A stretch of 40,742 bases of DNA. It comes from Clostridia bacterium. GTDB taxonomy: Bacteria; Bacillota; Clostridia; Oscillospirales; Acutalibacteraceae. Positions 1-40,742 of this stretch are shown here, one piece after another. The notes below the pieces were generated by a model. It was not told where the DNA came from, did not search any database, and was given only the letters and a program-made list of their open reading frames with translations. The position numbers were made by a program, and so were the translations under genes. Every line of letters starts with the position of its first letter. Position 1 is the stretch's first letter. The stretch is from positions 1-40,742 of the forward strand of contig JAKSPN010000003.1 of NCBI GenBank assembly GCA_024404755.1. Direction: 5' to 3'.

Positions 1-974
1 TCGCTCATCGGGAATTTCTCATACACGGCATCGGGGTCGTAAATGAGGTCGCCGGTGGCGAAATAATGCGCGGTCAACACCCATTCTTCGCCGGGGAACG
101 GCGCGGAATAGGACATCCACGAGCCGGTAACGGACAACTCTTTGCGGTTGAGATTTTCCCATTCCAGCGGCTCGAAGGTGACGGGTTTGGACGGCGTGCC
201 GATATAGCAGACGTGGGCTTTGTTCGCCGCCAAATCCATCGCCATTTTGATGGTGTCGGGCACGCCGCAGGTCTCGAACACGTAGTCGAAACCGTTGCCG
301 TCGGTCAGCGCCATCGCTTGCTCGCGGTAATCCTCGTCGAGCGTGCAGATACCGTCGGTCGCGCCGCAGCGTTTGCAGAAATCGAGGCGGTCTTTGTTGA
401 TATCAAACACGACGAGTTGCCGTGCGCCGAAAATCTTTGCCCATTGCATCGTAAAGAAGCCGATGGTGCCGCCGCCGATAACTGCCACGCGCTTGCCGCC
501 CGTGTAGTCCGCGAGGCGGACACCGTGCAGTCCCACGGTGCAGGGCTCGAACAGCGCGCCTTGCTCAAAAGAAAGGGCTTGGTCGATTTTCACGGCGTTT
601 TTCTCCGGCAACACGACGTAATCGGCAAACGCGCCTTGCACCCGCGAGCCGACGAAACTATACTGTTTGCATTGGGAATAGTTGCCGTGGGCGCAGTCGG
701 GGCAGTTCATACAGGGGAGCAGGGGAGCGCCCGCCACGTGGTCGCCGACGGCGAATTTGGTAACGCCTTCGCCGACTTCCACGACGTAGCCGGAAAACTC
801 GTGACCGAGCACCAGCGGGAATTTTTTCACTTTGCCTTGCAACACACGGGGAATATCCGACCCGCAGATGCCCGCCGCCATCACGCGTACTTTAATCGTG
901 CCGGGGAGGGTTGCGGGGGTTTCGTATTCCTCGTAACGGATATCTTCGATACCGTGTAAAACCGCTGCTTTCAT
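1..974 (-). CDS. GatD-like zinc-dependent polyol-phosphate dehydrogenase (3' end cut by window edge)
   Basis: Medium-chain zinc dehydrogenase of the galactitol-1-phosphate 5-dehydrogenase/TarJ type, which interconverts a ketose phosphate and a polyol phosphate with NAD(P)H. Translation of the minus strand from ATG at 974 gives 324 codons; about 25 C-terminal residues are missing compared with the usual ~350. The catalytic-zinc motif CGSD lies near residue 37, followed by GHEFSG. The structural zinc site has four cysteines spaced C-x2-C-x2-C-x7-C (LLPCMNCPDC, then GNYSQC), and the Rossmann motif is GGGTIG. The segment SWMSYSAPFPGEEW resembles E. coli GatD. A ribosome site (AAGGAG) precedes the start, 12 bases after the GatZ-like gene, so it belongs to the LicD operon. 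Family assignment is firm; substrate and direction are inferred. In this setting the reductive, TarJ-like direction is plausible. Confidence 0.88.
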   Translation of the reverse strand, partial: MKAAVLHGIEDIRYEEYETPATLPGTIKVRVMAAGICGSDIPRVLQGKVKKFPLVLGHEFSGYVVEVGEGVTKFAVGDHVAGAPLLPCMNCPDCAHGNYSQCKQYSFVGSRVQGAFADYVVLPEKNAVKIDQALSFEQGALFEPCTVGLHGVRLADYTGGKRVAVIGGGTIGFFTMQWAKIFGARQLVVFDINKDRLDFCKRCGATDGICTLDEDYREQAMALTDGNGFDYVFETCGVPDTIKMAMDLAANKAHVCYIGTPSKPVTFEPLEWENLNRKELSVTGSWMSYSAPFPGEEWVLTAHYFATGDLIYDPDAVYEKFPMS

Positions 975-986
975 AGTGATGTCTCC

Positions 987-2324
987 TTATCCAATCGAGA
1001 AACCGCCGAACATATAGTTGACCTTGGCGGCGTAGTTATAATCCTCAACCATAGCGACAATGCTGTATTTCGCGAGGTCGCGGGCTTTCGGGGAAAGCGA
1101 GCCGTCCCGCACTTTTTGGTACTGCAACGGCATATACTGGTGCAAAATGCCGGTGGGGATGGTGACCTCGTCGAGGTTCTTAAACAGTTTGTTCATCGCG
1201 TTTTCCACGTCCGGAAGCGCGGTGTAATAGCGACTGCGGTCCGAGAATCCGTAGCGCCGCTGAATCGCCACGCTGTTTTCGTCACCTTTGTAGTACTTCT
1301 TCCAGTAAGTGGGGTCTTCGAGCATCTTGGCTTCGAGGATTTCGCGGTAGTGGGAGCGTTTGCTCTCGTCGGCAATCAGTTCATCCTCCATCATCGCAAG
1401 GGCGAAAAGCGCCTCGCGCATGGCATAGGTGAGGGCGGGGCCGACTTTGATAATCGCGATGCCGTCTTCCACCATTTCTTTCAGTTTTTTCGGGGACTGA
1501 TAGTCGGTGGAGTGACCCTCGAACACAATGTCGGGGTATTTCTTTAAGCTCTGGCACAGTTTGGTCGCTTCCACGCGGTCATACGCGTGCACCGACAGGT
1601 TGCCGAACTCCACGCCCGGCTGTACCACGATGGCGATGATGTGTTGGAACGCATCGGCGAGTCCGTACTGCGCAAACACTTTATGATAGGCGACGAGGGT
1701 ACGCTCGAAATCTTCCGGACGGGTGACTTCCACGTCGTCTTCTTTCTTTTGGTTGCCGCCGGGAATCGGCACTTCGCTTCCGATAACGAAAACGGGGTGC
1801 ATCTCGTCGGGGTTGCGCTCGAGAAGTTTTTGATACTCTTCCTCGCACGCTTTGTAAAGCCGCGCGCCGCGCTCGGCAATCGTTTCGTCCGAGAGGCGCT
1901 CGTCCACCGGATCGTCACCGAGTTTCATACTGGTGTCGAGGTGGATTTTTTTATAGCCCGCCGCGACCGACAACCGCACGAGCGTTTCGGCGTTGTCCAT
2001 CGCTTCGGCGGCGGGTTTATCCGCCCACGGCAGGGGACCCAAGTGGTCGCCGCCGATGAGGATTTTATCGTGGGAGAAGCCGATGCGGTCGGCAATCTGG
2101 TACACGTAGTCGCAAAAATCTTTCGGCTGCATCCGCATATAGCCGCCGTTTTGGTTGACCTGGTTGGAGGTCGCCTCAATCACGACGCGCTCGTCAAAGC
2201 GCTGCGCCTGCTCCAAAATGGCCTCGATGACCAGTTTGTTCGCAGAGCAGAACGACGGGATGCCGCAGTGGATACCGAGTTTGCGTTTCGTGACCATTTC
2301 ACGAAGCGGGTTTTGTTCGGGCAT
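987..2324 (-). CDS. GatZ/KbaZ-family protein (tagatose-bisphosphate aldolase subunit or tagatose-6-P 4-epimerase)
   Basis: A 445-residue protein of the GatZ/KbaZ/AgaZ family (COG4573). In E. coli these are non-catalytic subunits that stabilise the class II tagatose-1,6-bisphosphate aldolase GatY/KbaY. From memory, an Agrobacterium member has been described as a free-standing D-tagatose-6-phosphate 4-epimerase. Recognisable family segments are GIHCGIPSFCSANKLVIEA near residue 20, GGDHLGPLPW near residue 90 and LDTSMKLGDDP near residue 130. No GatY/KbaY partner is present in the window, although one could lie beyond position 1. ATG start with a strong AAGGAGGG ribosome site. It sits between the cytidylyltransferase (12 bases upstream) and the GatD-like gene (12 bases downstream), the tight spacing of one operon. 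If it is an epimerase, it would supply tagatose-6-phosphate from fructose-6-phosphate to the dehydrogenase; that role is inference. Confidence 0.88.
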   Translation of the reverse strand: MPEQNPLREMVTKRKLGIHCGIPSFCSANKLVIEAILEQAQRFDERVVIEATSNQVNQNGGYMRMQPKDFCDYVYQIADRIGFSHDKILIGGDHLGPLPWADKPAAEAMDNAETLVRLSVAAGYKKIHLDTSMKLGDDPVDERLSDETIAERGARLYKACEEEYQKLLERNPDEMHPVFVIGSEVPIPGGNQKKEDDVEVTRPEDFERTLVAYHKVFAQYGLADAFQHIIAIVVQPGVEFGNLSVHAYDRVEATKLCQSLKKYPDIVFEGHSTDYQSPKKLKEMVEDGIAIIKVGPALTYAMREALFALAMMEDELIADESKRSHYREILEAKMLEDPTYWKKYYKGDENSVAIQRRYGFSDRSRYYTALPDVENAMNKLFKNLDEVTIPTGILHQYMPLQYQKVRDGSLSPKARDLAKYSIVAMVEDYNYAAKVNYMFGGFSIG

Positions 2325-2336
2325 AAAACACCCTCC

Positions 2337-3044
2337 TTACTCTTCAAAGAAATAAGTATGTACAAGTTTCTTAAAGACTTCCATATCGCCGGGGTAGGTG
2401 ATTTTCAGGTTGATAACCGAGGCGGGAACGACCACCATCGGGATGTTGTGCGCGAGCGCAATCGCGCCGGCGGAGGTCATCGCTTCGAGTTCCTCTTTGG
2501 AGGCCTCGCTGTAAATTTTATAAATGTCGCCGAAGCGGAACGCTTCGGGGGACGCGCCGGACACAATTTCCTGGCGCGGCACGACTTGTTCGAGCATACA
2601 GGTTTCGGCGTTCATACGGTAGACGGTGTCGTACTGCCGCTGACCGAGGGTTGCGCCGCCGTATTTCTTCACGCCCTCGATAACGCCCTTGGTGCCTTCC
2701 ACGTCCACGTAGGGGTGGGTCGCATCGCAAAGGAGTACCACGTCGTCGTGCGCCGCAATGTCTTTCACGGCGGACAGACCGTTGAGCACCGATTCCGAGC
2801 GCGTATCGCCGCCCTTGACGATGTGGGTGAGTTTGTCGATGTGGAATTTTTCTTTCCACTCTTCCACGTAGTCGAGCCAGTCTTTGTGGGAGACCACGAC
2901 GATTTTGTCAATCTCGTCCATTTTGTTGTAGCCGCGCAGGATATACGCGAACACCGGCACGTCGTCAATCAGCGTGTACTGTTTCGGGCGGGAAGCACCG
3001 AAACGGGTGCCGCTGCCGCCCATCATCAAAAACAGAATGTTCAT
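2337..3044 (-). CDS. IspD/TarI-family cytidylyltransferase
   Basis: A 235-residue CTP:alditol/erythritol-phosphate cytidylyltransferase. The CTP-binding loop MMGGSGTRFG is at residues 7-16, with PKQY at about 20-23. The usual HDAARP position reads CDATHPYV. The C-terminal NLKITYPGDMEVF matches the NIKIT..eD motif of IspD/TarI. The family moves CMP onto methylerythritol-4-P (IspD) or ribitol-5-P (TarI). In typical IspD a QTPQ.F motif occupies the place where this protein has SGASPEAFRF, which points away from a standard isoprenoid enzyme. The neighbours (a LicD transferase upstream, polyol-phosphate genes downstream) also favour making a CDP-polyol for a glycan. ATG start preceded by GGAGG. 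The isoprenoid gene dxr lies about 21 kb away in another operon. An IspD role cannot be excluded without seeing the rest of the genome. Confidence 0.85.
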   Translation of the reverse strand: MNILFLMMGGSGTRFGASRPKQYTLIDDVPVFAYILRGYNKMDEIDKIVVVSHKDWLDYVEEWKEKFHIDKLTHIVKGGDTRSESVLNGLSAVKDIAAHDDVVLLCDATHPYVDVEGTKGVIEGVKKYGGATLGQRQYDTVYRMNAETCMLEQVVPRQEIVSGASPEAFRFGDIYKIYSEASKEELEAMTSAGAIALAHNIPMVVVPASVINLKITYPGDMEVFKKLVHTYFFEE

Positions 3045-3072
3045 AAGAAACCTCCGAAAACTTCGATGAAAA

Positions 3073-4716
3073 TCAGTTGTCTTTTACTTCGGGAATATCC
3101 GCCGACCAACGAATGAGGTCGTGGCCGAGTTGCTGGTGAAGCGGCGGCAAACTCATAAAGTCGTGATACTGCATTTCGAGGAAAACCTCCGGTTTGGCGG
3201 GGATTTTCGCCGACACGCCCTCAAACGAGATGTCCTGATAGGGGAGCAGGTCGTCGAGGTTTACGTAGGTGTAGGTCGGCACGAAACTCGCCACCGTTTG
3301 CAGCCCGCGCTCTTTCGCAACGGCGTTATAGCGGGTGGCAACGGAGATATATTTCTTTTGGGTTTTCTTGATGGAAACGAGGCGCCACAACTGACGGTGA
3401 GCGTGGGCGACGGTGCGCCACATCCAATCCTCGAACGTCTTGGGTTTCTCGTCGTAAACCGGCTCGGCAATCTGTTTGTTGCACGCCTTGTTGTGACGGC
3501 GGACACAGACGTTGACTTCCGCCAAGAAGTTCTTTTGCTCCTGCTCGTCGTCCGGCAGGAAGTCGAACGGGAACAAGTCGAGACAGATGCCTTTGTGGAA
3601 GTTGCGGTTTTCGTTGTATTCGGTGATATATTCCGTATCGTTCATGCGAATTTTCGAGAACAGATAGGGGATTTCGGGGTCGCTCTCGCGGGTTTGCAGG
3701 AAGAAGCGGTCGGACAGTTCCTTGCCGCCCTCGGCGAGGAAACGGTCATAATCCGCGCGAAGCATACCTACGTCGATATCGTCGTCCCACGGGATAAAGC
3801 CGCCGTGACGGACGTAGCCGAGCATCGAGCCGCCGCAGATAAAATAGCCGATGTCGAGTTTGCGGCAGATGCGGTCGAATTCTTCGAGCAACAACAAGTC
3901 CACTTTTTGGATGGTTTTGATTTGTTTTTCCAGTTCGGGGGTGAGGGTCGCCGTCCACGGCGAAAAGTCGTTCGGGCAGGGGAGTTCCATGCCGTTAAAC
4001 GGGATTTTTTGCAGCGGGAACAGTTGATGCTCCCAGCAAAGTTCGCTTTTCGCAAACACCACGCGCATAATGCGGTGGGCATCTTCGGAGTGGTTGTATT
4101 TTTGGGCGATGCGCTGAACGCGCTCGTATTCTTTGCGGGGAGAGCGCCAGCCGTAAAGCAGTTTTTTCGCCGCGAATTTTAAGAAGCTCTGTTTTGTGGA
4201 AGAATAACTGTGGCAGGAGCAGACGCGCGCATACCGCAGGTTGGCGCGTTTCATCCGGCGCAGGTGAGCGCAGTAGAGGTCGAAACTGTCCGGCAGGCGG
4301 TCAAACGGCGCGAGCAGAATCCAAAAATCCTGTTCCATCGACAGTTCGTCGCCCGCTTCCAAATCGCCGAGTTCCGCCCGCACGCCGAGGCGCACAAGAC
4401 GCTGGGGGATGTTGGTAAGCCCGATGTATTCGTCCAAAATAAGCCCGCGGCCTTCGGCTTCTTTGCGGAGGATGGCGAGCAGTTTCTCGTAATCTTCGCG
4501 CAACAGACCGATGTCGCCGGAAAGCGCATCCTGACCGGGGATAACGGCGTTATAGTGAACGGCACCGACCAGCGTGGGACCGTAGGCAAAATAGGAGAGC
4601 CCGTTTTCGGTACAAATCTCGTCGATGGCTTTGATGATTTTGGTTTTCGCCTCATTCAAAACGGAATCGTTATAGTGGATGAGACTTCCTTTTTGACAAT
4701 CAAGCGTGTACTTCAT
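3073..4716 (-). CDS. LicD-family phosphotransferase with two LicD-like domains
   Basis: LicD proteins (nucleotidyltransferase fold) transfer phosphocholine or other phospho-alcohols from a CDP-linked donor to cell-surface glycans. The C-terminal half carries a complete LicD core: ICGGSMLGYVRHGGF followed by the acidic IPWDDDIDVGM at about residues 305-320. The N-terminal half (about residues 25-90) repeats the same layout, with YGPTLVGAVHYNAVIPG and then LLREDYEKL, but the acidic triad is replaced by QDALSGD, so it is probably non-catalytic. The protein is soluble-looking. I chose the ATG at 4716 (547 residues), which has GAGGT about 10 bases upstream. The ATG at 4755 would leave only a few bases of leader after the promoter at 4766-4794. 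First gene of the operon that continues into the cytidylyltransferase, the GatZ-like and the GatD-like genes. Confidence 0.87.
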   Translation of the reverse strand: MKYTLDCQKGSLIHYNDSVLNEAKTKIIKAIDEICTENGLSYFAYGPTLVGAVHYNAVIPGQDALSGDIGLLREDYEKLLAILRKEAEGRGLILDEYIGLTNIPQRLVRLGVRAELGDLEAGDELSMEQDFWILLAPFDRLPDSFDLYCAHLRRMKRANLRYARVCSCHSYSSTKQSFLKFAAKKLLYGWRSPRKEYERVQRIAQKYNHSEDAHRIMRVVFAKSELCWEHQLFPLQKIPFNGMELPCPNDFSPWTATLTPELEKQIKTIQKVDLLLLEEFDRICRKLDIGYFICGGSMLGYVRHGGFIPWDDDIDVGMLRADYDRFLAEGGKELSDRFFLQTRESDPEIPYLFSKIRMNDTEYITEYNENRNFHKGICLDLFPFDFLPDDEQEQKNFLAEVNVCVRRHNKACNKQIAEPVYDEKPKTFEDWMWRTVAHAHRQLWRLVSIKKTQKKYISVATRYNAVAKERGLQTVASFVPTYTYVNLDDLLPYQDISFEGVSAKIPAKPEVFLEMQYHDFMSLPPLHQQLGHDLIRWSADIPEVKDN

Positions 4717-4765
4717 TTCTTTGTTTACCTCGCAGTATAGAACTTGGGTATCCATATATAGGTAA

Positions 4766-4794
4766 AGTATACTATATCCGACAGAAAATTACAA
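4766..4794 (-). promoter_or_regulatory. Sigma-A-type promoter of the LicD operon
   Basis: Read on the minus strand: -35 TTGTAA (4789-4794), 17-base spacer, -10 TATACT (4766-4771). It lies about 50 bases upstream of the preferred LicD start at 4716. No palindrome overlaps it. Confidence 0.72.
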
Positions 4795-4848
4795 TGGAAA
4801 ATCCTATTTTTTTATTACAAAAGTGTTACTTTTTTACCTATTATAAAG

Positions 4849-4884
4849 AAAAACGCCTCATCCGAGGCGGGATGAGGCGTTTTT
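4849..4884 (-). terminator. Intrinsic terminator after the DUF1540 gene
   Basis: A 13-base inverted repeat (4849-4861 with 4872-4884, core ACGCCTCAT) with a 10-base loop. On the minus strand the stem ends in a T-run. It directly abuts the DUF1540 stop codon and separates that gene from the LicD promoter. Confidence 0.85.
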
Positions 4885-5211
4885 TCAGCCGTTGGTCGTA
4901 AAGGTTTGACAGCAGGTTTGTCCGGCTTTGACGGCGGAAGCGCCGTCGATTTTTACCTCTTTGGCGTGGCAGATGCCGTTTTGGTTATACACGCAGGTTT
5001 CGGCGGTACAGTCAATCGGCATTTGGCGGTTGGGGGTCGTGTAGGTGCGAAAACTGTTTTGCGCGCCGCCGCCGAGGTAGGCGCTGAACGAGCAACAACA
5101 CGTATCCGCGCTTCCTTGGGCATGGTTGCCGCTGATGCGGATTTCCGGGCGACAGCACAGCCCGTGTTCGTTGCTGGAACAATGGGCGACGTCGCATTTT
5201 AACTTGGTCAT
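4885..5211 (-). CDS. DUF1540 protein with two cysteine-rich repeats
   Basis: A 108-residue protein made of two DUF1540 modules. The first (residues ~5-45) has the pattern CDVAHC ... GLCC ... CCCSF; the second (~67-105) has CTAETC ... GIC ... CCQTF. DUF1540 is a small cysteine-rich domain common in Clostridia and presumed to bind metal; its function is not known to me. The second module has fewer cysteines (CC against CCC). No signal peptide or membrane segment. ATG start with an AGAGGTG ribosome site. It stands alone between a terminator (4849-4884) and the TVP38-type gene, which ends at 5281. Confidence 0.85.
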   Translation of the reverse strand: MTKLKCDVAHCSSNEHGLCCRPEIRISGNHAQGSADTCCCSFSAYLGGGAQNSFRTYTTPNRQMPIDCTAETCVYNQNGICHAKEVKIDGASAVKAGQTCCQTFTTNG

Positions 5212-5280
5212 TTCGATACACCTCTTTTTGGATTTTACGCAAACGTGCGTTATCCGTAGTGTGTACCGAAAACGGCGGTT

Positions 5281-5982
5281 TTATGCGGTTTTTTCGCTTT
5301 TTTTCGCGCGATATTTCGCCATAAAACGATTGTAGAGTATAATGCCCGCAACGCTCACCGCGCCGGTGACAAGAAACACGATGCCGGCGGATTTGTAGTT
5401 ACCCGCCACCAAAAAGTGTCCGCCGACGGTGGACGAAACCACCGACGGAATGCGTGCAATCATCGAAATCCACAAGAATTCCGAAAGCGTCACGCGGGAA
5501 AGCGGAGCTATGAACGTAAAGAGATCTTTGGGTGTTCCGGGAATGAAAAACAACAAAAACAAGAGCCGTTTGATGCGTTCTTCCGAGGAAAACAGTTTGG
5601 TTTCGTACAGTTTGTCCACGTCGAAATACAAATCCAAAACAGAGCGCCCGAAGCGCCGCACAAGCCAAAATACCGCGGCGGATGCCATCACAATGCCCAA
5701 AAGACACAACAGCGTGCCTTTGACCGCGCCGAACAGAACGCCGGCGCTGATTTCCATCACCTCGCCGGGGAGGAGGGGAAGGAAGATTTGCAGCATTTGC
5801 GCGCCGAGGAAAATCAGCGGCGCCGCAGGACCGAAACTTTCGACGTAGGTGCGAAAATCCGCTTGGTCGGTGTTGGCAAAAAAGTTCCAAAACAAGACGG
5901 TCAGCAACACGGTCAGCGCCAACAACACAAAAAGCGAAATACCGGTGATGAGTTTGCGGCGGCGTTTGGAAGAATCGTTCAC
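5281..5982 (-). CDS. TVP38/TMEM64 (VTT/DedA-like) membrane protein
   Basis: A 233-residue integral membrane protein of the TVP38/TMEM64 family, related to DedA proteins that help flip or move lipids across the cytoplasmic membrane. There is an N-terminal basic stretch (SSKRRRKL), one long hydrophobic helix (~12-35), then the family core with FLPLLPGEVMEISAGVLFG and the FIPGTPKDLFTF segment, and two C-terminal helices. I place the start at GTG 5982: AAGGAGG sits at the right distance and the promoter at 6015-6043 lies just upstream. The longer frame opening at 6081 would begin upstream of that promoter and adds 33 residues unlike the family. Monocistronic as far as can be seen. Confidence 0.87.
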   Translation of the reverse strand: MNDSSKRRRKLITGISLFVLLALTVLLTVLFWNFFANTDQADFRTYVESFGPAAPLIFLGAQMLQIFLPLLPGEVMEISAGVLFGAVKGTLLCLLGIVMASAAVFWLVRRFGRSVLDLYFDVDKLYETKLFSSEERIKRLLFLLFFIPGTPKDLFTFIAPLSRVTLSEFLWISMIARIPSVVSSTVGGHFLVAGNYKSAGIVFLVTGAVSVAGIILYNRFMAKYRAKKSEKTA

Positions 5983-6014
5983 GGTGCAGACCTCCTTGAA
6001 AAAATTACAATCAT

Positions 6015-6043
6015 AGTGTAGCGCAAACGGGCGATAATTGCAA
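6015..6043 (-). promoter_or_regulatory. Promoter of the TVP38-type gene
   Basis: Minus strand: -35 TTGCAA (6038-6043), 17-base spacer, -10 TACACT (6015-6020). It sits about 33 bases upstream of the GTG start at 5982 and decides that start. Confidence 0.72.
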
Positions 6044-6113
6044 CCGCGCGACGGCGCTTTTACAAAAAATTCAAAATCCAAACGCCGTTTTTTCGTAAAA
6101 TTTCAAAAAACGC

Positions 6114-6142
6114 TTGCAATCGGGAGAGAAGTGGTGTATACT
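6114..6142 (+). promoter_or_regulatory. Strong plus-strand promoter with no obvious gene directly downstream
   Basis: -35 TTGCAA (6114-6119), 17-base spacer, -10 TATACT (6137-6142). Transcription would start near 6149, right at a perfect palindrome, and run through about 700 bases before reaching xerC. Confidence 0.7.
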
Positions 6143-6157
6143 CTATTTAGACACGGA

Positions 6158-6185
6158 ACTATACAAAATAAATATTTTGTATAGT
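6158..6185. repeat. Perfect 13-base palindrome next to the promoter start site
   Basis: Arms 6158-6170 (ACTATACAAAATA) and 6173-6185, separated by two bases. It lies about 10 bases past the expected transcription start of the 6114-6142 promoter, a normal place for a repressor operator. As RNA it would form an AT-rich hairpin at the very 5' end. Confidence 0.7.
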
Positions 6186-6377
6186 TGAGGGGAGGAAAAA
6201 TAGGCAAAAAGGGGCGTTTTTGGGCTGATTTTGCCGATTTCCCGCCATTTCGGCTTACTTGCTCTCATTTCCCGTTATATGCCGCAACCTGCATTTCCGG
6301 CGATTTCCCGCGGCGCGCTGTTTGCGCCGCAACGGTTTTTCGTGCGCTCGTCTGTGGCGATTCCCGTAACCGTGTTT

Positions 6378-6423
6378 GATGCGTTCTGCGATTTCGTTTG
6401 TTCTGTTCGACGGAATTTTTGCC
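6378..6423 (+). repeat. Imperfect direct repeat, copy 1
   Basis: A 46-base unit beginning GATGCGT, whose last 24 bases (6400-6423, starting GTTCTGTTCGACGG) match copy 2 at 21 of 24 positions. The copies are 133 bases apart, start to start. Confidence 0.5.
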
Positions 6424-6510
6424 GCCGACCGATTTTTGCCGAAAATTTTTAACTTTTCAAAAATCGCAAAAATCGACCTCTGCTCTGGAGCCGATAGAAA
6501 TGTTCCGATC

Positions 6511-6556
6511 GATGCGTAGGTCATTTCGGCTCGTTCTATTCGACGGCATTTTTGCG
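6511..6556 (+). repeat. Imperfect direct repeat, copy 2
   Basis: Counterpart of 6378-6423. It also begins GATGCGT and ends with the 24-base block starting GTTCTATTCGACGG. The copy runs into the terminator-like hairpin at 6555-6584. Confidence 0.5.
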
Positions 6557-6584
6557 AAAAACCGCATAACACCGCGGTTTTTCG
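6555..6584. terminator. Terminator-like hairpin in the gene-free stretch
   Basis: An 11-base stem (CGAAAAACCGC at 6555-6565 with its complement at 6574-6584) and an 8-base loop. Each strand has only a short internal T-run, so terminator strength is uncertain. If active it would end a ~430-base transcript from the 6114-6142 promoter. Confidence 0.4.
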
Positions 6585-6717
6585 GAATTCGGCAACGGCG
6601 GCTTACAGCAAATCACAAAAACCAATTCGGCGGCAATCATAAACAATTTTAAGCCGCCGGCGGCGTTGACACGTCGCACAGACCGCGGCAATCGGCTGCG
6701 GGTGTGCCCGATGTGAC

Positions 6718-6751
6718 CCGAAGCCGCATCGTATCGGCGGGACGGCTTCGG
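6718..6751. other. Hairpin upstream of xerC
   Basis: A perfect 9-base stem (CCGAAGCCG at 6718-6726, complement at 6743-6751) with a 16-base loop. No T-run follows. Function unknown. Confidence 0.4.
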
Positions 6752-6825
6752 ATTTGCGCAAAACCCGCCGAAAACCTGCCGCCCCTAAACCGACAAAACT
6801 CCCCCTTGTTTCACACGTCTCACCC

Positions 6826-6840
6826 GTGAAACTGTTTCAC
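6826..6840. repeat. Small inverted repeat over the xerC 5' region
   Basis: GTGAAAC (6826-6832), one base, GTTTCAC (6834-6840), ending just before the xerC ribosome site. A further GTTTCAC is at 6808-6814. It could be an operator or occlude the leader. It is not a standard parS site, whose arms run in the opposite order. Confidence 0.45.
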
Positions 6841-6859
6841 GCAAGAAAGGAGAAACCGT

Positions 6860-7855
6860 ATGAAAAAAGACTATATGGACGAATGTTCGCCGCTGTTGCG
6901 CGAATATTTCGGGTATATTGAGGTTGTGAAAGGCCGTTCCGCCGGAACGGTGGACGAATATTTTGTGGATTTGCGCACCTTTTTGCGCTATTTTCAACAG
7001 CAAAAAGGGCTTGTCCCCCCTACCCTGCCGTTTGACGAAATTCCAATCAACACCGTGGACGTGGAACTGCTTAAACAAATCACGCTGTTGGACGTGTACG
7101 AGTATATGAATTACGTGAAAAACGAGCGCGGCAACTCGAACGCGACCCGCGCGCGGAAAGTCACTTCCCTGCGCACGTTTTTCCATTATCTCACCGACGT
7201 GACCCATCGGCTTTCGGAAAATCCGGTGCAAAATCTCGATACCCCGAAAAAGAAGAAATCCCTGCCGAAATATCTTACCGTAGAGCAGTCGATTGACCTT
7301 TTGCGCAGCGTATCCGGCGAGTTCGCCGAGCGCGATTACTGTATGCTGACCATCCTCCTAAACTGCGGTTTGCGGCGGGCGGAGGTTGCGGGGTTAAACC
7401 TCTCGGACATCGGCTCGGACCGCACGCTTCGCGTGCGCGGCAAAGGCAGTAAAGAGCGTATGCTCTACTTAAACGATGCTTGTTTTGACGCGATTCAGCA
7501 GTACTTGAAAGTGCGGCCGGTGGACGGTGTGAAAGACAAAGACGCGCTCTTTTTGAGCCGCCTCAAAAGCCGCATTTCGGTGCAGGGCGTGCATTACGTG
7601 GTCAAGGGCTACCTGCAACACGTCGAGGGCGCGGAAAATTATTCCACCCACAAATTGCGCCACACCGCGGCCACGCTGATGTATCAGCAAGGCGGCACGG
7701 ATATCCGCGTGCTGAAAGATATTCTCGGGCACGAAAACCTCGGCACCACCGAGATTTATACCCACTTGTCGAGCGAACAACTCAAAGAAGCCACCGAGAA
7801 TAATCCGCTTGCGAATCTCCACGTCACGCCGAAAAAAGAAGAAAAAACCGAATAA
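6860..7855 (+). CDS. xerC: XerC/XerD-type tyrosine recombinase
   Basis: A 331-residue tyrosine site-specific recombinase. An N-terminal SAM-like core-binding domain (residues ~10-120) is followed by the catalytic domain (~140-320). The catalytic residues can be read: Arg in NCGLRRAEVAGL (~171), HKLRHTAAT (~263, the His-x-x-Arg pair), His in ILGHENLGTT (~289) and the nucleophile Tyr in EIYTHLS (~299). The complete set argues for an active enzyme. Chromosomal XerC/XerD resolve chromosome dimers at dif; the length and the isolated position do not show whether this is the dif enzyme or a related one. ATG preceded by AAAGGAG. It is alone on its strand, with a bidirectional terminator behind it at 7866-7892. 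I see no attachment-site pair or cargo genes suggesting an integrative element. Confidence 0.88.
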   Translation: MKKDYMDECSPLLREYFGYIEVVKGRSAGTVDEYFVDLRTFLRYFQQQKGLVPPTLPFDEIPINTVDVELLKQITLLDVYEYMNYVKNERGNSNATRARKVTSLRTFFHYLTDVTHRLSENPVQNLDTPKKKKSLPKYLTVEQSIDLLRSVSGEFAERDYCMLTILLNCGLRRAEVAGLNLSDIGSDRTLRVRGKGSKERMLYLNDACFDAIQQYLKVRPVDGVKDKDALFLSRLKSRISVQGVHYVVKGYLQHVEGAENYSTHKLRHTAATLMYQQGGTDIRVLKDILGHENLGTTEIYTHLSSEQLKEATENNPLANLHVTPKKEEKTE

Positions 7856-7865
7856 AAGACCGCAA

Positions 7866-7892
7866 AAAAAGACCGCCAACGGCGGTCTTTTT
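7866..7892. terminator. Bidirectional terminator between xerC and the HAD gene
   Basis: A 12-base stem (AAAAAGACCGCC at 7866-7877, complement at 7881-7892) with a 3-base loop, and T-runs on both strands. It serves xerC from the left and the convergent yajC operon from the right. Confidence 0.9.
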
Positions 7893-7893
7893 C

Positions 7894-8454
7894 TTATATT
7901 CTGTTTGCCAATTCGGTAATGGCGTTGTATGCTTCGTCCCAGTTTTCCACGCGGGTCATCCCGTTGGCTTTGGCATCGAAATCGCGGTTGTACGGCGCGG
8001 AAAAGAGGATTTTTTCGTAGTCGCCGCCGATGAGGTTATGCAGGCCGTCGTCCACCAGCACGTCGCCTTTCACCATCTGTTTTTTGTGGGTGAAAACATA
8101 CTGTTTCCACGGCAAAAACGGATAGTATTTGAACAGCGTACCCTCTAATTTTTCGATAGCGATTTTATAGTGGGTGTTGGTGACGACAAACACTTCGTGC
8201 CCGTCGTCCAAAAGGCGTTTAATGGCTTCCGGTCCGCCGGGAATGGGCTGCAATCCGTCATACAGTTCCGAATCACGTTCGGTGGAAAGCACCTGCTCGG
8301 GCGTGAGCATCGGATACGCCTTGGTCATATCCCATTCGCGCACGTCGTCGTGGGACACGTTCACGCCGTATTTTTTGTTGAGATACGCGACCCACGTTTC
8401 GGAAAAATTCTCCAAAACGCCGTCGGCATCCACTAAAATCGTCAGTTTTTTCAT
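7894..8454 (-). CDS. HAD-superfamily 5'(3')-deoxyribonucleotidase-like protein
   Basis: A 186-residue protein of the NT5C-like HAD phosphatase family. Motif I is VDADGVLENF (catalytic Asp9 and Asp11), motif II VVTNTHYK, and motif IV VLVDDGLHNL, which supplies the metal-binding aspartates. Known members remove phosphate from deoxyribonucleotides, but many relatives have other small-molecule substrates, so the substrate is open. Four bases separate its ATG from the stop of the YesL-like gene. It has no good ribosome site of its own and is probably translationally coupled as the last gene of the yajC operon. Confidence 0.8.
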   Translation of the reverse strand: MKKLTILVDADGVLENFSETWVAYLNKKYGVNVSHDDVREWDMTKAYPMLTPEQVLSTERDSELYDGLQPIPGGPEAIKRLLDDGHEVFVVTNTHYKIAIEKLEGTLFKYYPFLPWKQYVFTHKKQMVKGDVLVDDGLHNLIGGDYEKILFSAPYNRDFDAKANGMTRVENWDEAYNAITELANRI

Positions 8455-8457
8455 AGG

Positions 8458-9381
8458 TTAAATCGTATCGTCCTCGTCGTCGGTGGATTTTGCGTACTGT
8501 TTCGGGAAGTTGCGGGCGGGTTTGTCTTCGCTCGGCTCGGGCGCGCCCTCGGCAGAGCCCACGTCGTGGAAAATTGCCTTTTCCTCGTCGGCTTTGCGGG
8601 TTTCCTCGTTTTCGAGATTCAAGTGGTGGCGCGCCGCCTCGAACTCTTCGGGATGCTCTTTATAATACGGGTCGATAAGCACCCGCTTGACCACCGGAAA
8701 CACGTAAAATTGGGTCAACAGCATCCGAAACGGCGGCAGGAAAAACAGCGCAAACGAGCCGAACAACAACGCGATCGGGTCAAGCCCCGAGAACACGAAC
8801 ACCATCGCGACCGAGAACAAAAATCCGTAAACGGCAATCAGCGTGCCGAGGATAATGAGGTTCTCTTTCCAACCGAGGAAAATCAGGTGAAACGCGTTTT
8901 TATACAGTTGGCGAATCTTGAATTTGAACGTGACCATCATCACGTAGATGTAAAACTGCATCACGATAAACGCGACGAGAAGCGCCAACACGAGCGCCAT
9001 ACAAAGAAGACTCGCCGACGTTCCGGCAAAGTAGTAAAACAGCGCGCTATACACCATAATGCCGCCCAAAATCAGGTTGATAATACCGACGGGAAGCGCT
9101 TGTTTCCAGTTCTTTTTGATACACGAAAAGTAGTCGGACACCAAAAACACGGGTTTTTCGCGGGCAAAGTTGCGGGTGATAAACGTCGTTCCCGCGCAGG
9201 CAAGACCGTTGGTCAAAAGCGGTAACGACAAGAGAACGTACAGCAGTCCCAGTTCCAACAGCGCCCAAAACTTGCGGAAGGTCAGCGCCCAAAATTCAAA
9301 GAAATTGCGCTTTTCCTCTCGATTGTTGTCGATGCCGCGACCGGGTTTTGTCACGTCGAACATCTTCCATCCGTTGGCCAT
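8458..9381 (-). CDS. YesL-like (DUF624) membrane protein
   Basis: A 307-residue integral membrane protein. After an N-terminal hydrophilic stretch containing EEKRNFFEFWALTFRKFW come about six hydrophobic helices (residues ~45-235), then a charged cytoplasmic tail. The sequence LLYVLLSLPLLTNGLACAG followed by a YFSCIKKNWKQAL segment resembles the YesL/DUF624 family, whose function is not established. The tail ends in the acidic STDDEDDTI, echoing the Asp-rich end of YajC in the same operon. I use the ATG at 9381 with AAGGAGGAA upstream. The open frame continues to 10119, but the extension overlaps the SpoIIM-like gene in another frame and has no membrane-protein character. Confidence 0.72.
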   Translation of the reverse strand: MANGWKMFDVTKPGRGIDNNREEKRNFFEFWALTFRKFWALLELGLLYVLLSLPLLTNGLACAGTTFITRNFAREKPVFLVSDYFSCIKKNWKQALPVGIINLILGGIMVYSALFYYFAGTSASLLCMALVLALLVAFIVMQFYIYVMMVTFKFKIRQLYKNAFHLIFLGWKENLIILGTLIAVYGFLFSVAMVFVFSGLDPIALLFGSFALFFLPPFRMLLTQFYVFPVVKRVLIDPYYKEHPEEFEAARHHLNLENEETRKADEEKAIFHDVGSAEGAPEPSEDKPARNFPKQYAKSTDDEDDTI

Positions 9382-9416
9382 GGGAGTTCCTCCTTCAACT
9401 GAAACGTCCGTTGATT

Positions 9417-10010
9417 TTAGACGAGAACGGCAAGTGTCGTTCCCGCAGCCGACGACAAAAGCGCCAGCGAAAAACACAGTAAAAACCGCAAAAAGAACAA
9501 GCGAAAATCCCGCCACAGTCCGCTTTTTTGCGAGCCGGGCATCACAAGCGCCGTCAGCCGCAACGAAAGCCGCAACGATTCGGCGCAGGCGATAAGCACC
9601 GTCCACACGCCGAGCAGGGCTTCCGGCAACGCGAGCGCGAGCGCGACCGTCCCCCGGCTTTCGAGCGTTGTTGCCAAAAACAGCCCCCATATCCCGCCGT
9701 AAAGCGGCGGCACGGCGAGCGTGACGGGTACGCCGCAAAGCGACATTCCCGAAAGCATCAACAGTCCCACCGCGCAGAGCGTTACGAGACTGTGGCGCAA
9801 AAAGGCGAACAGCGCGCCGGAAAATCCGGAAAATCCGCCGTTGTTTTGCTCCAAAAGTGTCAACAGCGGGCGGTATTGTGCGGGCAAATGCGGGGCGTAC
9901 AGACATCCGGCGACCACTCCCGCGAGCAGGAGTGTCAAAAACAGAAACAGACGGCTGTTTGTCCCCAAAAACGTGTGAAATTGCTTCATAAAACGGCTTG
10001 TCCTCGGCAT
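9417..10010 (-). CDS. SpoIIM-like (stage II sporulation protein M family) membrane protein
   Basis: A 197-residue membrane protein with about five hydrophobic segments. It begins with a short basic region, then LFLFLTLLLAGVVAGCLYAP, a loop with the LLEQNNGGFSGFSGALF segment, and closing helices after LRLTALVMPGSQKSGLWRDF. This layout matches SpoIIM, part of the SpoIIDMP machine that remodels peptidoglycan during engulfment. SpoIIM relatives (DUF95) also occur outside that role and no SpoIID or SpoIIP gene is present here, so the sporulation role is inferred. The ATG at 10010 has GGGAGGA about eight bases upstream. That ribosome site is paired inside the hairpin 10015-10051. Confidence 0.65.
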   Translation of the reverse strand: MPRTSRFMKQFHTFLGTNSRLFLFLTLLLAGVVAGCLYAPHLPAQYRPLLTLLEQNNGGFSGFSGALFAFLRHSLVTLCAVGLLMLSGMSLCGVPVTLAVPPLYGGIWGLFLATTLESRGTVALALALPEALLGVWTVLIACAESLRLSLRLTALVMPGSQKSGLWRDFRLFFLRFLLCFSLALLSSAAGTTLAVLV

Positions 10011-10014
10011 AACT

Positions 10015-10051
10015 CATTCCTCCCTGCCCTATTTCTACGCAGGAAGGAATG
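10015..10051 (-). promoter_or_regulatory. Hairpin burying the ribosome site of the SpoIIM-like gene
   Basis: Arms 10015-10027 and 10039-10051 form 13 pairs on the minus-strand RNA, all Watson-Crick except one G-U, around an 11-base loop. The 3' arm contains the ribosome site GGGAGGA. The hairpin begins about 3 bases after the stop codon of the TIGR04086 gene, so a terminating ribosome would melt it. That geometry suggests translational coupling. Confidence 0.68.
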
Positions 10052-10054
10052 GGT

Positions 10055-10468
10055 TTAGACCGAGAATTTGCTCTGTCGGAGATTGACTCCGACAATGCCG
10101 CCGACTGCGCCGCACACAAGGCAAATCGCCGCGCTTACAAGCGCGTGGATTACCTCGGTTTTTCCGACGCAGGCAAAGCCCACAAGCGACAATAAAAGCC
10201 ACAGACATACCCCGCTAAGCAGTCCCGTCAGCCAGCCGTTTTTGCGGGCGATTTTCCCCGCTGTCACACCGCTTGCCGCGGCGCCGAGTGCGCAACCAAA
10301 CACCGCCAAAAGCGGAATAAGCGCCACGGGAACGTCGGTTAAAACACACACCGCCGCCTCGCCGAACAAGACGAGTAACGTCAGCACGGCACCCACGAGC
10401 GTTCCGAACAGCAGGGGTCTTCCCCATACGGCGCGGTTGCCGGACGGGGCGTTTTGTTTCTTTAACAT
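10055..10468 (-). CDS. TIGR04086-family membrane protein
   Basis: A 137-residue protein with four hydrophobic segments, including LLFGTLVGAVLTLLVLF near the N-terminus, a glycine/alanine-rich helix (FGCALGAAASGVTAG) and a last helix with CGAVGGIVGVNLRQ. This matches the small TIGR04086 (YrzE-like) membrane family of Firmicutes, often found next to yajC and near the SCIFF peptide genes. I see no SCIFF gene here. Function unknown. The ATG at 10468 (MLKKQNAPSG) has GGAGGAA about seven bases upstream. A longer in-frame reading to 10525 would cross the hairpin and lacks a ribosome site. The ribosome site is occluded by the hairpin 10475-10521. Confidence 0.72.
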   Translation of the reverse strand: MLKKQNAPSGNRAVWGRPLLFGTLVGAVLTLLVLFGEAAVCVLTDVPVALIPLLAVFGCALGAAASGVTAGKIARKNGWLTGLLSGVCLWLLLSLVGFACVGKTEVIHALVSAAICLVCGAVGGIVGVNLRQSKFSV

Positions 10469-10474
10469 AGCAAG

Positions 10475-10521
10475 TTCCTCCGCATCAAAAAGGATAGTAA
10501 TCCTTATGCGATGCGGAGGAA
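10475..10521 (-). promoter_or_regulatory. Hairpin burying the ribosome site of the TIGR04086 gene
   Basis: A perfect 12-base stem (10475-10486 with 10510-10521), plus an inner 6-base stem (10490-10495 with 10500-10505) and a 4-base loop. On the minus-strand RNA the 3' arm GATGCGGAGGAA holds the ribosome site. The hairpin starts 18 bases after the yajC stop. No T-run follows, so it is not an intrinsic terminator. Confidence 0.72.
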
Positions 10522-10539
10522 GCATAGACCATTTAGATG

Positions 10540-10935
10540 TTAGATATCGTCGTCATCGTCGAAATCGTCGTCATCGTCGTCCGGCAGGGCCTCGTGGACG
10601 GTATTGTTCGACTGCACCGCCCATTTTTTGAGGGACAGTTTGGTGCGGTCGGCGCCGGTTTCCGCGATGATGAGGTCTTCTTTGACGTTGACCACGCGGC
10701 AGATGATACCGCCGATGGTGACAATCTCGTCACCCACGCGCAGGTCGTTGCGCATTTTCTGCTCTTCTTTTTCGCGTTTACGCTGCGGACGAATCAGCAG
10801 GAAGTACATAATCACGAAGATGAAGATGAGCATCAGGATGGACGAATACTGGTACCACCACGGCGCTTCTTGGCCGTTGGCGGCGGTTTTCGCGGCGGCG
10901 GTGGTCGCCGCCAAAATCAAATTAGAAAATTGCAT
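10540..10935 (-). CDS. yajC: Preprotein translocase subunit YajC
   Basis: A 131-residue single-span membrane protein, accessory to SecDF-SecYEG. A short N-terminal region is followed by the hydrophobic helix SILMLIFIFVIMYFLLIRP (~31-50), the family hallmark RPQRKREKEEQKMRNDLRVG, and the conserved GDEIVTIGGIICRVVNV. The C-terminus is unusual: PDDDDDDFDDDDDI, almost pure aspartate, encoded by a run of GAC/GAT codons at 10540-10580. ATG preceded by GGAGGTAAC. First gene of a five-gene minus-strand operon, with its own promoter at 10965-10993. secD/secF, often neighbours, are not in the window. Confidence 0.9.
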   Translation of the reverse strand: MQFSNLILAATTAAAKTAANGQEAPWWYQYSSILMLIFIFVIMYFLLIRPQRKREKEEQKMRNDLRVGDEIVTIGGIICRVVNVKEDLIIAETGADRTKLSLKKWAVQSNNTVHEALPDDDDDDFDDDDDI

Positions 10936-10964
10936 AGTGTTACCTCCAAAAAATCGTTAGTCTC

Positions 10965-10993
10965 ATTATAACGGAAAATCCTCCGTTTGGCAA
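10965..10993 (-). promoter_or_regulatory. Promoter of the yajC operon
   Basis: Minus strand: -35 TTGCCA (10988-10993), 17-base spacer, consensus -10 TATAAT (10965-10970). About 30 bases before the yajC ATG. The spacer holds a small AACGGA/TCCGTT inverted repeat. Confidence 0.8.
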
Positions 10994-11015
10994 GTAGATT
11001 TACGATTTGTTTACA

Positions 11016-14000
11016 TTATTGCTTTTCCACACCGATGGTCACGGCCTCGCCGTTGATATCCCATTCTTTGGTAAAGCCCGCGACAGAGCCGAAGTTCACC
11101 GCATCGGCGAGCACGTCTTCCGCAAGCGACGCTTTGTATTTTTCGGCGACGGCAAGCGCGTTGTCGCTGCCCGCGAAGGACACGGCGATGTGGTCGGTGA
11201 CCTCGAAACCGGCTTCTTTACGCATCGTCTGGATTTTGCTGACCAACTCGCGCACAAGACCCTGTTCGAGCAGTTCCGGCGTGAGTTCGGTGCAAAGCGC
11301 CACGGTGATGCCGTTGTCGGACAGCGGGAACCAGCCCTCTTTCGAGGCGATGTCGATGAGCAAATCTTCCGTGAGAAGCGAAATTTCGCCGGACGGCAGG
11401 TTGAGTTTCAGTTCGCCGGTCGCATCCAGTTCCGCTTTGGCGGCGTTGCCGTCAAGCGTCGGGAGTGCCGCGCGAATCTCGCCCAGTTTCGGACCGAATT
11501 TCGGGCCGACGGTTTTGAGTTGCGGTTTGAAGCTGTAGCTCATAAACTCGCCCATATCGGCTTTCATCTCGACTTCGTTGACGTTCAGTTCTTCGGCGAT
11601 AACGGTGCGGAACAGTTCCGGCAAATCGCCGTCGACGGACACCACCATTTTGGACAGCGGCTGACGGTTTTTGAGGTTCGCGCCGTTACGGGCGGCGCGG
11701 CCGAGCACCACGACGTCGAGCACTTTTTGCATATTGGCTTCGAGTTCCGTGTCAATCGCGCTCTCGTCCGCCACCGGATAGGCACAAAGATGGATGCTTT
11801 CCGGCGCGGTTTTGTCGAGATTGCGGACGAGGTTTTGATAGATATCCTCGCTCATAAACGGAATCATCGGCGCCGCCAGTTTGCAGACGGTGACTAGCGC
11901 ATCGTAAAGCGTGGCGTAGGCGTTGATCTTATCCTGCGGCATACCGGACACCCAGTAACGCTCGCGGCAACGGCGGACGTACCAGTTGGAAAGGTCGTCC
12001 ACGAAGTTTTGAAGTGCTCTGGCGGCTTCGGGGATGCAGTAGGTGCCGAGGTAGCCGTCCACCTCTTTGATAAGCGTATTCAGGCGGGAATTGAGCCATT
12101 TATCCATAACGGAAAGCGTGGCTTTGTCCGCTTTTTGTTTGGTCGGGTCAAAGTTGTCGATGTTGGCATACAGCGTGTAGAACGCGTAGGTGTTCCACAG
12201 CGTGCCGAGGAATTTGCGCTGACCTTCGACAACCGCTTTGTCGTGGAAACGGTTCGGCAGCCACGGCGCGGAGTTGATGTAGAAATACCAGCGAATCGCA
12301 TCCGCACCGTATTTTTGAAGCGCATCGAACGGATCGACCGCGTTGCCTTTGGATTTTGACATCTTCTGACCGTTTTCGTCCTGCACAAGGCCCAAAACGA
12401 TAACGTTTTTATACGGCGCTTTGTTGAAGAGCAGGGTCGAAATCGCAAGCAGCGAATAGAACCAGCCGCGGGTTTGGTCCACCGCTTCCGAGATGAAGTC
12501 CGCCGGGAACTGTGCCTCGAACAGGTCTTTGTTCTCGAACGGATAGTGGTGTTGTGCGAACGGCATCGAACCGGAGTCAAACCAGCAGTCGATGACCTCC
12601 GGCACACGTTTCATCTCTTTGCCGCAATGCGGGCATTTAATCGTGACCGCATCGATGTAAGGACGGTGCAGTTCGATATCATCCGGGCAGTTATCGGACA
12701 TCGATTTCAGTTCCTCGATACTGCCGATGGCGTGGCGATGACCGCACTCGCACTCCCAAATGTTGAGCGGTGTGCCCCAGTAGCGGTTACGGCTGATGCC
12801 CCAATCCTGCACGTTTTCCAGCCAGTCGCCGAAGCGGCCTTTGCCGATGGATTCGGGGATCCAGTTGACCGTGTTGTTGTTCTTAATCAGGTCGTCTTTC
12901 ACGTCGGTCATACGGATGAACCACGAGTCACGCGCGTAGTAGATAAGCGGCGTGTCGCAGCGCCAGCAGTGCGGATAGCTGTGCTCGAACGTGGGCGCGG
13001 AGAACAATAGCCCGCGTTTTTCGAGGTCAATCAGCACCTCTTTGTCCGCTTTTTTGCAGAACATCCCCGCCCACGGGGTTTCTTTGGTCATCTCGCCCTT
13101 GCCGTCCACCAGTTGCACGAACGGCAGGTCGTAGTTTTTGCCCACGATGGAGTCGTCTTCACCGAACGCCGGCGCAATGTGAACAACGCCGGTACCGTCG
13201 GTCAGCGTGACGTAGGTGTCGCAGGTGACGTAGTAGCATTTTTTGTTCGGGCTCACGAAATCGAACAGCGGCTCATACTCTTTGTATTCGAGGTCTTTGC
13301 CCTTGTAGGATTCGAGGATTTCCGCGCCTTCGCCGAGCACGGTCGCAACCAGCGCTTCGGCCATATAGTAGGTGTATTCGTCCTTTTTCACCTTGACGTA
13401 AGTTTCGTTCGGGTTGACGCACAGCGCCACGTTGGACGGCAGCGTCCACGGCGTGGTCGTCCACGCGAGGAAGTAGGCCTCCTCCCCTTTGACCTTAAAG
13501 CGGACAACGGCGGAGCGCTCTTTCACGTCTTTGTAGCCCTGCGCCACTTCGTGGGAAGACAGCGGAGTACCGCAGCGCGGGCAATACGGGACGATTTTGT
13601 AGCCCTTGTACAGCAGGCCTTTGTCCCAAATCTGTTTCAGCGCCCACCACTCGGACTCGATAAAGTTGTTGTCGTAGGTGATGTAGGGATTGTCCATATC
13701 CGCCCAGAAACCGACGGTCGAGGAGAAATCCTCCCACATCCCTTTGTATTTCCACACGCTCTCTTTGCATTTCTCGATGAACGGCTCGAGACCGTATTCC
13801 TCGATTTGCTCTTTGCCGTCGAGCCCGAGCAGTTTTTCCACTTCGAGTTCCACCGGCAGACCGTGGGTGTCCCAACCGGCTTTACGCGGCACTTCGTACC
13901 CTTTCATCGTGCGATAGCGCGGAATCATATCTTTGATAACGCGGGTCAGCACGTGACCGATGTGCGGTTTGCCGTTCGCCGTCGGCGGGCCGTCGAAAAA

Positions 14001-14132
14001 GACGTAAGGGTCTGCCCCTTTACGCTCTTCGATGCTCTTTTGGAAGATGTCGTTCTCTTTCCAAAAGTTCTCGATTTTCTTTTCGCGCTCCACGAAGTTC
14101 ATATCCGTGGAAACCTTGTCGTACAATGCCAT
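11016..14132 (-). CDS. ileS: Isoleucyl-tRNA synthetase
   Basis: A 1038-residue class I aminoacyl-tRNA synthetase that charges tRNA-Ile. The HIGH motif is in GKPHIGHVLTR (residues 57-60) and the KMSKS motif in GQKMSKSKGN (about 590). The CP1 editing domain lies between about 190 and 390, with the TTTPWTLPSN segment. WDTHGLPVE and WFDSGSMPF are typical of IleS. Cysteine pairs CECGH and CPHCG (~470-510) look like an inserted metal site. Length and motifs resemble the longer, eukaryote-like IleS type (about 1040 residues), which in other bacteria is linked to mupirocin tolerance; that phenotype is not shown by sequence. ATG start with GGAGG. It follows malQ by 61 bases and is the third gene after the T-box leader at 18011-18297. 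Confidence 0.96.
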   Translation of the reverse strand: MALYDKVSTDMNFVEREKKIENFWKENDIFQKSIEERKGADPYVFFDGPPTANGKPHIGHVLTRVIKDMIPRYRTMKGYEVPRKAGWDTHGLPVELEVEKLLGLDGKEQIEEYGLEPFIEKCKESVWKYKGMWEDFSSTVGFWADMDNPYITYDNNFIESEWWALKQIWDKGLLYKGYKIVPYCPRCGTPLSSHEVAQGYKDVKERSAVVRFKVKGEEAYFLAWTTTPWTLPSNVALCVNPNETYVKVKKDEYTYYMAEALVATVLGEGAEILESYKGKDLEYKEYEPLFDFVSPNKKCYYVTCDTYVTLTDGTGVVHIAPAFGEDDSIVGKNYDLPFVQLVDGKGEMTKETPWAGMFCKKADKEVLIDLEKRGLLFSAPTFEHSYPHCWRCDTPLIYYARDSWFIRMTDVKDDLIKNNNTVNWIPESIGKGRFGDWLENVQDWGISRNRYWGTPLNIWECECGHRHAIGSIEELKSMSDNCPDDIELHRPYIDAVTIKCPHCGKEMKRVPEVIDCWFDSGSMPFAQHHYPFENKDLFEAQFPADFISEAVDQTRGWFYSLLAISTLLFNKAPYKNVIVLGLVQDENGQKMSKSKGNAVDPFDALQKYGADAIRWYFYINSAPWLPNRFHDKAVVEGQRKFLGTLWNTYAFYTLYANIDNFDPTKQKADKATLSVMDKWLNSRLNTLIKEVDGYLGTYCIPEAARALQNFVDDLSNWYVRRCRERYWVSGMPQDKINAYATLYDALVTVCKLAAPMIPFMSEDIYQNLVRNLDKTAPESIHLCAYPVADESAIDTELEANMQKVLDVVVLGRAARNGANLKNRQPLSKMVVSVDGDLPELFRTVIAEELNVNEVEMKADMGEFMSYSFKPQLKTVGPKFGPKLGEIRAALPTLDGNAAKAELDATGELKLNLPSGEISLLTEDLLIDIASKEGWFPLSDNGITVALCTELTPELLEQGLVRELVSKIQTMRKEAGFEVTDHIAVSFAGSDNALAVAEKYKASLAEDVLADAVNFGSVAGFTKEWDINGEAVTIGVEKQ

Positions 14133-14193
14133 ACTGATAAATCCTCCGTTTCTCTCGGTTGATATTTTGAAGCATTTTTATCGGTAACGCCGT

Positions 14194-15669
14194 TTAGCGG
14201 CGATACAACCGTGTTAAGTCAAGTGCCTTTACAGCCACTTCGTCGGAAAAGTCGCCCGACCGTGCTCGCCAGCACCAGTTTCCCTCGGTGGTGCCGGGGG
14301 TGTTGATGCGCGCCTCGCTCCCTTTTTCGAGCCAATCCTGCGCTTGGGACACCACCGTGTCCGCGCGGGAGGAAAGCAGGGCTTTGAGCATCCCCTGCGG
14401 CGCCTCCTCGCGGGTTTCAATTCCTAAATAGTGGGCGGCGAAGTCCCATTCGTCCGGTCTTGCGGTTTGTGCCCACCCTAAAATCGTGTCGTTGTCGTGT
14501 GTGCCGGTGTAGGCAACGCAGTTTTCGCAGAAATTGTGCGGCAGATAACTGCTGTCGCCCTGCACGTCCGCAAACGCGAACTGCATCACCCGCATTCCGG
14601 GATAGCCGCTGTCGGCCAAAAGTTCGTAGACGGCGGGCGTTAAAAAGCCCAAATCCTCGGCAATAAGCGGCAGGCGGCCCATCTCCTCTTCGAGTGAACG
14701 GAACAAGTCCATCCCCGGCCCTTTGCGCCACACGCCGATTTTGGCGTTTTCCGCCTCGGCGGGAATGCAGTAATACGACTCGAATCCGCGAAAATGGTCG
14801 ATGCGCACGAGGTCAAAGAGCATACACGCGTGGCGCACGCGGGCTTTCCACCACGCGTAGTCGGTGTCTTTGAGCGCCGCCCAATGGTAAACGGGGTTGC
14901 CCCATTTTTGCCCGTCTTCGGCGAACGCATCCGGCGGGCAACCGGACACTTCGGTCGGTTTTCCCTCGGCGTTCAGCGCGAACAGTTCGCGGTGACTCCA
15001 CACGTCGGCGGAATCCATCGCCACGTAAATGGGCAGGTCGCCTAAAATGTCAATCCCTTTCGCGTTTGCGCGGGCTTTCAGCGCCCGCCATTGCCGGAAA
15101 AAGAGATATTGCAGCATTTTGTAGTAGGCAATCTCGTCTTGATGCGCCGCAGAAAACGCCGTAAGCGCCGCTTCGTCGCGGTCACGGTACGCGGGCGCCC
15201 ACTCTTGCCACTTCGCGCCGCCGTGAACGTCTTTGAGGGTGCAAAACAGCGCGTAATCGGAGAGCCAGCCGCTTTCCGCCTCGCAGAACGCCTCATAATC
15301 CGCCGGAATTGCCGCAAAAAAGCGCTCGAACGCGGTTTTGAACAAGAGAGGTCGGTACGCTTTTACGCGGTCGTAATCGACCGTATCGGGGTTTTCTCCC
15401 CACGAGAACGCGGCGCACTCGCTTTCGGTCAAATAGCCGTCTTTCACAAGCAAATCGAGGTCAATCAGAAGCGGGTTGCCCGCAAAGGTGGAGTCGGACT
15501 GGTACGGTGAGTTGCCGAAACCGGTCGGGCCAAGCGGCAGGATTTGCCAAATCGACTGTCCGGCGGCGGCGAGAAAATCCACAAACGCGTAAGCAGACGC
15601 GCCGAACGTCCCGATACCGTAGTTCGACGGCAACGAGAAAATCGGCAACAACATTCCGCTTTTGCGCAT
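14194..15669 (-). CDS. malQ: 4-alpha-glucanotransferase (amylomaltase)
   Basis: A 491-residue GH77 enzyme that moves alpha-1,4-glucan segments between maltodextrins in the cytoplasm. The N-terminus MRKSGMLLPIFSLPSNYGIG and SIWQILPLGPTGFGNSPY are hallmarks. The nucleophile Asp is in LVRIDHFRGF, the acid/base Glu in LIAEDLGFLTP and the transition-state Asp in GTHDNDTILGW, so the catalytic set is complete. Length is normal. ATG with AAGGGGAGA. It starts 15 bases after the stop of the HTH-cupin-ligase gene. Its place between a ligase and ileS has no obvious metabolic logic; there are no other maltodextrin genes nearby. Confidence 0.95.
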   Translation of the reverse strand: MRKSGMLLPIFSLPSNYGIGTFGASAYAFVDFLAAAGQSIWQILPLGPTGFGNSPYQSDSTFAGNPLLIDLDLLVKDGYLTESECAAFSWGENPDTVDYDRVKAYRPLLFKTAFERFFAAIPADYEAFCEAESGWLSDYALFCTLKDVHGGAKWQEWAPAYRDRDEAALTAFSAAHQDEIAYYKMLQYLFFRQWRALKARANAKGIDILGDLPIYVAMDSADVWSHRELFALNAEGKPTEVSGCPPDAFAEDGQKWGNPVYHWAALKDTDYAWWKARVRHACMLFDLVRIDHFRGFESYYCIPAEAENAKIGVWRKGPGMDLFRSLEEEMGRLPLIAEDLGFLTPAVYELLADSGYPGMRVMQFAFADVQGDSSYLPHNFCENCVAYTGTHDNDTILGWAQTARPDEWDFAAHYLGIETREEAPQGMLKALLSSRADTVVSQAQDWLEKGSEARINTPGTTEGNWCWRARSGDFSDEVAVKALDLTRLYRR

Positions 15670-15684
15670 GGCTCTCTCCCCTTT

Positions 15685-17982
15685 TTATTCTTCCCGCAGT
15701 TCTACGCGGCGGATTTTGCCGCTGATGGTTTTCGGGAGTTCGTCGCGGAACTCCACAATGCGGGGATATTTGTACGGTGCGGTGTGCTTTTTGACGTAGG
15801 CTTGGATCTCTTTTTTGAGTTCCTCGCTCGGCAGACGGTCTTTGGTCAGCACGATGGTCGCTTTGACCACCTGACCGCGAATTTCGTCCGGTGCGGCGGT
15901 AACGGCGCATTCGAGGACGTACGGCAACTGCATCAGCACGCTTTCGATCTCGAACGGCCCGATACGGTAGCCGGAGGATTTGATGAGGTCGTCCACACGC
16001 CCGACGTAGAAGAAGAATCCGTCTTGGTCGCGCCACGCGGTGTCGCCCGTGTGGTAGCAACCATCGTGCCACACGGCTTTGGTGTTCGCTTCATCGTTGT
16101 AGTAGCCGGCAAACAGACCGCACGGCGCGCCGTTATCGGTGCGCACGACGATTTCGCCCACCTCGCCCACTTTCGCGGGCGTGCCGTCCGGAAGCAGGAT
16201 GTCCACGTTGTACAGCGGGCTGGGTTTGCCCATCGAGCCGGGTTTAATCGGCTCGCCGACGAAGTTGCCGACGGTCAGCGTGGTTTCGGTTTGACCGAAG
16301 CCCTCCATCAGCGGCACGCCGGTGCCTTTTAAGAACTGGTTAAACACTTCGGGGTTGAGCGCTTCGCCCGCCACCGTCGCGTATTTTACGGAAGTCAAAT
16401 CGTACGCCTGCAAGTTTTCTTTGATAAAGAAGCGGTAAATCGTCGGCGGCGCACAGAAGGTTGTGATGTTATATTTGGAAAGCATCGGCAGCACGTCGGC
16501 GGCATCGAATTTCACAAAATCGTAGGTAAAGGTCGCCGCTTCGCACAGCCATTGCCCATACAGTTTGCCCCAAAGCGCCTTGCCCCAACCGGTGTCCGCC
16601 ATCGTGAAGTGCAGCCCGTTCGGGTCGACGTTGTGCCAGTATTTCGCGGTGATGAAGTGACCAAGCGGATAGAGATGGTTATGCACCGCGATTTTCGGAT
16701 AGCCGGTCGTGCCGGAGGTGAAGAACATAATCAGCGGGTCTTTGCCGCCGCAGGAATCTTCCGTCCGCTTAAAATCGGCGGAAAACGCCGGCATCTCGGC
16801 ATCGAAATCGTGCCATCCCTCGCGGTGGCCGTTGGTCAGCACTTTCACGCGCAGGGTTTTGCTCGATTTCGCCGCCAAATCCACTTGCTCTGCCACCGCG
16901 CCGTCGCTGCTGCACACAATCGCGGACACGCCCGCCGCATCAAAGCGGTAGGTGAAATCGTGTTCGGTCAACAGGTCGGTTGCGGGAATGACCACCGCGC
17001 CGAGTTTGTGAAGCGCGAGCACCGAGAACCAGAACTGGTAGTTGCGGCGAAGCACCAGCATCACGCGGTCGCCTTTTTTAATGCCGAGCGAACGGAAATA
17101 GTTGGCGGTTCTCGCCGACTGCTCGCTCATATCTTTGAACGTAAACGTGCGGGCGGTTTTGTCCGCCGACACGTGGAGCATGGCGGTTTTTTGCGGGCAT
17201 TTTTCAGCTAACGCATCCACCACGTCAAAGGCGAAGTTGAAGTGTTCCACGTCTTTGAACGCGATAGAGGTCAGCCGCCCGTTTTCCACTTTTTCGTCGA
17301 TAAAGCGGGCGTACACCGGGTCTTTGAGATTGGCTTTTTCCACGTTGGTGACCGACGGCATCGTGACCGCTTTTTCGTATTGCCCCACGTCGTCGGAGTT
17401 GGGGCTCATCACGACGGCGTAAATCGCCGCGTCTTCCCCGTTCATCGCCACCAAATCGTGCGGCGTGGAACTGTCGTAGTAAATGCTGTCGCCCTCGTGG
17501 AGGATTTCGTGGTGTTCGCCGATTTGAATTTTGACCGTGCCTTTGACGACCACGTCAAACTCCTGCCCTTTGTGGACACACAGGTGCGCCGGCGCCATCA
17601 GCGCTTCGGCGGAATACGGGATTTCCACGTAAAACGGCTCGGCGATTTTGTGCTTGAACATCGGCGCTAAGTGGTGGTAGGTGTAGCCCTCCATACGGGT
17701 AAAGTGCAACCCGCCGCCTTTGCGAGTGACGGTGTAGTTCGTTAAAATCGGGCTGTTGCCCTCCATAATATCGGTGATTTCAATGCCGCAGACGTTCGCA
17801 AATTTATAGACGAACGTAAAGCCGAAGTCGGTCTCGCCCGCTTCGATTTGGCGATATTCTTCAACCGAAACGCCGGTGCGCTCCGCCATATCGTCCACGG
17901 CGATGCCCACGTCTTCGCGCACGGCGCGAATTCGCTCGGCCACCTCTTTCAGTTTTTCGGCAACAAACGTTTCTGCGGACAC
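15685..17982 (-). CDS. HTH-cupin-acyl-CoA synthetase fusion (AMP-forming)
   Basis: A 765-residue three-part protein. Residues ~1-70 are an XRE-type helix-turn-helix (IAVDDMAERTGVSVEEYRQIEAG), and ~110-190 a cupin with VHKGQEFDVVVKGTVKIQIG and HEGDSIYYDSSTPHDLVAMN, as in XRE-cupin regulators. From ~200 to the end is an AMP-dependent synthetase/ligase: A3 loop TSGTTGYPK, A7 YHTGDTAW, A8 GRVDDLIKSSGYRIGP, and the catalytic Lys in LPKTISGKIRR. The ligase would adenylate a carboxylic acid and load CoA, as acetyl- and medium-chain acyl-CoA synthetases do; the acid is unknown. I choose GTG at 17982, which has GGGGGT upstream. The ATG at 18012 lies against the T-box terminator without a ribosome site. 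First gene after that leader, followed by malQ and ileS. Confidence 0.85.
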   Translation of the reverse strand: MSAETFVAEKLKEVAERIRAVREDVGIAVDDMAERTGVSVEEYRQIEAGETDFGFTFVYKFANVCGIEITDIMEGNSPILTNYTVTRKGGGLHFTRMEGYTYHHLAPMFKHKIAEPFYVEIPYSAEALMAPAHLCVHKGQEFDVVVKGTVKIQIGEHHEILHEGDSIYYDSSTPHDLVAMNGEDAAIYAVVMSPNSDDVGQYEKAVTMPSVTNVEKANLKDPVYARFIDEKVENGRLTSIAFKDVEHFNFAFDVVDALAEKCPQKTAMLHVSADKTARTFTFKDMSEQSARTANYFRSLGIKKGDRVMLVLRRNYQFWFSVLALHKLGAVVIPATDLLTEHDFTYRFDAAGVSAIVCSSDGAVAEQVDLAAKSSKTLRVKVLTNGHREGWHDFDAEMPAFSADFKRTEDSCGGKDPLIMFFTSGTTGYPKIAVHNHLYPLGHFITAKYWHNVDPNGLHFTMADTGWGKALWGKLYGQWLCEAATFTYDFVKFDAADVLPMLSKYNITTFCAPPTIYRFFIKENLQAYDLTSVKYATVAGEALNPEVFNQFLKGTGVPLMEGFGQTETTLTVGNFVGEPIKPGSMGKPSPLYNVDILLPDGTPAKVGEVGEIVVRTDNGAPCGLFAGYYNDEANTKAVWHDGCYHTGDTAWRDQDGFFFYVGRVDDLIKSSGYRIGPFEIESVLMQLPYVLECAVTAAPDEIRGQVVKATIVLTKDRLPSEELKKEIQAYVKKHTAPYKYPRIVEFRDELPKTISGKIRRVELREE

Positions 17983-18010
17983 AAAAAAGACCCCCTTCAC
18001 AAAAAATTTC

Positions 18011-18297
18011 AATAAAAAAATCCCGTCTCAAAGTTTCCTTTGAGACGGGATGAATTCCCGCGGTACCACTCAAATTGCGCCAAACGGCGCCACCTCACGG
18101 GGCTCTAACAAGCCCTTTGCCTTCACGCGGCAAGTACGGAAGCCGTCTACTGGCGGGAAAACCCGCGTTCGGGACTTCGGCTCGGAAGGGATCGTTAAAA
18201 CGCGCTGTTATCGGCTCGCAGCGGCCGCCGACTCTCTGGAAACGCGGACGTTTTAACCGTCTTCGTCATCGCCTTTAATAGGTATTCAATTCACAAC
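18011..18297 (-). ncRNA. T-box leader (specifier most likely ATC, Ile)
   Basis: A tRNA-sensing leader. On the minus strand it runs from the start of the 18304-18332 promoter to a T-run. Stem I opens at about 18275; its upper helix pairs GTTAAAACG with CGTTTTAAC (18194-18202). The 3' side then reads GATCC before the lower stem base CTTC. One base before that stem, as in the Phe leader of this window, places the specifier at 18190-18192 (ATC, Ile); GAT (Asp) is the alternative. The T-box bulge sequence TGGTACCGCGGGAATT is at 18053-18068. The terminator stem is 18020-18033 with 18038-18051 (14 pairs, 4-base loop), followed by T-rich 18011-18019. Uncharged cognate tRNA would allow read-through into the HTH-cupin-ligase, malQ and ileS. 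Confidence 0.92.
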
Positions 18298-18303
18298 AGT
18301 CAA

Positions 18304-18332
18304 AGAATAGCACTTTCTTTTCTGTTTGTCAA
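18304..18332 (-). promoter_or_regulatory. Promoter of the T-box operon
   Basis: Minus strand: consensus -35 TTGACA (18327-18332), 17-base spacer, -10 TATTCT (18304-18309). It starts seven bases beyond the stop codon of the EIIC-EAL gene, with no terminator visible between them. Confidence 0.85.
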
Positions 18333-18338
18333 CCTATT

Positions 18339-20459
18339 TTAGGATTTTTTTCGGTTTTTGCGGACGTTCTCCCGCCAAAACTCCAAAAATTCGTTAAACG
18401 GAAGCGCTTTGCTGTAAAGATACCCCTGATAAATCTCGCAACCGAGTTCGCTCAGACGTTTTTTCTGTTCTTCCGTTTCCACGTATTCCGCGATAATCTG
18501 GAATTCCAGTTTATCCGCCAAACGGCACACCGCCTGCACGATATCGGCAGAACGCTCGTTGGAGAGCAGGTCTTTCACGAGGTTGCCGTCGAGTTTTACG
18601 TAGTTGAACTTGTTTTTCTGCATGGTGGTCATTGAACTGTGCCCCATACCGAAATCGTCCATAATCAAATCGACACCGATCTGTTTTAGGTCGTGCATCG
18701 AGGATTCCACAAACGGCATCGCGACCAGCGCATCTTGTTCGGTGACTTCGAGCGCGAGCGAGCAAGTGCCGAAATCGTGCGCGTCGATGCGGTTTTTGAT
18801 TTTCTTGGCGAAATGCTCGTCTTCCAACTGCACCGGCAGAATGTTGACCGACAGTTTGAAGTTCTCGCATCCCTCGGCGGCGAGGGTTTCGAGATCCTCG
18901 CACGCGCGGTCGATAAGCCGCAAGGTCAGCTGATCGACAAAGCCGTCCTCTTTCGCCAAATGGATGGCCAGCGGCGGGTAAATGAAGCCGCAGGTGGGAT
19001 GGTTAAAGCGGAACAAGCCCTCCGCGCCGATAATCTCGTCGTGGGAGTTGACTTGCGGCTGATAGTAAAGAGTAACCTCGTCGCGCTCAATCGCATCGTA
19101 CATATCCGCGAGCAGACGTTTGGCGGCGCGGTTGACCTCTTTGTCACCTTTGAGGAGTTCCGGCACAACGCCGACTCGTTCCCCTTCTTTGACCGCTTCG
19201 GTCAACTCTTTCACACGGGATTGCAGGAGGTAATGGCGCGGTTTGCCGAGCAGGCGCACAAACGGGATGTACACAACGGTGCCGAGCGCCAGGTTAAACA
19301 GTTGCAGTAAAACGCCGCGCCACGAGCCGGTTGCCAAATAGCCGGAGAAGCCGATGGGCATCATCGCGGTCACTTCGGACGTAACCGGCGGAATCAGTCC
19401 CACCATCGTGAAGAACGTAGACGACACGAACAAGAGCAGCGGCACGCCGATAAACGGAATGAGCAAAATCGGGCTGAAAAACACCGGAACGGCAAACAGC
19501 GCCGGTTGCCCGAAGTTGAAGAGTGTCGGCGCGAACAACGTTCCGCTTTGGCGGCGGGTGTGCTGCTCGTTCGAGCCCACAATCAGCGCCAAAATCAGGC
19601 AGAGCGCGCTTCCGCATCCGCCCAATTCCACGAACACGTTAAAGAACGTGTTGGTAAATCCGCCGTCGCCGTACGCCACGTCCAACACGTTTACGCCGGA
19701 GGCGTTGATGTCAAACACGCGCTCGCGCACGTCCGCAAGCACTTCGTCGGCCGGGATGCCGACGTACCACAGCACGCCGGACAAAAAGACGTAAAGCAAC
19801 GCGTTTCCGTAGGACGAGGTGGTGCCCTGCGGGAAGACGATGCCGATAAACGCTTTAACAAGCCACAAAAACGTGCCGTTGTCGCCGAATACGGCGGTCA
19901 GCGCGACGCGGATACCTGCCACACACGCCAAAAACAGACCGACGGCAAGCCACATCACGGTGGAACTGTGAAAGCGTTTGTCCCCCGTAATTTCCGATGG
20001 TGCGACGGTATAGCGGTCACTCCACCGAATGACGTAGTAAAGCCCTATGCAAATGAGCAGCGAAATGACCACCGCCGCCAAAGCATACAGTGGTTGGAAC
20101 ATCTCGGCGGTCAGCCCCTCGTTCCCCTGATAGAGAATGAGCATATAGGCGGTCATAACCGTCAGCAAGTAGACGCCGTAGCGTTCGTGGTCCATAACGT
20201 TGCGGAACGAAATGGCAATGGTAATCGCCAAAATCAGCGAAAAACTACCGAACGTGTAAGAATAGACCATATGGAACACGTCGTAAAGCGCCCCGCCCCA
20301 CAGTGAGGTGATAAAGTCGGTATACGCGGCGACGGGAAAGTCGCACACGATTTTTGCAAGCGCGCCGATAATCAAAAACGGCGAAGCCAACGTCAGCGCG
20401 TTTTGAAGAATACGGGCCAGTCGGTTGTTATCCAACTTTTCCAGCAGTTTCATCCACAT
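18339..20459 (-). CDS. PTS EIIC-like membrane domain fused to an EAL (cyclic-di-GMP phosphodiesterase) domain
   Basis: A 706-residue fusion. Residues ~1-410 resemble the membrane EIIC subunit of the lactose/cellobiose PTS family: about ten hydrophobic helices, NALTLASPFLIIGALAKI at the start, and GQPALFAVPVFFSPILLIPF in the region of the EIIC sugar site. Residues ~440-700 are an EAL domain. EAL reads EGL (GAEGLFRF); the Asn of SVNILP, Glu of LEVTE, the pair in MDDFGMGHSS, Lys of VKLDGN, Glu of AEYVET and Gln of YQGYLYS are all present, so it is probably an active phosphodiesterase. No EIIA or EIIB domain is visible. I prefer ATG 20459 (AAAGGGGA about 10 bases before) to GTG 20492. It follows the GGDEF gene with no promoter of its own. 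Confidence 0.88.
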   Translation of the reverse strand: MWMKLLEKLDNNRLARILQNALTLASPFLIIGALAKIVCDFPVAAYTDFITSLWGGALYDVFHMVYSYTFGSFSLILAITIAISFRNVMDHERYGVYLLTVMTAYMLILYQGNEGLTAEMFQPLYALAAVVISLLICIGLYYVIRWSDRYTVAPSEITGDKRFHSSTVMWLAVGLFLACVAGIRVALTAVFGDNGTFLWLVKAFIGIVFPQGTTSSYGNALLYVFLSGVLWYVGIPADEVLADVRERVFDINASGVNVLDVAYGDGGFTNTFFNVFVELGGCGSALCLILALIVGSNEQHTRRQSGTLFAPTLFNFGQPALFAVPVFFSPILLIPFIGVPLLLFVSSTFFTMVGLIPPVTSEVTAMMPIGFSGYLATGSWRGVLLQLFNLALGTVVYIPFVRLLGKPRHYLLQSRVKELTEAVKEGERVGVVPELLKGDKEVNRAAKRLLADMYDAIERDEVTLYYQPQVNSHDEIIGAEGLFRFNHPTCGFIYPPLAIHLAKEDGFVDQLTLRLIDRACEDLETLAAEGCENFKLSVNILPVQLEDEHFAKKIKNRIDAHDFGTCSLALEVTEQDALVAMPFVESSMHDLKQIGVDLIMDDFGMGHSSMTTMQKNKFNYVKLDGNLVKDLLSNERSADIVQAVCRLADKLEFQIIAEYVETEEQKKRLSELGCEIYQGYLYSKALPFNEFLEFWRENVRKNRKKS

Positions 20460-20492
20460 AAAAACGAAGTCCCCTTTCCACAAAAGGCGCAC

Positions 20493-22337
20493 TTATTCCG
20501 CATCCGAAGCGGATTCTTCGGATGCAGACGCGTCGGGTTGGGCGGTGATTTCGTTGATGGTTTCAATGGGCGCGTTCAGCGTGTCGGGAATGGAACTGAT
20601 GGCAAACGACGTTTCCACTTGTTGGTCTAATTGTTCGTCGTTCAGCGCCTGCTCCATAGCGTGCAACTTGTCGAGCGCTTTGCCGGTGCGTTTGTCCTCG
20701 TACATCATCTTGTCGATGCGGCGGAGGAACGCTTTCATATTGCGATAATCGTCCGGCTCGGTTTCGGCATAGCCAAGCGCCACGCGAATGGTGGGCACGT
20801 GGTCTTCGTTGTATTTATCCAGTTCGGATTTGAACTCGGCGATATGCTGCTCCATCTGTTCGGCGGACATACCGCGGACAAACGCCACGAATTCGTCGCC
20901 GCCGAGACGGAAGCAGGTGCCGTTTTTTCCGAAAGTCTTATACAGAATATCGCTCACCGTCACGATGATGGTGTCGCCCATCTCGTGGCCGTAGGTGTCG
21001 TTGGTGCGTTTCAAATCGTTGATGTCCGCAATCAAACCGTACATCCGGTCGCCGGGCGGGCGCGTGGTAATGTCGGTAAGATACAGCTCATAGGCGTTGC
21101 GGTTGCTGATACCGGTCAGCATATCTTTGTACGCCATTTCCTGCAACAGCATCGTTTCCACGTTGGTGCGGAATTGGCCGGAATAGGCATAGAGGAAATA
21201 CGAGAATTGGGCAATTAAGAACAGCACCACGCCGATGGTGAAGAACAGACAACCGCACAAAGACGGATGCCCGATGATGACGAGGAACAAATCCACCAGC
21301 GCGCCGAGAACCACCAACACGGCGGTATCGTCAATCCACGGCGCCTCGTTTTCGGTGCTCTTCGAGCGATAGATGCCCACAACCACCGTTCCCATAGAGA
21401 ATACCGTGAGCAGGAAGGTCACCGGAAGCATCGCGCGGCAGTCCACTAACCGCAGCAGCGAGAGCCCGATTTGCACCGCGGCGTTGGCAAAGTTCAACAT
21501 AACGGCAAGGATTTGGAATTTGCGGTATTTTTCGTCCGTGCTACCGAAGAAGAGCGAAATAAACGGTATCGGCATCAGCAGCAGCGTGACGTAGGTCAGG
21601 AAATAGCGGCTGACCGGATTGCCGAGCACAAACGGCGCGTACGGCGTGCGTACCAGAAGAAATACCGCGAACAAGAGTGCGAATACGCCGATATTCCAAA
21701 ACGTATTGGAGAGGGTTTGGTTGCCCTGCACCCGCAGGGTCATCAAAATTACCACAAGTCCCGCGAGCGCCACCACAACCGCGATGACGGTGAACGGGAT
21801 GGACGAGGTGACGGCGCGGCTCAAAAACGTCTCTTTTTCCGCGAATTCCGGCGCGTCGATTTCATAAATCATCGACTTGGAGTTTTGGAATTCGTAGCGG
21901 ATGATTAACTCTTTCCCCACCGCATCCTTCGGCAGTTGCAGATAGTGGGTGGTGATGCCGGTGACTTCGGCGAGCGCCGAATCCTCGGTGGGATAGGTGT
22001 AAATCGGTTGCCCGTCCAGATACACGTTCAAATCTTCGTATTTTGAACAAAGGCACAAGACGGAATCCTCCGACTCCACGCGGTCATCCAACACGCGGGA
22101 CAGCGTGGCGATACCGCCGCCGTATTTCATCGTCTGCGGCAGAGTGACTTGGGCGCTGTTGCCCTCGGAATCCACAAGCAGCCATCCTTTGTTCCATTTG
22201 GTATGCTCTTTGGACACGGGGTTTTGCACGTTAACAGCATCCACAAACGTAATCAGCAGGAAAATCAGCAACGCGACCACAAGGGTCACAATCAGCAGTT
22301 TTTGCCCGCTTTTTTTAAGATAGAAAGAGTTTAACAC
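20493..22337 (-). CDS. Membrane GGDEF protein (putative diguanylate cyclase)
   Basis: A 614-residue sensor cyclase. An N-terminal membrane helix (~10-33) leads to an extracytoplasmic domain (~35-175). Next come about seven or eight helices (~180-390), a 7TMR-DISM-like layout. The GGDEF domain (~405-560) begins with DMLTGISNRNAYE and has the intact signature RLGGDEFVAF near residue 474. No RxxD inhibitory site is seen at the usual place before it (NGTCFR), so product inhibition may be absent. The last ~50 residues are a polar, acidic, low-complexity tail. I place the start at GTG 22337, eight bases after AAGGGG; GTG 22346 is the alternative. Promoter at 22403-22431. It stops 33 bases before the preferred start of the EAL gene, so synthesis and breakdown of cyclic-di-GMP are probably co-expressed. 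Confidence 0.88.
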   Translation of the reverse strand: MLNSFYLKKSGQKLLIVTLVVALLIFLLITFVDAVNVQNPVSKEHTKWNKGWLLVDSEGNSAQVTLPQTMKYGGGIATLSRVLDDRVESEDSVLCLCSKYEDLNVYLDGQPIYTYPTEDSALAEVTGITTHYLQLPKDAVGKELIIRYEFQNSKSMIYEIDAPEFAEKETFLSRAVTSSIPFTVIAVVVALAGLVVILMTLRVQGNQTLSNTFWNIGVFALLFAVFLLVRTPYAPFVLGNPVSRYFLTYVTLLLMPIPFISLFFGSTDEKYRKFQILAVMLNFANAAVQIGLSLLRLVDCRAMLPVTFLLTVFSMGTVVVGIYRSKSTENEAPWIDDTAVLVVLGALVDLFLVIIGHPSLCGCLFFTIGVVLFLIAQFSYFLYAYSGQFRTNVETMLLQEMAYKDMLTGISNRNAYELYLTDITTRPPGDRMYGLIADINDLKRTNDTYGHEMGDTIIVTVSDILYKTFGKNGTCFRLGGDEFVAFVRGMSAEQMEQHIAEFKSELDKYNEDHVPTIRVALGYAETEPDDYRNMKAFLRRIDKMMYEDKRTGKALDKLHAMEQALNDEQLDQQVETSFAISSIPDTLNAPIETINEITAQPDASASEESASDAE

Positions 22338-22402
22338 CGCAAACACCCCTTACGATAAATCTTTGTGTAGCCAAAAATTTAATAACCCTATTTTATCCAT
22401 AT

Positions 22403-22431
22403 ATTTTACAGCTGTTTTCGTGAAATGTCAA
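22403..22431 (-). promoter_or_regulatory. Promoter of the GGDEF/EIIC-EAL operon
   Basis: Minus strand: consensus -35 TTGACA (22426-22431), 17-base spacer, -10 TAAAAT (22403-22408). About 60 bases of AT-rich leader follow before the GTG start. Confidence 0.82.
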
Positions 22432-22468
22432 CAAAAACATTCCAAAAGTGTAAAGAAATTCAGTAAAA

Positions 22469-22494
22469 AAGCCCGAACAATTTTGTTCGGGCTT
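22469..22494 (-). terminator. Intrinsic terminator of the pyrH-rseP operon
   Basis: A 12-base stem (AAGCCCGAACAA at 22469-22480, complement 22483-22494) with a 2-base loop, and a T-run on the minus strand. It lies 12 bases after the rseP stop. Confidence 0.9.
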
Positions 22495-22506
22495 GAAAAT
22501 TTATGG

Positions 22507-23628
22507 TCAGCGGCGGATGATTTTGAAAATATCCGAAAACGCGATGACAATTGAGAGCAGGATGAGCAGAACGAAACCGATGGTGTGTACAATGGCTTCG
22601 TACTTTTGCGGAACGGGTTTGCGGGCGACCAATTCGATGAGCAAAAAGAGCAATCGTCCGCCGTCGAGTGCGGGAAGCGGGAGTAGGTTAAACAGTCCTA
22701 CGTTGACCGAGATGAGGATTACCAACACGAAAAACGCGTACAGTCCCTGCGTGCTGTCGTTTTGTACAACGTCCGTCACGGCGGTATCCACCGCATCGGC
22801 GATAATCTCGGTGGTTCCCACCGGACCGGAGAGTTCGTTTAAGCCGTACTCCCCTCGGATAATACTGCCGAGACTGCGCCACACGAGCACGGTGTAGCTG
22901 TATTCCGCTTTGACCGCTTGAGACAGCGTGGTCAGCACCGTACGCTTGATGGGTTTGACCGCGAAATCATACGAGAGATAGCGGGTGCCGTCCTCGGCTT
23001 CCACCAAGCGGAACTGCACGTTTTCGAGCGCGACTTTTTCTTGTTTGTCGCCGTTCGGACGGCGCACGACGAAGTCGAATTTGCCGTCTTCGTCGCTTTG
23101 GAGAATCATCACAAGGTCGATGTCGGTGGCGATGCGCTTGCCGTCCACCCGCAGAACCGTGTCGCCGACACGCAGACCGCTTTTATAGGCGGGCGACGTT
23201 TCGTCGATAGCGGATAAGGTCACCGACGAAAACGAGGGCTTTTCCTCCCCCGATTGTGCGGGAAGGCAACAGCCGAGGGCAACGAGCAACAACAAAAACG
23301 CCATCACGAAGTTCATCGTAGCGCCCGCGACAACCACCAAAATCCGCTTCCAACACGGTTTGTTGGAAAACGCGTCGGGGTCGTCGGAATCTTCGTCTTC
23401 CCCCTCCATGGCGCAGTAGCCGCCGATGGGAAACCAGCGGAGAGAATACATCGTCTCTCCTTTTTGTTTTTGGACGATTTTCGGGCCCATACCGACGGAA
23501 AATTCGTTGACCCGCACCCCCGTCCATTTGGCGACGGCGAAGTGCCCCGCTTCGTGGACGACGATAATCACGCCGAACACCAAAATGGCGACGAGAATTT
23601 CCAAAATAAATACCAATGCGTGTACCAA
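22507..23628 (-). CDS. rseP: RIP zinc metalloprotease RseP (site-2 protease)
   Basis: A 373-residue intramembrane metalloprotease. The zinc motif HEAGH (HExxH) is at residues 25-29 in the first helix and the second metal motif, PLPALDGGRLLF, is near residue 318, with a PDZ domain between (~130-230, around SPAYKSGLRVGDTVLRVDG). The family cleaves anti-sigma factors and leftover signal peptides in the membrane. TTG start at 23628 with a GAGGT ribosome site. It follows dxr by 22 bases and is the last gene of the pyrH-frr-uppS-cdsA-dxr-rseP operon, a standard order in Firmicutes. Confidence 0.95.
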   Translation of the reverse strand: MVHALVFILEILVAILVFGVIIVVHEAGHFAVAKWTGVRVNEFSVGMGPKIVQKQKGETMYSLRWFPIGGYCAMEGEDEDSDDPDAFSNKPCWKRILVVVAGATMNFVMAFLLLLVALGCCLPAQSGEEKPSFSSVTLSAIDETSPAYKSGLRVGDTVLRVDGKRIATDIDLVMILQSDEDGKFDFVVRRPNGDKQEKVALENVQFRLVEAEDGTRYLSYDFAVKPIKRTVLTTLSQAVKAEYSYTVLVWRSLGSIIRGEYGLNELSGPVGTTEIIADAVDTAVTDVVQNDSTQGLYAFFVLVILISVNVGLFNLLPLPALDGGRLLFLLIELVARKPVPQKYEAIVHTIGFVLLILLSIVIAFSDIFKIIRR

Positions 23629-23650
23629 AATCTAACCTCACTTGTAAAGA

Positions 23651-24793
23651 TTATGCGTTTTCGAGTACCCGTTGCCGCGCTTCGCGGTCGGCGGCTAAAA
23701 TCGCCTCCACGCTGTCGGCACTTCCCCAGTTACGGTCGAGCGTAGCCGCCACCAGACGGGAAATATCGCAAAAACCGATTTTGTCCTGCAAAAAGAGCGC
23801 GACCGCCTGCTCGTTCGCGCCGTTGACCGCCGCGGGAGCCGCACCGCCGAGCGTAATCGCGCGGCGGCAGACGTTCATCAGCGGGAACGTGTCGTAGTCC
23901 GGCTCAAAGAAGGTCAGCTTGCCGAATTCGGTCAGCGACAGTTGCTTGACCGGCGACGGAAAACGGTCGGGATAGGTCAGCGCGTACTGAATCGGAATGC
24001 GCATATCCGGCACGCCGCATTGCGCGAGTACCGAGTTGTCGGCGAATTCAATCAGCGAATGCACCACGCTTTCGCGGTGGACGACGATGTCGATTTTGTC
24101 CGCCGGCATATCAAAAAGCCAGCGCGCTTCGATGAGTTCGAGCCCCTTGTTCATCATCGTGGCGGAATCTATGGTAATTTTTGCGCCCATCGACCAGTTC
24201 GGGTGTTTGAGCGCGTCTTCTTTTTTCATCGTTTCGAGTTCCGCGGTCGTTTTGCCGAAAAACGGGCCGCCGGAAGCGGTTAAGATAAGCCGCGAAGCGC
24301 CGCCGTTTGCGGGTTTTCCCTGCAAACATTGGAAAATCGCGGAATGTTCGCTGTCAACGGGAAGCAGTTTAACGCCTTTTTCCGCCACCGCTTTGGTGAC
24401 GAGTTCGCCGCCCGCGACCAGCGTTTCTTTGTTGGCGAGCGCCACGTCGTGCCCCGCCTCGATCGCGGCGAGGGTCGGCTGTAATCCCGCGACACCGGTC
24501 ACGGAGTTTAACACCGTGTCGGCCTCGGGAGTTGCGGCGAGTTCACACACGCCGGAAAGACCGGACAGCACGCGAATGTCGGTATCCGCCAGCCGTACGC
24601 GCAAATCTTTTGCCGCCGCTTCGTCCATCATCGCAACGGCTTGCGGATGAAACTTGCGGCACAGCGGCTCGAACGGCTCAACACGGCTTCCCGCCGCCAT
24701 TGCAGAGACGCGAATATGCAATTTTTCCGCTACGTCCAGCGCCTGCGTTCCGATCGAACCGGTCGCGCCGAGCAGTACGAGATTTTCCGTCAA
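23651..24793 (-). CDS. dxr: 1-deoxy-D-xylulose-5-phosphate reductoisomerase
   Basis: A 380-residue NADPH- and metal-dependent enzyme making 2-C-methylerythritol-4-phosphate, the committed step of the non-mevalonate isoprenoid pathway. The NADPH loop LLGATGSIGTQAL is at residues 7-19. The metal/substrate segments are LPVDSEHSAIFQ, ASGGPFFGKT and MNKGLELIEARWLF. Length is normal. TTG start at 24793, nine bases after AAGGGGAGA. Located between cdsA and rseP. Its product would feed a true IspD; whether the IspD-like gene at 2337-3044 is that enzyme is doubtful (see that entry). Confidence 0.96.
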   Translation of the reverse strand: MTENLVLLGATGSIGTQALDVAEKLHIRVSAMAAGSRVEPFEPLCRKFHPQAVAMMDEAAAKDLRVRLADTDIRVLSGLSGVCELAATPEADTVLNSVTGVAGLQPTLAAIEAGHDVALANKETLVAGGELVTKAVAEKGVKLLPVDSEHSAIFQCLQGKPANGGASRLILTASGGPFFGKTTAELETMKKEDALKHPNWSMGAKITIDSATMMNKGLELIEARWLFDMPADKIDIVVHRESVVHSLIEFADNSVLAQCGVPDMRIPIQYALTYPDRFPSPVKQLSLTEFGKLTFFEPDYDTFPLMNVCRRAITLGGAAPAAVNGANEQAVALFLQDKIGFCDISRLVAATLDRNWGSADSVEAILAADREARQRVLENA

Positions 24794-24833
24794 CAGAAGT
24801 CTCCCCTTTTAGTGTATCAAAATAGGCGGGTGG

Positions 24834-25661
24834 TTATGAGTTAATGGTGTAAATAATCGGCCATTGCGAAAGCGACAGCACCACGAGCGGCGCAGTCAGA
24901 AGCAAACTGTCAAAGCGGTCCATCACACCGCCGTGACCGGGCATCAGGTTGCCGAAATCTTTAATGCCGGCGTGGCGTTTGATGAGCGATGCCAAAAGGT
25001 CGCCGAACACGGACAGCGCCGCACCGAGCAGCGTGACCGCCGCCATCGCGTAATAATTGACAATGACTTCCGGATAAATCCACGTTTCATAGACGTACGC
25101 CACCGCAAGGCAGATAATCACCGACGTAAACAGTCCGCCGATTAAACCCTCTACCGTTTTCTTCGGGCTGATTTCCGGGCAAAGTTTGGTTTTGCCGCAC
25201 AACACGCCGGTGAAATACGCGCCGGTGTCGCTCATCCACGGAATGAGTAACATCCACACGACGGCAAAGAGGCCGAATTCGGAATCGGCGCGCAAAAACG
25301 CAATCGACGAGAGCGCTTTGGACGACAACAACGTGACCGCCGCCGCATACAGCGTAGCGGTAGCAGGCTGGTCTTTGTGCTGCGTAACCTGTGCGACAAC
25401 AAGCAACGCACCGAAGCCGTAAGCTACCCACAAAAGTGCCTCTTGCGGCAGATAGCGCCAAAACGGCGCACCGGCGGCAAACACCATACACACCGCGCAA
25501 ACGAGTTTGGACGGCGCGAGTTTGGTGGCGATAAGCAGTTCGTACACGGCAATAACGCACAAAGCCGCCACGCCGATTTCCACAATCAGCGTAAACGGCT
25601 GAACGAGAACGGCAATCAGAAGCGCCGCGCCGACAAGTCCGCTGATAACGCGAGTCTTCAT
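24834..25661 (-). CDS. cdsA: Phosphatidate cytidylyltransferase
   Basis: A 275-residue membrane enzyme making CDP-diacylglycerol from phosphatidate and CTP for phospholipid synthesis. It has about seven or eight hydrophobic helices. The family core is readable: SDTGAYFTGVLCGKTK, ISPKKTVEG, and the signature in LMPGHGGVMDRFDSL near the C-terminus. The ATG at 25661 directly abuts the uppS stop (TAA then ATG), so translation is probably coupled. Confidence 0.95.
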   Translation of the reverse strand: MKTRVISGLVGAALLIAVLVQPFTLIVEIGVAALCVIAVYELLIATKLAPSKLVCAVCMVFAAGAPFWRYLPQEALLWVAYGFGALLVVAQVTQHKDQPATATLYAAAVTLLSSKALSSIAFLRADSEFGLFAVVWMLLIPWMSDTGAYFTGVLCGKTKLCPEISPKKTVEGLIGGLFTSVIICLAVAYVYETWIYPEVIVNYYAMAAVTLLGAALSVFGDLLASLIKRHAGIKDFGNLMPGHGGVMDRFDSLLLTAPLVVLSLSQWPIIYTINS

Positions 25662-26405
25662 TTATACCCCTCCAAACCGCCGGTTTCGTCCGGCATATTT
25701 CATGAGTGCTTTATCCATATCTTCTTCGGTAAAATCGGGCCACAACACGTCCATAAACACGTATTCCGCATACGCCGCCTGCCAAATGAGGAAATTGGAA
25801 AGCCGATACTCCCCACTCGGCCGCAAAATGAGGTCAACGGGCGGTTGGTCTTCGGTATACAGGCGCGACGAAATCGCCGCGGCGGTAATCTCGTCCGGCG
25901 ACAGGTTGCCCTCTTTCACTTCGGCGGCAAGCGCTTTCGCCGCGTGGACAATCTCATCCTGACCGCCGTAGTTGATGGCAATGTTGAGAATCATGCCTGT
26001 GCGGTCGGCGGTCGAAGCCTCCGCTTCCGCCATCAAGTCCTGAATGTCCTCGGAAAGCGGTGTGCGGTCGCCGATAAAGCGGGTGCGAATATTTTCGTTC
26101 TTAAAATCGAGCAGCGATTCTTTGAGGTGCGAGCGCAACAAATCCATAATCGCGTTGACCTCGGCTTCGGGGCGCCGCCAGTTCTCGGTAGAGAACGCGT
26201 AAACGGTGACGATTTTGATACCGCGCGCCTCGCAATGCTTCACGATTTTGCGGAACGTCTTGGCGCCGGCGCGATGACCGAATTGCCGCGGAAGTCCGCG
26301 TTTTTTCGCCCAGCGGCCGTTGCCGTCCATAATAATCCCGATATTTGCGGGCAACTCCTCCGCCCGAAGATCGAACGAAGGAGTTTTACTCTTTCCGGTA
26401 CTCAC
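25662..26405 (-). CDS. uppS: Isoprenyl transferase (undecaprenyl diphosphate synthase)
   Basis: A 247-residue cis-prenyltransferase making the C55 lipid carrier for peptidoglycan and other envelope glycans. IIMDGNGRWAKKRGLP contains the catalytic Asp27; the FSTENWRRP motif and the C-terminal LILRPSGEYRLSNFL (polar residues binding diphosphate) are intact. GTG start at 26405 overlaps the frr stop by four bases (GTGA), a sign of coupled translation. It links the isoprenoid and envelope genes of this operon. Confidence 0.96.
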   Translation of the reverse strand: MSTGKSKTPSFDLRAEELPANIGIIMDGNGRWAKKRGLPRQFGHRAGAKTFRKIVKHCEARGIKIVTVYAFSTENWRRPEAEVNAIMDLLRSHLKESLLDFKNENIRTRFIGDRTPLSEDIQDLMAEAEASTADRTGMILNIAINYGGQDEIVHAAKALAAEVKEGNLSPDEITAAAISSRLYTEDQPPVDLILRPSGEYRLSNFLIWQAAYAEYVFMDVLWPDFTEEDMDKALMKYAGRNRRFGGV

Positions 26406-26956
26406 AGTTCCAGAATATCCTTTTCTTTGGCTTTCGCCATCTCGTCGATTTGTTTGCAGAAATCGTCGGTGATGGTCTGCACTTTCTTTTCACCGTTGGC
26501 TTGGTCGTCCTCGGTGATTTCGGCGTTCTTTTTCATCGTTTTGAGCGACTCAATCGCATCGCGGCGAATGGAGCGCACCGCCACTTTCGCTTCCTCGGCG
26601 TATTTCGAGATGTTTTTGCACAGCTCTTTACGGTGTTCCTCGGTCAGCGGCGGGAAATTGAGGCGGATAATCGTGCCGTCGTTTTGCGGGTTGATACCGA
26701 TGTCCGACGTGAGAATGGCGCGCTCAATGTCTTTGAGCGCCGTTTTGTCGTACGGCGCGATTTTGAGCAGGCGCGGTTCGGGCGAAGACACGTTGGCGAG
26801 CTGGGTCACCGGCGTGGGCACGCCGTAGTAGTCCACCATCACGCGGTTGAGAACCGACGCGGAAGCGCGACCGGCGCGGATGCCGGCGTATTGCTCATTG
26901 AGAGCGTTGATGGTTTTGTTCATTTTGGATTCGGTTTTGTCGAAAACTTGTTGCAT
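26402..26956 (-). CDS. frr: Ribosome recycling factor
   Basis: A 184-residue RRF that, with EF-G, splits post-termination ribosomes. The typical core reads GRASASVLNRVMVDYYGVPTPV, INPQNDGTIIRLNFPPLTEE and the helical AEEAKVAVRSIRRDA. Length matches the family (~185). ATG with AGGAGG. It follows pyrH by 40 bases. Confidence 0.97.
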   Translation of the reverse strand: MQQVFDKTESKMNKTINALNEQYAGIRAGRASASVLNRVMVDYYGVPTPVTQLANVSSPEPRLLKIAPYDKTALKDIERAILTSDIGINPQNDGTIIRLNFPPLTEEHRKELCKNISKYAEEAKVAVRSIRRDAIESLKTMKKNAEITEDDQANGEKKVQTITDDFCKQIDEMAKAKEKDILEL

Positions 26957-26996
26957 AGTAAAATCCTCCTTAAAAAATTCGGGTTTTGTAACAGAT

Positions 26997-27704
26997 TTAT
27001 TTCACGAGCGTACCGATGGATTCGTCACCGACAATCGCGCGCACGATGTTCTGCGGGTCGTCGAGGTTGAATACGAGCAGCGGGACTTTGTTGTCGCGGC
27101 AAAGCGTGGCGGCGGTGCCGTCCATCACCGTGAGGTCTTGGCTGAGCGCCTGCGAGAACGACAGCGTGTTGAACTTTTTGGCGTTCGGGTTGGTCTTCGG
27201 GTCGGAATCGTACACGCCGTCCACCATGCTCGCTTTGAACAGAATGTCCGCGTCGATTTCCGCCGCACGAAGCGCCGCCGCCGTGTCGGTCGAGAAGAAC
27301 GGGTTGCCGGTGCCGCCGGAGAAGACGACTACGCGGCCTTTTTCGAGGTGGCGCACCGCTTTGTTGCGGATATACGGCTCGCAGATTTGGTTGGCCTGCA
27401 CCGCCGACTGCACGCGCACGTCGCAGCCGAGCTGTTCGAGCGCATCGCAAAGACCGAGTCCGTTGATAATCGTGGCGAGCATACCCATATGGTCGGCGCG
27501 GGTACGGTCCATTTTGCCGCTTTGACGGCCGCGCCAGAAGTTGCCGCCGCCGACGACAATACCAACCTGCACGCCGGCATCCACACACTCTTTAATCGGG
27601 GCGCAGAATTTCAGCACGGTGTCGAAATCGAGTCCCATTCCCTTTTCGCCTGCAAGCGCCTCGCCGCTTAATTTCAGCAAGACGCGTTTATACTTCGGTG
27701 TCAT
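26997..27704 (-). CDS. pyrH: UMP kinase
   Basis: A 235-residue amino-acid-kinase-fold UMP kinase converting UMP to UDP. The phosphate loop LLKLSGEAL is at residues 8-16, with [25 protein letters not shown] and [20 protein letters not shown] choose the ATG at 27704, eight bases after AAAGGAG. The ATG at 27710 is too close to the ribosome site, and the open frame to 27806 reaches beyond the promoter at 27735-27763. First gene of the operon. rpsB and tsf, the usual upstream neighbours, are absent; the divergent pheST T-box unit takes their place. Confidence 0.97.
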
Positions 27705-27734
27705 ACACATCTCTCCTTTGGTTTTATCCTTGCT

Positions 27735-27763
27735 ATTGTACAATAAACAACGGGAATTGTAAA
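27735..27763 (-). promoter_or_regulatory. Promoter of the pyrH operon
   Basis: Minus strand: -35 TTTACA (27758-27763), 17-base spacer, -10 TACAAT (27735-27740). About 30 bases before the pyrH start, back-to-back with the pheS T-box promoter. Confidence 0.78.
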
Positions 27764-27773
27764 GATTTTCCGA

Positions 27774-27795
27774 CAAAAATTCTATTAAATTTTTG
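27774..27795. repeat. Inverted repeat between divergent promoters
   Basis: CAAAAATT (27774-27781), six bases, AATTTTTG (27788-27795). It lies in the 36-base gap between the -35 boxes of the pyrH and pheS promoters. A possible operator, or simply AT-rich promoter-spacing DNA. Confidence 0.4.
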
Positions 27796-27799
27796 TATC

Positions 27800-27828
27800 T
27801 TGACATTTGAAATGCGGTGTGGTAAACT
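27800..27828 (+). promoter_or_regulatory. Promoter of the pheST T-box operon
   Basis: Consensus -35 TTGACA (27800-27805), 17-base spacer, -10 TAAACT (27823-27828). Confidence 0.84.
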
Positions 27829-27834
27829 ATTTGT

Positions 27835-28092
27835 TTGTAAACACGATGAAGAAGAGAGTACGTTCGTTACGTCCCCCGAAAGAGAGAATCGTCACCGGCT
27901 GAAAGCGATTTGAGGGAACGCGAGCCGAAGTTCACTTTGGAGTGGCGCGGCAGAAGCCCGATTACGGGTGTGTAGGTCGCGACGGCAACGCCGTTATCGG
28001 GTTACGAGTGTTTGCGCCTTTGCGCAAAAACCGGGGTGGTACCGCGGAGTTTCGACCTTCGTCCCCTTTTTGAGGGGTCGAGGGCTTTTTTT
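27835..28092 (+). ncRNA. T-box leader, specifier TTC (Phe)
   Basis: A tRNA-Phe-sensing leader. Stem I contains the AGAGTA loop-E motif (27852-27857) and the GAAG-TTC-A specifier loop with TTC at 27932-27934. The T-box sequence GGGTGGTACCGCGG is at 28034-28047. The terminator pairs 28056-28067 with 28073-28084 (one mismatch and one wobble) and is followed by seven T. Specifier and downstream genes (pheS, pheT) agree. It reads through when tRNA-Phe is uncharged. Confidence 0.95.
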
Positions 28093-28140
28093 ATGCCCGA
28101 ACAGTCAGTTTAACATTCCCAAAACGGAAAGGACGATAGT

Positions 28141-29178
28141 ATGAAAGAGAAACTGGAAGCCCTGCGCTCGGAAGCGATGAACGACATTGCCGCCGTGCAG
28201 GACGAACAAACGCTGGATGCTTGGCGTGTCAAGTATCTCGGCAAAAAAGGTGCGCTGACCGAAATTCTGCGCGGTATGGGTGCGCTTCCCGCCGAGGAAC
28301 GCCCGAAAATGGGTCAACTCGTCAACGAGGTGCGCGCCGCGTTCGAGCAGGCGTTTGCGGAGAAATCCGACAATATGAAAAACGCCGCCAAAAACGCCCG
28401 CCTCGCCGCCGAAACGGTGGACGTGACCATGCCCGGCAAAACGAACAAAGGCGGCTCGCTTCACCCGCTGAACCAAACCCTCGCGGATATGATTGACATC
28501 TTCCAGTCGATGGGTTTTGACGTGGTGGACGGTCCGGAAATCGAAACCGACCACTACAACTTCGAGGCGCTGAACGTCCCCGCCGACCACCCGGCGCGCG
28601 ATATGCAGGATACGTTCTATCTTGCGGACAACCTCCTGCTTCGCACCCAGACTTCCGCGGCGCAAATCCGCACGATGGAGACCCGCAAGCCCCCCATTCG
28701 CATTATTTGCCCCGGTCGCGTGTATCGCGCGGACGAAGTGGATGCGACCCACTCGCCGGTGTTCCACCAAGTCGAGGGTTTGGTCGTCGATAAAGGGATT
28801 ACGATGTGCGACCTCAAAGGCGTTTTGGAACAGTTCGCCCACGAGATTTACGGCAAAGACACGAAAGTGCGCTTCCGCCCGTCCTTCTTCCCCTTCACCG
28901 AGCCGAGCGTCGAAGTGGACGTGTCCTGTCCCGAATGCGGCGGCAAGGGTTGCCGCGTGTGCAAAGGCGAAGGTTGGATTGAAATCCTCGGCGCCGGTAT
29001 GGTGCATCCCCGCGTGCTCTCCGGCTGCGGTATCGATCCGGAAGAATATTCCGGCTTCGCGTTCGGTATCGGTTTGGACCGCCTGACCACCACCCGCTAC
29101 AAAATCAGCGACATTCGTCTTTTGTTTGAAAACGACCTGCGCTTTTTACAACAATTTGAAGGAGGGAACGTGAAATGA
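28141..29178 (+). CDS. pheS: Phenylalanyl-tRNA synthetase alpha subunit
   Basis: A 345-residue catalytic alpha subunit of the alpha2-beta2 PheRS. An N-terminal coiled coil (~1-85) binds tRNA; the class II core follows with motif 2 around [17 protein letters not shown] and motif 3 [35 protein letters not shown] carries four cysteines, a common metal-site-like insert in Firmicutes PheS. ATG with GGAAAGGA. It follows the Phe T-box and overlaps pheT by four bases (ATGA). Confidence 0.97.
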
Positions 29179-31565
29179 AAATCTCGTTAAGTTGGCTCAA
29201 ACGTTACGTAGACATCGACGTTCCCGTGGAAACCCTGTGCGACAAAATGGTGATGAGCGGCTTCGAAATCGAGGGTATCGAAGACCTCTCCGCTACGATG
29301 AGCAACGTCGTGGCCGCCAAAATCGTGAAACTCGAAAAACACCCCGATGCCGATAAATTGCAGATTTGCCAAATGGACGTGGGCGGCGACGAACTCGTCC
29401 AAATCGTCACCGGCGCGCAAAACGTGTTTGAGGGCGCGATTGTCCCTGCCGCTTTGCACGATTCTCACCTGCCGAACGGCGTGCACATCAAAAAAGGCAA
29501 ACTGCGCGGCGTGGAATCGAACGGTATGCTCTGCTCCGGCGAGGAACTGTGCCTCAAAGAGGGCGATTATCCCGGCGCGGAAGTGTACGGCATCCTCATT
29601 CTCAAAGACGACGTGAAAGTCGGTACGGATATGCGCGACGTGCTGCACCTCAACGACGTGGTGGTGGATTTCAAAATCACCGCCAACCGCCCCGACTGCC
29701 AGAGCGTTCTCGGCGTGGCCCGCGAGATTGCGGTGGCGCTCAAAACCGAGTTCCGCAAACCGGAAATCGCCTACACGACCGTCGGCGGCGACATTGCCGA
29801 TTACATCAAAGTCACCGTGGACGAGCCGGACATCTGCCCGCGCTATATGGGCCGTGTGGTGAAAAATCTGCGCATCGGGCCGTCCCCCGACTGGATGGTC
29901 GATTGCCTGCGCGCCGCCGGTATGCGCTCGATTAACAACATTGTGGATATCACCAACTTCGTGATGCTCGAAACCGGTCAACCGATGCACGCGTTCGACC
30001 TGCGCGACGTGAAAAAGAACGAAATCATCGTCCGCCGCGCCAAAAACGGCGAAGAAATCGTCACGCTGGATGACAAGGCACACACCTTGACAGACAATAT
30101 GCTCGTCATTGCCGACGGCGAAGCCCCCTCCTGCCTTGCGGGTATTATGGGCTCGGCCGGAAGCGGCATTAAAGACGATACTACCGAACTGTTCTTCGAG
30201 GCGGCGAAGTTCCGCCGCGACAGCGTGCGCAAGACCGCGCGCGCCCTCGGTATGCGCACCGAATCCTCCGCCCGCTTCGAGCACGGTGTGGATGCCGGCT
30301 CGATTCCCTACGTCCTTGACCGCGCCCTTTCGCTGATTGCGGAACTCGATTGCGGCGATATTGTGGACGGAACGATTGACAAGGTAAACGGCTTTACAGA
30401 GCAACGCGTCATCAAAACCACCGCTTCGGACATCTGCGCCCTGCTCGGCGTGGAAATTCCGGTCGAAAAGATGGTGGAAATCCTCAATCGCCTCGAAATC
30501 GAGACGGTGGCGGACGGTGATGCGCTCACTTGCACCGTGCCGAGTTTCCGCGACGACGTGGAAGGTCGCGCCGACCTCGCCGAAGAGGTGATGCGCGTGT
30601 ACGGCTACAACCACATTGTCGGCACGCCGATGCGCGGCGCGGTGGTGCGCGGACAACTGCTCCCCGAACGCCGCAAGGGCGACGCGCTCAAACGCCGTCT
30701 GTGCGAGCAAGGGCTTTCGGAAATCGCGACCTACTCGTTTATCAGTTCCAAAGCGCTCGATACCCTCGGCCTCCCCGCCGACGACGAGCGTCGCAACGAA
30801 GTTCACCTGCTCAACCCCCTCGGCGAGGAATATTCGACCATGCGCACCCAACTGACGACTTCGATGCTGACGGTGCTTTCCACCAACTTCAACCGCAAAA
30901 TCCCCGCGGCGCGGTTCTTTGAACTGTCCAAACGGTTTGTGCCGAAAGCGTTGCCGCTGACCGAACAGCCGGACGAACTGCCGCTGCTCTCGATTGGTCT
31001 TTACGGCGAGGGCGAAGATTTCTTCACGCTGAAAGGCGTGGTGGAGAGCGTGTTCGACCTGTTCTCCGCAAAACCCGCTTACGAGCGTGCCGCCGAGCCG
31101 TTCCTCCACCCCGGCCGTCAGGCGAAAGCGGTGCTTAACGGTGAAACGGTGGCGACCTTCGGCGAACTGCACCCCGACACGGCGGAGCAGTACGGCTTTG
31201 ATACCCGCGTGTACGTGGCGGAAATCAAGATGGAAGCCCTTTACGCCGCGAAACAATCGGTGATTCTGTATAAGCCGCTTCCCCGTCATCCGGCGGTGGA
31301 ACGCGACTTGGCGCTTCTCTGCGATGCCGATTTGCCGGTCGCGACGATCGAAGACGCCATCCGCAAAGGCGGCGGGAAACTGCTCGAAAGCGTGGCGCTG
31401 TTCGACGTGTATCAGGGCAAACAAATCGAGGACGGTAAGAAGAGCGTGGCGTACAACTTGATGTTCCGCAAAGCGGACGGCACGCTGACCGACGCCGATT
31501 TGGAGCCGGTGCTCGACAAGATTTTCCGCCTGCTGGAAAAAATCGGGTGCACTCTGAGGGCATAA
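29175..31565 (+). CDS. pheT: Phenylalanyl-tRNA synthetase beta subunit
   Basis: A 796-residue beta subunit. It starts [17 protein letters not shown], then a tRNA-binding EMAP/OB-like domain (~40-155), the B3/B4 editing domain (~210-390, [15 protein letters not shown]), B5 (~400-475), the catalytic-like core and a C-terminal ferredoxin-like anticodon-binding domain (~705-796, [17 protein letters not shown]). Length is normal. The start overlaps the pheS stop, so the subunits are co-translated. Confidence 0.97.
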
Positions 31566-31580
31566 ATTTGCAAATTTCTC

Positions 31581-31609
31581 TTGCACTTTCGATTTTTTTG
31601 CGGTATAAT
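31581..31609 (+). promoter_or_regulatory. Promoter of ireB
   Basis: -35 TTGCAC (31581-31586), 17-base spacer, consensus -10 TATAAT (31604-31609). It starts about 15 bases after the pheT stop. No terminator separates the units, so some pheT transcripts may also reach ireB. Confidence 0.82.
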
Positions 31610-31640
31610 AGGGCTGTAACAACGACGGGAGGTTAGAATT

Positions 31641-31886
31641 ATGTTAGACAGAACCCAAACCTTTTCTTTGCACGACGACAAAGAACACGAGATGAAAGAA
31701 GTCCTCACCACGGTGTACGATGCGCTGCGCGAGAAGGGCTATAACCCCATTAACCAGATCGTCGGCTATATCCTTTCGGAAGATCCGACCTACATCACCA
31801 CCCACAACAATGCCCGCAACCTCGTCCGCAAAATCGACCGCGACGAACTGTTGCGCATTTTGGTGAAATCCTATCTCAACAACTAA
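31641..31886 (+). CDS. ireB: IreB-family regulatory phosphoprotein (UPF0297)
   Basis: An 81-residue protein of the IreB/YrzL family. In Enterococcus, IreB is phosphorylated by the Ser/Thr kinase IreK and affects cephalosporin tolerance. Nearly the whole sequence is family-typical: [11 protein letters not shown] at the N-terminus, where the phosphorylated threonines lie, then [20 protein letters not shown] and [22 protein letters not shown] with GGGAGG. The usual partner ruvX (yqgF) does not follow; a bidirectional terminator and the convergent spoIIE do. Confidence 0.95.
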
Positions 31887-31895
31887 ACCGTCGAA

Positions 31896-31927
31896 AAAAG
31901 CCCGCAACCAACCGGTTGCGGGCTTTT
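31896..31927. terminator. Bidirectional terminator between ireB and spoIIE
   Basis: A 14-base stem (31896-31909 with 31914-31927; core GCCCGCAACC) and a 4-base loop, with T-runs on both strands. Confidence 0.92.
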
Positions 31928-31934
31928 CTTATGC

Positions 31935-34277
31935 TCAAATTTCGGCTTTTTCCAGTCGCAACGCCACCACGGTCACGTCGTCCGACCGACCGCCGGGTTG
32001 CAGTTTGCGGGCGGCTACGGCGATTTCCTCCGCGAGCGATTGCAACGACGTTTTGGCGGGCTCAAATCGCTTTAACGCCTGCTCTACCCACCCGATACCG
32101 CCGGCATATACCCCGTCGGAAACAAGCAACACCACGTCGCCCGCGGTGAGCGTGTCCTGCTGTTTTTCAAACCGAATGTCCCGCAAAATTCCGACGGGAA
32201 GCGACGAGCGTTCAAGCCGCGATACCCGTCCGTGACTGAGGAGCAACGACGTGGCGGCACCGGCTTTGAGCGAGCGCATTTTGCCGGAAAACAAGTCCAC
32301 CGACAACACGTCGAGCGTGGACAAACTCTCGTCCCCCGACTTGACCATCAGCGCGGAGTTGACCATCCGCAGCACGCTGTCTTCGCCGAAGCCCGCTTTG
32401 AGCAACCGCGCGCAAAGACCCGCCGCCATCGCGCCGTCTACCGCGGCGCGCCCGCCGCTGCCCATCCCGTCGGCGAGTACCGCGCAAAACCGCCCGCCGC
32501 CGTCCTTAAACACCTCGTACGCATCGCCGCAAAGCCGTTCGCCGCCGGCACACAGTTGCGCCGCGCCCACCTGCACGCGATAGCGCGCCTGCTCGGTGAG
32601 AGTAATTTTGGCGAGCGCCCCCATTCGGTTGACCGTCGGCGGCGCAAACTCCCGTCCGCAGGCATCGCCGATGCGGGACAACCACTCTTTTCGGCGGAGT
32701 TTCGCCGCCATATCCACCGCCACGATATCCACCTGCATCCGGTTGCCTTTGCCGACGGTACACACCGTTTCGTGCACGTCCATATTGTATTCCTCGCACA
32801 CCGCCCGCACCCGTGCGGCGGCATCGGTATCCACCTGCTCGGCGCTTTTGAAATCGTGGGAAAATTCGCCGAGCAACTCCGCCATCCCGGAAAACTGGTC
32901 GGTGACAACGGCACGGATTTCCGACAGCCGCCGAAACGCGCCCTCGCGCAGACAATGGTCGCCGTAGCCGCGGTTGACTTCGTACGCCACCTCGTCCAGA
33001 CGGTTACAGCGGTGTTTGAGAATGCCCTCAAAATCGCGGCGTGTCACCTTCCCCTGCTCGCGCAAAAGCGGCGTTAGGTGGTTAAAGGTATCCATAGTGT
33101 CGTTGAGGTCTTTTTCCCAGCAGTTGAGCCGCAACGCGCACGAATGGCACACGTTGTCTGACACCGTGTAATACACGCTTCCTAGGTCCGGCTCGCTCAC
33201 CCCCGCCAACTTCTTCGATACAAGGTCCACGGTGCCCGCCACCTCCTCCATCGCTTTGGAAGCGACGTTCAGCCGCAACACGACCGAACGGCGCAACCCT
33301 TCGACGGCGGGTTTTTCGCCGGCGTTGTTGAAAAAGCCGTGCAAAATCCGTTCGGCTTTTTGGGGGATTGCCAAAAAGAAAATCGCCGCCGCTATCGTTT
33401 CGTATAACCCCGAAAGCACCGTGATTCCCTCGCCCGAGCCGACGGAAACCACCATAAACGCCACAAAAAACGTGCCGGCGCAGGCGAGTTTGCCGAAGCG
33501 GGAAAACATCCCCGCAAGCAGTCCGCCGAGCGCGAACGCCATCGACAGATACAAGCGGTCGGGCAGCGCAAACGCCGCCGCCATACCGAACGCGATACCG
33601 GCGATACTGCCGCCGTTTTCCTTGCCCGCGTGGGCACAGAGCAATAACAGTACAATCGCTACGATACGTCCGGGCGAAATGCCGACGAGTTCCATCGGAA
33701 ACAACGCCATCAGCATCACCGACAACAGCACGACAACCGCCGCTTGCTCCGAAAGGGTCGCCGCCCGTTCGCGAGTGGACCACAAGACGGAGAGTCCGGT
33801 TTGTACGAAAAAGGTGAACCCCGCCGCAAGCAGACTTTCACAGAGGAAAATCAGCACGCGGTAGGCGGTCAGCCCTGCCGCGGATTCGATGGCAAGCCCC
33901 GTGCCGAGGGTGGCGACAAACGCCAAAAACGGGGCGATTTTCCCCTCGCTTTTTAAGCGAAACCCGCCGAGCAGCCACCGCAGTCCCCCTGCCGCCGCCA
34001 CCGCGCAAAGATAGCGCAGCGCATCCACCGACGACAGCCCGAACAGATACCCGACGGCGCAACACAGATACACAAGCACCGCGCCGCTTCCGGAAAACGC
34101 CGCCGCAACCCCGACGGCGAACGGCGCCAAATCGCCGTAGACTACGCTGTTGGCGCAAACGAGGCCGAGGAGCGCGCCGCTGACCAAAATGCCGGTTTTG
34201 CGCCACGTTCCCTCCCGCGTTTCCCGTTCCGCCGTGTTGGTTACGACCTCTGCCGTTTTTTCTTTCAACGTCCTCAC
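31935..34277 (-). CDS. spoIIE: Stage II sporulation protein E (PP2C-type phosphatase)
   Basis: A 780-residue membrane phosphatase. In Bacillus it dephosphorylates SpoIIAA to activate sigma-F in the forespore and helps polar division. Residues ~30-310 hold about ten hydrophobic helices and ~320-560 the linker/regulatory part, with a cysteine cluster CHSCALRLNC near 400. The C-terminal PP2C domain (~570-780) has VLADGMGSGGRAAVDG, STLDVLSVDL and VVLLVSDGVYAGG with the metal-binding aspartates. GTG 34277 or TTG 34268 could be the start; the GGAAGGTGAGG ribosome site fits TTG slightly better. Divergent from murC, with a possible Spo0A-controlled promoter. Its presence shows sporulation potential. 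Confidence 0.95.
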   Translation of the reverse strand: MRTLKEKTAEVVTNTAERETREGTWRKTGILVSGALLGLVCANSVVYGDLAPFAVGVAAAFSGSGAVLVYLCCAVGYLFGLSSVDALRYLCAVAAAGGLRWLLGGFRLKSEGKIAPFLAFVATLGTGLAIESAAGLTAYRVLIFLCESLLAAGFTFFVQTGLSVLWSTRERAATLSEQAAVVVLLSVMLMALFPMELVGISPGRIVAIVLLLLCAHAGKENGGSIAGIAFGMAAAFALPDRLYLSMAFALGGLLAGMFSRFGKLACAGTFFVAFMVVSVGSGEGITVLSGLYETIAAAIFFLAIPQKAERILHGFFNNAGEKPAVEGLRRSVVLRLNVASKAMEEVAGTVDLVSKKLAGVSEPDLGSVYYTVSDNVCHSCALRLNCWEKDLNDTMDTFNHLTPLLREQGKVTRRDFEGILKHRCNRLDEVAYEVNRGYGDHCLREGAFRRLSEIRAVVTDQFSGMAELLGEFSHDFKSAEQVDTDAAARVRAVCEEYNMDVHETVCTVGKGNRMQVDIVAVDMAAKLRRKEWLSRIGDACGREFAPPTVNRMGALAKITLTEQARYRVQVGAAQLCAGGERLCGDAYEVFKDGGGRFCAVLADGMGSGGRAAVDGAMAAGLCARLLKAGFGEDSVLRMVNSALMVKSGDESLSTLDVLSVDLFSGKMRSLKAGAATSLLLSHGRVSRLERSSLPVGILRDIRFEKQQDTLTAGDVVLLVSDGVYAGGIGWVEQALKRFEPAKTSLQSLAEEIAVAARKLQPGGRSDDVTVVALRLEKAEI

Positions 34278-34299
34278 CTTCCGTTCTTTTCTCCCTTAA

Positions 34300-34333
34300 A
34301 GTATAGCGGCTTGTCCGCGTTTTTTCGGTCGAA
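34300..34333 (-). promoter_or_regulatory. Possible Spo0A-activated promoter of spoIIE
   Basis: Minus strand: -10 TATACT (34300-34305) with no good -35 at 17 bases. At the -35 position lies TTCGACC (34327-34333), six of seven bases of the Spo0A box TTCGACA. This resembles Spo0A-dependent sigma-A promoters such as B. subtilis spoIIE and spoIIG. Confidence 0.42.
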
Positions 34334-34420
34334 ATCGCGGCGCGAGAGAGCGACTTTTTTCGGTTTTTCGGGCGGAAGAAAGAATATTTTGAAAAAAGCG
34401 GAAAAATCGTCAAAAAAAGG

Positions 34421-34449
34421 TTTCTTTTTTTGTAGTTTTGTCTTATAAT
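34421..34449 (+). promoter_or_regulatory. Probable promoter of murC
   Basis: Consensus -10 TATAAT (34444-34449). The -35 at 17 bases, TTTCTT (34421-34426), is weak and lies in an A/T-rich tract. About 40 bases before the murC start. Confidence 0.5.
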
Positions 34450-34494
34450 AGAGTGTGGAAAATGGAAAACTGATGAAACAAGAGGTGGACAAAC

Positions 34495-35862
34495 TTGGAT
34501 TTCAAATTTCAAGATGCCAAACATATTCACTTTGTCGGTATCGGCGGAAGCGGGATGAGCCCGCTGGCCGAGATTCTTTACGGTAAGGGATATACCATCA
34601 CCGGCTCCGACCGCAGCGAATCGGACAACGTCGATCGCCTGCGCCGGCTCGGCATTGAGGTGAAAATCCCCCAAACGGCGGAAAACGTCGAGGGCGCGGA
34701 TTTGATTGTCTATACCGCCGCGGTCCACGCGGACAACCCCGAGATGATTGCCGCTAATGAAAAACAAATCCCGATTTTGGAGCGCGCGAAACTCCTCGGT
34801 CAGTTGACCGCTACCTATCCGCAAACGATTGCCGTTGCGGGAACTCACGGCAAAACCACCACGACCTCGATGCTGTCGCAGGTGTTTTTGGAGGCGGACA
34901 CCGACCCTGCCCTCTTCATCGGCGGGCGGTTGCCGCTGATTGACGCGTTCGGCAAATCCGGCGCCGGCGACGTGATGGTGTGCGAGGCGTGCGAGTTTAT
35001 GGACCACTACCTCGAAATGACCCCCGAAACCGCGATTATTTTGAACGTGGATGCCGACCACCTCGACTATTTCGGCACGCTCGAAAACGTCATCAAATCG
35101 TTCCACACGTTCGCTTCCAAAGCGACCGGCTATATCATCTATAACAAGTCCGATGCGAACTCCTGCAAAGCCGTGGAAGGGCTTAAGAACGCGCCGCTTA
35201 TTTCCTACGGTCTCACCGACGACTGCGACTGGACGGCGAAAAACGTCCGTATCCACGATGGCTCTTACGCCACCTTTGAAGCGTGGCACAACGGCGCGTT
35301 CTTCGCGGATATCGAACTCGGTGTGCCGGGTATGCACAACGTGCAAAACGCGCTGGCGGTGCTCGCCGCCGCGTATGCGCACGGGCTTTCCGCCGTGCAG
35401 ATTGCCACCGGCATCAAGCATTTCCAGGGCGCGGGTCGCCGCTTCGAATTCCTCGGCACGTTCGGCGGCATCACGATTGCGGACGATTACGCCCACCACC
35501 CCACCGAAATCACCGCCACGCTGACGACGGCGAAAGCGATGCCGTATAACCGCGTGATTGCGATTTTCCAGCCGTTTACTTTCTCTCGCACCGCGCGCCA
35601 CCTCGACGATTTCGCCAAGGCGCTCTCGATTGCGGATATCGCCATCGTCAGCGATATTCTCGGCTCGCGTGAGACGAACGAGTGGAACATCCACTCGGAG
35701 CAAATTACAGCGAAAATGGAAAACGGCGTGTATCTCGCCGACTTCCCCGCTGTGGCCAACTACGTGTTGGAAGAAGCGAAAGAGGGCGACCTCGTAATCA
35801 CGATGGGCGGCGGCGACGTATACAAATGCGCGCGGCTTATCGCCAAAATGCTCGCCGGCTGA
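34495..35862 (+). CDS. murC: UDP-N-acetylmuramate-L-alanine ligase
   Basis: A 455-residue Mur ligase adding L-Ala to UDP-MurNAc in peptidoglycan synthesis. The N-terminal Rossmann-type loop is IHFVGIGGSGMSPLA (~11-25). The ATP loop AGTHGKTTTTSM has Lys120. HTFASKATGYIIYNKSD lies in the central domain, and GRRFEFLG, DDYAHHPTEI and FQPFTFSRT in the C-terminal part. Length is normal. TTG start at 34495 with GAGGTGG seven bases upstream; the nearby ATG at 34473 is out of frame. Monocistronic, ended by the terminator at 35874-35910. Confidence 0.97.
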   Translation: MDFKFQDAKHIHFVGIGGSGMSPLAEILYGKGYTITGSDRSESDNVDRLRRLGIEVKIPQTAENVEGADLIVYTAAVHADNPEMIAANEKQIPILERAKLLGQLTATYPQTIAVAGTHGKTTTTSMLSQVFLEADTDPALFIGGRLPLIDAFGKSGAGDVMVCEACEFMDHYLEMTPETAIILNVDADHLDYFGTLENVIKSFHTFASKATGYIIYNKSDANSCKAVEGLKNAPLISYGLTDDCDWTAKNVRIHDGSYATFEAWHNGAFFADIELGVPGMHNVQNALAVLAAAYAHGLSAVQIATGIKHFQGAGRRFEFLGTFGGITIADDYAHHPTEITATLTTAKAMPYNRVIAIFQPFTFSRTARHLDDFAKALSIADIAIVSDILGSRETNEWNIHSEQITAKMENGVYLADFPAVANYVLEEAKEGDLVITMGGGDVYKCARLIAKMLAG

Positions 35863-35873
35863 TAGTTTGACAT

Positions 35874-35910
35874 AAAAAAGACTGACCGATTGTATCGGTC
35901 AGTCTTTTTT
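35874..35910. terminator. Bidirectional terminator between murC and the MFS gene
   Basis: A 17-base perfect stem (35874-35890 with 35894-35910; core GACTGACCGAT), a 3-base loop, and six T or A on either side. Confidence 0.95.
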
Positions 35911-35924
35911 CGTTATAGATTGGT

Positions 35925-37112
35925 TTATTTCTCTTTTTTATAGCGCTTTCGCAGAAGTATCACGCAAACGAGAAGCAGAATCGGGAATGCAACACCCGAT
36001 ACTACGCCGATTTGCAGGTTGTTGTTGGCGGCTTGGGACACCGTTCCGACAAGCGCCGGTCCGACCGAACCGCCGAGGTCGCCCGCGAGCGCCAAAAACG
36101 CGAACAGCGCGGTGCCGCCTTTCGGCAAAATGCCCGCCGACAAACTAATCGAGCCGGGCCACAGGATGCCGACCGCAAAGCCGCACACCGTGCATCCGAG
36201 AAGCCCGAAAAGCGGCAACTGTGCAAGCCCCGCCACCAGATAACACGCGACCGCCAACACACCGGACACGGTCATATAGGTGACGAGGTTGATTTTTTCG
36301 CTGAATTTGCTAAACAGCACGCGGCTTAATCCCATACACACCGCAAACCCGCACGGTCCGATTAAATCGCCGGCGGATTTTGAGACGTGGAGCGCCGATT
36401 CCGCAAAGGTGGATGCCCATTGGGACATGGAGATTTCCGATGCGCCCGCGCCCACCATCAACAGCAAAAACAGCCAAAAGACCTTGGTTTTGAGCAGGTC
36501 TTTCGTGGTCATACTCTCCCCTTCGTCCGTAAGCGGTTCAATAGGGCACGTGGCGAAGTTATAGATGTTGTAAATCGGGATAATCGACCACAAAAGCGCT
36601 AAAATCCGCCAGTTTTCGATGCCGAAACAGCGGAAAAACAGCGTGGAAAACAGCACCACCGCCGCGAAACCCCAACAGTAAAACGAGTGGAGCAAACTCA
36701 TATGCCCCTCTTTGTTCTCGAACGGACACGCCTCGATGATGGGACTGCTTAACACCTCGATAAGTCCGCTTCCGATAGCGTACACAATGACACAAAGAAG
36801 CGTGCCGATAAAAGCGTTCGGCAGTACGTCCGGCAAAAAGGTCAGCCCGATGATACCGAGCGCCGAGGTGACCTGCGCCGTTACCACACAGGGGCGGTAG
36901 CCGATTTTGTCCACTACTTTGGCGCACAGATAGTCCACCACGAGTTGCGCAAAAAAGAACACGGCGGAAATCAGCGCGATTTGGGTCAGCGAAAAGCGGT
37001 AGGCGGCTTGGAACGTAACGTAAAGCAACGGCAAAAAGTTCGCCGAAATCGCTTGGGTGACTGAGCCGAGATAGCCGGCAAGCAGCGTTTTTCCGTAGTG
37101 TTTATGTTCCAT
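35925..37112 (-). CDS. MFS transporter
   Basis: A 395-residue major facilitator with about twelve hydrophobic helices in two halves. The loop between helices 2 and 3 reads DYLCAKVVDKIGYRPCVV, an MFS-like D..D+.G+R pattern. A hydrophilic linker (EPLTDEGESMTTKDLLKT) separates the halves. The second half has GGTALFAFLALAGDLGGSVGP, as in FucP-like sugar porters, but the substrate cannot be read. I prefer ATG 37112, eight bases after GAGG, over ATG 37118. Last gene of a minus-strand run that starts beyond the right edge; 33 bases after the DUF5662 gene. Confidence 0.87.
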   Translation of the reverse strand: MEHKHYGKTLLAGYLGSVTQAISANFLPLLYVTFQAAYRFSLTQIALISAVFFFAQLVVDYLCAKVVDKIGYRPCVVTAQVTSALGIIGLTFLPDVLPNAFIGTLLCVIVYAIGSGLIEVLSSPIIEACPFENKEGHMSLLHSFYCWGFAAVVLFSTLFFRCFGIENWRILALLWSIIPIYNIYNFATCPIEPLTDEGESMTTKDLLKTKVFWLFLLLMVGAGASEISMSQWASTFAESALHVSKSAGDLIGPCGFAVCMGLSRVLFSKFSEKINLVTYMTVSGVLAVACYLVAGLAQLPLFGLLGCTVCGFAVGILWPGSISLSAGILPKGGTALFAFLALAGDLGGSVGPALVGTVSQAANNNLQIGVVSGVAFPILLLVCVILLRKRYKKEK

Positions 37113-37145
37113 AGACATTCCTCATTTCCAACGAAAACGCGGGAA

Positions 37146-37676
37146 TCAGTCCTCTTTCAGCCACGCTTTGACGGCTTTGAACGCCGCGTCCTCCCCCTCG
37201 TCCGCGAGCAATTTTAAGAAATGCTCGATTTGGTCGGAGGTTTCGGGATGGATAAAACGGGTCGCCTTGCCGGGCAGAAAATACTCGTAGGCGGAAGAAT
37301 CCGTATAGTCCTTGCCTTTGTAAATCTTGCTCGCCGCCACGCGGTCACAGAACATCTCAACGACGTAGCGTTTCGGCATCGGCACCGGCCCCATGGTGCG
37401 TGTTTTCGGGTTGTAATCCGTCCAGTACTCGAAGTGGTGGCGGTTGCGGCCCTTGTGGTGAAGCCACGCGCGCGAGAAACCAAACAAACGCCGTTCCTCT
37501 TCGTTGGGGCTGCGCGTGCCGAGATAGTATTTTGCGCCGGGAATAAACTCCGTCGGCGTGTATTTGGATAAATCGTGGAACAGTCCCTGCCACCCGATGC
37601 CCGCTTTGAAGCAGTTGCGGATGACGGCGTGACGGTGACGGGTTATGGTGCGAAAATGTTTAATCGGATGTGCCAC
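37146..37676 (-). CDS. DUF5662-family protein
   Basis: A 176-residue soluble protein matching what I recognise as DUF5662. It is rich in histidine: HRHAV at residue ~13, LFHDLSKYTPTEF near 33 and AWLHHKGRNRHHFEYW near 70. The HD followed by spaced histidines recalls HD-type metal-dependent phosphohydrolases, but this is a motif-level guess and no function is established. GTG start with GGGGAGG upstream. It sits 20 bases after the GT-C-like gene and before the MFS gene. Confidence 0.75.
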   Translation of the reverse strand: MAHPIKHFRTITRHRHAVIRNCFKAGIGWQGLFHDLSKYTPTEFIPGAKYYLGTRSPNEEERRLFGFSRAWLHHKGRNRHHFEYWTDYNPKTRTMGPVPMPKRYVVEMFCDRVAASKIYKGKDYTDSSAYEYFLPGKATRFIHPETSDQIEHFLKLLADEGEDAAFKAVKAWLKED

Positions 37677-37696
37677 AGACGTGCCTCCCCTCGGCG

Positions 37697-39355
37697 TTAG
37701 TGCCGCGCGAAATAGGTATAGAATTTGGAACCTTCGTAGTTTTGTGCGGTGAAGTTTTTGATGCTGCTCGCGCTTTTTTTGTCGCTGCCGAGCGACTTAA
37801 ACGTGTCGTTATAGGTCAGCATTTCTCCGGCATCCACGCTCTTTACGATGCCGCGGGACATTTCGACCATCGGGGTGACAGAGCCCAAAACAAGAAACAC
37901 TGTCAACAACACACAAAGCAGGCGGTCAACCGATTTTTTCGGGCTGTCCCATTTTTCGAACAAAAAGCGGATGACGTACATACAAAACACGACGAGTGCC
38001 GGAATGGTGGCGCGCATACAGAAGTCCGCCGCCGCGCCCGTGAAAATCATCGGGAAGATGCAAAGCATCAAACAACACGCCCAAAACGGCAGGTCTTTGC
38101 GGTTGTGCCACCAAATCATCAGCGCAATCAGCAAAAATTCCAAAATCAAAAACGAGATAAACAGGATCAGCCGTTTGGGAGAAATACCGGCGTGCGCCAA
38201 ACCGTCTTTGTTGAAAATCAGCCGCGGCACGAAGCGCAACAGTTTGCTGCCGCTTTTGATGGTGGCGGCGGAGTTGCCGGTAAAATAGGCAAAGCAGACG
38301 GGAAAAATTCCCAAAACCGCCAAAATGTTCGGTAGCGAAAGCAACGACCGTACCGCAAAACGCGGGTATTTGCGGGCGCGGATAACAAACGTAACACCGA
38401 GTACCAATGCCAGCACCAAGAAGCCGTAAAACGGAATCGGACCGCAAAACAGCGACATCATACCGATAAATACGAAGTTTGCCGGCGTTTGCTCGCGGAA
38501 CAGCGTCAGCGTGGCGAGCCACGTCACCACCGCTTGGTTAAACACCCAAAACAGTTGGGTCGTAAACGAACTGAACTGTAACAAATGCCCTGTCGGGAAG
38601 TTGATTTTCTTTGCCCACCATTCGATGTGGATGTTTTCTTCTACCAAACGGGCAAACGCGCCGTCGGCACCTGCCGCCAGCCAGCCCACAACGTCCATAC
38701 CGCTGAAAAAGATGAAAATCAGCGTGGCGAGCACGACTTTTTTGCCGCCGGTGGCTTTGACGTTGAAAAACAACATCAGCATAACGAGAAAAATGCCGAT
38801 GGCCGTCCACAGATACAAGGCGGTGTTGCTGAGACCCCACAAAATGCCGCTGTTGTGGATAAACAGACCGAAAAATTTGCCGACAACGGCGGCGGGAAGC
38901 CAAAATCCGATATAATACGCGAGCATTCCTTTGTCGCCGCCGTAAATGACCGGCCATTCGTAGTTAATCAGGTCGCGGAACACCGCGTTGCGGTACGGGA
39001 AGTCGCCGGACTGATAAAATCCGCCGCCGATACCCGACCACCAAACCCAAATGCCCACCGCCACCATCACGGCAAACATCGCGCCGAACGGCACGTGGAT
39101 GTGGGTTACGGCATCGCGGTTGAGCAACGCTTTTTCGGGAATACGTTTGGGTTTCAGCAGGTTCGGTTTGACCGCCAGCGTTAAAATAAACAACGTGACG
39201 GCGGTGCTGATAACGGCGGGGATAACCGATAACCACGTCAGCGAAAAGATGAGAAACGGTAACCCCATATACAGGAATGCCGCCGCACGGATGTGCGTAT
39301 ATTCCAAATCGAAGCCGCTTTTGAAAAAGTCGGCCCATGCTTCTTTTTTGTTCAC
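37697..39355 (-). CDS. Large polytopic membrane protein, GT-C glycosyltransferase-like
   Basis: A 552-residue protein with a dozen or so hydrophobic helices. After two N-terminal helices and a short basic loop (NLLKPKRIPEKALLNRD), the first long outside loop contains GGFYQSGDFPYRNAVFRDL, an acidic-aromatic region of the kind that carries the catalytic Asp in GT-C enzymes, which use polyprenyl-phosphate sugars on the outer membrane face. The C-terminal ~80 residues are hydrophilic. I cannot name a family. GTG start at 39355 overlaps the upstream stop by four bases (GTGA), with AAGGAGAAC as ribosome site. Coupling to a GT87-like gene supports a glycosyltransferase or polymer-assembly role. Confidence 0.6.
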   Translation of the reverse strand: MNKKEAWADFFKSGFDLEYTHIRAAAFLYMGLPFLIFSLTWLSVIPAVISTAVTLFILTLAVKPNLLKPKRIPEKALLNRDAVTHIHVPFGAMFAVMVAVGIWVWWSGIGGGFYQSGDFPYRNAVFRDLINYEWPVIYGGDKGMLAYYIGFWLPAAVVGKFFGLFIHNSGILWGLSNTALYLWTAIGIFLVMLMLFFNVKATGGKKVVLATLIFIFFSGMDVVGWLAAGADGAFARLVEENIHIEWWAKKINFPTGHLLQFSSFTTQLFWVFNQAVVTWLATLTLFREQTPANFVFIGMMSLFCGPIPFYGFLVLALVLGVTFVIRARKYPRFAVRSLLSLPNILAVLGIFPVCFAYFTGNSAATIKSGSKLLRFVPRLIFNKDGLAHAGISPKRLILFISFLILEFLLIALMIWWHNRKDLPFWACCLMLCIFPMIFTGAAADFCMRATIPALVVFCMYVIRFLFEKWDSPKKSVDRLLCVLLTVFLVLGSVTPMVEMSRGIVKSVDAGEMLTYNDTFKSLGSDKKSASSIKNFTAQNYEGSKFYTYFARH

Positions 39356-40742
39356 GAGTTCTCCTTCGCGGGCTCATTCACCGCCTCTGCCGTTTCGGGC
39401 GATTCTCTCAAAAACGCGGGAAGCTCATCTTCTGTGGGTTGCGCCTCCTCTGCTGCGTTCTTTGCGCTTTTTCTAAAACGGGCAACCACGTTTTGCAAGA
39501 TGGGTTTCAGCGAAATTTTCCGCCGTTTTCCGGATTTGCTCGGTGTCAGCAACGCGTCGATGACCAACAGCAAAAATACGCCTTGGAACGCGAATACGGA
39601 AACCAGTTTGTTTGCGGCGCCGAAGTGCGCAATCAGCGTCCACCGCATGGTATCCAATTTTTTACCGGCCAAATCCGCCAGCAAACCGGTGTTTTCCGCC
39701 ATATTGCCGAGGAATCCGTACCACACGCAGGGCAACGGAATAAACATCAGTGCCAAACACAAAAGATACAAATAGTCGTTCCACCGGAATTTTCGTTTTT
39801 CGGTAAGGAACATCACAAACGGCACCAGGAAAAATGCCAGCGCATAGGTAGACGACAGTGAGCGAATGTTAAACACCATATAGCAGAGCGCCGTCATTTT
39901 TTGCCAGTCTTTCGGCAAAATAAACACCATCAAAAGCGCCATAACTTCCAGACACCAGAACACGATTTTGCCGCTGATTTTCGGGAATCCTTCCGGAACA
40001 AACACGGCAACGAGTTCTTGGAACGAATAGCCGGTGCGGTAGGCGCGTGCTTTTTCGGCACGGCTGGAGTTGAAGTTGAAAATATTTGTGACCAATTTCC
40101 AAAGCAGTTCCGGACCGCCGAACGCAAAAATCGGCACGGCAAACGCGATAATGCCGTAAATTATGAGGCGGATGGCCTCTTTGTATTTTCTGTCGGTAAG
40201 CAGCAAAATACCGAACACCGCGGGATAGATTTTCAGTCCCGCCGCCAATGCTAAGGCGATATAGGATAATTCTCGTACAAGTTTCCGTTCGTGATTGCGG
40301 AAAAAGACGAAAAACATAGTCAGCGGAATAACAAGAATAATGATGTTGCCGCGTTGAATAGCATAGAGCATCGGGAACGACAACGCCGAAGAAATTGCCA
40401 ACGCCGCCGGTGCCGCCTTAAAGCCGCAACGAAGCAGATAGCGGTCAATAATAAGGTATACCGCGAACACGCACAACATCACGGAAATAAAATACACCAT
40501 CAGCGCAATAGGGTCGGTATTCCGCAGTTCAAAGCGCTCTTTGAAGGTGCCTGCTACCAACTCACCTTTGAACATCATACCGATAGCGACGTAAATCAAG
40601 TTGGCAAGCGGCGGGTAAATGACGCTTTTTTCATAGCCGCCGTTGTGGGACGCGTCCCGCACCGAGTTAAAGAAATCCATAAACATATCGGTGCTTTTTT
40701 GGTAGTTAAACGTGGGCGCGTAAAACAACGAATATCGCACGG
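39352..40742 (-). CDS. GT87/DUF2029-like polytopic glycosyltransferase (5' end beyond window)
   Basis: At least 463 codons; the frame is open to the right edge and the first helix of the family is missing, so the true start lies outside. Features of DUF2029/GT87 mannosyltransferase-like proteins: an N-terminal segment ending VIYPPLANLIYV, SFPMLYAIQRGNIIILV, and ALAAGLKIYPAVFGILLL. About nine hydrophobic helices are visible, then a charged, alanine/glutamate-rich tail of ~50 residues. GT87 enzymes use polyprenyl-phosphate-linked sugars at the outer membrane face. The substrate here is unknown. It overlaps the next gene by four bases. Confidence 0.72.
   Translation of the reverse strand, partial: VRYSLFYAPTFNYQKSTDMFMDFFNSVRDASHNGGYEKSVIYPPLANLIYVAIGMMFKGELVAGTFKERFELRNTDPIALMVYFISVMLCVFAVYLIIDRYLLRCGFKAAPAALAISSALSFPMLYAIQRGNIIILVIPLTMFFVFFRNHERKLVRELSYIALALAAGLKIYPAVFGILLLTDRKYKEAIRLIIYGIIAFAVPIFAFGGPELLWKLVTNIFNFNSSRAEKARAYRTGYSFQELVAVFVPEGFPKISGKIVFWCLEVMALLMVFILPKDWQKMTALCYMVFNIRSLSSTYALAFFLVPFVMFLTEKRKFRWNDYLYLLCLALMFIPLPCVWYGFLGNMAENTGLLADLAGKKLDTMRWTLIAHFGAANKLVSVFAFQGVFLLLVIDALLTPSKSGKRRKISLKPILQNVVARFRKSAKNAAEEAQPTEDELPAFLRESPETAEAVNEPAKENS

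Follow-up and report, generated by a model that had tools for sequence, protein, structure and literature searches.

A four-gene cassette at the start of the window (the whole stretch of DNA analysed here, 40,742 nucleotides from a Clostridia bacterium of the family Acutalibacteraceae) probably directs the biosynthesis of a CDP-activated hexitol, most likely CDP-galactitol, for a surface glycan. With slightly more caution, we favour a wider reading in which CDP-galactitol is made by a new cytidylyltransferase (CT) subfamily marked by the motif DxTHP, from fructose-6-phosphate via tagatose-6-phosphate, by a pathway assembled at least twice, in this clostridial family and in E. coli, for galactitol-phosphate surface polymers. 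In the proposed route, a GatZ-family protein would epimerise fructose-6-phosphate at C4 to tagatose-6-phosphate, a GatD-like dehydrogenase acting in the reductive direction with NADH would convert this to galactitol-1-phosphate, the CT would combine galactitol-1-phosphate with CTP to give CDP-galactitol, and a tandem-domain LicD protein, or a TagF-type (Glyphos_transf) enzyme in other genomes, would move galactitol-phosphate onto the surface glycan. The first-pass annotation of this DNA had joined the same steps, from fructose-6-phosphate to LicD, and our analysis supports that pathway; we infer the substrate of the CT, the direction of flow and the acceptor.

All four genes that the annotation had placed together (LicD, an IspD/TarI-type cytidylyltransferase, GatZ and GatD) are present, and their Pfam, NCBIfam and PDB matches agree with these assignments. 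They form a real, operon-like group on the minus strand in the order first stated, LicD, CT, GatZ and GatD, with intergenic gaps of 28, 12 and 12 bp (Table 1). A strong terminator separates the preceding gene from the cluster, and a promoter-like site lies directly downstream of it. Of the earlier statement that one promoter drives the cluster, what stands is the favourable placement of this site, although promoter-like sites as a class are no commoner than chance (2 found versus 2.4 expected). For the LicD protein, the ATG at 4716, which is preceded by AGGTAA, is a more likely start than 4755, because the orthologue in genome G074 (MKPIT...) begins at the former and the latter leaves a distance of just some 10 bp to the -10 box. 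Base 1 of the window is the contig end, where GatD loses its C-terminus and beyond which the leftward genes of this genome are unreadable. The gene after GatD in genomes G074 and G085 encodes an acyltransferase, which a search of the window genome at an E-value of 1e-10 did not find.

Table 1 Features of the cassette and its upstream region in the window
Feature	Position	Strand	Basis
324-aa GatD-like zinc dehydrogenase, truncated at contig end; proposed tagatose-6-phosphate reductase yielding galactitol-1-phosphate	3..974	-	PF08240/PF00107
GatZ-family protein, 445 aa; proposed tagatose-6-phosphate/fructose-6-phosphate 4-epimerase	987..2324	-	PF08013
235-aa CT belonging to a distinct subfamily of IspD/TarI; proposed galactitol-1-phosphate cytidylyltransferase	2337..3044	-	PF01128, signature, tree
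547-aa LicD-family phosphotransferase, counted from likely ATG, with a tandem pair of LicD domains; proposed galactitol-phosphate transferase	3073..4716 (open frame reaches 4755)	-	PF04991
Promoter-like site TTGTAA-17-TATACT ahead of cluster	4766..4794 (read 4794-4766)	-	Consensus scan, 9/12 matches
Intrinsic terminator of preceding gene	4849..4884 (read 4884-4849)	-	15-pair stem, 7 G-C pairs, then T-rich tail

The GatZ protein, the only one in its genome, matches Pfam PF08013 with 570 bits (3.7e-171). Published work assigns fructose-6-phosphate/tagatose-6-phosphate 4-epimerase activity to GatZ and KbaZ of E. coli, and the active-site residues named for E. coli GatZ (Cys20, Glu44, Asp87, His88, Glu171, His257 and Lys279; PMC11907403) align with C25, E49, D92, H93, E183, H270 and K292 of the window protein, in a numbering that starts at residue 2. 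All seven are invariant in five cassette GatZs, so by its conserved residues the window protein is a predicted 4-epimerase of the same kind, and the suggestion that the family can provide a free-standing tagatose-6-phosphate 4-epimerase appears sound. The cassette protein has the same conserved Zn/Asp site as the Agrobacterium/Sinorhizobium epimerase and E. coli GatZ/KbaZ (PMC11907403), which serve catabolism or engineered tagatose production, whereas the cassette gene is linked to nucleotide activation.

We rejected an identity as part of a GatYZ tagatose-bisphosphate aldolase. No GatY was found in a search across the window genome, which leaves GatZ with no catalytic GatY/KbaY partner. In each of five cassette genomes a single class II aldolase was found, and the one in the window genome is of the Fba type, passing the Fba equivalog (390.6 versus 343.05) and falling far short of the cut-off for tagatose-bisphosphate aldolase GatY (215.7 versus 443.55). 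The galactitol PTS component EIIC-GAT (PF03611) was detected in none of the five, with a positive E. coli control, and no sugar kinase was seen beside the cassettes in the neighbourhoods read. The single Fba-type aldolase and the missing EIIC-GAT bear out the initial argument that absence of GatY and a galactitol PTS speaks against simple galactitol catabolism, and they count, to the extent that the contig end allows, against GatY and galactitol PTS genes immediately to the left, which would have refuted the proposal.

Enzymes of the GatD family oxidise galactitol-1-phosphate to tagatose-6-phosphate. The top NCBIfam model for the window protein is galactitol-1-phosphate 5-dehydrogenase, at 288.9 bits against a cut-off of 550 with the C-terminus missing; the complete GatD of G074 scores 315.0 on this model. 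In the PDB the window protein is closest to GatD of E. coli (4a2c, 9e-71), and alignment with the GatD of an E. coli gat operon showed that the zinc ligands C37, H58 and E143 and the structural C88, C91, C94 and C102 (window numbering) are kept, as are the GSWM motif and the PG-x-(E/D)-W stretch that follows it wherever the sequence is complete. An Asp following the second Rossmann-fold strand points to NADH as the probable cofactor. Cassette GatDs are about equally close to each other and to clostridial GatDs of apparently catabolic clusters (57-60%), and sequence alone therefore sets no direction for the reaction.

The CT belongs to the IspD/TarI superfamily (Pfam IspD family PF01128, 1.7e-29), and its closest solved relatives are ribitol-5-phosphate cytidylyltransferases of the TarI type. 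The alignment retains the CTP-site residues (GG-x-G-x-R, PKQ and the lysine of NLKIT), from which cytidylyl transfer from CTP is predicted. The protein nevertheless falls below the curated cut-offs for ispD (126.5 versus 181.3 bits) and for ribitol-5-phosphate CT (122.8 versus 166), and our tree places it outside the TarI clade. Its signature consists of DATHP at 107-111 and SPE at 165-167: DATHP occurs in all six family CTs where IspD and TarI carry D-x-x-R-P, SPE replaces TPQ, and the D-x-x-R-P arginine common to all aligned IspD/TarI rows is absent.

We identified this CT in 6 of 398 family genomes, representing four genera; all six matches had E-values of 1e-130 or better, and no other match reached 1e-50. 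A phylum-wide search of 398 genomes matched the window genome alone. GatZ and GatD adjoin the CT in every one of the six, so the co-occurrence without gatY and gatABC that the first-pass annotation had proposed to look for exists for CT, GatZ and GatD. Among 200 family genomes, a true GatZ occurs in five, and precisely these five have the CT, a co-occurrence that is beyond chance (hypergeometric 4e-10, ignoring kinship). Weak GatZ matches (L014-L016 and L050-L053), which are of about 25% identity or short fragments and represent another subfamily or noise, were left out of these counts. A scan of genome contigs with the GatZ protein returned only two loci, both without a CT, one near DeoR, FruK-like and PTS genes and the other near SIS and PTS genes. 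Viral contigs scanned with the CT alignment held no relative, and the CTs among the matches listed for phage records were all distant, none above 27%.

One CT from outside the family falls in the cassette clade (100/100), and it is encoded on an E. coli plasmid. The plasmids LR890578.1 and NZ_JBTZOT010000002.1 bear this CT, with DVTHP and SPE, in a gene that overlaps one for a CDP-glycerol-type phosphotransferase by 4 bp and lies upstream of gatZ, gatY and gatD. The plasmid GatZ shares 86.9% identity, and the plasmid GatD 85.9%, with proteins encoded by a gat operon that includes a galactitol PTS, and both branch apart from their clostridial counterparts in our trees, so the pairing of CT with GatZ and GatD draws on two sources. 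GatZ exceeds its curated cut-off (774.6 versus 579) and GatD comes within 2 bits of its own (548.6 versus 550). The same gene combination thus appears to have been assembled a second time on the E. coli plasmid. This cluster retains gatY, and its gatZ is flanked by IS1 copies, which separate it from the CT gene on one side and from gatY on the other; IS elements may therefore have contributed to the present gene order.

The window LicD matches PF04991 in two stretches (1.3e-55); the second domain retains WDDDID, and the first is degenerate and has lost it. The proposal that LicD is the transferase of the cassette may hold for the window genome but not as a general rule, since three cassette genomes lack LicD and encode a TagF-type phosphotransferase instead. 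The surface-glycan-type partners of the cassettes are LicD or Glyphos_transf, together with Acyl_transf_3. FKTN and FKRP are reportedly LicD/fukutin-type phosphotransferases that use CDP-ribitol. The cassette LicD shares the DDDID motif with CDP-alditol phosphotransferases of this type and differs from them in its tandem arrangement with a degenerate first domain, its putative donor, and its replacement by a TagF-type enzyme in some genomes.

Like TarI/TarJ (Bcs1-type) synthesis of CDP-ribitol for wall teichoic acid and the Hib capsule, the proposed route would reduce a ketose phosphate to an alditol phosphate with an MDR zinc dehydrogenase, activate it with an IspD-family CT and pass the CDP-alditol to a LicD or TagF-type enzyme. 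It differs in adding a GatZ epimerase step, in having hexitol rather than pentitol enzymes, with GatD instead of TarJ, and in a CT that does not group with TarI and carries DATHP rather than DAVRP or DSVRP. The E. coli gatYZABCD system for galactitol catabolism shares the GatZ and GatD families, whereas the cassette has neither GatY nor the galactitol PTS and would run in the opposite direction, to the alditol phosphate. Capsular CDP-hexitols are also made from fructose-6-phosphate by Mnp1/Mnp2 of S. pneumoniae 35A (CDP-D-mannitol) and HS5.18/HS5.17 of C. jejuni (CDP-6-D-glucitol) (PMC10918830), which likewise combine an IspD-family CT with a reductase. There the CT acts first, on fructose-6-phosphate, and an SDR (PF01370) reduces CDP-fructose, whereas the cassette combines a predicted C4 epimerase with a GatD-type MDR (PF08240/PF00107).

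These two routes raise the alternative that the cassette CT acts on tagatose-6-phosphate and that GatD then reduces CDP-6-D-tagatose to CDP-galactitol. Cytidylyl transfer to a ketose phosphate precedes reduction in both characterised cases (PMC10918830), and the cassette CT is unlike the alditol-phosphate enzyme TarI at DATHP and SPE; we nonetheless judge this order unlikely, as the cassette reductase is not an SDR and its nearest characterised relatives act on galactitol-1-phosphate, and the GatD partner on the plasmid shares 86% identity with a protein annotated as galactitol-1-phosphate dehydrogenase. It is also rather unlikely that the product is a different CDP-alditol (e.g., CDP-altritol, CDP-talitol or CDP-mannitol) owing to a shift of GatZ and GatD towards another hexulose phosphate or product stereochemistry. 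Both proteins score under their curated equivalog cut-offs, GatD without its C-terminus, and paralogues in other Clostridia lie beside FGGY kinases of unknown substrate, but the active-site residues of GatZ and the two GatD motifs are kept, and the plasmid joins a CT of the same clade to a GatZ and GatD that score as described above.

GatD-GatZ pairs without GatY are known from apparently catabolic clusters of the same class (with an FGGY kinase, an RbsD/FucU-like protein and an aldo-keto reductase), which would make the locus a galactitol or tagatose breakdown cluster with CT and LicD as chance neighbours. This is very improbable given the lack of a galactitol PTS in the five genomes searched and of a sugar kinase in the neighbourhoods read, the tight spacing with CT and LicD, and the linkage to the CT in all seven known cases with gat genes of two sources. 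We give still less credence to a second IspD of the MEP pathway, or a TarI for CDP-ribitol, to which GatZ and GatD would be incidental. The CT does fall in Pfam IspD, and RefSeq labels the plasmid copy an MEP cytidylyltransferase, but it fails both curated cut-offs and lacks the arginine. That it might be the only IspD of its genome, which the first-pass annotation had named as fatal to its proposal, is ruled out by a separate gene above the ispD cut-off (193.9 versus 181.3), and another CT of the window genome passes the ribitol-5-phosphate cut-off. G074 carries a canonical TarI/TarJ pair with LicD besides the cassette, and the cassette is therefore not its ribitol route.

CDP-hexitols as a kind and the epimerisation of fructose-6-phosphate and tagatose-6-phosphate by GatZ are already known; what appears new, from sequence comparison, is the DxTHP/SPE subfamily of CTs and its joining with GatZ and GatD from two sources. 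The literature searched yielded neither CDP-galactitol nor a galactitol-phosphate polymer, which is an absence of support as much as a mark of novelty, and the matches for galactitol in polymers that we examined were methylation-analysis derivatives rather than polymer alditols. If the CDP-galactitol pathway is correct, it would extend bacterial cell-surface chemistry by a new activated alditol, assign a role in biosynthesis to GatZ proteins now labelled as aldolase subunits in databases, and account for some GatZ and GatD genes that occur without galactitol catabolism. The DxTHP and SPE signature would then correct mis-annotated MEP cytidylyltransferases, and a galactitol-phosphate polymer would be predicted for the genomes concerned, including the capsule-like locus on the E. 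coli plasmid.

The window is one entire contig (C23) of the window genome, a MAG of 1.3 Mb that is 98% complete, and its base 1 is the contig end. Genes for LicD, an IspD/TarI-family cytidylyltransferase (CT), GatZ and a GatD-like dehydrogenase are present in the order claimed by the first-pass annotation, separated by gaps of 28, 12 and 12 bp. We preferred the ATG at 4716 as the LicD start because it is preceded by AGGTAA and agrees with the start of the orthologue in G074, another genome carrying the CT-GatZ-GatD cassette; a start at 4755 was rejected as excessively near the -10 box. The DDDID motif is no longer present in the first LicD domain (3964-4614), and the protein may therefore be a fusion of a catalytic and a non-catalytic domain. 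Elsewhere in the window, a T-box leader (27837-28069; Rfam RF00230, 107.8 bits) precedes plus-strand frames whose lengths, 345 and 796 aa, would be consistent with pheST.

Features of the CT-GatZ-GatD cluster and the region upstream of it
Feature	Position	Strand	Remark
Strong terminator	4884-4849	minus	between preceding gene and cluster
Promoter-like site	4794-4766	minus	between preceding gene and cluster
LicD protein, tandem-domain	3073-4716	minus	from likely ATG
IspD/TarI-family cytidylyltransferase (CT)	2337-3044	minus	
GatZ	987-2324	minus	
GatD-like zinc dehydrogenase	3-974	minus	cut by contig end

Three PF01128 proteins were detected in the window genome. One (contig C13, 8640-9347) lies above the curated ispD cut-off (193.9 vs 181.3), and another (C13, 10530-11279), partnered by a PF01370 reductase, exceeds that for ribitol-5-P CT (169.7 vs 166), whereas the window CT falls below both (126.5 vs 181.3 and 122.8 vs 166, respectively). 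The window CT is thus ruled out as the genome's IspD, and the earlier concern that it might be the only one did not hold. All 13 other IspD/TarI rows aligned have D-x-x-R-P where cassette CTs have DATHP, and most have TPQ where cassette CTs have SPE; the arginine missing from DATHP, which we take to be the substrate-contacting Arg109 of E. coli IspD, offers a lead only. On C13, the IspD and the nearby CT-PF01370 pair (locus L008, 8640-12380) lie among genes resembling CDP-glycerol-type phosphotransferases; the pair is of the kind reported for CDP-mannitol/CDP-glucitol, so a second CDP-alditol is likely in the window genome. In G074 (L061, contig C83), a canonical TarI (379 bits) has as neighbours an ABC transporter ATPase, a TarJ-like dehydrogenase and a LicD extended at its N-terminus by a long additional region, a CDP-ribitol route alongside the cassette.

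Among 200 genomes of the family, only five encode a true GatZ; the CT-GatZ-GatD order is the same in each, with 54-68% identity to the window proteins (hypergeometric 4e-10 for CT/GatZ co-occurrence, which ignores kinship and is an illustration only). Of 398 family genomes, six matched a CT profile, each with an E-value no weaker than 1e-130, and no further match reached 1e-50; in the sixth (G959), GatZ and GatD are also adjacent to CT. The co-occurrence search proposed at first pass found CT, GatZ and GatD together in all six genomes with this CT, across four genera. Over 398 genomes spread across the phylum, the window genome was the sole match. Upstream of the cassettes of genus g73 (L021 5609-10574, L022 3807-8774, L070 3372-6339) lie a conserved DUF2804 protein and a CAP-domain protein, together with a serine-hydrolase-like protein as read in G184 and G073.

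We then considered whether the cassette is catabolic. EIIC-GAT was absent from the five cassette genomes searched (E. coli control positive), each of which encodes one class II aldolase. That of the window genome scores above the equivalog cut-off for fructose-bisphosphate aldolase (390.6 vs 343.05) but far short of the one for tagatose-bisphosphate aldolase (215.7 vs 443.55), which leaves GatZ without a GatY partner there; the reported absence of GatY and a galactitol PTS was thereby upheld. Conversion of fructose-6-P to tagatose-6-P has been reported for E. coli GatZ and KbaZ (PMC11907403), and the seven active-site residues named in that study, which rest on modelling, are all kept in the window GatZ (P0002: C25, E49, D92, H93, E183, H270 and K292, aligned with E. 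coli GatZ) and invariant across five cassette GatZs, lending support to the suggested free-standing epimerase. Across the class, GatZ genes neighbour either GatD together with genes for an FGGY kinase, an RbsD/FucU-like protein and an aldo-keto reductase, or else class II aldolase or PTS/AgaS-type genes, and no cassette-type CT was found within 1.5 kb either side. Seven clostridial GatD-GatZ clusters (L037-L040, L042, L043, L054) variously include the kinase, RbsD/FucU-like protein and reductase, with no GatY in the stretches read, and apparently represent a catabolic route that runs through a kinase to the GatD-GatZ pair.

When plasmids were searched with the CT, a single match stood clearly ahead of the others (E. 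coli, LR890578.1; 36.9%). Here the CT gene shares 4 bp with a gene for a CDP-glycerol-type phosphotransferase (PF04464), and gatZ, gatY and gatD come next. In a second E. coli isolate (NZ_JBTZOT010000002.1) the CT recurs at 99.6%, and the genes of its locus bear the annotations CDP-glycerol glycerophosphotransferase, MEP cytidylyltransferase, GatZ, class II aldolase and zinc dehydrogenase. IS1 copies lie between these genes, and more CDP-glycerol transferase and ABC-transporter permease fragments are found nearby; the RefSeq name of this DxTHP protein (L073, 14056-14697) looks like a mis-annotation. The E. coli CT, with DVTHP and SPE motifs, forms one clade with cassette CTs (100/100; its branch is long). 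The GatZ and GatD encoded beside it share 86.9% and 85.9% identity, respectively, with their counterparts in a plasmid-borne gat operon that includes galactitol PTS genes, and branch with these counterparts apart from the clostridial proteins (100/100). One CT subfamily has thus been joined to GatZ and GatD from two different sources, a pairing that is difficult to account for unless the CT depends on their product. This copy, known from only two E. coli records, retains gatY, and IS elements may have shaped its gene order.

Taken from the published family activity and conserved residues, GatZ would convert fructose-6-P to tagatose-6-P; GatD would reduce this to galactitol-1-P, a direction we infer; and linkage suggests that the CT would join galactitol-1-P and CTP into CDP-galactitol. 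The known GatD-family reaction runs the opposite way, from galactitol-1-P to tagatose-6-P. The window GatD-like protein retains the zinc ligands and has an NADH-type Asp. The main rival is the reverse order, in which the CT acts on tagatose-6-P and reduction follows, since both characterised CDP-hexitol routes run CT-first, on fructose-6-P (PMC10918830); their reductases, however, are SDRs, whereas that of the cassette is a GatD-type MDR, which favours reduction first. In the open-access literature searched, we found no mention of galactitol-1-phosphate together with cytidylyltransferase, nor of CDP-galactitol, although looking there for the known CDP-mannitol also gave nothing, so a description could exist. 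CDP-ribitol is already known. CDP-mannitol and CDP-6-glucitol have also been described (PMC10918830).

The final transfer would, judging from the families present, fall to LicD or a TagF-type enzyme. LicD, the partner named at first pass, adjoins the cassette in the window genome, G074 and G085, but was not detected by search in the three g73 genomes, which have instead a TagF-type Glyphos_transf enzyme encoded on a separate contig; the E. coli locus likewise encodes a TagF-type enzyme. Directly after the g73 enzyme comes an acyltransferase gene homologous to that following GatD in G074 and G085. An Acyl_transf_3 membrane protein lies directly after GatD at L020 (7520-8611) and L019 (3892-4908), with homologues beside the g73 TagF-type enzymes and a similar-looking one near a different CT in G047 (L027). 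Because these proteins recur beside GatD and TagF-type enzymes, their placement suggests that the predicted polymer is acylated.
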